A stretch of 64,000 nucleotides of DNA from an uncultured Pelagibacteraceae bacterium. Lineage in GTDB: Bacteria; Pseudomonadota; Alphaproteobacteria; Pelagibacterales; Pelagibacteraceae. The notes beneath the pieces were generated by a model that was not told the origin of the DNA, searched no databases, and saw only the letters and a program-made list of their open reading frames with translations. The position numbers and the translations under genes were made by a program. Location of the stretch: positions 1-64,000 of the forward strand of contig CACKNV010000005.1 of assembly GCA_902601705.1 (NCBI GenBank), in the 5' to 3' direction. Below, one piece after another: positions 1 through 64,000 of the stretch. Each line of letters begins with the position of its first letter. Position 1 is the first letter of the stretch.

Positions 1-1
1 T

Positions 2-415
2 AAATATCTCCATTTAAAAGAAATTCCAAAATATAAATTTGACGTTATAATAATGAGAGGTGTTATTGAGCATATACCTGAATTTTATAAAGTATTGAAA
101 ACATTATTTAAATCTTTAAAGAAAAAAGGAATTTTTTTTATTACAGCAACACCAAATAATTTATGTTTACCTTACTTTAACAAACCTTCAAAATTTCATT
201 TAAATAATCTTAGACATATTTATCATTTTAACCATATTAATTTAGGATCTTTTTTTTTAAAAAATAATTTTTTAAATACTCAGATTATATTTCAATACCT
301 AGAAACACCGTATAAAAATTTAAATTCAAATTACCTCGATATGAAAACAACTCAAAAAAAATCACCTTCACATCCAGGAAACATGATGACTTTAGCTTTC
401 AAAAAGATGAAATAA
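2..415 (+). CDS. SAM-dependent methyltransferase, C-terminal part; 5' end truncated by window edge
   Basis: Frame stays open to the left edge upstream of the listed ATG (…KYLHLKEIPKYKFDVIIMRGVIEHI…); FDVI…VIEHI and GGIFFITATPNN-like class I methyltransferase motifs. Confidence 0.65.
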   Translation, partial: KYLHLKEIPKYKFDVIIMRGVIEHIPEFYKVLKTLFKSLKKKGIFFITATPNNLCLPYFNKPSKFHLNNLRHIYHFNHINLGSFFLKNNFLNTQIIFQYLETPYKNLNSNYLDMKTTQKKSPSHPGNMMTLAFKKMK

Positions 416-435
416 ACTTTTTAGTAAACTTTAGT

Positions 436-1335
436 ATGATTAAAGAAATAAGAGAAAACCCGCTGGTTTCAGTTTTATTAAATTGTTATAATGCTCAAGA
501 TACTATTTCAAAAGCTATTAAAAGTGTTTTAAGTCAAACTTATAAAAATATAGAATTAATAGTATGGGATGACGCATCTAAAGATAAAACTTTAGAAATT
601 GTCAAATCTTTCAAAGACGAAAGAGTCAAACTTTTTGAAAATAATTTTAATATTGGTCTTGGTAAAAGTAGATTGAGAGCAATTAAAGAATTGAATGGAG
701 AATTGATATCAATAATAGACGCGGATGACTTCTATGAAAATGAGAAAATTGAGAAACAAGTTTCTGTATTTCAAAAAAATCCAGAAGTATCTATTTGCGC
801 AACTTGGTCAAAAATATTTGATGAAAATTTTAAAAAATTGTATTTTTTTGAGAGTAATGCAACCTCTGAAATCATAAAAAAAAAATTAAAATTTGTTAAC
901 ATTATTCCACATTCTTCAATTATGTATCGAAAGAAAACTGCCATGGACGTAGGCTGGTATTCAATAAATTTAGATTATTCTCAAGATTATAATCTGACAT
1001 TAAAACTTATAAATAAAGGTGAAATTTTTGTAATTAAAGAATTTTTATCTAACATGGTAAGCGGTAAAAATAACATGTCCAATTCAAAAAAGATGGTTGA
1101 AACAGTTTTAAAAGAAAATATTCAAATTTTAGAAAATAACTTAAATATATTTGAAAATACAAAGGGTGATCAAAAAATAATTAATTCTCTTAGAAAATTA
1201 TATTTAATCAGATTAAACATTATAATGATAAAGAGAAATTTTTTTAAATCATTGTTAAATATTTCTAAGATTTTTTTTTCTGAGCCATCAATTATATTTA
1301 AAATAAATATGATTAAGTCGATTAAAAATACATAA
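436..1335 (+). CDS. Glycosyltransferase family 2
   Basis: N-terminal PLVSVLLNCYNAQDTISKAIKSVLSQTYKNIELIVWDDASKDKT and IIDADD motifs typical of GT2/GT-A fold. Confidence 0.93.
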   Translation: MIKEIRENPLVSVLLNCYNAQDTISKAIKSVLSQTYKNIELIVWDDASKDKTLEIVKSFKDERVKLFENNFNIGLGKSRLRAIKELNGELISIIDADDFYENEKIEKQVSVFQKNPEVSICATWSKIFDENFKKLYFFESNATSEIIKKKLKFVNIIPHSSIMYRKKTAMDVGWYSINLDYSQDYNLTLKLINKGEIFVIKEFLSNMVSGKNNMSNSKKMVETVLKENIQILENNLNIFENTKGDQKIINSLRKLYLIRLNIIMIKRNFFKSLLNISKIFFSEPSIIFKINMIKSIKNT

Positions 1336-1347
1336 ATATAAAAGATA

Positions 1348-2388
1348 ATGAAAATAACCTTAATTGTAACAACAGGTAGAACTGGGAGTGATTATTTACA
1401 AAGATGTTTGGATGGTTTGAATGGATTAATTGTCTTCACAGACAAATTTAACTATCATCAGTTCTTTGAAAACAAAAATCAAAAGATAAATTCAGAAATT
1501 CTATTAAAAAGATTTTTAGAAAAATACTCATATTTATTTAAAGAAATAAAAATAGAAAATATTAAGATAAAATTTTCGATAAAAAAATTTAAAAAATATT
1601 TTATGCAATTATCAAAAAATAAGCCAATGAATAGAAAACAGTTTTTTTTATTACTTTATAAATCTTATCACTTAACTTGTGGGAAAAAGTTATCAAAAGT
1701 AAAAAATATTATACATCATTCTCACGGAGTAAATAATACTATTCAAACCTTAAAGGATTTCCCCAATGCAAAAATATTAATTACTGTTAGACATCCTTTA
1801 ATGAATTTAAAATCTGGTTTATACAATTGGTTTAGATATAAAAAATCTATAATATCGATGAAACGAGTTTTCTTTTATGTTTATAGAATAAGACAAGATT
1901 TAAAATATTTAAATTCATTAAAAAATAGAAAATTTTTTATTAAACTCGAAGAAGCCAATAATAAAGCTGTTAAAAAAAAACTTTGCAATTTTTTAAATAT
2001 TAAATACCAAAAAAAAATTTATAAAGCTTCAATTCTAGGAAAACCGTGGATTGGAGATAAGGTATCCTCAAAAAATTCTTTACAGGGAAGATATATAAAT
2101 CCTGGAGATGCTAAAGACGTGTTTAAATTTTTTGAGAAAAGAGAGGTAAAGTTGCTTAATCACATTTTTATAGATTATAAAAAATTTGGATATAGCTTAA
2201 AAACAACTAGTAGTATAAATTTTTTTATTACTATGTTTTATCTATGTTCATTTGAAAAATATACTTTTAAAAATGCAAAAAAAAAATTTTTTTTTAGTAA
2301 TATTTTATATTTATTTTTGAGATATATTTTTTTTATTTTAATTTTGTTTAAATTAGACAAGCTGTTAAAAAAAATTCATTTAACCTAA
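1348..2388 (+). CDS. Sulfotransferase-like protein with hydrophobic C-terminus
   Basis: N-terminal TTGRTGSDYLQRCLDG (5'-PSB loop-like) and ITVRHPLMNLKSGLYNW (3'-PB-like); hydrophobic C-terminal segment. Confidence 0.6.
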   Translation: MKITLIVTTGRTGSDYLQRCLDGLNGLIVFTDKFNYHQFFENKNQKINSEILLKRFLEKYSYLFKEIKIENIKIKFSIKKFKKYFMQLSKNKPMNRKQFFLLLYKSYHLTCGKKLSKVKNIIHHSHGVNNTIQTLKDFPNAKILITVRHPLMNLKSGLYNWFRYKKSIISMKRVFFYVYRIRQDLKYLNSLKNRKFFIKLEEANNKAVKKKLCNFLNIKYQKKIYKASILGKPWIGDKVSSKNSLQGRYINPGDAKDVFKFFEKREVKLLNHIFIDYKKFGYSLKTTSSINFFITMFYLCSFEKYTFKNAKKKFFFSNILYLFLRYIFFILILFKLDKLLKKIHLT

Positions 2389-2392
2389 GTTT

Positions 2393-3163
2393 ATGAAAAA
2401 AGTTATTAAAAAATTATTTGAAATTCTAGGCTACACGATTTCTAAGAAAAGTGATGAGAGAGAGGTAAAAATTTTATCACTTGATGAAATCTATAGTCAA
2501 AAAATAAAATCTTCGCCGTTAATTTTTGATATTGGGGCTAATAATGGGCAGTCAATTAAAAGGTTTCAAAAATTATTTGATCAACCCGTCATACACGCGT
2601 TTGAACCAAATATTAGAGAATTCAAGAAATTAGAAAAAAATTTTTCAAAAAATAATAATATTCAATTAAATAATATTGGAATTGGGGACAAAGAAGAAAT
2701 AAAAGAATTAAATGTAGCAGCACATTCTGAAAATTCATCATTTGTTAAACCAACGTTAAATACAAAGTGGATTGAATTAAGGAGTGAACAAGCAAAAATT
2801 GAACAAAGCCAATATATTTTGTCAAAAGAAAAAGTTAAAATTGATACTATTGATAATTACTGCTTAAAAAATAAAATTAAACACATAGATATTTTAAAAA
2901 TAGACACCCAACTTTATGAAGATAAAGTTTTGGAAGGTTGCAAAAATATTATAGATAATCAATTGGTTGATGCTATTGAACTTGAGATAGTTTTTAGTAA
3001 AGTATATGAAAAATACTTCTCATTTAGTGACATTGAAAAATACCTAGTTCCTAAAAATTATAGATTTTCAGCGATACAAACTCATAACAACAACCTTTTT
3101 TCAGGGTCAATATTTTTTGCTGTAGCTCTATATTTAAATAAAAAAAAATTTAATTTAGATTAG
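2393..3163 (+). CDS. FkbM family methyltransferase
   Basis: FDIGANNGQSIKRF, HAFEPN, HIDILKIDTQLYEDKVLEGC motifs. Confidence 0.88.
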   Translation: MKKVIKKLFEILGYTISKKSDEREVKILSLDEIYSQKIKSSPLIFDIGANNGQSIKRFQKLFDQPVIHAFEPNIREFKKLEKNFSKNNNIQLNNIGIGDKEEIKELNVAAHSENSSFVKPTLNTKWIELRSEQAKIEQSQYILSKEKVKIDTIDNYCLKNKIKHIDILKIDTQLYEDKVLEGCKNIIDNQLVDAIELEIVFSKVYEKYFSFSDIEKYLVPKNYRFSAIQTHNNNLFSGSIFFAVALYLNKKKFNLD

Positions 3164-3170
3164 TTTACTA

Positions 3171-3992
3171 ATGATAAATTCAATTATCTATAATTTAAAA
3201 ACTCCACATAAAATTCCTATTAAAATCTTTAAAAAGATAAAGTATATAATTGATAGATTAAATTATGATCAGAAAAAGTATGAAAATGAACAAAATATTA
3301 AATTTTCTAATCTGAGTTTAGATAGATTAAAAGGTCTAGAAAAATTAAAAAAAATCAAATCAAAATTAAATTTTTTAAATAGAGATATGTCTTCTGAACA
3401 TGAAGTTTTGTTTTCATCAATTTCTTTATTAAACAATACAAAAATCTCGAAAATTTTAGAAATTGGTACTTACGATGGAGCCAACGCTTATTTACTATCA
3501 CAAATTTTCCATAATGCTGAAATAGAAACAATTGATTTAAGTAAAAGTGATGATGATTTTAAAAATTTCTATAACAGAAAAAATAATTTAGATACATTTG
3601 TGAAAAATAGAAATACCTTAATTGCAAAAAGTGATAAGATAAATTTTATCGAGATGAATTCAATTGAATTAACAAAAAAAGACAAGCAAAAATATGATTT
3701 AATTTGGGTAGATGGTGCTCATGGCTACCCTGTTGCTTGTATTGACTTAGTAAACTCTATAAAACTTCTTAATGATGATGGCTTTATATTAGTTGATGAT
3801 ATTATATTGTCTAATACTGATAATGATAGAATGTATTTTTCAAGCGCTGGTTATGATACCTTAAAAGAGCTTAAAAAAAGCTTGGTAATCGATTTTCATT
3901 TAATTTTTAAAAGATTGGATGCCAATAGTAATTGCGATAAATCACAAATAAAATACATAGCTTTTGTAAAAAAAAGAAAAAAAGGATTATAA
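3171..3992 (+). CDS. Class I SAM-dependent methyltransferase (Methyltransf_24-like)
   Basis: ILEIGTYDGANAYLLS, YDLIWVDGAHGYPVACIDLVNSIKLLNDDGFILVDDI. Confidence 0.78.
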   Translation: MINSIIYNLKTPHKIPIKIFKKIKYIIDRLNYDQKKYENEQNIKFSNLSLDRLKGLEKLKKIKSKLNFLNRDMSSEHEVLFSSISLLNNTKISKILEIGTYDGANAYLLSQIFHNAEIETIDLSKSDDDFKNFYNRKNNLDTFVKNRNTLIAKSDKINFIEMNSIELTKKDKQKYDLIWVDGAHGYPVACIDLVNSIKLLNDDGFILVDDIILSNTDNDRMYFSSAGYDTLKELKKSLVIDFHLIFKRLDANSNCDKSQIKYIAFVKKRKKGL

Positions 3993-4005
3993 TTATTAAT
4001 AAATT

Positions 4006-4767
4006 ATGAATTATTTTTTTGGAGTAAATAATAATATTTTTAAGTCGGAAATTCAAATACCTAGATTTAGAAATAGATCTTTGAAAACTTCTAATTTAAA
4101 ATTATTTAAATCTTTTCCTCAAAATAATAAATGGATTATAGAAGAAGTAAAAGAAGATCTATCAAATAAATATTTTTATTTACTTAAAAAAGATGATGTC
4201 ACTAATAAGGATATATTTTTTCTTGCTGACAAAAAAATTCTAGCTAGTTTTAATAACTTAAAATTAGAACATTTAAATGACTTCACAGAAACTCTTCCTG
4301 CTTATAGATCTAATTTAAAAATTTTTATTGAAGAGGGTGGATTTTCATCGTATCAGTCTGAGTACCCTCATTCAATGACCACAAAAAAAGGCTCAATACT
4401 TAGCGCTATAAATTCTCTTGCAAACACAAATGCTGATAATAATTTCATAATAATTAAAAATATATTTGTTGATCCAATAGAGGATAAATTTAAAGCTTAT
4501 ATTGTAAATTGTAATTCAAAAAAAATAGAGGAAGAATATGAAATAACTACAAACTATACCAATTTAATTGAAATCAATAAAAAATTAATAAAGCATGATA
4601 ATTTTTTATATACAAAAGGTTTCTTAGGAGTTCCAATTTATATCTCAACAAAAAATAAATTTGTTTCTTGTGAACATACTCATCCCCCGCATGAATACAT
4701 TCTGAGTAATAATAAATTTAAAAAAATAAAAGAATTAAAAGACGAAATTAATGAAATTATTAAATAA
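4006..4767 (+). CDS. Hypothetical protein, no family recognised
   Basis: 253-aa ORF in operon order; contains a CEHTHPPHEY His/Cys cluster; end overlaps next ORF by 17 nt. Confidence 0.7.
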   Translation: MNYFFGVNNNIFKSEIQIPRFRNRSLKTSNLKLFKSFPQNNKWIIEEVKEDLSNKYFYLLKKDDVTNKDIFFLADKKILASFNNLKLEHLNDFTETLPAYRSNLKIFIEEGGFSSYQSEYPHSMTTKKGSILSAINSLANTNADNNFIIIKNIFVDPIEDKFKAYIVNCNSKKIEEEYEITTNYTNLIEINKKLIKHDNFLYTKGFLGVPIYISTKNKFVSCEHTHPPHEYILSNNKFKKIKELKDEINEIIK

Positions 4768-5518
4768 AATTAATATAAACTCACAATTATTTAAATTATT
4801 AAGAAACAAATTAAATATTAAACCTGTACCTTTCTCAGATTTCAATAACGTTAATTCTGTTTCAGTAAGTGATGCTTTCCTTTGGAGAACGGATAATGGA
4901 TTTACAACAAAATTTAAATATTCTGATATTTTAAATCTTTTTTTTAAAATAAAAAACTCATGGGTTGAGATACATTTTTTTTCAAAAAATAATAAATTTA
5001 TAAAAAAAGAAAAGTTTTATAATTTAAATCTTTCAAATGAATTAATCATTAATTCTAAATATTTAAATATTGAGGATTTTGGCTCTTTCTACATTTACCA
5101 TTATTCTAATAAGAAAATGGAAGAAAAAAATGTAATAAGTAATAGGTGTTATTTAGGATTTTCCCATAAAAATAATTTATATTCTTTTGTACATGGAAAC
5201 ACTCTTGCAAAGTTTACTGAAATTTTTCCTTCAAATAAAATTGAAACAGATATCGTACAAACAACAGCTTTTCAAAATAATAATTATACTATACAAAAAT
5301 ATTTTGATAATTTTGATAAAACTGAGTTATTTTTTACAAACCCGACATCTAAAAAAATTTATTTTTCAATAGAGGACAAAAGCTATTCTTTAAGCCCAGG
5401 TTGTACAAAATTATTGTCAATAAATGACAAAATTATAACAATAAGATCAAACTGTTTATTCTTAAGACCAACTGTTTTTAGTTATAAAAATAATTATTAT
5501 GACGTCCACCATAGTTAG
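4751..5518 (+). CDS. Hypothetical protein, no family recognised
   Basis: 255-aa ORF overlapping the previous ORF; SVSDAFLWRTDNGFTTKF and CYLGFSHKNNLYSFVHGN segments; C-term YYDVHHS. Confidence 0.7.
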   Translation: MKLLNKININSQLFKLLRNKLNIKPVPFSDFNNVNSVSVSDAFLWRTDNGFTTKFKYSDILNLFFKIKNSWVEIHFFSKNNKFIKKEKFYNLNLSNELIINSKYLNIEDFGSFYIYHYSNKKMEEKNVISNRCYLGFSHKNNLYSFVHGNTLAKFTEIFPSNKIETDIVQTTAFQNNNYTIQKYFDNFDKTELFFTNPTSKKIYFSIEDKSYSLSPGCTKLLSINDKIITIRSNCLFLRPTVFSYKNNYYDVHHS

Positions 5519-5542
5519 TATTTTAATGACAAAAATGATTTT

Positions 5543-5617
5543 GGGCGTGTAGTTCAGTGGTAGAACGCTACGTTGACATCGTAGAGGTCATAAGTTCAAT
5601 TCTTATCACGCCCACCA
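5543..5617 (+). tRNA. tRNA-Val (GAC)
   Basis: Acceptor GGGCGTG/CACGCCC, anticodon arm CTACG-TTGACAT-CGTAG, T arm with GTTCAAT, encoded CCA. Confidence 0.95.
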
Positions 5618-5674
5618 GAAATTTGCGTCAAAAGTTGTTATTACAATTAAAGATGATATTATTAAATAAACTAA

Positions 5675-5968
5675 ATGACTGATAAAATAAAAGTTGTTAT
5701 TGCTAATTTAAAACCATTAGATGAAAAATTTGATGATTTAATTAAATTACTTAAAAAAAAACTCCCTGAAGCAAGAGATGTAGACGGATGCAAATCTATG
5801 AACGCATGTATTGATCATAAAACAAAATCAATTATTCTGTACGAGGTATGGATTACGGAAGAAGCTCATAAAAAGTACGTCGAGTGGAGAAAAAAAACTG
5901 GTGTTCACGATATGATTAGCGACTATCTAAAAGATAGATCTTTTTCGTACTATACGTATCTTGTATAA
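5675..5968 (+). CDS. Antibiotic biosynthesis monooxygenase (ABM/YgiN-like) domain protein
   Basis: 97 aa; small ferredoxin-like-fold monooxygenase pattern (PEARDVDGCKSMNACID…ILYEVWITEEAHKKYVEW). Confidence 0.7.
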   Translation: MTDKIKVVIANLKPLDEKFDDLIKLLKKKLPEARDVDGCKSMNACIDHKTKSIILYEVWITEEAHKKYVEWRKKTGVHDMISDYLKDRSFSYYTYLV

Positions 5969-6087
5969 ATTTTTGAAAGTTTTTGAAGATTGTAATATTT
6001 GCTGCTTAATAAGAAAATATAGAAAATTTCTTCCCCCATTAACTTTTTTTAGAGTTTACTTTTGTATTTAAAAATCATATAAAACCA

Positions 6088-6206
<119 letters not shown>

Positions 6207-6215
6207 AAAAAATTT

Positions 6216-6341
6216 ATGAAAATAGCTAGCTCATTAAAATCGCTAAAAAAAAGAGACCTTAACTCAAAATTAGTTAAACGAAGAGGAAAGCTATACGTAA
6301 TTAATAAAAAAAATCCTAAGTTTAAAGCTCGTCAAGGTTAA
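6216..6341 (+). CDS. rpmJ: 50S ribosomal protein L36 (cysteine-less type)
   Basis: Own translation: [41 protein letters not shown]; too short for the ORF track. Confidence 0.96.
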
Positions 6342-6343
6342 GT

Positions 6344-6454
6344 ATGAGCGATAATGATTTCAAAAAAACATACAATGGTTTCACCAAATTTGTGTTATGG
6401 GGAACAATTGCAGTTATTGCAATATTAGTGATATTAGCAATAACGTTACTTTAA
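6344..6454 (+). CDS. Small single-TM protein, possibly aa3-type cytochrome c oxidase subunit IV-like
   Basis: Own translation: MSDNDFKKTYNGFTKFVLWGTIAVIAILVILAITLL*; 2 nt after rpmJ stop. Confidence 0.7.
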   Translation: MSDNDFKKTYNGFTKFVLWGTIAVIAILVILAITLL

Positions 6455-6472
6455 AATCAAAAATAAATAATA

Positions 6473-7567
6473 ATGATAGTCGGTTCAATTAAAGAAAATA
6501 CAACATTTGAAAAAAGAGTTTCTTTGACCCCTGAGTCAGCCAAAAATATAATTGGACTTGGATTGAAAGTATGTGTTGAAAAAGGATATGCAATTCACCT
6601 CGGAATTGCTGACGACGAATATAAAGATATCGGAGTTGAAATAAAAGAGACACCAAAGGAGGTATTTAGCATAAGTGATCTGATTACAAAAGTAAATTGT
6701 CCTTCAGAAGATGAAATTGGAATTCTGAAAGAAAATACAATTTTAATTGGTATGCTCAATCCATCAAAAAATAAAAACCAAATTGATAAAATTATTAATA
6801 AAAAAATTAAATCTTTTTCCTTAGAATTATTACCAAGAATTACAAGAGCTCAATCAATGGATGTTTTATCTTCCCAATCTAATTTAGCTGGATATAGGGC
6901 CGTAGTAGATTGTGTTGCAGAATTTGAGAAAGCTGTGCCTATGATGATGACAGCTGCAGGAACTGTACCAGCAGCTAAAGTTTTAGTCATCGGTGCGGGT
7001 GTAGCAGGTTTACAAGCTATCGCTACTGCTAAAAGATTAGGTGCAATTGTATCAGCAACAGATGTTAGAGCTGCATCTAAAGAGCAAGTAGAAAGCTTAG
7101 GTGGAAAATTTTTAACAGTTGAACAAAATGAAGATATGGAAACTGCTGGTGGATACGCAAAAGAAACATCAGATGAATATAAAAAAAAGCAAGCCGAAAT
7201 GATGAAAGAAGCCCTTAAAAAAAATGATATCGTAATATGCACTGCATTAATTCCTGGAAAACCTGCTCCAAGAATATTAACTGAAGAATTAGTTAAACTT
7301 ATGAAACCCGGGTCTATTGTTTATGATTTAGCAGCAGAACAAGGGGGAAACTCCGCATTTTCGGAAGCGGGCAAAATTAATTCAGTTGATGGGATAAAAA
7401 TTATAGGTGTTAAAAGTTTAATGAATAGCTTACCACTTACCGCTTCAAACCTATATGCTAAAAATTTATTTAGTTTCATACGTAACTTGTATAGTAAAGA
7501 GAAGAAAGATTTTAATATTAATTTAGAAGACGAAATAATAGAGAAGTCATTAATTAAAAAAGTTTAA
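6473..7567 (+). CDS. pntA: NAD(P) transhydrogenase alpha subunit 1
   Basis: KENTTFEKRVSLTPE, AGTVPAAKVLVIGAGVAGLQAIATAKRLGA. Confidence 0.97.
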   Translation: MIVGSIKENTTFEKRVSLTPESAKNIIGLGLKVCVEKGYAIHLGIADDEYKDIGVEIKETPKEVFSISDLITKVNCPSEDEIGILKENTILIGMLNPSKNKNQIDKIINKKIKSFSLELLPRITRAQSMDVLSSQSNLAGYRAVVDCVAEFEKAVPMMMTAAGTVPAAKVLVIGAGVAGLQAIATAKRLGAIVSATDVRAASKEQVESLGGKFLTVEQNEDMETAGGYAKETSDEYKKKQAEMMKEALKKNDIVICTALIPGKPAPRILTEELVKLMKPGSIVYDLAAEQGGNSAFSEAGKINSVDGIKIIGVKSLMNSLPLTASNLYAKNLFSFIRNLYSKEKKDFNINLEDEIIEKSLIKKV

Positions 7568-7569
7568 CT

Positions 7570-7881
7570 ATGGAAATAGATCCTTTTATATTTAGATTAA
7601 GTATTTTTATTTTATCAATTTTTATTGGTTATTATGTCGTATGGAGTGTCACTCCATCTCTTCATACCCCACTGATGTCAGTTACTAATGCTATTTCATC
7701 AGTCATTATTGTAGGTGCGATCATTGCAGCTTTAGCAGGAACTTCTGAGAGTATTTTTAATACTTCAAGTATTTTTGGATTTATAGCTATAATATTAGCA
7801 GCGATAAATATTTTTGGGGGATTCTTGGTAACTCAAAGAATGCTTCAAATGTACAAAAAAAAGAAAGATAAAAAGAAATGA
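7570..7881 (+). CDS. pntAB: NAD(P) transhydrogenase alpha subunit 2 (membrane)
   Basis: VWSVTPSLHTPLMSVTNAISSVIIVGA; between pntA and pntB. Confidence 0.95.
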   Translation: MEIDPFIFRLSIFILSIFIGYYVVWSVTPSLHTPLMSVTNAISSVIIVGAIIAALAGTSESIFNTSSIFGFIAIILAAINIFGGFLVTQRMLQMYKKKKDKKK

Positions 7882-9281
7882 TCTCAGCAAATCTAGCAGC
7901 AATTTTTTATTTAGTTTCTGGAATATTATTTATTTTAGCATTGAGAGGTTTATCATCACCAGATACTTCGAGACAAGGGAATTATTTCGGGATTGCTGGA
8001 ATGATAATCGCTATTGTTGTGACATTTTTATCAATAGGTAATTTTTCTTCATCATTGGTTTATGTAATACTATTTCTAGTAATTGGTGGAGCAATTGGTG
8101 CTTTCATAGCGTTTAAAATTCCTATGACTGCAATGCCAGAATTAGTTGCAGGCTTTCATAGTTTAGTTGGTTTAGCGGCTGTTTTTGTTGCAATAGCAGC
8201 TTTTTTAAATCCCGCAGCTTTTAATCTGGGAAATGTCGGCAATATAAAATTGGCAAGTCTTATTGAAATGTCAATTGGTGCAGCGGTAGGAGCAATAACT
8301 TTCTCAGGTTCAATAATAGCTTTTTTAAAATTAAGAGGAATAATGTCTGGTGCTCCTATTACATTTAGTGGGCAGCATGTTTTAAATTTAATACTTGGAA
8401 TAGGTATTTTTGTTTTAATTTTTTATTTATGTAAAACTCAGTCCACAAATATTTTTTGGACAGTAATTATAATCTCATTTCTTGTTGGTGTTTTATTAAT
8501 TATTCCTATTGGTGGAGCAGATATGCCTGTAGTAATTTCAATGCTTAATTCCTACTCTGGGTGGGCTGCAGCTGGAATAGGTTTTACATTAGAAAATACT
8601 GCTTTGATAATAACAGGTGCGCTTGTCGGATCCTCAGGAGCAATACTCTCATATATTATGTGTAAAGCCATGAATAGATCTTTTGTAAGTGTAATTCTAG
8701 GTGGTTTTGGAGCAGAAAATTCTACTGATGATAAAAAAGAAAAGAAAGATCAAAAGCCAGTTAAAAGTGGTAACGCTGAGGATGCAGCTTTTTTAATGAA
8801 AAATGCCTCATCTGTAATTATAGTTCCAGGGTACGGTATGGCCGTAGCCCAAGCTCAACACGCTCTTCGAGAGATGGTAGATAAATTAAAAAAAAATGAT
8901 ATCAAAGTTACTTACGCTATACACCCTGTAGCTGGAAGAATGCCTGGCCATATGAATGTTTTATTAGCTGAAGCAAATGTCCCTTATGATGAAGTTTTTG
9001 AATTAGAAGATATAAATAATGATTTTGCTAATTCCGATGTTGCATTTGTAATCGGAGCAAATGACGTAACAAATCCTGTAGCAAAAACAGATCCAAAAAG
9101 TCCAATATTCGGAATGCCTGTGCTTGATGTTGAAAAATGTAAATCTGTTTTATTTGTTAAAAGAAGTTTATCGCCAGGGTATGCCGGTATAGACAATGAA
9201 CTTTTTTATAAAGACAATACTTTAATGTTGTTTGCAGATGCAAAAAAGATGACAGAAGACATAGTTAAAAATTTAGACTAA
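7878..9281 (+). CDS. pntB: NAD(P) transhydrogenase beta subunit
   Basis: MPVVISMLNSYSGWAAAGIGF, VIIVPGYGMAVAQAQHALREM, GRMPGHMNVLLAEANVPYDEVFE. Confidence 0.98.
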   Translation: MISANLAAIFYLVSGILFILALRGLSSPDTSRQGNYFGIAGMIIAIVVTFLSIGNFSSSLVYVILFLVIGGAIGAFIAFKIPMTAMPELVAGFHSLVGLAAVFVAIAAFLNPAAFNLGNVGNIKLASLIEMSIGAAVGAITFSGSIIAFLKLRGIMSGAPITFSGQHVLNLILGIGIFVLIFYLCKTQSTNIFWTVIIISFLVGVLLIIPIGGADMPVVISMLNSYSGWAAAGIGFTLENTALIITGALVGSSGAILSYIMCKAMNRSFVSVILGGFGAENSTDDKKEKKDQKPVKSGNAEDAAFLMKNASSVIIVPGYGMAVAQAQHALREMVDKLKKNDIKVTYAIHPVAGRMPGHMNVLLAEANVPYDEVFELEDINNDFANSDVAFVIGANDVTNPVAKTDPKSPIFGMPVLDVEKCKSVLFVKRSLSPGYAGIDNELFYKDNTLMLFADAKKMTEDIVKNLD

Positions 9282-9979
9282 TGAAAACAAAAATTTTTTG
9301 TGATATTGCTGACTATAAGACAATAAAATTTTTTAATAATAAATCTTTAGTTGATGGCTTTACAACTAATCCAAGTTTAATGCGATTAGCTGGAGCCAAA
9401 AATTATAAACAGTATTCTCTTAAAATTTTGAAGATTTGCAAAAAAAAACCTATTTCTTTTGAAGTATTTGCAGATAATTTTAAAGACATGCTGAAACAAG
9501 CTTACGAAATTAATTCTTGGGGTAAAAATGTTTATGTAAAAATTCCAGTTGTAAATTCTAAAGGAGTATTTACAGGACCAGTAGTCAAAGAATTAAGTGA
9601 TAAAGGAATCAAACTCAACATAACTGCAGTTTACACATTTGAACAAACTGAAAAGATTTTTAAAAAATTAAATAAAAAAACAAAATCAATAATCTCAATA
9701 TTTGCAGGCAGAATGGCTGATAAAGGCAAAGACCCTCTTCCTATATTTAAAAAAAGTATCTCTTTGACCAAGAAAAATAAAAATATTGAAATTCTTTGGG
9801 CTAGTACGAGAGAAGCTTATAACTTTATTCAAGCCAAACAATTAAATTGTAATATAATTACAATGCCGCCAAAAGTAATAAATCAAATTTCAGGATTTGG
9901 TAAGAGTTTCAAATCTATGACTCTAGATACTGTTAAAGGTTTTCTAACCGATAGTAAAAAATCAAGATTTAGTCTTTAA
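9281..9979 (+). CDS. Transaldolase / fructose-6-phosphate aldolase family protein
   Basis: VDGFTTNPSLM, VYVKIPVVNSKG, ISIFAGRMADKGKDP, ILWASTREAYN. Confidence 0.88.
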   Translation: MKTKIFCDIADYKTIKFFNNKSLVDGFTTNPSLMRLAGAKNYKQYSLKILKICKKKPISFEVFADNFKDMLKQAYEINSWGKNVYVKIPVVNSKGVFTGPVVKELSDKGIKLNITAVYTFEQTEKIFKKLNKKTKSIISIFAGRMADKGKDPLPIFKKSISLTKKNKNIEILWASTREAYNFIQAKQLNCNIITMPPKVINQISGFGKSFKSMTLDTVKGFLTDSKKSRFSL

Positions 9980-11799
9980 GAAGCTTTAGCTCTTGACTGT
10001 CTTTTTCTTTCATGAGGATCTAATATTAATTTTCTAAGTCTGCAAGATTTTGGTGTTATCTCTAAAGCTTCATCTGTATTAAGCATACTTAGCTGTTCGG
10101 CTATAGCCATCTTTCTAACTGGTGTTAAAACTACATTTTCATCAGTTCCTTGAGTCCTCATATTTGTAAGTTTTTTCCCTTTTAAAACATTAATTTCCAA
10201 GTCACCACTTTTTGATGAAAGGCCTACTATCATCCCCTCGTATACTGGATCATTGTGTGTCACAAACATTTCACCTCGAGCTTGTAAATTGAAAATTGCA
10301 AAGGCAACTGCTTTACCATTTTCCATGGAAATCAAAGCACCGTTTCTTCTTCCCTCCATATCTCCGGTGTATTCTCCAAAAGAGTGAAAAATTCTATTTA
10401 TTACGCCAGTGCCTTTCGTTAAAGTTAAAAATCTACTTGTGTAACCCATTAATCCCCTAGTTGGTGCATGAAAAATTAATCTTTTTTTATTTTTTCCAGT
10501 ATCCTTAAGATCAATTAATTTACCTTTTCTTCTATTCATGGAGTCTATAATTCTTGATGAAAACTCTTCATCCAAATCCATTGTTATTTCTTCGATTGGT
10601 TCCATTTTATTACCTTGATCATCTTTTCTAATTAAAACTTTTGGCGGGCTTACGGTCATTTCGAAACCCTCTCTTCGCATCTGCGTTAAAAGAATCTCTA
10701 ACATCAACTCACCTCTACCACTTATAACGAAAGCATCTTTATTTTCATTTTCTTCAAAGTTGATCCCAACATTGTTTTCAGCTTCTAAAATTAATCGATC
10801 CCTTATTTGAGTACTTGTTAATTTTTTTCCTTCCGTCCCTGCTAAAGGAGAATTATTTACTGTAATTGTTATTGACATAGTAGGGGGGTCAATAGGGGTT
10901 GCATTAATTGGATCGTTAATTTCTAAATCACAAATTGTATCAGCGACGTTAGCCTTTTCTAACCCTGCAATAATTACTATATCTCCAGCCTCACCTTGTT
11001 CGATAGGAACTTTTTTTGTTCCTTCATATCTAAATATTTTTGTAAGTCTTCCTTCATCAACTTTTTTTCCACTTAGATCTATTGCTTTAATTTGCTGATT
11101 TGCTTTTGCAGTTCCTTGAGCAATTCTACCTACTAAGCTTCTTCCTAAAAAACTGTCGGCATAGAGGAGTGTAGAAAGCATAGCGAATGGTTTTGTTTTA
11201 TCAAAAGTCGAAGGTTTAACATGCTCAATTATTAAATTTAATAAAGGTTGCAAATTTTCTCTTGGACCACCTATTTCTTTAGATGCCCAGCCAGATCTTC
11301 CGCTTGCATACAATACCGGAAAGTCTAATTGCTCCTCATTAGCATCAAGACTTACAAATAAGTCAAAAGTTTCATCTAATACTTCATTTGCTCTTTGATC
11401 CTGTTTATCAAGCTTATTAATTACTACAATTGGCTTCAAACCTTGTTTCAAAGCTTTAGATAATACAAATTTCGTTTGCGGCATTACTCCTTCGGCTGAA
11501 TCGATTAGAAGCAAAGCTCCATCGGCCATGTGTAAAACTCTCTCAACTTCAGCTGCAAAATCTCTGTGGCCTGGAGTATCAATAATATTTATTCTTGAGT
11601 TTTTCCAATTAATCGAAGTAGGTTTTGCAAGAATTGTTATTCCTCTTTCTTTTTCAAGCTCACCAGAATCCATTATTCTCTCTTCTACGTTTTCGTTTTC
11701 TCTAAATGTACCACTCTGCTTCATAAGATTATCAATCAAAGTAGTTTTTCCATGATCTACATGAGCAATGATAGTTATATTTCTGAATGTGTTTGTCAT
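9976..11799 (-). CDS. typA: Translational GTPase TypA/BipA
   Basis: NITIIAHVDHGKTTLIDNLMKQSGTF, DTPGHRDFAAEVERVL; full-length TypA pattern. Confidence 0.98.
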   Translation of the reverse strand: MTNTFRNITIIAHVDHGKTTLIDNLMKQSGTFRENENVEERIMDSGELEKERGITILAKPTSINWKNSRINIIDTPGHRDFAAEVERVLHMADGALLLIDSAEGVMPQTKFVLSKALKQGLKPIVVINKLDKQDQRANEVLDETFDLFVSLDANEEQLDFPVLYASGRSGWASKEIGGPRENLQPLLNLIIEHVKPSTFDKTKPFAMLSTLLYADSFLGRSLVGRIAQGTAKANQQIKAIDLSGKKVDEGRLTKIFRYEGTKKVPIEQGEAGDIVIIAGLEKANVADTICDLEINDPINATPIDPPTMSITITVNNSPLAGTEGKKLTSTQIRDRLILEAENNVGINFEENENKDAFVISGRGELMLEILLTQMRREGFEMTVSPPKVLIRKDDQGNKMEPIEEITMDLDEEFSSRIIDSMNRRKGKLIDLKDTGKNKKRLIFHAPTRGLMGYTSRFLTLTKGTGVINRIFHSFGEYTGDMEGRRNGALISMENGKAVAFAIFNLQARGEMFVTHNDPVYEGMIVGLSSKSGDLEINVLKGKKLTNMRTQGTDENVVLTPVRKMAIAEQLSMLNTDEALEITPKSCRLRKLILDPHERKRQSRAKAS

Positions 11800-11801
11800 T
11801 T

Positions 11802-11878
<77 letters not shown>

Positions 11879-11883
11879 ATAAA

Positions 11884-12102
11884 TTATTTTTTCTTTATAT
11901 TTATAGCTTGAAGTTTATTTTTTTCTTCTTTTATGTCGTAAACAATTGTTTGCTCTTCTTTTAAAACTCTAAGCTTAGAGCTTTCTAATGCTGATACGTG
12001 CAGAAAGATATCTTTTTGTGTTTCGTCATCAGTTATAAATCCATAACCTTTTTTGGCGTTAAACCATTTTACTTTACCAGATGGCATTATAAATCCTCTC
12101 AT
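11884..12102 (-). CDS. Cold-shock protein (CSD)
   Basis: GKVKWFNAKKGYGFITDDETQKDIFLHVSAL. Confidence 0.96.
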   Translation of the reverse strand: MRGFIMPSGKVKWFNAKKGYGFITDDETQKDIFLHVSALESSKLRVLKEEQTIVYDIKEEKNKLQAINIKKK

Positions 12103-12112
12103 TTAAAAAAAT

Positions 12113-12307
12113 TTAGTACCTATTTTTAAGTTTTTGAAGTTTTTTTATTCTTTTAAGATTTTCTGTTTGAACTCTCTTCTTTTTTTCAGATGGCTTCTCG
12201 TAAGTGCTCTTCATTTTCATTACTTTAAAAAAACCTTCTTTTTGAAGCTTTCTTTTAAGAACTCTAATTGCTTGTTCTACATTATTATCTTTTACGTCTA
12301 TTTTAAT
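12113..12307 (-). CDS. rpsU: 30S ribosomal protein S21, probable ATT start
   Basis: Own reverse-strand translation: (I/M)KIDVKDNNVEQAIRVLKRKLQKEGFFKVMKMKSTYEKPSEKKRRVQTENLKRIKKLQKLKNRY*; GGAGG 5 nt before ATT; absent from the ORF track. Confidence 0.9.
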   Translation of the reverse strand: MKIDVKDNNVEQAIRVLKRKLQKEGFFKVMKMKSTYEKPSEKKKRVQTENLKRIKKLQKLKNRY

Positions 12308-12358
12308 AAAAACCTCCAGTTAATTTTGTTGGTAGTTATCATTAGAAAATCTTTTTGT

Positions 12359-12943
12359 CTAGAGAGAAGCTGCTTGAGCCTTTTTTTCCTCTCTAATCTT
12401 AGCTTTTTTCTCTCTTTCGATTCTTCTTTTGGCTTTATCTAAGGCTTTTTGAAAAACTTCTTGAGTGCATAAAGCAAGGATAACTGGATCTCTAGGTTTT
12501 AAATTTGAGAAGTTCCAATAACTTCTTTTTCTAATTAAAGAAACAGTTCCTTTCGTACTCCCGACCAGTTTAGAAATTTGTCCATCGGTTAATTCAGACG
12601 CATTTTTACACAACCATAGAATAGCATCTGGTCTATCTTGTCTTTTTGATAATGGTGTATATTTTGGTCTTTTTCTCTCTTTAATTTCAACTTCTTCAAT
12701 TTTTTTTAATAATCTTAATTTTTTTTCTGGGTTATTGGAACATTGTTCAATTTCTTCTCTAGATAATTGACCAGCTAAAATTGGATTATAAGCTTTTATT
12801 CCTTTAGCAACGTCGCCATCAGCTATACCTTTAATTTCCAGTTCATGTAAATTACAAAACTCTGCAATTTGCCTAAAAGTTAAAGTTGTATTTTCAACTA
12901 ACCAAACAGCAGTTGCTTTTGGCATAAATGGAGTTTCGGTCAT
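12359..12943 (-). CDS. DUF1013 family / TrcR-like cell-cycle transcriptional regulator
   Basis: MPKATAVWLVENTTLTFRQIAEFCNLHELEIKGIADG, DGQISKLVGSTKGTV; alphaproteobacterial DUF1013 pattern. Confidence 0.85.
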   Translation of the reverse strand: MTETPFMPKATAVWLVENTTLTFRQIAEFCNLHELEIKGIADGDVAKGIKAYNPILAGQLSREEIEQCSNNPEKKLRLLKKIEEVEIKERKRPKYTPLSKRQDRPDAILWLCKNASELTDGQISKLVGSTKGTVSLIRKRSYWNFSNLKPRDPVILALCTQEVFQKALDKAKRRIEREKKAKIREEKKAQAASL

Positions 12944-12946
12944 ATT

Positions 12947-13171
12947 CTATTTTTTTGATCTAAGGTTGCTAAATTTCTTATTATACTTACTAACTCTTCC
13001 TTTATCCAAAATCTTTTGAGTACCGCCGGTCCATGCAAAATGTGATTTTGGATCTATATCTAATTTTAAAACATCGTTTTCTTTACCCCACGTAGATCTT
13101 GTTTCAAACTCCGAACCATCAGTCATTACAACTTTTATTTTATGGTAATTTGGGTGTATGTTTTTTTTCAT
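12947..13171 (-). CDS. rpmE: 50S ribosomal protein L31
   Basis: [29 protein letters not shown]…HFAWTGG. Confidence 0.96.
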
Positions 13172-13199
13172 GAACGGAGTTTTATATTAATAACAGTTT

Positions 13200-14000
13200 T
13201 TACTCAATATCTTTTTTATTTATGAGATCCTTTAATTCATCATGAATATTGGCATTAGTAGCTAAAATATTCTTTTTAAACGGTAAGTTTTCATCATCTT
13301 CAAAAAAATCAACAAACCCTCCAGCTTCTTTTAATATTATTATTCCCGCAGCAATATCCCAATAGTTAAGTTCTCTTTGCCAATATCCGTCGAATCTACC
13401 ACAGGCTACATAAGCCATATCTAATGCTGCACTTCCAAATTTTCTTACATTTGAAACATTATTTGAAACGTTTATGTATTCAGAAAATATTTTATCTTTA
13501 ATTTGGCTCGCTCCCTTTGGGCCGCCGGTAACTAATAAAGCGTCTTTAATTTTTTTTTTATTTGAAACCCTCATTCTTGTATTGTTTAGATATGCTCCAT
13601 TACCTTTCTCTGCAATGAACATCTCGTTCATAATTGGATTAAAAATTACACCACATACTATTTCACCATTCTCTTCATATCCAATTGAAATTGCAAACTG
13701 AGGCACTCCATTTAAAAAATTCATAGTTCCATCTATAGGATCAATGATCCATCTGTTATTTATATTTGATTTATTTATTATACCAGTCTCTTCTGTAATG
13801 ATTCCATATTCAGGATGAGCCTTTTGCAATTCTTCAATTAAAATTTTTTCTGTTCTTTTATCAGCTGATGAAACAAAATCCCCTGGTCCTTTTGATGAAA
13901 CTTGCAGATTTTCAATTTCCCCAAAGTCTCTGATTAGGGATCTTGAAGCTTTTATGCATGCTTTAGATATCAAGTTTATTTGAGGAGAATTTAACCTCAT
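13200..14000 (-). CDS. suhB: Inositol monophosphatase family protein
   Basis: DFVSSADKRTEK, EETG, WIIDPIDGTMNFLNGVPQFAISIG, YWDIAAG. Confidence 0.93.
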   Translation of the reverse strand: MRLNSPQINLISKACIKASRSLIRDFGEIENLQVSSKGPGDFVSSADKRTEKILIEELQKAHPEYGIITEETGIINKSNINNRWIIDPIDGTMNFLNGVPQFAISIGYEENGEIVCGVIFNPIMNEMFIAEKGNGAYLNNTRMRVSNKKKIKDALLVTGGPKGASQIKDKIFSEYINVSNNVSNVRKFGSAALDMAYVACGRFDGYWQRELNYWDIAAGIIILKEAGGFVDFFEDDENLPFKKNILATNANIHDELKDLINKKDIE

Positions 14001-14563
14001 TAATTTACTCTTTTTACGTATTCTAATGTTCTCGTATCAATAATAATTTTTTCACCACTCTCAATAAATGGCGGAACATTTATTTTAATGCCGCAATCTA
14101 GTAAAGCAGGCTTATAAGATGAAGATGCAGTTTGATTTTTTATTGCTGCGTCGGTTGTTTCGATAGTACACTCTATATTATTAGGTAATTCTATTGATAT
14201 AGGTTTTTCTTCCATAAAAGAAATTGTTACTTCTATATTTTCTTTTAAAAGTTTGTACTGTTGGCCAGTAATAGATTTCGGTATTTCAACTTGTTCAAAA
14301 GTCGTATTGTCCATAAAGTGACAATTTTCTCCATCTAAATACAAAAAGTTAAATTTTTTTTCATCAACCTCTGCTTTTTCAACTGTTTCACTTGATCTAA
14401 ATCGTTCATTTAATTTAGTTCCTTTGACTATACTTTTCAATTCTACTTGATTAAAGGCTCCACCTTTTCCAGGTTTCACATGTTGGGTTTTTAAAACATT
14501 CCAATAATCATTTTTATGTTCGATTATCATTCCAGGTTTTATTTCTATAGCTGTTATTTTCAT
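14000..14563 (-). CDS. efp: Elongation factor P
   Basis: KPGKGGAFNQVELKSI, FMDNTTFEQVEI, C-terminal EFP domain. Confidence 0.97.
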   Translation of the reverse strand: MKITAIEIKPGMIIEHKNDYWNVLKTQHVKPGKGGAFNQVELKSIVKGTKLNERFRSSETVEKAEVDEKKFNFLYLDGENCHFMDNTTFEQVEIPKSITGQQYKLLKENIEVTISFMEEKPISIELPNNIECTIETTDAAIKNQTASSSYKPALLDCGIKINVPPFIESGEKIIIDTRTLEYVKRVN

Positions 14564-15162
14564 CTAAATTTTTTAATAGCAAATTCAGGTTTAAACTTCG
14601 GGTTATCCCAAATAAAACTTGATATTGCAATATAATTTGCTCCAGCTTTTATTAATTTTTTGTAGTTATGATTGTTTATTCCCCCTATCGCAATAATAGG
14701 TTTTTTAATATTCCTCTTCGCCCACTTCAAAATATCAATATTTGCCCTTTTTGCATTTTGTTTTAGCTTAGATTTATAAAAAGATCCAAAAGCAATATAA
14801 TCTGCTTTATTCTCAATAGCACTATTTGCAAGGATTTTAGAATTATGACATGTTATTCCCATAATCTTTCCTTTAAGTTTTTTTCTTGCAATTTTAAAAG
14901 ATCCATCAAGTTGACCCATATGACAGCCATCAACTTTAATTTTAGAAGCTAAAATAAAATTATCATTAATGATAAACTTAACTTTATGCTTAGTGGTAAT
15001 TTTTACAATTCTTTTAGAGAAATTAAGAAGTTTTTTTTGACTCAAATTTTTTAATCTTAATTGAAAAAACTTCACATTCTTAAACGACAATACTTTATCT
15101 AAACTAACGAAGAAATTTTGATCAATTTTATCAGGTGAAATTAAGTATACTAATTTCTTCAA
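14560..15162 (-). CDS. thiE: Thiamine-phosphate synthase
   Basis: KFFQLRLKN, KFIINDNFILASKIKVDGCHMGQLDG, ADYIAFGSFYKSKLK, PIIAIGGIN. Confidence 0.88.
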   Translation of the reverse strand: MKKLVYLISPDKIDQNFFVSLDKVLSFKNVKFFQLRLKNLSQKKLLNFSKRIVKITTKHKVKFIINDNFILASKIKVDGCHMGQLDGSFKIARKKLKGKIMGITCHNSKILANSAIENKADYIAFGSFYKSKLKQNAKRANIDILKWAKRNIKKPIIAIGGINNHNYKKLIKAGANYIAISSFIWDNPKFKPEFAIKKFR

Positions 15163-15167
15163 ATGTT

Positions 15168-16184
15168 TTAGGCCGCAAATTCTTTCTCTAATTCTTCAGA
15201 CCACTCCCCTTTAGATGACAGACCATTCATTTTAGCTCTATGGTTAAAGGCTTTTTGAATATTTTCTGTATTTTCTTGATTTTTTCCAAATTCCTTTAAT
15301 GCACTTGCTTGCAATCCTCTTCCATAAGAGAAAGTAATTAAAAAATTACTATCATTTATTTTGTTTATTTCATTAAGATTTTTACTTGACTCTATTTCTG
15401 ACTGCCCACCAGATAAAAATGCTATGCCTGGTACTTTAGATGGAACATTTTTTTTTAAACAATCTAAAGTTTTTTTTGCGATTTCTTCTACATTAGATTT
15501 TTCTTTGCACTCCGAACCAGGTACAATCATATTAGGTTTAAGAACAGTTCCTTTCAAATCAACTTTATGTATTTCCAGTTCGTTAAAACACTCATTAAGT
15601 ACATTTGTTGTAACTTGATAGCATTTATCAATATTATGTGAACCATCCATCAAAACTTCTGGCTCGACGATCGGTACCATTTTAGCTTCTTGAACTAAAG
15701 CAGCGTATCTTGCTAATGCGTGGGCATTAGACTTAATAGATTGGGCAGATGGAAATTCATCAGAAATTTTATAGACAGCTCTCCATTTCGTAAATCTAGC
15801 ACCTAAATCATAATATTCTTTTAATCTTTCGCGTAAACCATCTAAACCCTCTGTTACAGTTTCATCACTAGATCCAGCAAGGGGTTTGGCACCTTTATCA
15901 ACTTTTATTCCTGGTACAGCTCCATGTTTAGATATTAATTCTGGAATAGAAGGACCCAAAGTAGTTTTCTGCCTTATAGTTTCGTCAAATAAAATTACTC
16001 CTCCAATAAAATCTTTCATTGCACTTGAATTAAAAAGAGTTTGTCTAAAGTTTAATCTATTTTTTTCTATGTTTTCAACATTTATACTTTTAAATCTTTT
16101 AGCTATTGTTCCAGTACTTTCATCTGCAGCGAGAATACCTTTTCCTTTAGCGCACATTTTTTTAGCTATTTCATTTAACGTCAT
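15168..16184 (-). CDS. fba: Class I fructose-bisphosphate aldolase
   Basis: GKGILAADESTGTIAKRF, FTKWRAVYKI, PIVEPEVLMDG, LKGTVLKPNMIVPG, FLSGGQSE. Confidence 0.97.
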   Translation of the reverse strand: MTLNEIAKKMCAKGKGILAADESTGTIAKRFKSINVENIEKNRLNFRQTLFNSSAMKDFIGGVILFDETIRQKTTLGPSIPELISKHGAVPGIKVDKGAKPLAGSSDETVTEGLDGLRERLKEYYDLGARFTKWRAVYKISDEFPSAQSIKSNAHALARYAALVQEAKMVPIVEPEVLMDGSHNIDKCYQVTTNVLNECFNELEIHKVDLKGTVLKPNMIVPGSECKEKSNVEEIAKKTLDCLKKNVPSKVPGIAFLSGGQSEIESSKNLNEINKINDSNFLITFSYGRGLQASALKEFGKNQENTENIQKAFNHRAKMNGLSSKGEWSEELEKEFAA

Positions 16185-16193
16185 AGCGATTAT

Positions 16194-17384
16194 TTATTTT
16201 AAAACACTTATACCAGGCAAGTCTTTTCCTTCTAAGTATTCTAAAAATGCTCCTCCTGCTGTTGATAAGTGAGAGAAAGTAAGTTTGTCATTACTTTTAT
16301 TTATTGCTGCGAGAGTGTCTCCACCTCCAAGAATAGATATTAAAGATTTTTCAATGGTATTTTTAGAGATATTTTCTGCAATCGACAATGTACCTTTTAA
16401 GAAGTTCTTATTTTCAAAATACCCAGCTGGTCCATTCCATAGAACAGTATTTGACTCGTTAATCTTTTTTTGAATTTTTTTGATTGTATTGAAGCCAATA
16501 TCTAAAATTATTTCATTTTCTTGAATCTCATCAAGATTTTTATTTTTACCGGTTCCTTCAAAGTCTGTTCCTACCATGCAATCTTCAGGTATTAATATTT
16601 TACAATTATGTTCCTCTGCTTTTTTATAAATATTTGCTATTATCTCTTTTGTATTTTTTTCAATTAAAGATTTACCAACTTTTAAATTATTATGAACGAA
16701 GAAATTATTAGCCATTGCCCCAACAATTACTATATTATTTACTTTTTTTATAAGATTAGTAATAACATTAATCTTTGTAGAAATTTTTGATCCTCCGATA
16801 ATACAAGTGACTGGTTCTTTTTTATTTTTTATAACAAGATTTATTGACGTTATTTCTTTTTTTAATAATGGACCAGCATAACTTTTTTTTATAAATTTTG
16901 TTATACTATGCACAGAGGCTTGTTTTCTATGGGAGCATGAAAATGCATCATTAATATAAATGTCCCCAAGTTCACCTAACTTTTTTGAAAAATCTTGGCT
17001 ATCTTCGGTTTCTTCTTTAAAAAATCTTATATTCTCAATTAATATTACCTCACCCCCTTTTAGGTGAGAGAATTTTTCTTTAGTTTCACCATCAAAAGTT
17101 CCTCTAAAAAAATAAACATTAGTTTTTAGCACATCTTTGAGATATTTGTAGATAGGTATTAAAGACAGGTCAGGTACATTAATTCCTTTTGGTCGACCTA
17201 AATGACTAATAATTATAATTTTTGCTTTTTTTTCAATTAGTCTATTAATAAAAGGTAAACATAAAGTTATTCTTGTATCATCTTTGATAACTTTGTCTTT
17301 AATTGGTACATTTAAATCTAATCTAAGAATTATTTTTTGATCTTTGATTTCTAAATCGTTAGGAAAGAAATTTATTTCACCCAT
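16194..17384 (-). CDS. pgk: Phosphoglycerate kinase
   Basis: ILRLDLNVPIKDK, ISHLGRPKG, FSCSHRKQASVHSI, LWNGPAGYFE, ILGGGDTLAAI. Confidence 0.98.
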   Translation of the reverse strand: MGEINFFPNDLEIKDQKIILRLDLNVPIKDKVIKDDTRITLCLPFINRLIEKKAKIIIISHLGRPKGINVPDLSLIPIYKYLKDVLKTNVYFFRGTFDGETKEKFSHLKGGEVILIENIRFFKEETEDSQDFSKKLGELGDIYINDAFSCSHRKQASVHSITKFIKKSYAGPLLKKEITSINLVIKNKKEPVTCIIGGSKISTKINVITNLIKKVNNIVIVGAMANNFFVHNNLKVGKSLIEKNTKEIIANIYKKAEEHNCKILIPEDCMVGTDFEGTGKNKNLDEIQENEIILDIGFNTIKKIQKKINESNTVLWNGPAGYFENKNFLKGTLSIAENISKNTIEKSLISILGGGDTLAAINKSNDKLTFSHLSTAGGAFLEYLEGKDLPGISVLK

Positions 17385-17393
17385 CGACTTCTA

Positions 17394-19376
17394 TTAATCT
17401 CTCAATTTTTTTTGAATAAAATTTGTTATATCTTCTTCTGATAATTTAAAATGTTTGTAAACTTCTTTATAAGGAGCACTTTCACCAAATTTATCTATAC
17501 CTAAATTGGAACCTTTATTTTTAATATATTTTTGCCAAGACATTACACTTCCAGCTTCTAATGTGATGATCAATGAGTTTTCTTCTAAAATATCTTTCCG
17601 GTAATCTTCAGGTTGTTTATCAAAAAGCTCCATACATGGCATTGAAACTACTTTTGAGTGGATATTGTTTTCTTTAAGTTTATCTTGAACTTTTAAGGCA
17701 AGTTCTACCTCAGTACCCGAAGCAACTAATGTTACATTGCTCTCATGCGAAGTTAAATTAACTACATAGGCTCCTTTTTCACATTTGTTTTCTTTAGAAT
17801 TGCTTGGATTAATGTAGGGAACTTTTTGTCTCGATAAAGCAATAGCACTTGGGGTATTATTACTTTTTAAAGCTAATTCCCAACACTCATATGTTTCATT
17901 AATATCTGCTGGCCTGAAGACATTTAAATTTGGAATTGCTCTCAATCCAGTAAGTTGTTCTATAGGTTGGTGAGTAGGGCCATCTTCACCAAGACCAATC
18001 GAGTCGTGTGAAAAAATATAAATTACCTTAAGACCCATTAAAGCAGAGAGTCTTATAGAGGGTTTACAATAATCTGAGAATATTAAAAATGTTCCACCAT
18101 AAGGTATTATACCTCCATAAAGCGCCAAACCATTCATAACTGCTGCCATACCATGTTCTCTAACTCCGTAATGAATATAATTTCCATTAAAATTTTTAAA
18201 GTTTATGATTTTAGAATTATTTGTTTTTGTATTATTAGAACCACTTAAATCTGCAGAACCACCTATTAATTCAGGAAGAAAAGCAGAAATTTTTTCTATA
18301 GCGGCCATCGAGCATTGTCGTGTAGCTAAACTTGGCTTAGATTCAAAATGTTTATCTTTTTCTTGACGAATTAAATTTTCTAAACCGTTCATATCCAATT
18401 TCTCATTAGCGTCGTTAAGTTCACTTAAAATTTTAGGATTTTTTTTATTTATTGTTTCAAGCCATTTATTTTCCATTTGCTCACCCTTGTTACCTATATT
18501 TCTCCATTCAGCTAGTATTTCTTGAGGCACTTCAAATGGCTGATTGTTCCATTTTAGTTTTTTTCTCACTAAAGATATTTCTTCATCTCCTAAAGGAGAG
18601 CCGTGAGAGGAAGCTTTACCAGATTTATTAGGTGATCCAAATCCTATTATAGTTTTACAAGATATTATTGTAGGTTTTCTTGATTTTGATGCTTTTGTGA
18701 TAGCTTTTGAAATTTGTTTTTCATTGTGACCATTTACCTCTAAGAAGCTCCAACCGTACGACTCAAATCTTTTTTTGTAATTATCTGAAACACTAAGCGA
18801 TGTTGAACCGTCAATTGAAATTTTATTATTGTCAAAAAAAACTATTAAATTCTTTAATTTTAGATGGCCAGCTAGACTCATTGCTTCATGACTAATTCCC
18901 TCCATTAAGTCTCCGTCACTCGCAATTACATAGGTTTTGTTATTAATGACTGAGGAAGTAAATTTCTTTCTGAATATTTCTTCTGCTATTGCCATACCTA
19001 CAGCGTTTCCTAATCCTTGTCCTAAAGGTCCAGTAGTCGTTTCAATTCCAGAGCCTTTTTTGTACTCGGGATGTCCAGCACAGATAGAATTAAGTTGTCG
19101 GAAATTTTTTATATCCTCAATTGAAATACTTTTGTAACCACAAAGATACAAAAGAGAGTAAAGCAACATTGAACCGTGTCCAGCAGATAAAATAAATCTA
19201 TCACGATTAATCCAGTTGGGATTTTTTGGATTAAACCTCAGGTGGTATTTAAATAGAACAGTAGCGACATCTGACATTCCCATCGGCATACCTGGATGAC
19301 CCGAATTTGCTTTTTGCACAGCGTCAATTGATAAAAATCTTATTGCGTTTGATAATTGATTAAATTTTACAGTCAC
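17394..19376 (-). CDS. tkt: Transketolase (probable GTG start at 19376; listed ORF extends to 19460)
   Basis: [64 protein letters not shown]; homology begins only after [10 protein letters not shown]. Confidence 0.95.
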
Positions 19377-19433
19377 TTTGCAATACCTATATAGACTTAA
19401 ACTAACTATATCAATATTATGGTATAAATCTTT

Positions 19434-19757
19434 ATGAGCAGTTTTGAAAAAAAAGAACAAAATTTAAACCAACTTATTGATAAATTAAACTCACTATCTT
19501 TAAGTTATTCACAGCCAGGTTATGAGCTGGAAAAAATAAAAACTGAAAAAAATGAACTTGCTAATCAAAAAAAAGAAATTGAAAAAAAAAATGAAGAGTT
19601 AATGAGGGAGCATAAATATTTAAAAGAAAAAATAAAAAAGATGCAATCAGAAGTTAATAAAAGATCTGAATTAGAAGATAAGTTTAATCAAGAAATTGAG
19701 GAATTAAGTAAAGAAACTGAAAATTTAGTTAGTGAGATCGATAAATGGCAAATGTAA
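19434..19757 (+). CDS. Coiled-coil hypothetical protein, upstream of zapA
   Basis: Heptad-rich, Lys/Glu-rich 107 aa; overlaps zapA start. Confidence 0.75.
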
Positions 19758-20191
19758 ATGTAAAATTTAATAATAAAGATTATTTACTTTCATGTGATGA
19801 CGGTCAGGAAGAGTCACTAAAAAAATTAACTAATTTTTTGGATAAAAAGTATACAGAGCTTAAAGATAAGTTAGGTAATATTGGTGAAAATAAGCTTCTA
19901 TTAATTACCACTATTCAACTAATTGATGAATACTTTGATTTAAAACAAAAAGTTACAGACCAAAAAAAAAAACTAGATGAGATTTCTAATAAATTTAAGG
20001 AAATAAGATCTCTGGCAATTAAATACAAAGAGGGTAAAGATATTGAGATTAAAAATTTAAATAAAGAATTAGATAATTTAAAAAAAACAATTGAGGAGAA
20101 TAATTTAATGTACGAGTCGATGCTTGACAAAACAACTCAATCACTGGAAAAAATAATTTCTAATACAGAATCGCTGTCAAAAATACAGTAG
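19745..20191 (+). CDS. zapA: Cell division protein ZapA
   Basis: [35 protein letters not shown]. Confidence 0.85.
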   Translation: MANVNVKFNNKDYLLSCDDGQEESLKKLTNFLDKKYTELKDKLGNIGENKLLLITTIQLIDEYFDLKQKVTDQKKKLDEISNKFKEIRSLAIKYKEGKDIEIKNLNKELDNLKKTIEENNLMYESMLDKTTQSLEKIISNTESLSKIQ

Positions 20192-20743
20192 ATGCAGCAA
20201 AAAATTCAATTAAGAAAAAAATATTTTAATCTTAGAAAAAAAAAATATTTTGATATAGACGAAAATTTTTTTTTACCTTTGTTAAGATTAATTCAATCAA
20301 AAATTAAAAAAAAATTTGTTAAGATAGCTTTATATTATCCTACTAATTTTGAATTGAATGTCCTTAAAATTTTAGAGTTTAAAAATATATCATCGAAGGA
20401 TATTCTGCTCCCTGCAACTACCAAGAACAATTTCATGAATTTTTTTTCTTGGAAAAAAAGAGAGGTATTATTTGTAAATAAATTTGGAATACTTGAGCCA
20501 GCTAAAACACAAGCTAAAGTGCCTGATATAATTTTAGTACCTGTATTAGCTTTTGATAAAAATAGATATAGATTAGGATATGGTAAAGGATATTATGATC
20601 GATATTTAAATAAATATTTAAAAAAGTTTAAAAATATTTTAACTGTTGGTGTTGCTTTTTCATTTCAAAGACATCATAAACTTCCGATAAATCGAAATGA
20701 CGTGAAAATGGATTTCATAATTACAGAAAAAGGTATTTATTAA
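20192..20743 (+). CDS. 5-formyltetrahydrofolate cyclo-ligase
   Basis: PDIILVPVLAFDKNRYRLGYGKGYYDRYL. Confidence 0.95.
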   Translation: MQQKIQLRKKYFNLRKKKYFDIDENFFLPLLRLIQSKIKKKFVKIALYYPTNFELNVLKILEFKNISSKDILLPATTKNNFMNFFSWKKREVLFVNKFGILEPAKTQAKVPDIILVPVLAFDKNRYRLGYGKGYYDRYLNKYLKKFKNILTVGVAFSFQRHHKLPINRNDVKMDFIITEKGIY

Positions 20744-21549
20744 TGAACTTGTTAATTTTGGGAGATATTATGGGCGCTTCTGGTAGGAAGGCTTTATCTA
20801 ATAAACTACCTGATTTAATTAAAACTAATAAAATTGAATTCGTAATTGTGAATGGCGAAAATGCTTCAGATGACGGAAGAGGGATTACTCAAGAAATAAC
20901 AGAGGAGTTTTTTAAAATAGGGGTTGATGTAATTACTTCTGGAAATCATATATGGGATAAAAAAGAAACAACAGATTTTATTGAAAAAGAAAGTAGGCTA
21001 TTAAGGCCCGCAAATCTTGTAAGTGGTTCACCTGGAAGAGGGTACAAAATATTTTTTTCAAAAGATAAAAAATTTAAAGTTGGGGTAATAAATCTCATGG
21101 GAAATGTTTTTATGAGAAAAACTGAAGATGTTTTTATAACAGCTAAAGAAATTTGTAGTAAAATGAAACTTAAAAAAGATGTAGACTTTTTAGTTGTAGA
21201 TTTTCATGGCGAGATTACAAGTGAAAAAATGGCAGCTGGTCATTTTTTTGATGGTCAAGCCACTTGTGTCATTGGAACACATACTCACGTTCCTACTGCT
21301 GACACCCGCATTTTAGATGGGGGAACAGCATATCAAACAGATATTGGTATGTGCGGTGATTATAATTCTGTAATTGGAATGAATAAAGAAAATTCAATAA
21401 AAAAATTTTTTAAAGAAAAAGACGCGTTAAGTCATTTTCCTGCTGAAGGCGAGGGCACATTGTCGGGAGTAATTGTTGAAACAAATTTTAAGACAGGATT
21501 AGCAAAAAAAATTACTAGAATAATATATGGAGGTAGTTTAGCTAATTAG
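20743..21549 (+). CDS. YmdB family metallophosphoesterase
   Basis: ILGDIMGASGRKAL, VNGENASDDGRGIT, TSGNHIWDKKE, GTHTHVPTADTRIL. Confidence 0.95.
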   Translation: MNLLILGDIMGASGRKALSNKLPDLIKTNKIEFVIVNGENASDDGRGITQEITEEFFKIGVDVITSGNHIWDKKETTDFIEKESRLLRPANLVSGSPGRGYKIFFSKDKKFKVGVINLMGNVFMRKTEDVFITAKEICSKMKLKKDVDFLVVDFHGEITSEKMAAGHFFDGQATCVIGTHTHVPTADTRILDGGTAYQTDIGMCGDYNSVIGMNKENSIKKFFKEKDALSHFPAEGEGTLSGVIVETNFKTGLAKKITRIIYGGSLAN

Positions 21550-21551
21550 TC

Positions 21552-22280
21552 ATGGCAGGACACTCGCATTGGGCAGGAATTAAGCATAAAAAAGGTAGAG
21601 CAGACAAGGAGAGATCTAAAATCTTTTCTAAGCTTTCAAGAGAGATAACTGTTGCAGCAAAGTTAGGAGATAAAGATCCCGACATGAATCCGAGATTAAG
21701 AACTGCTATTCAAGCTGCAAAACAAGCTAATATGCCAAAGGATAATATTTCAAGAGCAATTAGTAAATCAGAAATGAGTGGTGATAAAAACTATGAAAAT
21801 TTAAGGTATGAAGGATTTGGACCATCTAATATAGCATTGATAATAGAGACACTTACAGATAATAAAAATAGATCTGCATCTAGCATAAGAACTGTATTGC
21901 AAAAAAATGGTGGAAGACTTGGAGAGACTGGGTCCACATCTCACTTATTTTCAAGAAATGGTATAATCCATGTTCAAAAAGATAAAATAAAAGAGGAGGA
22001 AATATTTGAAATTTCAATTAATGTCGGCGCTAAAGATTGCGTTAATTTAAATGATGTTTTTGAAATAATAACTGAAAAAGATGATTTTTATAAAATAAAA
22101 ACTAAGCTTGAAAAAAAAATTGATGAATTTAATTACTCATCAATTGAATGGAGACCTCTAAGTTATGTAGATGTTTCAAAAAACAGCAGTGAACAAATAA
22201 TTGAAGTTTTAACAGCTTTAGAGGAATTAGATGATGTTCAAAATATTTTTACTAATGCTAACCTTAAAAATTTACAATAA
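21552..22280 (+). CDS. yebC: YebC/PmpR family transcriptional regulator
   Basis: MAGHSHWAGIKHKKGRADKERSKIFSKLSREI. Confidence 0.98.
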   Translation: MAGHSHWAGIKHKKGRADKERSKIFSKLSREITVAAKLGDKDPDMNPRLRTAIQAAKQANMPKDNISRAISKSEMSGDKNYENLRYEGFGPSNIALIIETLTDNKNRSASSIRTVLQKNGGRLGETGSTSHLFSRNGIIHVQKDKIKEEEIFEISINVGAKDCVNLNDVFEIITEKDDFYKIKTKLEKKIDEFNYSSIEWRPLSYVDVSKNSSEQIIEVLTALEELDDVQNIFTNANLKNLQ

Positions 22281-22771
22281 TGAAAATCATAGGAATTGAT
22301 CCCGGTTTGAGTGGAGCAATAGCAGTATTAGAAAATAATAAAGTATTAAACATATTCGATATGCCTGTCATGTCCGAAGGAAAAAAAAATAAAAGACAAT
22401 TAAATAGTGCTCTTCTAGTCGATTTAATAAAAGAAAATATTAACTTAAATGATGAAGTTTCTGTTGTTGTTGAACAAGTAAACGCTATGCCAGGTCAAGG
22501 AGTAACTAGTATGTTTAATTTTGGTCAAACTTTTGGTGCAATTAAAGGTATTTGTGCAGCATTAAAATTACCAATTTTTTTTGTAAGACCATCTAAATGG
22601 AAAAAACATTTTGAATTAATTAATTCTTCAAAAGACTCAAGTAGGACAAAAGCTATTGAAATGTATCCAAAACTATCAAATCAGCTTTCAAAAAAAAAAG
22701 ACGTAAATAAATCTGACGCCATTTTGATTGCAAGATTCTTTAGTGAAACAAGATTAAACGAAGAAAATTAA
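22280..22771 (+). CDS. ruvC: RuvC-like Holliday junction endonuclease (divergent)
   Basis: MKIIGIDPGLSGAIAVLE, VVVEQVNAMPGQGVTSMFNFGQTFG, KSDAILIARFF; located after yebC. Confidence 0.82.
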   Translation: MKIIGIDPGLSGAIAVLENNKVLNIFDMPVMSEGKKNKRQLNSALLVDLIKENINLNDEVSVVVEQVNAMPGQGVTSMFNFGQTFGAIKGICAALKLPIFFVRPSKWKKHFELINSSKDSSRTKAIEMYPKLSNQLSKKKDVNKSDAILIARFFSETRLNEEN

Positions 22772-22828
22772 ACCAAAATGAATGAATAACGCCAAATTCA
22801 TGACACATTCTAAAAGTAATTAACTTTA

Positions 22829-23509
22829 ATGGAACAAGATATAGCAACACAAGTAGTTGGGTTAGGTGGAGCAACAGATTTTTCTTTGTGGAAACTATTT
22901 CTACGTGCAGATTTTGTAGTAAAATTTGTAATAATTTTATTGATACTATCCTCAATTTTTTCATGGGCCCTTATATTTGATAAATTCAAACTGTTTAAAA
23001 ATATTAATTCTTCGATAGAAGATTTTGAAAAAAAATTTTGGAAAGCCAAATCTGCAGAAAGTTTTAATAATAGCCTTCCTGCAAATTCGCATGATCCTGC
23101 AGTGCTAATTTTCAAAACTGCTATGGCTGAGCTAATAAAAACTAAAAGACAATCATCCGCCGTGCAATCAGCTAGAGTTGGTAGAGTTTTGGAAATAGCA
23201 ACAGATAATGAAATGAAAAAAGTAGAGAAAAACTTTACATTCCTTGCAACGGTGGGTTCTACAGCACCTTTTATTGGATTATTTGGAACTGTGTGGGGAA
23301 TAATGAACTCATTTCAATCAATTGCCATTTCTAGAAATACGAGTTTAGCTATAGTAGCACCCGGTATAGCCGAAGCTTTATTTGCGACAGCATTAGGATT
23401 GTTGGCGGCAATACCAGCAGTTGTAGCATACAATAAATTTAACAGTGACTCTCAGAGATATTTTTCAAGAATTGACAATTTTTCAAAAAGATTTCTTTCA
23501 ATAATTTAA
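22829..23509 (+). CDS. tolQ: Tol-Pal system protein TolQ
   Basis: ATVGSTAPFIGLFGTVWGIMNSFQSIA, APGIAEALFATALGLLAAIPAVVAYN. Confidence 0.97.
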   Translation: MEQDIATQVVGLGGATDFSLWKLFLRADFVVKFVIILLILSSIFSWALIFDKFKLFKNINSSIEDFEKKFWKAKSAESFNNSLPANSHDPAVLIFKTAMAELIKTKRQSSAVQSARVGRVLEIATDNEMKKVEKNFTFLATVGSTAPFIGLFGTVWGIMNSFQSIAISRNTSLAIVAPGIAEALFATALGLLAAIPAVVAYNKFNSDSQRYFSRIDNFSKRFLSII

Positions 23510-23923
23510 ATGGCATTTAATTTTAACCGCTCAAAAAAAGAACCTATGAGCGAAATCAATGTGACTCCTTTTGTGGATGTTATGTTAGTTTTATTAATAA
23601 TATTTATGGTCACAGCACCATTATTGACAGTAGGTGTGCAAGTTGATTTACCAGAGTCCGCAGCAGACTCCTTGCCTGATGATCAAGAGCCTTTAACTTT
23701 AAGTATAAATTCAAAAGGTGAAATCTATATTCAAGAACATCAAGTAACTTATCAAAAAATGATACCAAAATTATTGGCAATAGCAAAAAACAGAACTGAT
23801 ACAAGAATATATGTTAGAGGAGATAAAAATATTAATTATGGAAGAGTGCTTGAAGTTATGGGAACTCTTTCAGGTGCAGGCTTTTCAAAAGTTGCTTTAA
23901 TTTCTGAACCTTACAAAAATTAG
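23510..23923 (+). CDS. tolR: Tol-Pal system protein TolR (ExbD/TolR family)
   Basis: MSEINVTPFVDVMLVLLIIFMVTAPLLTVGVQVDLP. Confidence 0.97.
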   Translation: MAFNFNRSKKEPMSEINVTPFVDVMLVLLIIFMVTAPLLTVGVQVDLPESAADSLPDDQEPLTLSINSKGEIYIQEHQVTYQKMIPKLLAIAKNRTDTRIYVRGDKNINYGRVLEVMGTLSGAGFSKVALISEPYKN

Positions 23924-23931
23924 GATGGACT

Positions 23932-24741
23932 ATGATAAAAAGTTTAATTTACTCAGTCACTTTTCATTCTTTAATAGTTTTACTAACAATTTTAAGTTTA
24001 CCTTTTATGCTAAGAGAACCAATTGATTTACCACCAATAGTATCAGTAGAGTTAATTCAAATATCTGATAAAACTAACATTCCATACGCTCCTAAAGCAA
24101 GAAAAATTATAGAAGAAAATAAGAAAAAAGAGGAAGAAAGATTAGTATCTGAGCAAGCACCACCAGCAGCAAAAGCCAAAGAAAAACCAGATAGAATTCC
24201 TCTTCCTGATGAAAAAAAAGAGCAAAAGCAAATTGTTAAAAAAAAACAAAATCCTGAGGAAATAAAACCTCAAATAAGACAGTCTTCAGAATTTGAAAAA
24301 AAAGAAATAGTTGATACAAATCAAATAGCGGCTTTGATTGACAAAGCAAAAGAAGAGGAAGCCGTTAAAAGAAAAAAAACTGACAAGTTAACACAAAGCA
24401 CCAAAAAAAATTCTTTTGCTACAGGACTAACTCTTTCACAAGAAGATGCACTTAGAGCACAAATATTTGGGTGTTGGAGTGTTCCCCTTGGCTTACCATA
24501 TGACAAAGACTTACTTGTTAGAATTAAACTTAATTTGAAAAAAGATGGAACAATAATGAAATCTGAAATTTTAGATCATCAAAGAATGAACAAGCCTGAT
24601 CAGAAATTTTATAAGGTTTTGGCTGAAAGTGCACTTCGAGCTGTAAGGTTATGCCAGCCACTAAAAGTTCCACCAACTGGGTACGATAAATGGAAAGAAT
24701 TGCAATTAAACTTTAATCCGACTGAGATGCTGAAAGGTTAA
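23932..24741 (+). CDS. tolA: TolA-like protein
   Basis: N-terminal TM, Lys/Glu-rich central region, C-terminal QIFGCWSVPLG domain; between tolR and tolB. Confidence 0.88.
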   Translation: MIKSLIYSVTFHSLIVLLTILSLPFMLREPIDLPPIVSVELIQISDKTNIPYAPKARKIIEENKKKEEERLVSEQAPPAAKAKEKPDRIPLPDEKKEQKQIVKKKQNPEEIKPQIRQSSEFEKKEIVDTNQIAALIDKAKEEEAVKRKKTDKLTQSTKKNSFATGLTLSQEDALRAQIFGCWSVPLGLPYDKDLLVRIKLNLKKDGTIMKSEILDHQRMNKPDQKFYKVLAESALRAVRLCQPLKVPPTGYDKWKELQLNFNPTEMLKG

Positions 24742-26079
24742 ATGAAGAAAATTATTATTTTACTCGTATTGTATTTATTATTAATAAATAAATCTTTTGC
24801 CTTAATAGAAATTGATATTACTAGAGGAAATTTAGATCCATTACCAATTGCAGTATCTCCGTTACATGTTGATGTAAAGTCAGAAAATTCTGAAGGTATA
24901 AAAATAAAAGAGCTAGGAGAAAATATTTCAAAAATAATAGAAAATAATTTTAGGGGAACAGGTTTATTTAATCCATTAAAAAAAGATGCTTTCGTTCAAA
25001 AACCAGACATCGCTCATTTAAAACCTAGATTTGAAGATTGGCGATTGATCAAGGCTCAAGCTCTGGTTACAGGCAAACTTTTAGTCAATGAAGGAAAATT
25101 AAAGGTAGAATTTAGACTATGGGACACGGCTGCTTCTAAAGAAATGACTGCTTTGGCTTTTACAACTACACCGACGAACTGGAGAAGAGTGGCACATATA
25201 ATTTCAGATAAAATTTATGAGAGATTAACAGGAGAAGAGGGGTATTTTGATACAAGAATAATCTATGTTGCTGAAAGTGGTCCTAAAAATGAAAGAATAA
25301 AAAAATTAGCAATAATGGATCAAGATGGCGCTAATACAAAATATCTAACTTACGGAACTGAATTAGTTCTAACTCCAAGATTTAATCCAAAAAATCAATT
25401 AGTAACTTATATGTCTTATTTTAGAAATGAACCTAGAGTTTATTTGCTTGATATTGAGACTGGTAGTCAAGAAATAGTTGGAAAATTTCCAGGAATGACT
25501 TTTGCCCCAAGATTTTCACCAGACGGAAAAAAAATAGTAATGAGTTTTGCTAAAGATGGTAATTCAGATATTTATACAATGGATTTAGACTCAAGAGTTG
25601 TGGAAAGAATAACGGATCATTCATCTATTGATACTTCACCATCTTTCTCACCAGATGGAAAATTTATTGCATTTAATTCAGATAGAAGTGGTTTACAGCA
25701 AATTTATGTTATGCGAAGTGACGGAACAGATGTTAAAAGAATTACTTTTGGAAATGGAATTTATGGAACTCCCGTTTGGTCACCTAGGGGAGATCTCATC
25801 GCATTTACAAAAATGCGTAAAGGAAAGTTTTATATTGGTGTAATGAGAATTGATGGTACCGGGGAAAGACTATTAACTGAAAATTACTATCAAGAAGCAC
25901 CTTCATGGTCTCCCAATGGAAGAGTTTTAGTTTTTTATAGAGAAACAAAGTCTGGATCAAAAGGTGAAGGTTTTTCAGCTAAATTATGGTCTATTGATAT
26001 TACAGGTTACAACGAAAGAAGGCTTAAAACAGAAACTGATGCTTCAGACCCATCTTGGTCCTCTCTTTTATCAAAATAA
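24742..26079 (+). CDS. tolB: Tol-Pal system beta-propeller protein TolB
   Basis: Repeated FSPDGK…I..S…SDIY and DPSWS blocks; signal peptide. Confidence 0.97.
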
Positions 26080-26154
26080 GGTATTATTTTGTGTAAAATA
26101 TACTTGAATAACATTAAATAATTTGAAATAAACACTACAAACCCAGGGGAAAAA

Positions 26155-26631
26155 ATGATGTTTAACAAGAATTTAAAAAATATATTACTAGTAATCTTTG
26201 CTACTTTAATTTTAAGTGCATGTTCTACTGCAAAAAAATCAGGCAATATAGATGGAGATGTATACACTGGAAAAGAAACAGTAAAATTTCTAGCTTCAGG
26301 TGTTCCAGACAGAATATTCTTTGCTACAAATAAATCCTCATTAACAACTGCTTCAAGAGCAACATTAAGAAAACAAGCTAACTATCTTAGAAAAAATAAA
26401 AACCTTAATGTGACTATCGAAGGTCATGCTGACGAAAGAGGAACAAGAGAATACAATTTAGCTTTAGGCGAAAGAAGAGCCAATGCTGCTAGAGATTATT
26501 TAATGACTTACGGAATTTCTGGAAAAAGAATTTCGGTTATAAGTTATGGAAAAGAAAAACCTGTTAACCCAGCTTCAACACCACTAGCTTGGTCTCAAAA
26601 CAGAAGATCTGTAACAATAAAAGTAAATTAA
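26155..26631 (+). CDS. pal: Peptidoglycan-associated lipoprotein
   Basis: Lipobox LILSACS; NVTIEGHADERGTREYNLALGERRANAARDYL. Confidence 0.97.
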   Translation: MMFNKNLKNILLVIFATLILSACSTAKKSGNIDGDVYTGKETVKFLASGVPDRIFFATNKSSLTTASRATLRKQANYLRKNKNLNVTIEGHADERGTREYNLALGERRANAARDYLMTYGISGKRISVISYGKEKPVNPASTPLAWSQNRRSVTIKVN

Positions 26632-26647
26632 AAAATTCATATAACTT

Positions 26648-26688
26648 AAGACCCCTTAATACATGAGTATTAAGGGGTCTTTTTTTTG
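26648..26688 (+). terminator. Rho-independent terminator after pal
   Basis: AAGACCCCTTAATAC-ATGA-GTATTAAGGGGTCTT followed by T tract. Confidence 0.92.
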
Positions 26689-27675
26689 CCATTTTGTAAA
26701 ATTAAAGTAAATGTTATGTGCGCCAAATTAAAATTCAATATAATTATCTCTTCTGTTGTACTTACTTTTTTTACCAGTTTAGTTTTTGCAGAAGAAGAAG
26801 AAATTTACTTACAAGCTATTTCCGATCAAATTCAAATTATTACAAAAGATCTTAAAACTCTAGAAAAAGCTGTTTATCAAAAATCAGATCTTGTTTCTGC
26901 CACGAGCGCAAATCAAACTAAGTCAAATGGACTTAATGAAGATATAATGACTAAACATCTTTTAAAATTAAGTGAAATAGAAAATCAATTTAGAGAACTT
27001 ACAAATAAATTTGAAGAAGTAAATTTTAAACTAGATAAATTATCGTCTCGTGTTACAAAAATTCAGTCTGATACACAATTAAGGTTTTCAGATTTGGAAA
27101 ATGAAACTATTAGCAATACAAAAAAACAAACAGCTCTTCCTGGGTCAAACAAACCACAAGATTTTGGAGCTGCTCCAGGTTATCAAACTTCTAATTTACC
27201 GAAGGAACAATCCATCAATTCAATCGAAAGTGCTCAAACTGTTATTGCTGAAGAGCCAGAAAAAAGAGATTCTTTGTTACCAGAAAAATCTCCACCAGAA
27301 CAATATGAGTTCGCAGTAAGTTTTATGAAAATTGGAGATTATGAAACAGCAGAGTTTGCATTAAAAGAATTCATAGATAAAAATAAAGATCATGATTTAG
27401 CAGGAAGTGCCCAATACTGGTATGGTGAAACTTTTAGAATAAGACAATTATACTCAGATGCAGCCACCGCTTACCTTGATGGTTATCAAAATTACCCAAA
27501 AAGTAAAAAAGCTCCTGATAACCTTTTAAAGCTAGGAATAACAATGGTACAGCTTGGCGAAAAAGATCAAGGGTGTAAAATGATATCTGGACTAAAAAAA
27601 GAATACCCAAAAGCAAGTAAGTCTGTGTTACAAAAAGCTCAATATGAGCAAAAAAAATTCAAGTGTAAATCTTAA
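26686..27675 (+). CDS. cpoB: Tol-Pal associated TPR protein YbgF/CpoB (true start possibly the internal ATG at MCAKLKF)
   Basis: Signal peptide, coiled coil, TPR domain PPEQYEFAVSFMKIGDYETAEFALKEFI; the first ORF codons overlap the pal terminator. Confidence 0.9.
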   Translation: MPFCKIKVNVMCAKLKFNIIISSVVLTFFTSLVFAEEEEIYLQAISDQIQIITKDLKTLEKAVYQKSDLVSATSANQTKSNGLNEDIMTKHLLKLSEIENQFRELTNKFEEVNFKLDKLSSRVTKIQSDTQLRFSDLENETISNTKKQTALPGSNKPQDFGAAPGYQTSNLPKEQSINSIESAQTVIAEEPEKRDSLLPEKSPPEQYEFAVSFMKIGDYETAEFALKEFIDKNKDHDLAGSAQYWYGETFRIRQLYSDAATAYLDGYQNYPKSKKAPDNLLKLGITMVQLGEKDQGCKMISGLKKEYPKASKSVLQKAQYEQKKFKCKS

Positions 27676-28663
27676 AAATAACTTTAAAGATTTTCAAGAT
27701 CTAACAAACATTTTTCTAAATTTCAAAAATAAATTAGATTCTATTAATAAAAAAAAATATTTAGTCGCCGTTTCTGGTGGACCAGATAGTTTAGCACTAG
27801 TTGCATTAACGAATGAATATAAAAATTCAAAAAAAGTAAAATTTCACTATGTTTTAGTTGATCACAATATTAGAAAAAACTCACATCAAGAGGCAAAAAA
27901 AGTAGGAAGTATTTTAAAAAAAAAAAAAATAGATTTAAAAATCATTTTAAATAAAAAAAAAATTTTAAGAAATATACAATCAGAGGCAAGAAATATTAGG
28001 TATGATATTCTTAAAAATTATTGTTTAAAAAACAGAATAACAACCATCTTAACCGCTCATAATCTTGAAGATCAAGTAGAAACTTTTTTTATAAGGCTTT
28101 CAAGAGGCAGTGGATTAAAGGGTTTATCTGCAATGAAACCACTTAGAAAAATCGATAGTAAATTAACTTTATGTAGACCATTACTAGATGTAAGAAAAAA
28201 TTTTTTAATAAGAATTTCAAAAAATACTTTTGGAAAATATATCAAAGATCCCTCAAATAAAGATGAAAAGTATTTAAGAACTAAAATTAGAAATTTAAAA
28301 AAACCCTTAGAAAACAGTGGTGTTAAATATGAACAAATTTTTAAATCAATACAAAATTTATCCTTTAGCAGATCTACATTAGATAATTACTTCGAAAAAA
28401 TTTTCAAAAAATTAATAAACGTAAGAAATAATCAAGTAAAAATAAATTTTAAAAAATTTAACAAACTTAATAATGATGTCAAAATTGCACTAATTAATCA
28501 GTCAATTAAAAAAATTAAAAAAAATTACTATGATCTTAGATCAAGAAAAGTAGAAAATCTGATTAAAAATCTTAGTAGGAATAATTTTAAAAAATCTACT
28601 TTGGGGGGATGTATTTTTTTTAAAAAAGACAGTAATTTATGCCTAAAACAAGAAAAACTATAA
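27644..28663 (+). CDS. tilS: tRNA(Ile)-lysidine synthase
   Basis: YLVAVSGGPDSLALVAL PP-loop, VDHNIRKNS, LTAHNLEDQVETFFIRLSRGSGLKGLSAM. Confidence 0.95.
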   Translation: MSKKNSSVNLKNNFKDFQDLTNIFLNFKNKLDSINKKKYLVAVSGGPDSLALVALTNEYKNSKKVKFHYVLVDHNIRKNSHQEAKKVGSILKKKKIDLKIILNKKKILRNIQSEARNIRYDILKNYCLKNRITTILTAHNLEDQVETFFIRLSRGSGLKGLSAMKPLRKIDSKLTLCRPLLDVRKNFLIRISKNTFGKYIKDPSNKDEKYLRTKIRNLKKPLENSGVKYEQIFKSIQNLSFSRSTLDNYFEKIFKKLINVRNNQVKINFKKFNKLNNDVKIALINQSIKKIKKNYYDLRSRKVENLIKNLSRNNFKKSTLGGCIFFKKDSNLCLKQEKL

Positions 28664-28695
28664 AAATTTGAGGCAATTAGTAACTTTTTGTCTTA

Positions 28696-28725
28696 TTTAC
28701 AACTTATTGCAAGCTAAATTATACT
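28696..28725 (+). promoter_or_regulatory. Putative sigma-70 promoter for ftsH
   Basis: TTTACA-N18-TATACT in the 95-bp tilS-ftsH gap. Confidence 0.4.
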
Positions 28726-28758
28726 TGTTAAATAGAGATTAATGATTATTTAAGTATT

Positions 28759-30651
28759 ATGAATATTAAAAATTTAATAATGTGGGTTATCATAGTCTTA
28801 CTTTCAGTAGGGCTTTTCAACATGTTTCAAGACCCAAAAAATATTAATTCAGAGAGAAATTCTTTACCTTTTTCAAATTTTTTAAATGAGGTTGATGCTG
28901 GTAGAGTTGTTGAAGTTCAAATACAAGGAAACAATATTTCGGGTGTTTTAGCTGATGGCAATAAGTTCAAGACTTACTCCCCAAACTATCCCGAGCTAGT
29001 TGATAAACTTTCATCTAAAGGAGTAAGTATTGTAGCTTCACCTCAAGAAGATAAAATGCCATCGCTTTTGGGAATTTTATTATCATGGTTTCCTATGCTT
29101 TTATTAATCGGTGTTTGGATATTTTTTATGCGTCAAATGCAAGGAGGCAAGGGCGGCGCGATGGGATTTGGAAGATCGAAAGCTAAATTATTAAATGAGG
29201 CGCAAGGTAAAGTAACTTTTAATGATGTTGCTGGTGTAGAAGAAGCTAAAGAAGAAGTCGAAGAGATAGTTGAGTTTCTTAAAGATCCAAAAAAATTTAG
29301 TCGTCTAGGAGGAAAAATCCCAAAGGGTGCTTTACTAATTGGACCTCCAGGAACAGGAAAAACTTTATTAGCGAAAGCTATTGCAGGTGAAGCTAATGTT
29401 CCTTTTTTCTCAATTTCAGGTTCAGATTTCGTTGAAATGTTTGTTGGAGTTGGAGCTTCAAGAGTTAGAGACATGTTTGAGCAAGGAAAAAAACACTCAC
29501 CGTGTATTATCTTTATTGACGAAATCGATGCTGTTGGAAGAAGTAGAGGAGCAGGGTTAGGTGGAGGAAATGATGAAAGGGAGCAAACTTTAAATCAACT
29601 ACTTGTAGAGATGGATGGTTTTGATACTAATGAGGGAATTATATTAATTGCAGCCACAAATAGACCAGATGTGCTGGATCCAGCTTTATTAAGACCGGGA
29701 AGATTTGACAGACAAGTTGTTGTTGGAAATCCGGATATAATTGGTAGAGAAGCAATTTTAAAAGTGCATGTTAAAAAAATTAGCACAGGTCCAGATGTAA
29801 AATTAAGAACAATTGCGAGAGGGACACCTGGATTTTCAGGAGCTGATTTAGCGAATTTAATAAATGAGTCTGCGTTACTTGCTGCAAGGAAAAATAAAAG
29901 GGTCGTAACAATGTCTGATATTGAAGAGGCAAAAGATAAAGTGATGATGGGAGCAGAGAGAAGATCAATGGTAATGTCAGAGGACGAAAAAAAACTTACT
30001 GCTTATCACGAAGGAGGTCATGCAATTGTAGCTTTAAATGAAAAAGCTTCAGACCCTATTCACAAAGCTACAATAATACCGAGAGGAAGAGCGCTGGGAA
30101 TGGTGATGAGACTTCCAGAAAGGGATCAATTATCAGTTACGAGAGAAAAAATGCATTCAGATATTGCTGTTGCTATGGGTGGAAGAATAGCTGAAGAAAT
30201 TATTTTTGGACACGATAAAGTTACTTCTGGAGCCTCTTCAGATATAGATATGGTAACTAAAATGGCAAAAAACATGGTAACTAAATACGGGATGAGTACT
30301 GAACTTGGTACTATAGCTTATGGTGAAAATGAGGAAGAAGTTTTCTTAGGCAGGTCTGTAACTAAACAACAAAATATGTCAGAGGAAACAGCTAAGAAAA
30401 TTGATGCTGAAGTTAAAAAGATTGTCGATAAAGGTTACGAGAGAGCTAGAAAAGTTCTCACTGAGAAGATTGATGATTTACACAAGATAGCTAAAGCGCT
30501 TTTAATTTATGAAACATTATCTGGTGATGAAATAAGAGACTTAATTTTAAAAAATATCAAGCCAACTAGGTCATTTAAAGAAGACGAAGAAGATGGTAAA
30601 TCTTCATCAGCTCTTGGATCTTTAGGATTAAAACCAAAGCCAGCAGTTTAG
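28759..30651 (+). CDS. ftsH: ATP-dependent zinc metalloprotease FtsH
   Basis: [44 protein letters not shown]. Confidence 0.99.
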
Positions 30652-30656
30652 GAAAA

Positions 30657-31718
30657 ATGAAAAAATATTACACTCGAGCGTGTAATTTTTTTTATGGCAA
30701 TAATTCGAAACAATTAATTAAAAAAAAACTTGCTCTTCCATTATGCGGAGATAACACCATAGCGTTCAACAAATTAGAAATTTTTACTAAAGACAAAAAA
30801 AAAGTTTATTCCAGTATCATTGACATTAATGATATCAGCAACCTACCTTTTTTACTTAAAAAAAAAATATCAAAAGATATAAAAAAAATTATATCGAAAA
30901 GAAAATTTATTGGAAAAAATAAACATATGCTTATGGGTGTTTTAAATTTAACGCCTGACAGCTTTTCTGACGGAGGAAAATATAATTCACCTAAAAAAGC
31001 CAATCAAAGAATAATGGACATGAGAGAGGGAGGAGCAGAAATAATAGATATTGGAGGTGAGTCAACAAGACCTGGTTCAAAAATTATTTCGACAAAAAAT
31101 GAGCTTAAAAGAGTAAAAAATGTTATAGCAAATTTTAAGAAAAAATTTCCTAAAACTTTACTTTCGATTGATACAAGGAAATCTTTAGTAATGGAATTTT
31201 CCATAAAACATAATGTAGACATTATAAATGATGTTTCTTGTTTTAAATTTGATCCAAAGTCTTTGGACGTAATTAAAAACAAAAAACTTTGGAAAATTAT
31301 CCACCATATGCAAGGCTCTCCACAAACTATGCAAATAAATCCCTCTTATAATCATGTGTTATTAGATATTTACGATTTTTTTGAAAATGAGATTAAAAAA
31401 TTTAAGAGGCTTAAATATCATAGACAAATAATTTTAGATCCAGGAATAGGTTTTGGAAAAAACTTGAAACATAATTTGATGATTTTAAATAAAATATCCC
31501 TATTTCATTCACTAGGTTTTCCTATATTAATTGGCACATCTAGAAAAAGATTCATTAATCAAATTTCTGGAAAATATGATACGAGAGAAAGAATCGGAGG
31601 CACTTTATCATCGATAATCTTCTCTTATTTACAGGGTATAAAAATTTTTAGAGTGCACAATGTGAAAGAAGTAAAGCAAAGTCTTTTAATATTTGAAAAT
31701 TTACTTAATAATAAATGA
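30657..31718 (+). CDS. folP: Dihydropteroate synthase
   Basis: LMGVLNLTPDSFSDGGKY, IIDIGGESTRPGS, LDPGIGFGKN. Confidence 0.96.
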   Translation: MKKYYTRACNFFYGNNSKQLIKKKLALPLCGDNTIAFNKLEIFTKDKKKVYSSIIDINDISNLPFLLKKKISKDIKKIISKRKFIGKNKHMLMGVLNLTPDSFSDGGKYNSPKKANQRIMDMREGGAEIIDIGGESTRPGSKIISTKNELKRVKNVIANFKKKFPKTLLSIDTRKSLVMEFSIKHNVDIINDVSCFKFDPKSLDVIKNKKLWKIIHHMQGSPQTMQINPSYNHVLLDIYDFFENEIKKFKRLKYHRQIILDPGIGFGKNLKHNLMILNKISLFHSLGFPILIGTSRKRFINQISGKYDTRERIGGTLSSIIFSYLQGIKIFRVHNVKEVKQSLLIFENLLNNK

Positions 31719-33046
31719 AAAAAAAATATTTTGGTACTGATGGAATTAGAGGAACAGTTAATATTGGAAATATTAACGGGGAAAAATTTTTTAAATTTGG
31801 CTTGGCAGCAGGTACATATTTTAAAAATTTAAAGAAAAAAAAACAAGTAGCAATTATTGCAAAAGATACTCGTTTATCAGGTTATACACTTGAGCCTGCT
31901 TTAGTATCAGGTTTGGCTTCAGCTGGAATGCACATATTTACATTAGGCCCACTACCAACTAATGGCTTAGCAATGCTTACAAAAAAGATGAGAGCTAATT
32001 TAGGTATAATGATAACGGCTTCTCACAATCCTTTTCACGATAATGGCTTAAAATTATTTGGACCGGACGGTATGAAATTATCTGATAAGATTGAAAGGAA
32101 AATAGAAAATTTAATAGATGCAAAAACTATTAGTCATCTATCTGAACCAAAATCATTAGGCAGAGTAAAAAGATTAGAAGACGGTAATGAAAAATATATT
32201 CAAATTTTAAAAAATAATTTTCCTAAAGATTTTAGTTTAAAAGGTATGCGTATAGTTTTAGATTGCGCTAACGGGGCTGGATACAAATGCGCTCCAAAAA
32301 TTCTGACCGAATTAGGCGCCAAGGTTTTTTCGATTGGTGTTAAACCTAATGGATTAAATATAAATTATAATTGTGGGTCAACATTTCCTGAAGTTTTAAA
32401 ATATCATGTAAAAAAATTTAAAGCAGATTTAGGTATCTCATTAGATGGTGATGCTGATAGAGTTATTATGTGTAATGAGAAAGCGCAAATAGTTGATGGA
32501 GATCAGATTATAGCAATGATAGCGCAAAGATGGAAAAGAAAAAAAATTCTTAAAGGTGGAGTTGTAGGAACATTAATGTCTAATTATGGTTTAGAAAAAT
32601 TTTTTTTAGATGAGAAAATAAATTTTAGAAGGTCAAAGGTAGGAGACAGATATGTTAAAGAAACAATGAAAAAATACAATTTTAATTTAGGAGGTGAACA
32701 ATCGGGTCACATAATTTTAGGTAAGTTTGCAACTACTGGGGACGGCTTATTGGTTGCGTTAGAAGTCTTATTTGCTTTAAGAAAAAAAAAATTAGCTAGC
32801 GAGATTTTTAAAGTATATAAATCAGTGCCTCAGAAACTTTTAAATATAAAAGTAAAAGATAAAAAAATTGTAAATTCTTTAAAGTGTAAAAAAGCTATTA
32901 AATTAGCAAGTATTCTTATAAAAAAAAAAGGTAGGCTGCTAGTGAGACCCTCAGGTACAGAACCTAAAGTTAGAATTATGTGTGAGTCTTTTAATCGTGC
33001 CCTAATGAATAAATGTATAAATATTGTTAAAAAAAGTATTAATTAG
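31715..33046 (+). CDS. glmM: Phosphoglucosamine mutase
   Basis: KYFGTDGIRGTVN, GIMITASHNPFHDNGLKLFGPDG, SLDGDADRVIM, RPSGTEPKVRIM. Confidence 0.98.
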   Translation: MKKKYFGTDGIRGTVNIGNINGEKFFKFGLAAGTYFKNLKKKKQVAIIAKDTRLSGYTLEPALVSGLASAGMHIFTLGPLPTNGLAMLTKKMRANLGIMITASHNPFHDNGLKLFGPDGMKLSDKIERKIENLIDAKTISHLSEPKSLGRVKRLEDGNEKYIQILKNNFPKDFSLKGMRIVLDCANGAGYKCAPKILTELGAKVFSIGVKPNGLNINYNCGSTFPEVLKYHVKKFKADLGISLDGDADRVIMCNEKAQIVDGDQIIAMIAQRWKRKKILKGGVVGTLMSNYGLEKFFLDEKINFRRSKVGDRYVKETMKKYNFNLGGEQSGHIILGKFATTGDGLLVALEVLFALRKKKLASEIFKVYKSVPQKLLNIKVKDKKIVNSLKCKKAIKLASILIKKKGRLLVRPSGTEPKVRIMCESFNRALMNKCINIVKKSIN

Positions 33047-33049
33047 TGA

Positions 33050-33862
33050 ATGAAACCAAATTCCAAAGTTTTAATTATTGCTGGTTCCGACTCATCAGGT
33101 GGCGCAGGCATACAAGCTGATTTAAAAACAGTTACTTCTTTAGGCTCTTATGCGATGACAGCAATTACTGCTGTAACAGCGCAAAATACGACGGGTGTAA
33201 AATCAATAACTCCTATAAAATCCTTAGAGATATCTAATCAAATAGAATTTACAGCAAAAGATATCAAACCTAATGCTATAAAGATAGGAATGTTACACTC
33301 GAAATCAGTTATTCAAGCAGTGATAAAATCTCTTAATAAAATAAAAATTAAAAAAATCGTTCTTGATCCTGTTATGGTTGCTAAAGGAGGATCAAAACTA
33401 ATTAATGATGCTGCAATTATTCATCTAAAAAAAAATTTATTGAAAAAAACTTTATTAATAACACCTAATATACCTGAAGCAGAAATTTTATCAAAAATTA
33501 AAATCAATTCAAAAAAGGATATGATCAAAGCTGCAAAAATTTTAATTAACTTAGGGGCCAAAAATGTTTTGATAAAAGGTGGTCATTTAAAATCAAATCA
33601 AATGAATGATATTTTATTAAATAGAAAAACTATGAAGATATTTACTAGTAAAAAATATAGAACTAAAAACACGCATGGGACTGGTTGTACGTTATCTTCT
33701 GCAATTGCAACCTATTTAGCATGTGGAAAAGATTTGATTAAATCTTGTGAGCTTGGAATTAAATATGTTAATGAGTCTATTAAATCAAATCTAAACTTAG
33801 GAAAAGGTAGCGGTCCGATAAATCACTTAAATTCAATCATTTTAAATAGAAAATTTAAATAA
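33050..33862 (+). CDS. thiD: Hydroxymethylpyrimidine/phosphomethylpyrimidine kinase
   Basis: [38 protein letters not shown]. Confidence 0.96.
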
Positions 33863-35154
33863 TGAAAAATGTTGTTGTAGTAGGTTCACAGTGGGGAGAT
33901 GAAGGAAAGGGAAAGATTGTTGATTGGCTTTCAAGTGAAGCAGATGTAGTAGTAAGATTTCAAGGAGGCCATAATGCTGGACATACTTTAGTCATAGATA
34001 AAAAAATATTTAAATTAAGATTATTACCCTCAGGTATTGTAAGAAAAGGAAAAATTTCTATTCTTGGGAACGGAGTTGTAATTGATCCTTGGGCATTATT
34101 AAAAGAAATCGAGGAAATTAAAAAACAAGGAGTCGAAGTCACTCCAGAAAATTTTATGATTTCAGAGTCAGCTTCTCTCATCTTGCCATTTCACCAAGAG
34201 ATGGATGAAATCAGAGAGGATGCCGCTGGAAAAGAAAAAATTGGTACTACTAGACGAGGTATAGGACCCTGTTATGAAGATAAAGTTGGTAGAAGATCGA
34301 TTAGAGTCATGGATTTAAGATCAGAAAGCAACTTAGATAGCAGGCTAGAAAATGTCTTATTACATCATAATGCTATTAGAAAAGGCCTTAACAATAAGAT
34401 TTACGAAAAAGATAAGCTTAAAAAAGAATTATTGAAAATAGCACCTAGTATCCTTAAGTTTGCCCAACCTGTGTGGTTAAAGCTTGATAAATTTAATAAT
34501 GAAAGAAAAAAAATCTTGTTTGAGGGTGCTCAAGGTATACTTTTAGATGTTGATCATGGTACTTATCCTTACGTAACATCATCCAATACAGTGCCCGCAA
34601 TGGCAGCGACTGGGTCAGGCTCTGGTCCTAATAAAATTGATTACATTTTAGGAATAACAAAAGCATATACTACTAGAGTAGGAAGCGGACCATTTCCAAC
34701 AGAATTAAATGATGATATTGGTGAAAGTTTAGGCAAGAGAGGGAAAGAATTTGGAACTGTAACTGCAAGAAAAAGGAGATGCGGTTGGTTTGATGGAGTT
34801 TTAGTTAGACAAACAATAAAAATTTCTGGAATTAACGGCATAGCTTTGACAAAGTTAGATGTTTTAGATGAATTAGAGGAAATTAAAATGTGTATTGGGT
34901 ATGAATTAAATGGAAAGAAAATAGATTATTTACCGGCTGCCTCTCAAGATCAATTCAACATAAAACCCATTTATAAAACGTTTCCAGGATGGAAATCTCA
35001 AACGCAAGGAATCAGAAATTTAAAAGATTTACCAGATAAAGCTAAGAGATATATTCACGCTCTTGAGGATTTTATTGAAGCAAGAATATCAAGCATATCC
35101 ACTAGTCCTGAGAGAGATGACACCATCTTAGTTGAGGATCCATTTAATAATTAA
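33862..35154 (+). CDS. purA: Adenylosuccinate synthetase
   Basis: [49 protein letters not shown]-like segment. Confidence 0.99.
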
Positions 35155-36047
35155 TTAGCGGGAAGCAAATTTTTCGATTTACTTGCATTAATCATTGATT
35201 TTTGTAATTTTTCAAAAGCCTTAGTTTCTATTTGTCTAATTCGTTCTCTACTAATTTTATATTTTTTACTTAACTCTTCCAATGTTTTTGGCACTTCAGA
35301 AAGTCTCCTAGCAATAATAATTTCTTTTTCTCTATTATTTAAGATCTTCATTGCACTGTCTAACAATTCTTTTTTATCTTCATATTCTTGTTTTTGAGAA
35401 ATAACTAGTTCTTGATCCAGTCTTTCATCTACTAACCAATCTTGCCACTCATCAGTTTCACCACTTTTGATTGGATCATTCAATGATTTTTCTTGACCCA
35501 TCATTCTTCTATTCATATTTACCACTTCATTAGAATCCACGTCTAATCTTTTTGATATTTCATTTACTTGTTCATCTTTAAGATCGCCATCTTGTCCTGG
35601 AGCAATTTGGTTTTTAAGTTTTTTAAGGTTAAAAAAAAGTTTTTTTTGAGCAGTTGTGGTTCCCATTTTTACTAAGCTCCATGATCTTAAAACATACTCT
35701 TGTATTGAAGCTTTAATCCACCACATTGCATATGTAGCCAGTCTAAATCCTTTATCAGGATCAAATTTTTTTACAGCCTGCATTAATCCTATATTTCCCT
35801 CTGAAATTAGTTCATTGACTGGAAGACCATAGCCACGGTATCCCATAGCTATTTTAGCAACTAATCTTAAATGACTAGTAACTAATTTATGTGCAGCTTT
35901 TAAATTACCATTCTCTCTCCAATTTTTGGCTAACATGTATTCCTCCTCAGCGTCAAGCATAGGAAATTTTTTAATCTGGGCTAAATAAATTGATAGTCCT
36001 CCAACCGAAGGAACCGGAAGATTACTAATTTGATTTTTTTCACTCAT
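35151..36047 (-). CDS. rpoH: RNA polymerase sigma-32 factor
   Basis: [62 protein letters not shown] (RpoH box). Confidence 0.97.
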
Positions 36048-36078
36048 AATTATTTACTTATATATAAAAATTAATATT

Positions 36079-37059
36079 TCAACTGCTTAAATTTTCGAGC
36101 AAACTCAATATTTTTTTAAACCCCGTAGGTAAATCTGAATTAAAACTTACCCATTTTTTAGTAGTGGGGTGAATAAACTCTAACGTTTTAGCATGCAGTG
36201 CTTGACCTGACAATTTATTCAATTTAATAAAAAATTCATTATTAATTTTTTTAAACCTTATATTTTTTTTACCATACTGCTTATCTCCAAGCAAAGACGT
36301 GGCTTTGTATTTAAAATGCACCCTGATCTGATGAGTTCTTCCTGTTTCTAACTCACATTCAATTAAACTAATTTTTGGAATATCTTTAATGTCAAAGACT
36401 CGAATAGTTTTATAATTTGTAACTGCATGTTTTCCTCTAACATCACTTACAGTCATTAATTGTCGATTTTTTTTATCTCTAGTTATCAATGTACTAATTT
36501 TACCACTCATAGGTCTAATCACACCCCAAGCTAAGCATAAATACTTTCTTTTTATTGTATGTTCACTAAACTGATTACTTAAAAATGAGTGTGCTAAATT
36601 ATTTTTCGCAATTACAAGCAAACCACTAGTTTCTTTATCTATTCTATGAACGATTCCAGGTCTTAAAGCACCATTTATATCAGATAAATTTTTTTTATAT
36701 TTGTGTAATAGGGCATTTACTAAAGTATTACTATAATTACCCGCACCTGGATGAACCACCATTCCTTTGGGTTTGTTGATTATTAAAATACTTTTATCCT
36801 CGTGAATTATGTCAAGTTTAATTTTTTTTGCCATAACACTCTGTTCATGATTTTGGGCAATATTTACGTAAATAAAGTCCTTAAATTTAATTTTAGTAGA
36901 TGGTGAAGTTTGTACAAAATTATTCAATTTAACTCGTTTATTTTCGATCAACTTTTTCAGAAATGATCTTGTTAAATGGTTAATATTTTCTGACAAAAAA
37001 ACATCCAATCTTTTGTCACTATTTTTTAAATCAACAGAAAATTTAATTGTATTATCCAT
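36079..37059 (-). CDS. rluD: RluA/RluD family pseudouridine synthase
   Basis: NKPKGMVVHPGAGN, GIVHRIDKETSGLLVIAKN, ETGRTHQIRVHF. Confidence 0.95.
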   Translation of the reverse strand: MDNTIKFSVDLKNSDKRLDVFLSENINHLTRSFLKKLIENKRVKLNNFVQTSPSTKIKFKDFIYVNIAQNHEQSVMAKKIKLDIIHEDKSILIINKPKGMVVHPGAGNYSNTLVNALLHKYKKNLSDINGALRPGIVHRIDKETSGLLVIAKNNLAHSFLSNQFSEHTIKRKYLCLAWGVIRPMSGKISTLITRDKKNRQLMTVSDVRGKHAVTNYKTIRVFDIKDIPKISLIECELETGRTHQIRVHFKYKATSLLGDKQYGKKNIRFKKINNEFFIKLNKLSGQALHAKTLEFIHPTTKKWVSFNSDLPTGFKKILSLLENLSS

Positions 37060-37083
37060 AAATTAATTTAAGTTATCCATATT

Positions 37084-37161
37084 GCGCCGGTAGCTTCAAC
37101 TGGATAGAGCGCCGGATTTCGGCTCCGGAGGTTATGGGTTCGACTCCTATCCGGCGCACCA
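37084..37161 (+). tRNA. tRNA-Arg (TCG)
   Basis: Acceptor GCGCCGG/CCGGCGC, anticodon arm CCGGA-TTTCGGC-TCCGG, encoded CCA. Confidence 0.9.
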
Positions 37162-37164
37162 TTT

Positions 37165-37965
37165 TTAAATAATCCAATCTAAAAACTTCTCCCTATTTTC
37201 AATTATGAATTTAGGGTAACTTTCATCTAAATTAATTTTTTTTAATTTTATCCCACGTCCAAAAATATCTTCATTCTGAAGTATTTTTTCTTCAATTCTT
37301 TTTTCATTCAATTCTTTACTATTATATTCTCCATGAGAAAAAGATCTTACCTTATTCAATATTTGTTTTGGAGTTTGCATATAAGAGAAATGCCATCCTC
37401 CTCTAATAATTTGTTGATTGTATTTATCTATTCTCCAAAAAGGGTAATTCCTAAATTTTAAATTTCTTAAATCTTGCATTGATTTAATATTTTTTCTTTC
37501 TGTAATCCTTGAACCTATCCAATTACTTTCATCCAAGTTTTGTAAATTTAATTTATACATAAACATCTTTTGTGAAAAGGCTATAAATTTTTTATTTTTT
37601 TTTATTTCGTTTAATTTTGTTAAGTCAGGTATTTCATCTGAGTCTGACAAAATTATAAGATCATTAGGTAAAGCATTTTTAAGGCCTTTTATTAATGAAT
37701 TCCTTTGATGTTGTTCAATAGGAGACTCGCCGCCTGTATGTTTATCAAAATTAATATTTTCTTTATAATCAGCGACTATTAAAATTATCTTATTTTTAAA
37801 TCTAGGAAATTTATTTATATCAAAATTTATTTTTTTATATTTTCCTTGGTGTGTTTTGGTGGATTCCGAGATAACAAAAAAATCTACAAATTTGTCTAGG
37901 ATATTTAAACGTAAATCTACAATATGATCCTCATTGAAATATTGAAAACAATCGTAAATAGCCAT
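37165..37965 (-). CDS. Glycosyltransferase family 17-like
   Basis: IYDCFQYFNEDHIVDLRLNILDKFVDFFVISESTKTHQGK; LIILSDSDEIPD; GWHFSYM. Confidence 0.82.
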   Translation of the reverse strand: MAIYDCFQYFNEDHIVDLRLNILDKFVDFFVISESTKTHQGKYKKINFDINKFPRFKNKIILIVADYKENINFDKHTGGESPIEQHQRNSLIKGLKNALPNDLIILSDSDEIPDLTKLNEIKKNKKFIAFSQKMFMYKLNLQNLDESNWIGSRITERKNIKSMQDLRNLKFRNYPFWRIDKYNQQIIRGGWHFSYMQTPKQILNKVRSFSHGEYNSKELNEKRIEEKILQNEDIFGRGIKLKKINLDESYPKFIIENREKFLDWII

Positions 37966-38909
37966 TAGTTAAAGTAATTATCCTCTAAGTGTTCTATTTC
38001 TTTATTATTTATATCAAATCTCTTCATCAAAATTTGCAAAAGTTTTATTTGTCCAAAAATTAACATTAAGCTTATAAATTTTTCTTTATTGTTTTTGATC
38101 AAATTTTTACCGGTTTCATTATTAAAGTTTGGTATAAAAATCATATCAGCTTCAACAGGAATCCTAGTATTGTGACCACCAATTCCTTTCCAATCAATTA
38201 ACACGTAGTTTAAATCACTTAAATAATTTATTAATTTATTCCAATCAGGAACATTTTTATACATTGAAAAAAAATGCGCTTCTATTTTTATTAAAAGCGG
38301 TCGATAGTTTCCCATACCTTTTAAGATTTCAAGTTCTGCTCCTTGAGTGTCTATTTTGAGATAATCCAAACTTTTTATATCTAGTTCAGAAAGTTGATTA
38401 CTCATAGTATCACATTCAACTTCGATTGTTCGGGTTATTTTAAAATTATTAAAATCTTTATTTTTTATGTTGTATAAATCAAATTTTTTTTCGTCTGGTT
38501 CATACATCGACGAACTCCCTAGTCTATTGTCAAGAATATACAAAATCTTTTTTTCTTTTTTATTCCATAATCCTTTATTGATAACTAACTTCTGTTCTGT
38601 TAATTTTAAAGCCTCTGTTTTTATAGGTTCTATTAAAATATCTTCAAAAAATAAATTATATTTTTCAGGAAAAAAAAAATCTGAATTGAAACCTCCTTGA
38701 GCACCAACATCTAAGGCGATTATTTTTTCATTCTTAATTAATTTTTTTATTATTAATACAAAATCATATTTTTCATTACTTTTGTAACTTTTTTCACTTA
38801 AAAAATTGATAACCCTTCGATTTAATTTTAATTTTATTAGTATATTAAAAATAATTGGCAGTATAACTTTTATCAAACTTCTGAAAATCTTGTAAATTTT
38901 TTTAGACAT
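37965..38909 (-). CDS. FkbM family methyltransferase
   Basis: ALDVGAQGGFNSDFF, SLDYLKIDTQGAELEILKGM. Confidence 0.87.
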   Translation of the reverse strand: MSKKIYKIFRSLIKVILPIIFNILIKLKLNRRVINFLSEKSYKSNEKYDFVLIIKKLIKNEKIIALDVGAQGGFNSDFFFPEKYNLFFEDILIEPIKTEALKLTEQKLVINKGLWNKKEKKILYILDNRLGSSSMYEPDEKKFDLYNIKNKDFNNFKITRTIEVECDTMSNQLSELDIKSLDYLKIDTQGAELEILKGMGNYRPLLIKIEAHFFSMYKNVPDWNKLINYLSDLNYVLIDWKGIGGHNTRIPVEADMIFIPNFNNETGKNLIKNNKEKFISLMLIFGQIKLLQILMKRFDINNKEIEHLEDNYFN

Positions 38910-38919
38910 TGCTTAAAAT

Positions 38920-39627
38920 TTACTTTTTTGTAAAAGTAGTAAGACCTATTTTTTTCCCTTCAATTAGAGATGACGAACAGTGAAGTCGAGTTCTATCGAA
39001 TATTAACATTGACCCTACTTCCCACTCATAAACTAAATCAATTTCTAGTCCTGAAAGATTATCTATCTTTTCATGCTGTAGATATTTTTTATGATGATCT
39101 TGGTTGAATGGTTTCTTTTCATACATATTTAGATGTTCAGAAGATCTGAGATTTTGACCATAATTAAGATTTTTAATACTAAGTTCATTTTCATCAATGG
39201 TAAAATTTGTTGAGTTTCCATAGAATTTGTTTTTAAAAATGACAGTGCTTCCCTTAGAACTAAGTGGAATTAATGTTTGTTTAAAAATAATTTCATCTAA
39301 ATTAAATCCAGCATCAACGTGTAAACCTATAGGATTGTAACTTTCCTGAAAAAGACCTAAAATATCCTCATTATTATCATCCTTTAAATTATCCATTTTA
39401 AAATCACCAATTTCATTTCTTACTTTTTCAAAATAAAGACGCTCAAGTTCTTCATTGAAATTTTTAAGCCATCTTTTTTTAATAACGTTCTGTTTTTTAT
39501 TGTGGACGGTTGTAGGTAAATTTTTATACAGTTCTAAAAATTTTTCTATTTCATTTTTACTAAATAACTTTTTTATGATCTTTGGAGAACCTTCTAAATT
39601 TTTAATTTTATCAATATTTTTATGCAT
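38920..39627 (-). CDS. Putative 2OG-Fe(II) dioxygenase-like protein
   Basis: GLHVDAG (HxD) and distal FDRTRLHCSS (H) in a cupin-like C-terminal half. Confidence 0.5.
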   Translation of the reverse strand: MHKNIDKIKNLEGSPKIIKKLFSKNEIEKFLELYKNLPTTVHNKKQNVIKKRWLKNFNEELERLYFEKVRNEIGDFKMDNLKDDNNEDILGLFQESYNPIGLHVDAGFNLDEIIFKQTLIPLSSKGSTVIFKNKFYGNSTNFTIDENELSIKNLNYGQNLRSSEHLNMYEKKPFNQDHHKKYLQHEKIDNLSGLEIDLVYEWEVGSMLIFDRTRLHCSSSLIEGKKIGLTTFTKK

Positions 39628-39629
39628 CT

Positions 39630-40421
39630 TTATTCACCCATATTAATTAAAGTTCCTCTATTTTTAGCTCCACTATAAGAAAGGTAAAAAATGATTACCC
39701 CAATTATAAAATATAAAAAAGATATTAAAATAGCTTTAAATACTTGAAAATAATTTATGATATCATAAATTAATATATTTCTCATCTCCTCAAATATATG
39801 AACTAATGGAAGTAATTTTGCTATAATTTGAAGCCAAACTGGAAGTATTTCAATTGGATAATAAATACAGCCTAAAGGTGCTAAAAAAAACAGACTTGCC
39901 CAAGCAATATTCTCAAAAGATGGTCCAAATCTTACCAGCCCAGCTGTAACTAAAAGGCCCAATGTGACACCAAATATGTATAACGTGATTAATAAAAAAA
40001 TAAGAGGAATACCAATATTAAATATTGAAACACCAAAAAATGGTATTGCCAATAAAGCAGCCGGTACTAAACCAATTAGAGTTCTTAAAATTGCAGTAAA
40101 TGTTAGTGCAGTAATTATCTCACTTAGTCTTATCGGAGCTATGAAAAGATTCGTAAAATTTCTACTCCAAATTTCTTCAAGAAACATCATATTATAGCTA
40201 ATACTAGATCGAAAAAGAAAATCATATAATATAGCTGCACTTAAAATAATTCCAACTGTGTTTTCGTAAAAAGATGAATTTAATGTAAAGAATTTTGATA
40301 TAAAGCCCCAAAGAAATATTTGAATTGTAGGCCAGTAAATTAAGTCTAAAATTCTGGGAAAAGATCCTTTAATTAAATATAAATGTCTTAAACTTAATGC
40401 AAATATTTTATTCCAATTCAT
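39630..40421 (-). CDS. ABC-2 type transporter permease
   Basis: Six hydrophobic segments; SLRHLYLIKGSFPRILDLIYWPTIQIFLWGFIS; overlaps ATPase gene. Confidence 0.88.
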   Translation of the reverse strand: MNWNKIFALSLRHLYLIKGSFPRILDLIYWPTIQIFLWGFISKFFTLNSSFYENTVGIILSAAILYDFLFRSSISYNMMFLEEIWSRNFTNLFIAPIRLSEIITALTFTAILRTLIGLVPAALLAIPFFGVSIFNIGIPLIFLLITLYIFGVTLGLLVTAGLVRFGPSFENIAWASLFFLAPLGCIYYPIEILPVWLQIIAKLLPLVHIFEEMRNILIYDIINYFQVFKAILISFLYFIIGVIIFYLSYSGAKNRGTLINMGE

Positions 40422-41142
40422 TTTTACTCCTAGCGATCTTTAAAAATGTATCTTCCAAATTTTCTCTTCCATGTTTTTTTATTAGTTGATCGCAAGTTCC
40501 TCTATCAACGATTTGCCCATGTTTCATCATTATTATTTCATCACATAATCTCTCAACCTCTTTCATGTTATGTGAAGCTAATAAAATCGTCAGCTCATTT
40601 TTTTTTTTATACTTTTCAATATATTCTCTTACAAAATCTCCAATATCCGGATCTAAACTGGCAGTAGGCTCGTCTAAAAAAAGTAATTTAGGTTTATTTA
40701 TTAATGACTTAGCTAAAGCTACACGATTTTTTTGACCTGAAGATAGTTCTCCTGTTTTTTTGTTTAAAAATTTTTGTAAATTTAAATCTTCGATCATTTC
40801 ACTTGTTCTTTGTTTAATTTCTTTTACACCATATAATCTTGCGTATACTTCTAAATTTTGTTTGACGGTTAATTTCTTTGGTAACTCTATATAAGGAGAA
40901 GCAAAGTTCATTAAACTCAATAGTTCAATTCTATTTTTAGGAGCAAGGACAATACCATTTATAAAAATTTGCCCAGTAGTAGGCGTAATTAATCCCAGCA
41001 TCATTCCTATTGTAGTTGTTTTTCCACACCCATTAGGACCTAGAAGACCCATAACTTTATTTTTTTCAATTTCAAAGCTAATGTTATTCACTGCTATTAA
41101 TGAATTAAATTTTTTTGATATATTTTTTACTTTTAGTTTCAT
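40408..41142 (-). CDS. ABC transporter ATP-binding protein
   Basis: GLLGPNGCGKTTTIGMMLG, LSSGQKNRVALAKSL, LLFLDEPTASLDPD. Confidence 0.97.
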   Translation of the reverse strand: MKLKVKNISKKFNSLIAVNNISFEIEKNKVMGLLGPNGCGKTTTIGMMLGLITPTTGQIFINGIVLAPKNRIELLSLMNFASPYIELPKKLTVKQNLEVYARLYGVKEIKQRTSEMIEDLNLQKFLNKKTGELSSGQKNRVALAKSLINKPKLLFLDEPTASLDPDIGDFVREYIEKYKKKNELTILLASHNMKEVERLCDEIIMMKHGQIVDRGTCDQLIKKHGRENLEDTFLKIARSKNELE

Positions 41143-42098
41143 TAATTTTTTGAGGCTCTTTTTATTCTATCGTTTATTGCTATTCCAGAACCTTTATTAG
41201 GAATTCTTGTTATTTGTATCTTCCGGTATCCCTTCATCTTAATTGCTCTTAAAAGTCTATATAAATTTGATGCCGCTTCTCTTAAATTTGATTTCTCACT
41301 TAAGCTATAGAAATTTTTATTATTTTTATATTTTTTTCCAAGATATATAAATGCACTTTTTTTATCATGCTTTGTTTGATTTATTAAAACGGGAATGCCA
41401 GGAGAGTAATGTTTTCTCATCATTCCCGGAGATCTTATTCGTTTTGATTTAGAACTTTTTAATAATTTTGATTTTAAAATTTTTTTGATTGCATTACTAT
41501 CTATTATTCCAGGTCTTAAAATTTGAGGAAAATTGGTTAAATCAATCACAGTAGACTCTATTCCAATTCTAGATTTGCCTCCGTCAATAACTAACTTTAC
41601 CTTTTTTTTAAATTCATCGACTACATCTAAAGCACAAACAGGACTTACATTAGAAGATTTATTTGCACTTGGCATCGCTAAAGGAAAATTAATTTTTTTT
41701 AAGATAGTTCTTATAATTTTATGTTTTGGAAATCTTACGGCTACTGTCTTTAATTTTGCCGACGCAAGCGGATTAATTTTGGAATTAATTCTTTTTTTTA
41801 AAATAAAAGTAATTGGGCCAGGACAAAATTTTTTATATAATTTTAAAAAATTTTTGTTAATCTCAACATCTTTTAAAGCTTTGCCAAGATTATAATAATG
41901 TATTATTAAAGGATTCGATTTTGGCCTACCTTTTAATTCAAATATTTTTTTAACTGAGCTTCTGCTATAAGCATTTCCACCTAAACCATAAACAGTTTCA
42001 GTCGGTAATCCAGCAATATTACCATTGTTCAAATACTTAATAGTTTTACTCAGACTCTTCTTATTAAAAGCAAATATATTTGAATAGTTATTTTTCAT
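41142..42098 (-). CDS. L-threonylcarbamoyladenylate synthase (Sua5/TsaC)
   Basis: IAGLPTETVYGLGGNAYS, FELKGRPKSNPLIIHYY, RSPGMMRKHYSPGIPV. Confidence 0.96.
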   Translation of the reverse strand: MKNNYSNIFAFNKKSLSKTIKYLNNGNIAGLPTETVYGLGGNAYSRSSVKKIFELKGRPKSNPLIIHYYNLGKALKDVEINKNFLKLYKKFCPGPITFILKKRINSKINPLASAKLKTVAVRFPKHKIIRTILKKINFPLAMPSANKSSNVSPVCALDVVDEFKKKVKLVIDGGKSRIGIESTVIDLTNFPQILRPGIIDSNAIKKILKSKLLKSSKSKRIRSPGMMRKHYSPGIPVLINQTKHDKKSAFIYLGKKYKNNKNFYSLSEKSNLREAASNLYRLLRAIKMKGYRKIQITRIPNKGSGIAINDRIKRASKN

Positions 42099-42119
42099 AA
42101 TGTAAAAATGTTTAATTAG

Positions 42120-42332
42120 ATGAAAAATGAAAATATTCCAGCTGATATTAAAAGTAAATCATTAAAAGAGGCTAGTGATGAAATTGATACTATTTTGACC
42201 AAACTAGAGAATCAAGAAACTAATTTAGATAACTCATTAGGTGAATATAATAGGTTAATTCAACTAAATAAACATATGGACAATTTATTTAAAGAAAAGT
42301 TAAAAGAAATTTCCAATAAAAATAAAGAATGA
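42120..42332 (+). CDS. xseB: Exodeoxyribonuclease VII small subunit
   Basis: LKEASDEIDTILTKLENQETNLDNSLGEYNRL; directly upstream of ispA/dxs. Confidence 0.85.
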   Translation: MKNENIPADIKSKSLKEASDEIDTILTKLENQETNLDNSLGEYNRLIQLNKHMDNLFKEKLKEISNKNKE

Positions 42333-43204
42333 TAAAAAAAAAATTATCGAAAAATGCAAAAAAAGTTGATCAATTTTTAATTAATTTTATAAAAAAACAA
42401 AATTATTCTTTACTAGTTAAACCTATGAAATACGGTGTTATATCTGGGGGAAAAAAAATTAGATCAACTATTATTTTTGATACTGGCAAAATATTTAATA
42501 TTAGAGAAAAAAGTCTTGTAAATATTTGTGCTGCAGTCGAATGCATTCATTCATATTCATTGATACACGATGATTTACCTTGCATGGATAATGACACGAT
42601 AAGAAGAGGTAAACCATCAACACACATTAAATTTGGAGAAGCATCAGCCGTATTGGCTGGAAGTTCTTTATTGACATTAGCTTTCGAGATTATAGCAGAT
42701 AAAAAATATTTAATTAATTCAGAGATTAAAAATGAAATTATAAAATCATTAGCAAGTTGCTCTGGACACACCGGTATAGCTGGTGGACAAGAGTTAGATT
42801 TGAAATTTGAAAATAAAAAAAAAAAATTAAAACAAATTATAGATATGCAAAAGAAAAAAACAGGGAAACTATTTAACTTTTGTTTATTTGCAGTAGCAGC
42901 GATTGCAAAAAAAAATTATAAAGAAAAAAAATTTTTAAGTAATTTAGGAGAGGAGATTGGGTTATTATTTCAATTTGCTGATGATTTTTTGGACAATAAA
43001 GGTTCAAGAAAATTAATTGGAAAACCAGTCAAAAAAGACAAAAAAAAAGGTAAATCAACTCTTTTAAACTTGATGGGTGAGAATAAAGCTTACTTGTATG
43101 CCAATAATTTGAAGAAAAAAATATTGCGAAAATTAAAAAAACATGGAAAAAAAGCAAAAGATTTAACTAATACAATTGAGTTTATTTTAGAAAGAAAATT
43201 TTAA
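42329..43204 (+). CDS. ispA: Polyprenyl synthetase (farnesyl/geranylgeranyl diphosphate synthase)
   Basis: [39 protein letters not shown]. Confidence 0.95.
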
Positions 43205-45123
43205 TGGGTAGACTTATAAAACAAATTAACTTTCCTGCTGATTTAAGAAAATTTAAAAAAAATGATCTTAAACAAATTTCAGATGAACTTAGAGAGGAGT
43301 TAATTGATGTAGTTTCTGAAACAGGAGGACACCTTGGAGCAGGATTAGGCGTGGTCGAGCTGACAATAGCGTTACATTATGTTTTTGACACCCCTAAAGA
43401 TAAATTAGTTTGGGACGTAAGTCATCAATGCTATCCGCATAAAATTATAACTGGACGAAGAGATAGAATAAAAACACTTAGAAAGGGTGGAGGCTTATCA
43501 GGATTTACGAAAAGAGCTGAAAGTGAGTATGATCCTTTCGGAGCTGCTCATAGCTCAACCTCTATTTCCTCAACACTTGGAATGGCGGTAGCAAAAAAAT
43601 TATCTAATAATACTAATAATGTAATTGCGGTTATAGGCGACGGAGCGATGAGTGCTGGTATGGCCTATGAAGCCATGAATAATGCAGGCGCATTAAGATC
43701 TAACTTGATTGTAATTTTGAATGACAACGACATGTCTATTGCAAGGCCAGTTGGCGCTATGAGTAAATATTTAGCAAAACTATTATCCGGAAAATTATAT
43801 TTTAGTTTTAGAGAAACTTTAAAAATGGTTATTTCTTCTTTTTCAAAAAGGTTTAGTCAAAAAGCTGGTAGAGCGGAGGATTTACTTAGAAACATTGTTA
43901 CTGGCGGAACATTATTTAGTGAGCTAGGTTTTTACTATGTAGGCCCAATAGATGGACATGATGTTGAAAACTTGGTTCAAATTTTTGAAAATGTAAAAAA
44001 TTCTAGTCACCAAGGACCAGTACTTATTCACGTTAGAACTCAAAAGGGTAAAGGATATAAACCTGCAGAAGACTCAGGGGATAAGTACCATGGTGTATCA
44101 AAATTTAATGTATCAACGGGAGAACAAGCAAAATCAAAATCAAATATTCCGTCGTACACAAAAGTTTTTGCCGAAACTCTAATTAAACATGCGGAGCAAG
44201 ATACAAAAATTATTGGTATTACTGGAGCTATGCCTTCGGGCACAGGTTTAAATTTATTTGAAAAGAAATTCCCAGAGCGAACTTTTGATGTAGGAATAGC
44301 CGAACAGCATGCAGTAACTTTTGCAGCTGGATTAGCAACTGAAGGATATAAACCTTATGCAGCAATTTACTCAACTTTTCTACAAAGAGCCTATGATCAA
44401 GTTGTTCATGATGTTGCCTTGCAATCACTCCCAGTTAGGTTTGCGATCGATCGTGCAGGACTAGTTGGAGCAGATGGACCGACACACGCAGGATCTTTTG
44501 ATATTACCTACCTTTCGACTTTACCAAATTTTGTTGTAATGGCTGCCAGCGATGAGTCAGAATTGGTAAAAATGATTAATACTTCAGTTAATATAAATGA
44601 TCGCCCATCTGCTTTCAGATATCCTAGAGGAAATGGAATTGGAATTGAGCTGCCTTCAATTAAAGAGACACTTGAAATTGGAAAAGGAAGAATAATTAAA
44701 GAGGGAAAAAAAGTAGCTTTAATAAATTTTGGAACACGTTTGGAAGAATGTGTAAAAGCTTCGGAAAAAGTTTTTAAGAAAGGAATTGAATGTACAATTA
44801 TTGATGCGAGATTTGCAAAACCATTAGATGAAAAACTAATTATAGAAGTAGCTACTAATCATGAAGTATTAATAACAATTGAAGAGGGGTCCGTAGGTGG
44901 TTTTGGATCTCACGTAATGCAGTTCTTATCAGACAGAGGTGTTTTTGATAGAGGTTTAAAATTTAGATCTATGATTTTACCAGATATTTTTATTGATCAA
45001 GATACACCAGAGAAAATGTATGCAACTGCAGGATTGGATAGTTCATCTATAGTTAACAAAATTGAAGAGACATTAAATTCGAATATTATTTTAGCTAAAA
45101 ATAGAAATAAGATTTCTAATTAA
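43204..45123 (+). CDS. dxs: 1-deoxy-D-xylulose-5-phosphate synthase
   Basis: [62 protein letters not shown]. Confidence 0.99.
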
Positions 45124-46202
45124 CCACACTGTGCTTTATGCATTAATAAATGATCAAGCAAAACACAGTTGATCATTGCCTCACCAATAGGTACGGCTCT
45201 AATTCCTACACATGGATCATGACGTCCTCTAACGGAAATATTTGTGTTCTTACCTTTTTTATCTATAGTTTCTCGTTTAGTTAAAATAGATGAAGTTGGT
45301 TTCACTGCAAAAGATGCAACAATATCTTGACCAGATGAAATTCCTCCAAGAATTCCTCCAGCATGATTAGTTTTAAATTTTACTTTTCCTGAATTTTTTC
45401 TTATTTCGTCAGAGTTTTCTTCACCGCTTAAAAAAGCTGCGTTCATGCCTGATCCAATATTTACACCTTTTACTGCATTGATGCTCATTAATGCAGCTGA
45501 AATATCAGTATCAAGTTTTGAATAGATGGGTGCTCCCAAACCAACTGGGATCCCAGTAGCCCTTAATTCAATTATTGCACCACATGACGATCCTGCTTTT
45601 CTTACTGCTAAAAGATATTTTTCCCATAATTTAACAGATTTTTTATCTGGACAGAAAAAAGGATTCTTTCTTATCTCCGCGTTATTCCAATTAGATCTGT
45701 CACACGACATTAAACCTAATTGTGTCACAGCACCTATAACGTTAAATTTTTTACCTAAAATTTTCTTAAGTACAACTCGAGCCACAGCGCCCGCCGCAAC
45801 CCTACTAGCTGTTTCTCTAGCTGATTGGCGACCGCCACCTCTAAAATCTCGAATACCGTATTTTTTAAAGTAAGTATAATCAGCATGCCCAGGTCTGAAT
45901 TTATTCTTGATAGTTTCATAGTCTCTAGATTTCTTATCCTCATTGTAAATGATAATTGAAATGGGTGTACCTGTTGTTTTACCCTCAAAGACACCAGACA
46001 GGATAATTGCTTTGTCCGGTTCTTTCCTTTGAGTAGTAAATTTAGACTGCCCAGGTCTTCTTCTATCCATATCAGACTGAATATCTTTTTCAGTTAGTGG
46101 AATATTTGGAGGACAGCCATCAATCACACAGCCTATGGCTGGGCCGTGAGACTCTCCCCAAGTTGTAAACCGGAATATTTTTCCAAAAGTATTAAAAGAC
46201 AT
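45120..46202 (-). CDS. aroC: Chorismate synthase
   Basis: [58 protein letters not shown]. Confidence 0.99.
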
Positions 46203-46236
46203 AAGTAAATAATGTATAGTTTATTTTAGTAAATAT

Positions 46237-46869
46237 ATGAATCAAAAAAATGGCAAAAATTCTCTTGGTATAGACAGTTGTTTTGAAGATTTGGATAATC
46301 CAATAGAATTGTTTAAAAAATGGTTTGCTAAGGCTGAGAAGACAGAAATTAACGATCCAAATGCGGTAGCAGTTGCCACCTCTAATAAAAATAATCAGCC
46401 TAATGTTAGAATGGTCTTATTAAAAGGATTGAGTGAGAAAGGCTTTGTTTTTTATACTAATTTTAATAGTAAAAAAGGAAGTGAGCTAAAGGAAAATAGA
46501 AAGGCATCAATGTGCTTTCATTGGAAAAGTTTAAGACGTCAGGTCAGAGTAATCGGGAGCGTTGAAGAAGTTTCAAAAAAAGAAGCTGATAATTATTATA
46601 ATTCAAGACCATATAAAAATAGAATCGGCGCTTGGGCATCTTCACAATCACAAACATTAGATGAAAGAAATATTTTTTTAGAAAAGATAAAAGAATTTGA
46701 AAAAAAATATCCTGATGAAAATAATGTTCCGAGACCTCCGCATTGGTCCGGATGGAGAGTTATGCCAGATGAAATTGAATTTTGGGTTGATGGAGAAGGA
46801 AGAATTCATGAGCGATTAAATTATAAAATTAAAAACGGAAAGTGGGAAAAAGAACTTCTTTATCCTTAA
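46237..46869 (+). CDS. pdxH: Pyridoxamine 5'-phosphate oxidase
   Basis: NVRMVLLKGLSEKGFVFYTNFNSKKGSEL, RPPHWSGWRVMPDEIEFW. Confidence 0.98.
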   Translation: MNQKNGKNSLGIDSCFEDLDNPIELFKKWFAKAEKTEINDPNAVAVATSNKNNQPNVRMVLLKGLSEKGFVFYTNFNSKKGSELKENRKASMCFHWKSLRRQVRVIGSVEEVSKKEADNYYNSRPYKNRIGAWASSQSQTLDERNIFLEKIKEFEKKYPDENNVPRPPHWSGWRVMPDEIEFWVDGEGRIHERLNYKIKNGKWEKELLYP

Positions 46870-47879
46870 AAAGATCTATTCAAACTAAAGCTAGTTAAAT
46901 TTTGCAGGACTCTTTTATCTTCACTATCTGAAAATATTGCTAAAGCATCAAAAGAAACATTAACAAAATACTCTGCCTTTTTTAAACTTGTCTCAACTGC
47001 TTTATATTTTAAAATTAAAGCCAACGTTTCACTAAAATCTTCTTCAGTTCTTTTATCTTTCTTCATTATTTCCATTAAAAATTCTTTTTCTTCCTCATTA
47101 CCTTTTTGAAAAATTGTGATAAGAGGTAAAGTTACTTTACCTTCATAAAAATCTTTTCCAATTTCTTTACCAAAAAATTTTTCTTTAGCGTAATAATCGA
47201 GTGCATCATCAGCTATCTGAAAGGCAAGACCTAAATTTTTTCCATACGACTCTAACGCTTTTTTTTCTTTTTCACTGCTTCCAGAAATACAAGCACCTGT
47301 TTTTGTTGCCGCAGCAAAAAGTGCTGCAGTTTTCAAACTAATGATATCTATATATGTTTCCTCTAAAAGATCTGCTTCACCTTTATGTTGTAGTTGTAGC
47401 ACTTCTCCTTGGGCTATTTTTGCGGAGGTTGATGACAGAAGTTGTAGCACTTCAAGATCACCATCTTGCACCATAATTTCAAAACATCTACTTAAAAGAT
47501 AATCTCCAACTAAAATTGATGATTGATTACCCCATATAGAATTAGTTGTTTTAACTCCTCTTCTTAATGAACTTTCATCGATTACATCATCATGTAGTAA
47601 TGTTGCTGAGTGAATTAACTCTACACATGCTGCAAGATTAATATCTCTGATTTCTTCTTTGTACCCTGTTAATTTAGCAGATTGTAAAGTCAACAATGCC
47701 CTTAATCTTTTACCACCCGATTTCAAATGATGTTCACTCATCTTCTTAATTAAATCAACATTACTTTTAAGTTTTTGCTCTATTAAGTTTTCAACTTTTT
47801 GTAATTTTGCTCCAAGCATATTTTTAAGATCGAGATATGCTGAGTTAGCAGATTTTTTTAGTGGTATTACTGATCCCAT
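46866..47879 (-). CDS. ispB: Polyprenyl (octaprenyl-type) diphosphate synthase
   Basis: GGKRLRALL, LLHDDVIDESSLRRG, FQIADDALDY. Confidence 0.94.
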   Translation of the reverse strand: MGSVIPLKKSANSAYLDLKNMLGAKLQKVENLIEQKLKSNVDLIKKMSEHHLKSGGKRLRALLTLQSAKLTGYKEEIRDINLAACVELIHSATLLHDDVIDESSLRRGVKTTNSIWGNQSSILVGDYLLSRCFEIMVQDGDLEVLQLLSSTSAKIAQGEVLQLQHKGEADLLEETYIDIISLKTAALFAAATKTGACISGSSEKEKKALESYGKNLGLAFQIADDALDYYAKEKFFGKEIGKDFYEGKVTLPLITIFQKGNEEEKEFLMEIMKKDKRTEEDFSETLALILKYKAVETSLKKAEYFVNVSFDALAIFSDSEDKRVLQNLTSFSLNRSF

Positions 47880-48024
47880 AGACTTTACTTACAATTGATT
47901 TTATTAATAATAAAATTTTAAATAGTAACGTGGTGACGCACCTATAATTCAACTATAAGTAGCGTAATTTAATATTAAAATTTAATTTTTTGCTGTTATA
48001 AGAATAATAACAATCATCTAAATT

Positions 48025-48837
48025 ATGTTTTCAATATTTAAAAAGAAAAAAATTGTTCCACACGTAAGGCTTACCGGGGTTATTGGTTCAGCCGGAAGAT
48101 TCAACAAAGGGATAGATCTGGCTGGTCAAAGAGAAATACTTAAAAAAGCATTCTCATTAAAAAAGATTACTCATGTTGCTATATCGATTAATTCTCCTGG
48201 AGGGTCCCCAGTGCAATCACATTTAATTTATAGCTACATCAGACAATTAGCAGAAAAAAATAAAGTCAAAGTGATTATATTTGCAGAAGATGTTGCTGCA
48301 TCAGGTGGTTATTTAATTTCATGTGCTGGTGACGAAATTTATGCGAATTCAAGTTCGATTATTGGATCAATCGGGGTTATTTCTGCATCATTTGGATTTA
48401 AAGATTTGATAAAAAAAATTGGAGTTGAGAGAAGAGTTTATACTGCTGGAAAAAATAAAAGCACTCTAGACCCATTTGTAGATGAGAAAGAGGAAGATGT
48501 TAAAAGACTTAAGAATATTCAATTAGAATTGCATGCTGATTTCATTAAAGTTGTTGAAACAAGCAGAGGCTCTAAACTTAAAGATCCTGAAAAAAATAAT
48601 ATTTTTACAGGAGAATTTTGGACGGGTAAAACTTCATTAAATCTCGGATTAATTGATGGAATTGGAAACGCTGATCAAATTTTAAAAGAAAAATTTGGTG
48701 ACAAAGTAATTATTAAAAACTTTGAAAAACCAAAAGGATTTATTGCAAGAAAACTATCTTCCTCAATGCAGGATCCCGTTGATAGACTAGCTAGTATTAT
48801 TGAGGAAAAATCGATGTGGCAAAAATTTGGTTTATAA
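48025..48837 (+). CDS. S49 family (SppA-like) signal peptide peptidase
   Basis: SINSPGGSPVQSHLIYSYIR, DVAASGGYLISCAGDEIYANSSSIIGSIGVI. Confidence 0.94.
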   Translation: MFSIFKKKKIVPHVRLTGVIGSAGRFNKGIDLAGQREILKKAFSLKKITHVAISINSPGGSPVQSHLIYSYIRQLAEKNKVKVIIFAEDVAASGGYLISCAGDEIYANSSSIIGSIGVISASFGFKDLIKKIGVERRVYTAGKNKSTLDPFVDEKEEDVKRLKNIQLELHADFIKVVETSRGSKLKDPEKNNIFTGEFWTGKTSLNLGLIDGIGNADQILKEKFGDKVIIKNFEKPKGFIARKLSSSMQDPVDRLASIIEEKSMWQKFGL

Positions 48838-49734
48838 ATGCCAGTTAAAAAAAAAGTGGAAAAAAAAATATCTAAAAGATTAAATTTTTTGTCTTTTCAA
48901 GATATAATCATGAATCTACAAAAATTCTGGGGTAAAAATGGATGTGTAATTTTACAACCTTATGATATGGAAGTTGGAGCTGGAACTTTTCATCCAGCAA
49001 CTACTTTAAGATCTCTTGGACCAAAGCCCTGGAAGGCCGCTTATGTTCAACCATCAAGAAGACCAACAGATGGAAGATATGGTGAAAATCCAAATCGGTT
49101 ACAGCACTATTATCAATATCAAGTAATTATAAAACCATCTCCTAAAAATATTAAACAACTTTATCTTAAAAGCTTAGCTACTATTGGTATAGATGTGAAA
49201 AATCACGATATTCGTTTTGTTGAAGATGATTGGGAAAGTCCAACCTTAGGAGCAGCAGGTTTAGGTTGGGAGGTTTGGTGTGATGGAATGGAAATAACTC
49301 AATTTACATACTTTCAACAAATGACAGGCATTGAATGTAAACCCGTTCCTGTAGAAATTACATATGGTCTTGAAAGGTTATGTATGTTTGTTCAAGGAAA
49401 AAATAATGTTTTTGATCTTGATTGGAATAATGAAGGTGTAAAATATAAAGAAGTTTTCTTTCAAGCCGAAAAAGAATTTTCTGCTTATAACTTTGAGTTT
49501 GCAAATACTGACACTCTACTCAAAAATTTTGAACACACTGAAAATGAGTGTAGATCTTTACTTGAAAAAAAACTCTCATTACCAGCTTACGATCAATGTC
49601 TAAAAGCAAGTCATATTTTTAACTTGTTAGATGCCCGAGGAATTATAGGCGTTGCAGAAAGGACAGGTTATATAACTAGAATTAGAGAACTTGCAAAAGG
49701 TTGTGGTGCATTGTGGTTAAGCTCACAAAATTAA
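48838..49734 (+). CDS. glyQ: Glycyl-tRNA synthetase alpha chain
   Basis: [64 protein letters not shown]. Confidence 0.99.
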
Positions 49735-49737
49735 ATT

Positions 49738-51792
49738 ATGGCAGAACTTTTATTGGAATTATACAGTGAGGAAGTCCCACCACAATTACAAATAGCAGCC
49801 AGATCTCAAATAAAACAATTTATTGAAAACACTTTTGAAGAAGAAAATCTAAAATATAAAGAATTGAAGGTTTTTTCTTCTCCAACCAGATTAACGCTAT
49901 TTATAAAAGACCTTGCTGAAAAAATTAAAATAGAGGCTAAAGAAATTAAAGGACCTAAAGTGGGGTCCTCTCATCAAGTTATCCAAGGTTTTTTACAAGC
50001 CAAAAATGTTTCTGGGAAAGACCTTATTGAAAAAGAGACTGATAAAGGAAAATTTTATTTTATTAAAACACAATCTCAATCAATATTAGTAGAAGACTTA
50101 TTAATCAAAATTATTCCAAAGGCGATTGGATCAATCAATTGGAAAAAATCAATGAAGTGGTCAGATCATAATTTGATGTGGGGAAGGCCTCTAAGGGCCA
50201 TTTTTGCAAGATATAATAATAAAAAATTAGCATTTAATTATGAGCATCTTGATACAACAGATGAAGTTATTGTAGAACAAGATTTAATTATCAAAACTAA
50301 AAAAATTAAAGATTTTAAAGATTATCTTAATTTTTTAAAAAGTAATAGAATAATAGTTGATCACAAGGAAAGGGAACAGATCATTCTTAAAAAGATCAGC
50401 TCATTTTCTCAATCTAAACAATACAAAGAGAAATTAAATACAAAGCTTTTAGAGGAGGTCGTGAATATTGTAGAGGATCCAAATTTACTTCATGTTAATT
50501 TTAATAAAAACTATTTAGAAATACCTAAAGAAATTATAATATCTACTTTAGAGAAACATCAAAGATATTTTCCAATTTTTGATAGCAGAGATAGATTAAC
50601 TAATTATTTTTTTGTTGTAGCAAATAAAAAAGATGAAAAAAAATTAATTAGCCAAGGTAATAAGAGGGTTGTTGAAGCAAGATTAGCAGATGCCAAATTT
50701 TTCTGGGATAAAGATCGATCTAAAAATTTGATTAAACAAATAGCCAACCTTAAATCAGTAACTTTTTATGAAAAGCTAGGAACTATTTATGATAAAACAC
50801 AAAGGTTAAGACAATTGGCCGGTTTATTATCAGATGATTTAAATATTAATAAAGAAAAAGTCCAAGTTGCTGCATCAATTTCTAAATCTGATTTATGTTC
50901 AGACCTAGTTGGAGAATATCCAGAGCTTCAGGGCGTTATGGGAAAATATTTTGCATTAGCACAAGGTTTTGAGGAAGATGTAGCAAATTCAGTAAGTGAT
51001 CATTATTTACCAATAGGTCTAACATCAGTATTGCCTAAAAAACCTTTTAGCTACTCCATTTCAATTGTTGATAAGATAGATACCCTAGTTGGTTTTTTTA
51101 TAATTGATGAAAAACCTACAAGTTCAAAAGATCCTTTTGCTTTAAGACGAGCTGCGATTGGATTACTAAGAATAATAATTGAAAATAAACTTTCATTTAA
51201 ACTCAGAGATTTAATTAGTTACGCTATAAGACTTTATCAAGAACAAGGCGTTGAAATTAAAAATGAAAAAACTGAACAACAAGTTCTAGAATTTATAAAG
51301 GAAAGAATGCGAAACGTATTAAAATTAAAAAATATTAAAATTGATGTTATTGAAGCATCAATCAGTTCTCATGCTGGAGATAATTTCTTGGCGCTTTATG
51401 CAAAAACACTTTTAATGAATAAATACAAAAATAAAGGTATAGGACTAAATGCAATCAACTCGTATAAAAGAGCTTCAAATATTTTAGATAAAGCTGGAAA
51501 AAGAATCACCGGTAGACCCGATGCCGTATTATTTAGAAAAGATGAGGAAAAAATACTTCATGAAAAAATAAATGAAATTCGTAAAGCTTTTACAGTTAAA
51601 GATGATAATAAGGACTACGAAAGCTTGTTAATAAAGCTTTCTGATACGAAAGAATCTACCGATAATTTTTTTGACAATGTCGTAGTAAATGATGAAAATC
51701 AGGATATTAAAAACAATAGATTAGAGTTATTAAAAATGTTTTGTAATACTTTTGATAACTTTATTGATTTTTCAAAATTAGAAGGTCTGTAA
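49738..51792 (+). CDS. glyS: Glycyl-tRNA synthetase beta chain
   Basis: AELLLELYSEEVPPQ, STLEKHQRYFPIFD, KSDLCSDLVGEYPELQGVMGKYFA. Confidence 0.98.
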   Translation: MAELLLELYSEEVPPQLQIAARSQIKQFIENTFEEENLKYKELKVFSSPTRLTLFIKDLAEKIKIEAKEIKGPKVGSSHQVIQGFLQAKNVSGKDLIEKETDKGKFYFIKTQSQSILVEDLLIKIIPKAIGSINWKKSMKWSDHNLMWGRPLRAIFARYNNKKLAFNYEHLDTTDEVIVEQDLIIKTKKIKDFKDYLNFLKSNRIIVDHKEREQIILKKISSFSQSKQYKEKLNTKLLEEVVNIVEDPNLLHVNFNKNYLEIPKEIIISTLEKHQRYFPIFDSRDRLTNYFFVVANKKDEKKLISQGNKRVVEARLADAKFFWDKDRSKNLIKQIANLKSVTFYEKLGTIYDKTQRLRQLAGLLSDDLNINKEKVQVAASISKSDLCSDLVGEYPELQGVMGKYFALAQGFEEDVANSVSDHYLPIGLTSVLPKKPFSYSISIVDKIDTLVGFFIIDEKPTSSKDPFALRRAAIGLLRIIIENKLSFKLRDLISYAIRLYQEQGVEIKNEKTEQQVLEFIKERMRNVLKLKNIKIDVIEASISSHAGDNFLALYAKTLLMNKYKNKGIGLNAINSYKRASNILDKAGKRITGRPDAVLFRKDEEKILHEKINEIRKAFTVKDDNKDYESLLIKLSDTKESTDNFFDNVVVNDENQDIKNNRLELLKMFCNTFDNFIDFSKLEGL

Positions 51793-54452
51793 TGACAAAA
51801 GTAATATTTAGCTTTGATGACAAATCTGCCAAAAAGCTAAAGAATAAAAAAAATATTTTGGGCGGAAAAGGAGCTAACCTTGGTGAGATGGGTAGATTAG
51901 GTTTACCTGTTCCTCCTGGATTTACTATTACTACAGATGTTTGTGATCTATTTTACAAAAATAAAAAAAAATTACCAAATAAAATAATACAAAATATTGT
52001 GTCAGAACTGAAAAATATAGAAAAGAAAACTAAAAAGAAATTTGGCGATCTTAAAAATCCATTACTGGTATCAATTAGATCAGGGGCAAGAATTTCAATG
52101 CCTGGTATGATGGACACAATTTTAAATCTTGGTCTTAATGACAAAACAGTTGAGTCATTAAAAAAGAAAACATCTAACGGAAGATTTGCTAAAGATAGCT
52201 ATAGAAGATTTATACAAATGTACAGCAATGTTGTTTTGGGTGTAGAAGGACATTTGTTTGAAGAGTTAATTGATAATTACAAGTTAACCAAAGGAGTTTT
52301 ACTTGACACAGATCTAGACGAGAGCGATTGGGATGGTTTAATTATTAATTTTAAAGAGTTGGTAAGAAAAGAAAAAAAAATTAATTTTCCCCAAGATGTC
52401 AAAGAGCAATTGTTAGGAGCAATTAATGCTGTTTTTTTGTCTTGGGATAGTCAAAGAGCAAAAACTTATAGAAAGTTAAATCAAATTCCAGACCATTGGG
52501 GAACAGCTGTAAATGTTCAAGCTATGGTTTTTGGAAATATGGGTGATGATTGCTCGACTGGTGTTGCCTTTACTAGAAATCCTTCAACAGGAGAGAATTC
52601 TTTTTTTGGAGAATTTTTAATAAACGCGCAGGGTGAAGATGTTGTAGCGGGCACGAGAACTCCTCAATACATTACGAAAAAAGCAAAACAAGACTCGGGT
52701 TCTAAAGACCCTTCTATGGAAGAGGCTATGCCTAAAGTTTATAAAGAACTTGCAAAAGTATTTCTTAAGTTAGAAAAGCATTACAAAGATATGCAAGACA
52801 TCGAGTTTACAGTTGAGAACAATAAACTTTGGATGCTGCAAACAAGATCTGGAAAAAGAACTGCTAAAGCTGCAATCAAAATTGCAGTTGATATGGTAAA
52901 AGAAAAATTAATTTCAAAAAAAGAAGCAATAAAAAGAATTGATCCTAATACTTTGGATACTTTATTACACCCTACTTTAGACGATAAAGTTGAGAAGGAA
53001 GTAATTGCTTCGGGTTTACCAGCATCACCAGGAGCTGCAAGTGGTAAAGTTGTTTTTACTGCTGATGAAGCAGAAAAATTGAATGGTATGATGCAAGATA
53101 CAATATTAGTGAGGCTAGAAACTTCACCAGAAGATATACATGGTATGCATGCAGCTAAAGGTATTCTTACCGCTAGAGGAGGAATGACAAGCCATGCTGC
53201 AGTAGTAGCGAGGGGAATGGGAAGACCATGTGTTTCTGGTTCAAGTGAAATAACGATTGATTACGAATTAAAACAATTCAAAGCTGGTGATGTAATAATT
53301 AAAGAGGGAGATATTATTACTGTAGATGGTGGAAGCGGAAAAGTAATGAAAGGGTTAGTGCCTACTGTTCAACCAGAAATTTCTGGATACTTCTCTACAA
53401 TAATGAAATGGGCTGATGAGTTTAGGAAATTAAAAGTAAGAACAAACGCTGAAACGGAAGCAGATAGCAAAACGGCTAGAGAGTTTGGTGCTGAAGGAAT
53501 AGGTTTATGTAGAACGGAGCATATGTTTTTCGATGAGGAGAGAATTTTATCTGTCCGACAAATGATTTTATCTAAATCTAAAGAGGATAGAAATAGCGCG
53601 CTAGATAAACTTCTACCCCATCAGAAAGAAGACTTTAAAAAAATATTTAAGATTATGTCAGGCTTACCTGTTACAGTCAGGTTACTAGATCCACCACTTC
53701 ATGAGTTTTTACCAAAAGCTGACAAAGACATAGAAGAAGTAGCAAGATCTTTAAATTTATCAGCAAAAGAGATCAAAGATAGAATAGCAGAACTTCATGA
53801 AGAGAACCCAATGTTGGGTCATAGAGGGTGTAGGCTAGGAATTTCTTTTCCTGAGATATATGAGATGCAATGCAGGGCAATATTTGAAGCTAAAGTTGAA
53901 CTGAAAAAAGAAAAAGTCAAATCAGCTTTTGTAGAAATTATGATACCTTTAGTATCTACTGACTCTGAATTAAAAATTTTAAGAGCTTTAGTTAATAAAA
54001 TAGCTAAAGAAATAGAAAAAGAAAATAAATTAAAACTTGAATATATGGTTGGCACAATGATTGAATTACCACGTGCTGCTTTACAAGCGAAGTCTATTTC
54101 AAAGTATGCTGATTTCTTTAGCTTTGGAACTAATGATTTAACTCAAACAACTTTTGGAATAAGCCGGGATGACTCAGGAAAATTTTTAAACGATTATATT
54201 GATAATAAAATTTTTGATGTAGATCCATTTGTTAGTATTGATCAAAATGGAGTAGGTGAGCTTGTAGAAATAGCATCTTCAAGAGGCAGGAAAACAAATA
54301 AGAATATTAAGTTAGGAATTTGTGGCGAGCATGGTGGCGATCCAAAGAGTATTGAATTTTGTTGTAGAAAAGGACTTAACTATGTTTCCTGCTCTCCATT
54401 CAGAGTCCCAGTAGCAAGATTAGCTGCTGCTCAAGCTGAATTATCTAAATAA
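51792..54452 (+). CDS. ppdK: Pyruvate, phosphate dikinase
   Basis: LGGKGANLGEMGRLGLPVPPGFTITTDVC, GGMTSHAAVVARGMGRPCVSG, GTNDLTQTTFGISRDD. Confidence 0.99.
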   Translation: MTKVIFSFDDKSAKKLKNKKNILGGKGANLGEMGRLGLPVPPGFTITTDVCDLFYKNKKKLPNKIIQNIVSELKNIEKKTKKKFGDLKNPLLVSIRSGARISMPGMMDTILNLGLNDKTVESLKKKTSNGRFAKDSYRRFIQMYSNVVLGVEGHLFEELIDNYKLTKGVLLDTDLDESDWDGLIINFKELVRKEKKINFPQDVKEQLLGAINAVFLSWDSQRAKTYRKLNQIPDHWGTAVNVQAMVFGNMGDDCSTGVAFTRNPSTGENSFFGEFLINAQGEDVVAGTRTPQYITKKAKQDSGSKDPSMEEAMPKVYKELAKVFLKLEKHYKDMQDIEFTVENNKLWMLQTRSGKRTAKAAIKIAVDMVKEKLISKKEAIKRIDPNTLDTLLHPTLDDKVEKEVIASGLPASPGAASGKVVFTADEAEKLNGMMQDTILVRLETSPEDIHGMHAAKGILTARGGMTSHAAVVARGMGRPCVSGSSEITIDYELKQFKAGDVIIKEGDIITVDGGSGKVMKGLVPTVQPEISGYFSTIMKWADEFRKLKVRTNAETEADSKTAREFGAEGIGLCRTEHMFFDEERILSVRQMILSKSKEDRNSALDKLLPHQKEDFKKIFKIMSGLPVTVRLLDPPLHEFLPKADKDIEEVARSLNLSAKEIKDRIAELHEENPMLGHRGCRLGISFPEIYEMQCRAIFEAKVELKKEKVKSAFVEIMIPLVSTDSELKILRALVNKIAKEIEKENKLKLEYMVGTMIELPRAALQAKSISKYADFFSFGTNDLTQTTFGISRDDSGKFLNDYIDNKIFDVDPFVSIDQNGVGELVEIASSRGRKTNKNIKLGICGEHGGDPKSIEFCCRKGLNYVSCSPFRVPVARLAAAQAELSK

Positions 54453-55286
54453 TAAAGTTGTATCAAACGAATTTGCACTATGCGTAATTGCTCCAACAGA
54501 TATTCTATTTATTCCTATTTTTGATATTTGTTCGATATTTTTTAGTGATGCATTTCCTGAATACTCAGTTTGATACCTATTTTTGCAAAGTTTTAAACAC
54601 TTTTTTATTTGTGAAGTTTTCATATTATCAAAAAGTATTCTTTTAAATTTTAGACCTATAATTTGTTTAAGTTGATTAATATTTTCAATTTCTACTGTAA
54701 CTATTTTTTTTGTTTTTACAGCTTTCTTAACCAACTCTTTAAGGCCATTAGATGCACTAATATGATTATCTTTAATTAAGATTTCATCACTTAAATTATA
54801 TCTATGATTATATCCTCCTCCTTTTTTAACAGCATACTTTTCAAGAGCTCTCAAATTAGGGGTAGTTTTTCTGGTACAGCATATCTTAGTTTTTTTACTA
54901 GTTTTTTTTACAAATTGATCAGTTAACGTTGCGATACCCGAAGCGTGATTAAGAAAGTTTAGCGCAGTTCTCTCGGCAATTAAGATTGTTTTAATTTTAG
55001 CTCTTATTTCAGCAATCATTTTATTTTTTTTAATTTTTTTGCCATCAGAGATTTTTTTGATAAAGACTGTTTCTCTTCCAATTAATTTAAAGGCTGCTTT
55101 GCAGAAGTCTAATCCAGCAATTACTCCATCTTGTTTAGCTACGATCTTAGCTTTAATTATTTTATTTTTTGAATTTATGAGTTTAGTAGTTATATCACCT
55201 CTAGGCCTAAGGTCTTCTTCTAGAGCTTTTTTTACGACAAATTTAATATAAGATTGATTTAATTTTTGCACTGATCTAACGACCAA
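54441..55286 (-). CDS. nadC: Nicotinate-nucleotide pyrophosphorylase
   Basis: LEEDLRPRGDITTKL, AERTALNFLNHASGIATLT, CCTRKTTPNLRALEKYAVKKGGGYNHR. Confidence 0.97.
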   Translation of the reverse strand: MVVRSVQKLNQSYIKFVVKKALEEDLRPRGDITTKLINSKNKIIKAKIVAKQDGVIAGLDFCKAAFKLIGRETVFIKKISDGKKIKKNKMIAEIRAKIKTILIAERTALNFLNHASGIATLTDQFVKKTSKKTKICCTRKTTPNLRALEKYAVKKGGGYNHRYNLSDEILIKDNHISASNGLKELVKKAVKTKKIVTVEIENINQLKQIIGLKFKRILFDNMKTSQIKKCLKLCKNRYQTEYSGNASLKNIEQISKIGINRISVGAITHSANSFDTTLLFR

Positions 55287-56265
55287 TTTCGGTCATTCTA
55301 ATTACAGATTTTCTAGCAGCTTCTATAGTTTTATTATCTAAAATAATTTCATTAGTATCATTTTCCAAACAATCTAAAATTTTTTTTAAATCAATTTTTT
55401 TCATGTAAGGACAAAGATTGCACGGTTTGATAAAAGATACATTTGGATTATCAGCTTCGACGTTATCACTCATTGAGCATTCAGTTACTAGCATTACTTT
55501 TTTAGGTTGATTATCTTTTACATATTTAATCATACTTGACGTAGATCCTGCAAAGTCAGATGCTTTAATTACATCTGGTGGACATTCAGGGTGAGCAATG
55601 ACTTTGATACCTGGGTTCTGATTTTTAATATCTTCAATCTCTTTACTAGTAAATTGTTCGTGAACAATACACGTACCTTTCCAAGAAATAATTTTTACTT
55701 TTGTGTTTTTAGCAACGTAATCTGCTAAATATTGGTCTGGAAGAAAAATTACTTTCTCTACATTTAAAGACTCAACAACTTTAACTGCATTTGCAGAAGT
55801 GCAACAAATATCCGTTTCAGCTTTTACATCTGCCGAAGTATTAACGTAAGATACAACAGGTACACCTGGGTATTTAAATTTTAATAATCTCACATCTTCT
55901 CCTGTAATAGAACTTGCAAGTGAACAACCTGCTTGCATGTCCGGTAAAAAAACTTTTTTGTTTGGGTTCATTAATTTTGCTGTTTCAGCCATGAAGTGTA
56001 CTCCACACATAATAATTTTATCCGCAGAAGTCTTTGCGGCTTCAACTGCTAGCGCTAAAGAGTCCGCTGCTATATCGGCTACTCCGTGGTAAATTTCTGG
56101 AGTTTGATAATTATGCGCGAGAATGATTGCATTTTTTTCTTTTTTTAACTTATTAATTTTTTCTATTAAAGGAGCGTGAACTTTCCATTCATTTTCTGGC
56201 ACAAATTTTGAGATTTTTTTATAAATCTCGCTAGAACTGTTTAAATTTCGTTGTTGTACAGACAT
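55276..56265 (-). CDS. nadA: Quinolinate synthase
   Basis: AIILAHNYQTPEIYHGVADIAADSLALA, MCGVHFMAETAKLMNP, HPECPPDV. Confidence 0.98.
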   Translation of the reverse strand: MSVQQRNLNSSSEIYKKISKFVPENEWKVHAPLIEKINKLKKEKNAIILAHNYQTPEIYHGVADIAADSLALAVEAAKTSADKIIMCGVHFMAETAKLMNPNKKVFLPDMQAGCSLASSITGEDVRLLKFKYPGVPVVSYVNTSADVKAETDICCTSANAVKVVESLNVEKVIFLPDQYLADYVAKNTKVKIISWKGTCIVHEQFTSKEIEDIKNQNPGIKVIAHPECPPDVIKASDFAGSTSSMIKYVKDNQPKKVMLVTECSMSDNVEADNPNVSFIKPCNLCPYMKKIDLKKILDCLENDTNEIILDNKTIEAARKSVIRMTEIGR

Positions 56266-56326
56266 ACTAATTCCAATTTATCAACTTGAGGTTAAATTGT
56301 CATTCATTTATTGTCGCATAATTGTT

Positions 56327-56410
56327 GCGGTCGTGCTGAAATTGGTAGACAGGCACGCTTGAGGGGCGTGTGGGTTTCCCGTGAGAGTTCGAGTCTCTCC
56401 GACCGCACCA
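56327..56410 (+). tRNA. tRNA-Leu (GAG)
   Basis: GCGGTCG/CGACCGC acceptor, anticodon arm CACGC-TTGAGGG-GCGTG, long variable arm, encoded CCA. Confidence 0.94.
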
Positions 56411-56423
56411 AAAAAGCTTATTT

Positions 56424-56543
56424 ATGATTGAATATTTTAAAAAAAATAAACGAATAGTGCTTATAATTTTAGTTATAGCTTTTATCGAATTGAGTGGTTA
56501 TGGAATCTTAGCTTCTCTTTCAAGATTATTAAACGCTCTTTAA
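56424..56543 (+). CDS. Small single-TM hypothetical protein
   Basis: Own translation: MIEYFKKNKRIVLIILVIAFIELSGYGILASLSRLLNAL*; end overlaps convergent ygfZ. Confidence 0.5.
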   Translation: MIEYFKKNKRIVLIILVIAFIELSGYGILASLSRLLNAL

Positions 56544-57410
56544 AATTTTACACTTTTTATTATTTACTAAAAGTTCTTTATTTTTAAATTCTTCAACATT
56601 TGGATCTATTACTTTTATCAAACCAAATGGATAAGGTTGTTCAATAAGTATTTTACCGATTTTGGTTTTATTATAAAAAATTTCTTCTCCTAAATTTAAT
56701 TTTTCGGATGAAGAAATCGGCAATAATCTTCTTCTTAATTTTTCTTTTAATTTCATTCTAGCAGTGTTTTCTTGGCCAATATAGCATCCCTTTTTGAAAT
56801 CAATTGCATTAAGCTCCTCAAAGTTTGCTTCTAATCCAAATATTTGATCTTTTAAATTTTCAATACCTTTTATTGGAATCCCTAAAGAATGGGCTTTTAC
56901 GAAATATGTGTCAGGTTTAACAATTTTCAAGCCTAATTTTTTTATAGTGAGATGTAATTTTTCTAAAGATGATAATATTCTTGCTCCTAAATTTTTATTT
57001 CGTGGATCTAGAAAAAGGGGGCTATCCCTAAACTCTATCGTATCGTCAGTTTTATTTTCAATTTCTTGAATATCTAAAAATTTTTCTGAACTTATTAATC
57101 CAATCACATAATCTGTAGATACATCTTTTATTTCAATCTTTGATCTTAATTTGTATTTCAATAAGTAATTTATTATTTCTTTTGTAAATTTATTATCACA
57201 ATCTAAAAGATAACCATTCTTTGATTGTATTAAAAAAAATTCAAATAAATATTTTCCTTGAGGCGTAAAAAGAGCTGAAAAAATTGAGGACGAAAAACTT
57301 ACTTTTTCAATATCATTTGTAATGATATTTTGAAGAAAATTTTTGCTATCTTCACCTGTTATTGAGATTAATCCACGATCTTCTAATAAAATAATTTGAT
57401 CTTTTTCCAT
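56529..57410 (-). CDS. ygfZ: Folate-binding protein YgfZ
   Basis: ITGEDSKNFLQNIITNDIE, ALFTPQGKYLFEFFL, KGCYIGQENTARM. Confidence 0.93.
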   Translation of the reverse strand: MEKDQIILLEDRGLISITGEDSKNFLQNIITNDIEKVSFSSSIFSALFTPQGKYLFEFFLIQSKNGYLLDCDNKFTKEIINYLLKYKLRSKIEIKDVSTDYVIGLISSEKFLDIQEIENKTDDTIEFRDSPLFLDPRNKNLGARILSSLEKLHLTIKKLGLKIVKPDTYFVKAHSLGIPIKGIENLKDQIFGLEANFEELNAIDFKKGCYIGQENTARMKLKEKLRRRLLPISSSEKLNLGEEIFYNKTKIGKILIEQPYPFGLIKVIDPNVEEFKNKELLVNNKKCKILKSV

Positions 57411-57448
57411 ATTTGTAAATATATACTGTATAATATATTAATTTAATC

Positions 57449-58762
57449 ATGTCTGATAATTTTAGTCTCATTATAAAAAATGGAAATTGCTACATAGACG
57501 GCAAACTAACAAAAACTGATATTGGTTTATCAGGCAACAAAGTAAAAAAAATTGGTAAAATCGAACTCAATAGCTCCAAAGTCTATGATGCTACTGATAA
57601 AGTTGTTTTGCCAGGTATAATTGACACTCAAGTTCACTTTAGAGAGCCAGGATCAACTGATGCAGAAGATCTAGAAAGCGGTAGTCGAGCCGCAGTATTA
57701 GGTGGCGTAACTGCTTTATTTGAAATGCCTAATACTAATCCTCCTACATCCAATTTGATTGAATTCGATAAAAAATTGCAAGCAGCTAAAAACAGAATGC
57801 ATAGTAATTATGCTTTTTATTTCGGAGCAACACCTGACAATACCGATCAACTCGCTCAACTAAAAGATGTTGAAGGATGTTGTGGTGTTAAATTATTTGC
57901 GGGTTCATCAACAGGGAACTTATTAGTAGATAAAGAAGCCGACATCGAAAAAGTAATTTCCAGTAGCGATAGAATTGTTTCTATTCACTCCGAAGATGAA
58001 GATATTATTAAACTTAGAAAAAAATTTATTAAAAAAGGAGACGTTCATTCACACGCAGAGTGGAGAAATGTAGAAGTTGCAATGTCTTCTACTCGAAGGG
58101 TAGTTAAAATTGCAGAGCGATATAATAAAAAAATTCATGTCCTTCATGTTACGACGAGAGACGAAGTAGATTTTTTAGCTATGCACAAAAAAAATGTTAC
58201 TTTCGAAACTACACCTCAGCATTTAACTATTTACGCACCAGATTGTTACGACAAACTTGGAACTTACGCTCAAATGAATCCTCCTTTAAGAACTAAAGAA
58301 CACTATGATCGTTTATGGCTAGCAATTAAGAATAATATTGTCGATGTGCTAGGTTCCGACCACGCCCCACACTTAAAAGAAAATAAAGACAAAGAATATC
58401 CAAATTCCCCTTCAGGTATGCCAGGAGTTCAAACTATTTTTCCAGTTATGCTGGATCATGTAAATAATGGAAAACTAACACTTCAACAACTGATAAACTT
58501 AATGTGTGAAAATCCTTGTAAAATTTTTGGGATTAAAAATAAGGGATACTTAAAAGAGGGTTACGACGCAGATTTAACAATTGCCGATATGAATAAAGAG
58601 GTTGTTATCAAAAATGAGATGATAGTAAGTAAATGTGGATGGACACCTTTTAACAATCATAAAGTAAAAGGTTTCCCTGTGGCTACAATCGTAAATGGTC
58701 ATTTGGTAATGTCTGATGGTAAAGTGGTTATGGAGTCTAAAGGAACGCCGTTAAAGTTTTAA
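57449..58762 (+). CDS. pyrC: Dihydroorotase
   Basis: VLPGIIDTQVHFREPGSTDAEDLESGSRAAVLGGVTALFEMPNTNPPT, LGSDHAPH. Confidence 0.93.
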   Translation: MSDNFSLIIKNGNCYIDGKLTKTDIGLSGNKVKKIGKIELNSSKVYDATDKVVLPGIIDTQVHFREPGSTDAEDLESGSRAAVLGGVTALFEMPNTNPPTSNLIEFDKKLQAAKNRMHSNYAFYFGATPDNTDQLAQLKDVEGCCGVKLFAGSSTGNLLVDKEADIEKVISSSDRIVSIHSEDEDIIKLRKKFIKKGDVHSHAEWRNVEVAMSSTRRVVKIAERYNKKIHVLHVTTRDEVDFLAMHKKNVTFETTPQHLTIYAPDCYDKLGTYAQMNPPLRTKEHYDRLWLAIKNNIVDVLGSDHAPHLKENKDKEYPNSPSGMPGVQTIFPVMLDHVNNGKLTLQQLINLMCENPCKIFGIKNKGYLKEGYDADLTIADMNKEVVIKNEMIVSKCGWTPFNNHKVKGFPVATIVNGHLVMSDGKVVMESKGTPLKF

Positions 58763-60649
58763 AATTTTGTTATCAACTAGATCAGCTTTTATCTCATCCA
58801 AGATAGCTGGATCATCTATTGTGGCTGGCATTTTATAAGGTTCATTATCAGCAATCTTTCTCACTGTTCCTCTTAAAACTTTTCCTGATCTTGTTTTAGG
58901 TAATCTTTTTACAACAATAGCTATTTTAAAAGCTGCGACGGGACCAACTTTTTCTCTGACCATCTTTATACATTCGCTGATTATATCTTTCTTATCTTTT
59001 GTAACACCAGCTTTTAAAGCTAGTAAGCCGATGGGTAGTTGCCCTTTTAATTTATCAGCAATACCTATGACAGCACATTCAGCTACATCTTTATGCTCAG
59101 CTAAAACCTCCTCGATTGCTCCAGTTGACAATCTATGACCAGCAACATTTATAATGTCATCAGTTCTAGACATGATCCATACGTAACCGTCTTCGTCAAT
59201 GTGACCCGCGTCATAAGTTTGATAATAACCAGGGTAAGTTGACATGTAGTTTTCTTTATATCTTTTATCAGCACCCCAAAGTGTTGGAAAAGTTCCTGGA
59301 GGAAGTGGAAGTTTAACCACTATGTCTCCCATTTTTCCAGGACCAACCTCTTTACCTTCAGAATTTAAAACTTTCAAATCATAACCTGGAACAGGTTTGA
59401 AAGCAGATCCATATTTAACAGGAAAAGACTCAATTCCAGTACAATCAGATGTAATAGCCCAGCTTGTTTCTGTTTGCCACCAATGATCAATCACAGGTGA
59501 GTTAGATAATTTCTCAAACCATTTTATTGTGTCAGGATCTGCTCGCTCACCTGCTAAAAATAATTTGTCGAACTTACTTAAATCATATTTTTTAAAAAAT
59601 TCTCCATTAGGATCCTCTTTTTTAATTGCTCTAATTGCAGTAGGAGCTGTGAAAAGAGATTTAACTTTGTGCTCTGATATTACTCTCCAAAAAACACCAG
59701 CATCAGGAGTTCCAACTGGTTTTCCCTCAAATAAAACTGTAGTACATCCGTAAAATAATGGAGCATATACGATGTAAGAGTGTCCTACTATCCAACCAAT
59801 ATCACTTGCAGACCACCATACGTCGTCTTGATTGATGTTATAAATATTTTTCATTGTCCACTTCAAAGCAACGATATGCCCACCGATATCTCTCACAATT
59901 CCTTTTGGTAAACCCGTTGTTCCGGAAGTATAAAGTATATAAGCATATTCATTAGCGTTCATTTTCTCACACTCTGCAGGTTTTGCATTTTTATGAGCAT
60001 CTTCCCAAGTAATATCTATTTTAGAATCAAGCTCTGCTTTATCTTTCTCTCTTTGAAAAATTATACATTTATCCGGTTTATGATTTGCAAGTTCTAAAGC
60101 TTTATTAACTAATGGTTTGTAGTGAACAGTTCTACCAGGTTCATAACCGCAAGAAGCTGTAACTAAAAGTTTTGCCTTAGAATCATCTATTCTACTCGCA
60201 AGTTCATTTGCAGCAAAGCCACCGAAAACAACAGAGTGAACTGCTCCAATTCTTCCGCAGGCAAGCATTGCAATCACTGCCTCAGGGATCATTGGCATAT
60301 AAATAATTATTCTGTCACCTTTATTAACACCTTGATTTTTTAAAGCTCCTGCAAACAAAGCAACTTTATCCTTCAATTCATTGTAAGTAATATTTTTTTT
60401 TGTTCCAGTTATGGGACTATCGTAGATTATTGCAGTCTTACCACCTCTACCTTCATTGATATGCAGATCTAAAGCGTTGTAACAAGTATTTGTTACGCCA
60501 TCCTCAAACCATTTATAAAACGGAGGATTAGTCGAATTTAAAATTTTGGTAGGTTTTTTGTACCAAAAAATGTTTTTAGAGATATTTTTCCAAAATTCCT
60601 CTCTATTTTGTATAGATTTTTGATAAATATCTTTATATTTTTGATTCAA
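58751..60649 (-). CDS. prpE: Propionyl-CoA synthetase (acetyl-CoA synthetase superfamily)
   Basis: NTCYNALDLHINEGRGGKTAIIYDSPITG, YILYTSGTTGLPKGIVRDIGGH, KTRSGKVLRGTVRKIAD. Confidence 0.92.
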   Translation of the reverse strand: MNQKYKDIYQKSIQNREEFWKNISKNIFWYKKPTKILNSTNPPFYKWFEDGVTNTCYNALDLHINEGRGGKTAIIYDSPITGTKKNITYNELKDKVALFAGALKNQGVNKGDRIIIYMPMIPEAVIAMLACGRIGAVHSVVFGGFAANELASRIDDSKAKLLVTASCGYEPGRTVHYKPLVNKALELANHKPDKCIIFQREKDKAELDSKIDITWEDAHKNAKPAECEKMNANEYAYILYTSGTTGLPKGIVRDIGGHIVALKWTMKNIYNINQDDVWWSASDIGWIVGHSYIVYAPLFYGCTTVLFEGKPVGTPDAGVFWRVISEHKVKSLFTAPTAIRAIKKEDPNGEFFKKYDLSKFDKLFLAGERADPDTIKWFEKLSNSPVIDHWWQTETSWAITSDCTGIESFPVKYGSAFKPVPGYDLKVLNSEGKEVGPGKMGDIVVKLPLPPGTFPTLWGADKRYKENYMSTYPGYYQTYDAGHIDEDGYVWIMSRTDDIINVAGHRLSTGAIEEVLAEHKDVAECAVIGIADKLKGQLPIGLLALKAGVTKDKKDIISECIKMVREKVGPVAAFKIAIVVKRLPKTRSGKVLRGTVRKIADNEPYKMPATIDDPAILDEIKADLVDNKILKL

Positions 60650-60829
60650 TTTATATCCCTCTAAAAATTGTATTATTTAGAGAGTATTCCATAAATATCC
60701 CCAAAAAAAAATAGAAAAACCAATAAAAATGCGGTTTTTTGAGCAAAAAAACACTTCACTGTAACATCGTTTTTTACTATGGTTCCCGACAAGTTATTTG
60801 GTGATGGGTAATTATTCCATTTGTCCAAG

Positions 60830-60861
60830 TAGTTTATATATAAACTAAACGAAAACTAAAC
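60830..60861. promoter_or_regulatory. Candidate operator: 18-bp perfect palindrome plus AAACTAAAC direct repeats upstream of proteorhodopsin
   Basis: TAGTTTATATATAAACTA at 60830-60847; AAACTAAAC at 60842-60850 and 60853-60861. Confidence 0.4.
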
Positions 60862-60878
60862 AAACGAGGGAGGTTTTC

Positions 60879-61649
60879 ATGAGAAAATTAGGTCTTATAG
60901 CTTTAGCAACTGTTGCCTTTTTAGGTATTACTAGTTCAGCTAATGCTGCGACTGCCATGCTAGAAGTCAATGATTTCGTAGGAATTTCATTCTGGCTTGT
61001 ATCAATGGGTATGATTGCAACTACAGTATTCTTTTTTGCTGAAAGAAACACGGTAGCTGCGTCATGGAGAACATCTTTAACTGTAGCAGGACTTGTAACT
61101 GGTGTTGCATTTGTTCACTACATGTATATGAGAGAAGTTTGGGTGACTACTGGTGATACACCAACAGTATACAGATATATTGACTGGTTAATCACAGTGC
61201 CACTACAAATGATCGAATTCTATCTAATTTTGGCAGCTGTAAGAAAAGTGCCAACTTCTATATTCTGGAAGCTATTAATTGGTTCATTAGTGATGTTAAT
61301 CGGTGGATACTTAGGTGAAGCTGGTTACATTCAACCATTTGTAGGTTTCGTAATTGGAATGGCTGGATGGATTTACATCTTGTTTGAAATATTCTCTGGT
61401 GAAGCTGGAACTTTAGCGGCAAAAGCTGGTAACAAAGCTATGTCTACTGCTTTCAGTGCTATGAGAATAATTGTAACTATTGGTTGGGCTATATATCCTT
61501 TAGGATATATTTTCGGTTACCTAACTGGTGGAGTTGATGCAAATTCTTTGAACATCATTTACAATTTGGCTGACTTTGTTAACAAGATCGCTTTTGGTCT
61601 AGTTATCTGGGCAGCTGCAATGCAAAACACAAGATTAGCATCTAGATAA
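60879..61649 (+). CDS. Proteorhodopsin, Q-type (predicted blue-absorbing)
   Basis: RYIDWLITVPLQMIEFYLILAA and FVNKIAFGLVIW (Schiff-base Lys); N-terminal signal peptide. Confidence 0.98.
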   Translation: MRKLGLIALATVAFLGITSSANAATAMLEVNDFVGISFWLVSMGMIATTVFFFAERNTVAASWRTSLTVAGLVTGVAFVHYMYMREVWVTTGDTPTVYRYIDWLITVPLQMIEFYLILAAVRKVPTSIFWKLLIGSLVMLIGGYLGEAGYIQPFVGFVIGMAGWIYILFEIFSGEAGTLAAKAGNKAMSTAFSAMRIIVTIGWAIYPLGYIFGYLTGGVDANSLNIIYNLADFVNKIAFGLVIWAAAMQNTRLASR

Positions 61650-61672
61650 TAGATATTAATTTATAAAAAAAA

Positions 61673-61700
61673 GGGCAGGTACGTTTTACGTACTTGCCCT
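61673..61700 (+). terminator. Rho-independent terminator/hairpin after proteorhodopsin
   Basis: GGGCAGGTACGT-TTT-ACGTACTTGCCC (one G-T) then TTTTT. Confidence 0.85.
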
Positions 61701-61728
61701 TTTTCTTTAGAAGCTTATATATAAGATT

Positions 61729-61863
61729 ATGGAAATATCAAAACCTTACAAAGGTAAAGGAAAACGTAAAATAAAAAAGATGCCTTTTACGGTAAAGGGG
61801 TACATTTTGTATTATGCTTTTTTTTGGGTTGTAATTATTTCAATTTATTTAGCTTATTATTAA
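61729..61863 (+). CDS. Small single-TM hypothetical protein
   Basis: Own translation: MEISKPYKGKGKRKIKKMPFTVKGYILYYAFFWVVIISIYLAYY*; 4 nt (with second stop) before ferredoxin. Confidence 0.6.
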   Translation: MEISKPYKGKGKRKIKKMPFTVKGYILYYAFFWVVIISIYLAYY

Positions 61864-61866
61864 TAA

Positions 61867-62187
61867 ATGACAAAAGTAATTTATAAAGATTTCAAAGGAA
61901 ATACTAAAACTATTGAAGTAGATAATGGTCTCTCTGTAATGGAGGGTGCTATTCAAAATGAAATCCCAGGAATTGATGCTGATTGTGGTGGAGGGATGGC
62001 ATGTGCAACTTGCCATGTTTATGTCAAAGACGAATGGTTAAATAAAATTCCAAAAGCTGAAGATGCTGAAGTTGATATGATTGATATGGCATATAAACCA
62101 AAAAAAAATAGTAGATTGAGTTGTCAAATAATAGTTACTGATGAGTTAAACGGTATAGAAGTTACAACGCCAGAAAAGCAAACCTGA
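61867..62187 (+). CDS. [2Fe-2S] ferredoxin
   Basis: DADCGGGMACATCHVYV … RLSCQI cysteine pattern. Confidence 0.97.
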   Translation: MTKVIYKDFKGNTKTIEVDNGLSVMEGAIQNEIPGIDADCGGGMACATCHVYVKDEWLNKIPKAEDAEVDMIDMAYKPKKNSRLSCQIIVTDELNGIEVTTPEKQT

Positions 62188-63200
62188 TGAAAAAAACAGA
62201 TGCGATTATAATTGGGGCTGGACCAGTAGGTCTTTTTGCTGTTCATCAATTAGGTATAAAAGGTCTTAAAGCTGTTGTTATAGATAATCTTGATAAAGCA
62301 GGTGGACAATGTATTGAATTATATCCAGATAAACCAATCTACGATATCCCTGCAGTGCCAGAGTGTACTGGTGAAGAGCTTACAAAAAGATTATTAGAAC
62401 AAATAAAACCATTCAAAACTGAGTTATATCTTAATGACAGAGTTGAGGAAGTTCATCAAGAAAAAGAAAATTGGATTGTAAAAACAAAAAAAAAAGAAGA
62501 GTTCATGGCGCCCAATATAATTATTGCGGGCGGAGTAGGTTCTTTCGAGCCTAGAAAAATTTCTTTAAAAGAAAGCGAAAAATTTGAGGAGAAATCTGTA
62601 TTTTATGCTGTAAAAAATAAAGATAATTTTAAAAATAAAAATATTTCAATTTTTGGTGGAGGTGACTCAGCTTTAGATTGGGCTTTAGAACTCTCGAAAT
62701 TTTCAAAAATAACATTACTTCACAGAAGAAATGAATTTAGAGGTTCAAAACATACACTATCAGCAATAAGAAAATTAGAACAAGAGGGAAAGGTTTCTAT
62801 TAAAACTCCTTGCCAAATAGAGTCTTTAGAAAGTGAAAAAGAATTAAAATCAATTACTATTAAATACGATGATGGGAAAACTGAAAAAATTCCTACCGAT
62901 GTTATTCTTGGTTTTTTCGGATTAATTATGAAACTAGGCCCAATAGCTGAGTGGGGGTTGAATATGAATAAAAAAACTATTGAAGTTAATCCAGAGAATT
63001 TTGAAACTAATAAAAAAGGAATATTCGCTGCTGGTGATATTTGTAGTTATCCAGGTAAATTAAAATTAATTCTTTCGGGATTTCACGAAGTAGCCCTTGC
63101 CTCCGTTGAGTGTTTTAAAAGAGCAAGACCAAATGAAAAATACAGATTTGAATTCACTACATCATCTAAAACAATTCATGATAGGCTAGGTAAAAAGTGA
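62187..63200 (+). CDS. Ferredoxin-NADP reductase (thioredoxin reductase-like fold)
   Basis: DAIIIGAGPVGLFAVHQLGIKGLKAVVID, GGQCIELYPDKPIYDIP, ISIFGGGDSALDWAL, no CxxC. Confidence 0.93.
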   Translation: MKKTDAIIIGAGPVGLFAVHQLGIKGLKAVVIDNLDKAGGQCIELYPDKPIYDIPAVPECTGEELTKRLLEQIKPFKTELYLNDRVEEVHQEKENWIVKTKKKEEFMAPNIIIAGGVGSFEPRKISLKESEKFEEKSVFYAVKNKDNFKNKNISIFGGGDSALDWALELSKFSKITLLHRRNEFRGSKHTLSAIRKLEQEGKVSIKTPCQIESLESEKELKSITIKYDDGKTEKIPTDVILGFFGLIMKLGPIAEWGLNMNKKTIEVNPENFETNKKGIFAAGDICSYPGKLKLILSGFHEVALASVECFKRARPNEKYRFEFTTSSKTIHDRLGKK

Positions 63201-63823
63201 TTGAGTTGCTTACCGCCAATACTCCTAACGGTAAGAAAATATCTATAATGCTAGAGGAGATTAAATTTGATTACAAAGTTACAAAAATAAATATCTCGAA
63301 AGATGAACAGTTTAAACCAGAATTTAAAAAAATAAGTCCCTTTGGTAAAATTCCAGTGATAATTGACCATGATAAAAAAATAAGTTTATTTGAATCTGGT
63401 GCAATATTAATTTACTTAGGAGAAAAAAGCGGAAAGTTTTATGAGAAAAATCAAAGAACAGTAATCAATCAATGGTTAATGGGTCAAATGGCCTATGTTG
63501 GGCCAATGTTAGGTCAACATCACCAATTTCATCATTATAATCCAGGAAAAAGCGAATTTGGTGAAAGTAGATATTTTAAAATCTCTGAAAGAATTTACAA
63601 AGAGCTTGATGAAAGACTATCTCAATCCAAATTTTTAGCTGGAAAAGATTATACTATAGCAGATATAGCAACGTTTCCTTGGATTGCCCGACATGAGTGG
63701 CATGATATTGGATTAAAGAGATTTAAACATTTAACAAAATGGTATAAAGAAATTTCTAAGAGAGAGGCTGTGCAAATAGGGTTTGATTTATTAAATAAAG
63801 GAGAGGAGATCCCTGAAGTTTAA
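63197..63823 (+). CDS. Glutathione S-transferase family protein
   Basis: TANTPNGKKISIMLEE, FGKIPVIIDHD, LFESGAILIYLGEK, YTIADIATFPWIARH. Confidence 0.95.
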   Translation: MIELLTANTPNGKKISIMLEEIKFDYKVTKINISKDEQFKPEFKKISPFGKIPVIIDHDKKISLFESGAILIYLGEKSGKFYEKNQRTVINQWLMGQMAYVGPMLGQHHQFHHYNPGKSEFGESRYFKISERIYKELDERLSQSKFLAGKDYTIADIATFPWIARHEWHDIGLKRFKHLTKWYKEISKREAVQIGFDLLNKGEEIPEV

Positions 63824-64000
63824 TCGTCAACAAATATTTTTTCATCTCTTTCGTGTCTCTCTTGTGCTTCAATTGAAAGAGTAGCAACTGGCCTAGCCAT
63901 AAGTCTTTTTAGTCCTATAGGCTCACCTGTTTCCTCACAAAAGCCATAAGTTCCTTCTTTAAGCCTCTGTAGAGCTGAATTAATCTTAGAAATTAACTTT
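63820..64000 (-). CDS. dksA: DksA/TraR family zinc-finger protein, partial (5' end off window)
   Basis: Own reverse-strand translation: …KLISKINSALQRLKEGTYGFCEETGEPIGLKRLMARPVATLSIEAQERHERDEKIFVDD*. Confidence 0.88.
   Translation of the reverse strand, partial: KLISKINSALQRLKEGTYGFCEETGEPIGLKRLMARPVATLSIEAQERHERDEKIFVDD

Follow-up and report, generated by a model that had tools for sequence, protein, structure and literature searches.

An overlapping gene pair at the 5S-side end of a Pelagibacteraceae O-chain island, candidate subunits of a surface-glycan decoration complex

The window, i.e. the whole stretch of 64,000 nt considered here, begins with base 1 of contig C5 of an uncultured Pelagibacteraceae genome (1.08 Mb, 15 contigs). 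Its first genes are, in order, a methyltransferase fragment, a GT2 glycosyltransferase, a sulfotransferase-like gene (1348-2388, scoring below the Pfam cut-off), an FkbM-type methyltransferase recognised by family match (cluster c8; 2393..3163, + strand), a Methyltransf_24 methyltransferase (cluster c9; 3171..3992, +) and then the two genes studied in this work, called A and B. The last genes of this string, up to the pair, are separated by at most 13 nt. Downstream of B lie a tRNA-Val (5543-5617) and a 5S rRNA gene (6090..6204, +), together with an ABM-domain gene and a gene that, from inspection by eye, we take to be pntA-like.

ORF A (4006..4767, +), the first gene of the pair, starts with ATG and encodes 253 aa; ORF B (4751..5518, +), the second, also starts with ATG and encodes 255 aa. 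Both products are uncharacterised beta-rich proteins. The ORFs share 17 nt (4751..4767, +), in which the C-terminal NEIIK-stop of A lies over the MKLLNK of B, and the reading frame is open in 34 aligned relatives of A and in 33 of B. An earlier reading made by eye from the letters (hereafter, the sequence-only reading) had described two similar-sized ORFs with this overlap, a CEHTHPPHEY cluster in A and the stretches SVSDAFLWRTDNGF and CYLGFSHKNNLYSFVHGN in B; all of them are present in the translations, and the blocks it had picked as conserved rank among the most conserved ones (EHTHPP; SDxFxWRTD; HGN). Precisely, residues 209-231 of A (4630..4698, +) comprise a hairpin and the EHTHPP motif, with E223, H224, T225 and P227 invariant. 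In B, the block SDAFLWRTDNGF occupies residues 40-51 (4868..4903, +; S40, D41 and F43 invariant), the hairpin RCYLGFSHKNNLYSFVHGN occupies residues 132-150 (5144..5200, +) and ends in the invariant H148-G149-N150, and the C-terminal hairpin RPTVFSYKNNYYDVHH spans residues 239-254 (5465..5512, +; R239, P240 and H254 invariant). The sets of invariant residues are mostly polar in both proteins: R101, N103, S115, Q117, N152, N183, S221, E223, H224 and T225 in A, and R18, N19, S40, D41, T53, H148, N150, Q182, N197, R239 and H254 in B.

With A as query we sampled 197 genomes of the family and 397 of the order, and matches were obtained in 7 and 14 of them, respectively. B as query returned the same seven family genomes plus two proteins (in G033 and G047, E near 1e-3) that we rejected as spurious, these being a nucleotide-sugar dehydratase and an oxidoreductase; the matches of B in the related family f2 were in three genomes, all of which have A. 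A profile scan of 84,980 species genomes, with alignments as queries, yielded 31 loci which, together with the window and with G040, G005, G295 and G197, make 36 distinct records. B lies directly 3′ of A on the same strand in every one of the 36. Of 32 pairs, 15 have an overlap of exactly 17 nt, among them that of L063, a contig of 43% GC labelled Nitrospiraceae. Pairwise distances of A and B are correlated at 0.90, against a maximum of 0.48 over 999 label permutations, and the trees of A and B concur in their well-supported joins (e.g. L063 with L064, L050 with L066, L046 with L065, L037 with L039 and L067 with L036). Values of dN/dS were between 0.08 and 0.23 in four pairs for each gene, i.e. 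both genes are under purifying selection. Recurrence in 36 records with B always after A, combined with such low dN/dS, is more than chance can account for. Hence, because of universal adjacency, conserved overlap, matching trees and purifying selection, we regard A-B as one genetic unit and have hardly any doubt that it is also one functional unit. The sequence-only reading had supposed that the two ORFs work together and had proposed, as its own test, a search for homologs co-occurring as an adjacent pair across genomes; homologs were always neighbours, in the same order and strand, and neither of the two outcomes it had named as contrary, a match to a known family or homologs away from the partner, arose.

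Defects or truncations were seen in four of the 36 records (G040, L055, L060 and L058). L060 has a frameshift in A, and L058 begins within A. In L055 (1500-2310), the codon for the conserved Trp45 of B reads TGA (SDSFC*RTDNGF) and the remaining frame is intact; this is either a nonsense mutation that arose recently or an error in the sequence. In G040 (L018:10690-16100), B is frameshifted in a poly-A tract, after which it disappears into a long run of N extending to a 16S rRNA gene; this damage is an assembly problem at the O-chain island, and we discarded as an artefact of the same N run and frameshift an apparent 1,769-aa fusion of B.

The sequence-only reading had recognised no domain in either ORF, and the library searches agree. 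Pfam gave no consistent match for A, for B, for the 34 relatives of A or for the 33 of B; NCBIfam gave none for A or B, PADLOC none at E 0.1, and single-sequence and profile searches of PDB sequences nothing for either. Against PHROGs, where B and a few A proteins were run, matches were at chance level only, to a profile of 91 positions in 2 of the 33 B proteins. The family of A and B is thus absent from the libraries searched, while their setting is of a known kind, that of O-chain modification cassettes. Two readings of sequence features were considered and rejected. The HTHPPHE of A superficially resembles the HxHxxxE of a cupin metal site, but A lacks the HxH(x)3-4E pattern inside a beta-barrel by which cupins are recognised: relatives have E, Q, T, S or A at the glutamate position, the motif comes where the last predicted strand ends, before helices, and there is no cupin Pfam match. 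That the N-terminus of B is an amphipathic membrane anchor was discarded on a mean z of -0.17 with respect to shuffles. Since no signal peptide is evident by eye in A or B, the pair is probably cytoplasmic.

AlphaFold modelling of each protein, another step that the sequence-only reading had proposed, produced confident beta-rich models. The AlphaFold2 models, built on alignments of 30 sequences, reached pLDDT 92.0 for A and 91.6 for B, with pTM 0.88 each. A is modelled as two strand-rich halves followed by a C-terminal helix, and B as a basic helical N-terminus followed by two strand-rich halves; by eye, the strand pattern of the models reads as that of beta-sandwiches. Foldseek found no credible fold for A or B in the PDB, nor for B in a viral library, the listed PDB and viral alignments having TM of at most 0.27 and large rmsd; for the PDB the listed TM-scores reached about 0.25 at most. 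The two proteins do appear to be related to each other. With hhalign, the second half of A aligned with the first half of B at E 0.0003 and with the second half of B at E 0.006, and the full-length A-B profile score (28.1) exceeded those of all 100 column shuffles (maximum 21.8). The aligned segments end in a beta-hairpin closing on an invariant histidine, LGVPIYISTKNKFVSCEHTH in A and RCYLGFSHKNNLYSFVHGN and LRPTVFSYKNNYYDVHH in B. These profile alignments suggest that the second domain of A and both domains of B are related, and that A and B arose partly through duplication of one domain. Related, beta-sandwich-like domains in both proteins would probably pack as a pseudo-symmetric heteromer, and we consider it quite likely that A and B form a stable one.

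Within Pelagibacterales, A-B is sporadic, being present in about 3.5% of these SAR11-type genomes. Class- and phylum-wide draws recovered only the copy in the window, no paralog of B was found in the window's own genome, and no homolog was found among viral contigs, phage records and plasmids with the queries tried. Single-sequence scans of genome contigs and viral contigs gave no match, whereas the alignment query did find loci in the genome contigs. A few copies stand under other labels (Bacteroidetes, a gammaproteobacterium, Nitrospiraceae and Flavobacteriales). Some of these labels may be wrong; the L063 contig is just 6.5 kb long. In L066 (1-3900), labelled Flavobacteriales, we noticed ppiB-, lpxH- and septation-protein-like genes that by eye are typical of gammaproteobacteria, and the label of this bin may be wrong because its genes look gammaproteobacterial. 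Despite the doubtful labels, the trees suggest that A-B moved horizontally. Some copies are located within O-chain islands, others next to housekeeping genes (L041, L043).

In Pelagibacterales, the O-chain biosynthetic cluster ends at the 16S-ITS-23S operon on one side and at the 5S gene on the other (PMC11898729). The work describing it does not analyse gene functions, and it places SAR11 O-chain islands among the most variable parts of the genome, most of their genes having no usable annotation (PMC11898729). The 5S rRNA gene at 6090-6204, which the sequence-only reading had missed, marks this border in the window, so that on the 5S side the cluster ends with A and B, next to the GT2, FkbM and other glycan genes; the 23S side lies beyond this contig. 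The surface-sugar context that had been supposed for the pair is therefore real, with an island bordered by the 5S rRNA gene and methyltransferases adjoining the pair. Compared with the published cluster, A-B differs in its low frequency and in its occurrence outside the island too.

The neighbours of A-B belong to varied sugar pathways (CDP-glucose dehydratase, AroB-like cyclase, sulfotransferase and others), and hence A-B does not go with any single sugar. Its recurrent neighbours are methyltransferases of two unrelated families, FkbM (c4) and Methyltransf_24 (c9, the gene directly upstream of A in the window), one of which abuts the pair in 16 of 33 loci. Counting loci regardless of their relatedness, c4 or c9 accounts for 16 of the 55 genes adjacent to the pair, compared with 3 of the 300 other neighbours. 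In 17 of the 33 loci neither abuts A-B. The FkbM cluster is present in 17 genomes without A-B, and the FkbM family is mixed on its tree; we therefore rejected an obligate dependence of A-B on the FkbM gene, whose family is wider. In six of the FkbM loci without A-B (L074, L076, L079, L080, L082 and L083) a protein of about 210 aa resembling 2OG-Fe(II) oxygenases, with a Pfam score just under the cut-off, is next to or near FkbM; it occurs in no A-B locus examined. This arrangement of FkbM and oxygenase is a close parallel within SAR11, as the same FkbM family adjoins A-B and both behave like mobile modification cassettes, though the sequences of A-B are unrelated to the oxygenase. The comparison, over flanks of only 1.5 kb, hints that A-B and the oxygenase-like protein fill the same slot.

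As A and B are always together, usually in a glycan island and often by a methyltransferase, they are probably halves of one sugar-decorating complex, probably one so far undescribed. Moreover, their invariant residues remain fixed while the sugar pathways around them change, which is easier to reconcile with a constant substrate or chemistry than with strain-specific recognition of the chain. On this ground we propose that A-B is an obligate two-subunit complex for a constant decoration step of the O-chain, working with a SAM-dependent methyltransferase, in SAR11 and in a few other bacteria; we lean towards this proposal, and hold a role in surface-glycan decoration to be equally probable. 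The complex would perform, or enable, a constant decoration on a strain-variable O-chain. At the hairpin ends, conserved polar residues and histidines may form a shared pocket, which would act on, or hold, an acceptor common to otherwise different glycans; the neighbouring methyltransferase would then use this acceptor, which A-B would often deliver. Given a decoration role, the chances that A-B has a catalysis of its own, rather than binding or presenting the acceptor, seem to us about even. Against the decoration reading count the 17 loci of 33 in which neither c4 nor c9 adjoins the pair, the copies that adjoin housekeeping genes (L043), the occurrence of FkbM without A-B and its mixed tree, and the failure of the fold searches to yield any biochemical clue.

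A different role within the same pathway would be that of a non-catalytic complex whose beta-sandwich subunits bind the methylated end, or a constant part, of the lipid-linked chain and so control capping or export, as the carbohydrate-binding module does in O-antigen ABC exporters. Such exporters recognise terminal modifications through this module (PMC10629545), and the beta-rich models of A and B, as well as the adjoining methyltransferases, are what glycan recognition would lead one to expect. The resemblance to the C-terminal domain of Wzt, which consists in beta-rich proteins tied to terminally modified, often methylated, O-chains, serves as a working analogy only. In fact, A and B are separate polypeptides that lack an adjacent ATPase partner, they match the Wzt carbohydrate-binding domain neither in Pfam profile nor in fold, no exporter gene recurs beside them, and their invariant residues are constant across glycan contexts where strain-specific recognition would need variation. 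We thus regard glycan recognition as unlikely, and as less so than a more specific form of the decoration proposal, in which A-B catalyses the supply of the methyl acceptor in the very slot of the FkbM-linked oxygenase-like protein. The presence of that protein in six FkbM loci without A-B, and in none of the A-B loci examined, speaks for acceptor supply; on the other side, the oxygenase is missing within the 1.5-kb flanks of FkbM in 11 of the 17 genomes without A-B, its own Pfam score is slightly sub-threshold, and A-B shows no oxygenase fold or family match, so that we give this form a rather small chance. Finally, a pair that is rare, patchy, overlapping, apparently horizontally moved and at times outside the island could be a mobile defence or toxin-antitoxin type element merely located in a recombination-prone island. 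This we consider very improbable in view of the absence of PADLOC matches and, with the queries tried, of phage or plasmid homologs, of the strong link to glycan genes and methyltransferases, and of the equal size and even conservation of A and B, unlike a short toxin with its antitoxin.

In its boldest form, the preferred reading of A-B as a decoration complex would make the pair a heteromeric beta-sandwich enzyme of a new class, whose active site would combine hairpin-end histidines and polar residues from both A and B and which would install or prepare a constant substituent of the surface polysaccharide. We put this forward tentatively, as a possibility that we would not expect to hold; if true, some of the most abundant bacteria of the ocean would carry a constant substituent on their surface polysaccharide. 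Solving A-B would give a function to an unannotated protein family of these bacteria, and a type of beta-sandwich enzyme or recognition complex not seen before may come to light. For this purpose the pair offers a defined two-gene unit, a candidate methyltransferase partner, a comparison over 36 records, confident models and fixed invariant residues.

Two further observations concern the neighbourhoods of the methyltransferases. Past one and the same isocitrate/tartrate dehydrogenase-like gene, G060 has A-B-FkbM (L041:109-3622) and G040 has a lone Methyltransf_24 (L095:1498-3564); this flank, which is outside the main island, is possibly a hotspot for the insertion of glycan-modification genes. 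A sulfotransferase-like gene whose product starts with TTGRTGSDYLQxCLD is found near a c9 methyltransferase both in the window (1348-2388) and in G145 (L094:2349-3374), and it may represent a second recurrent pairing.
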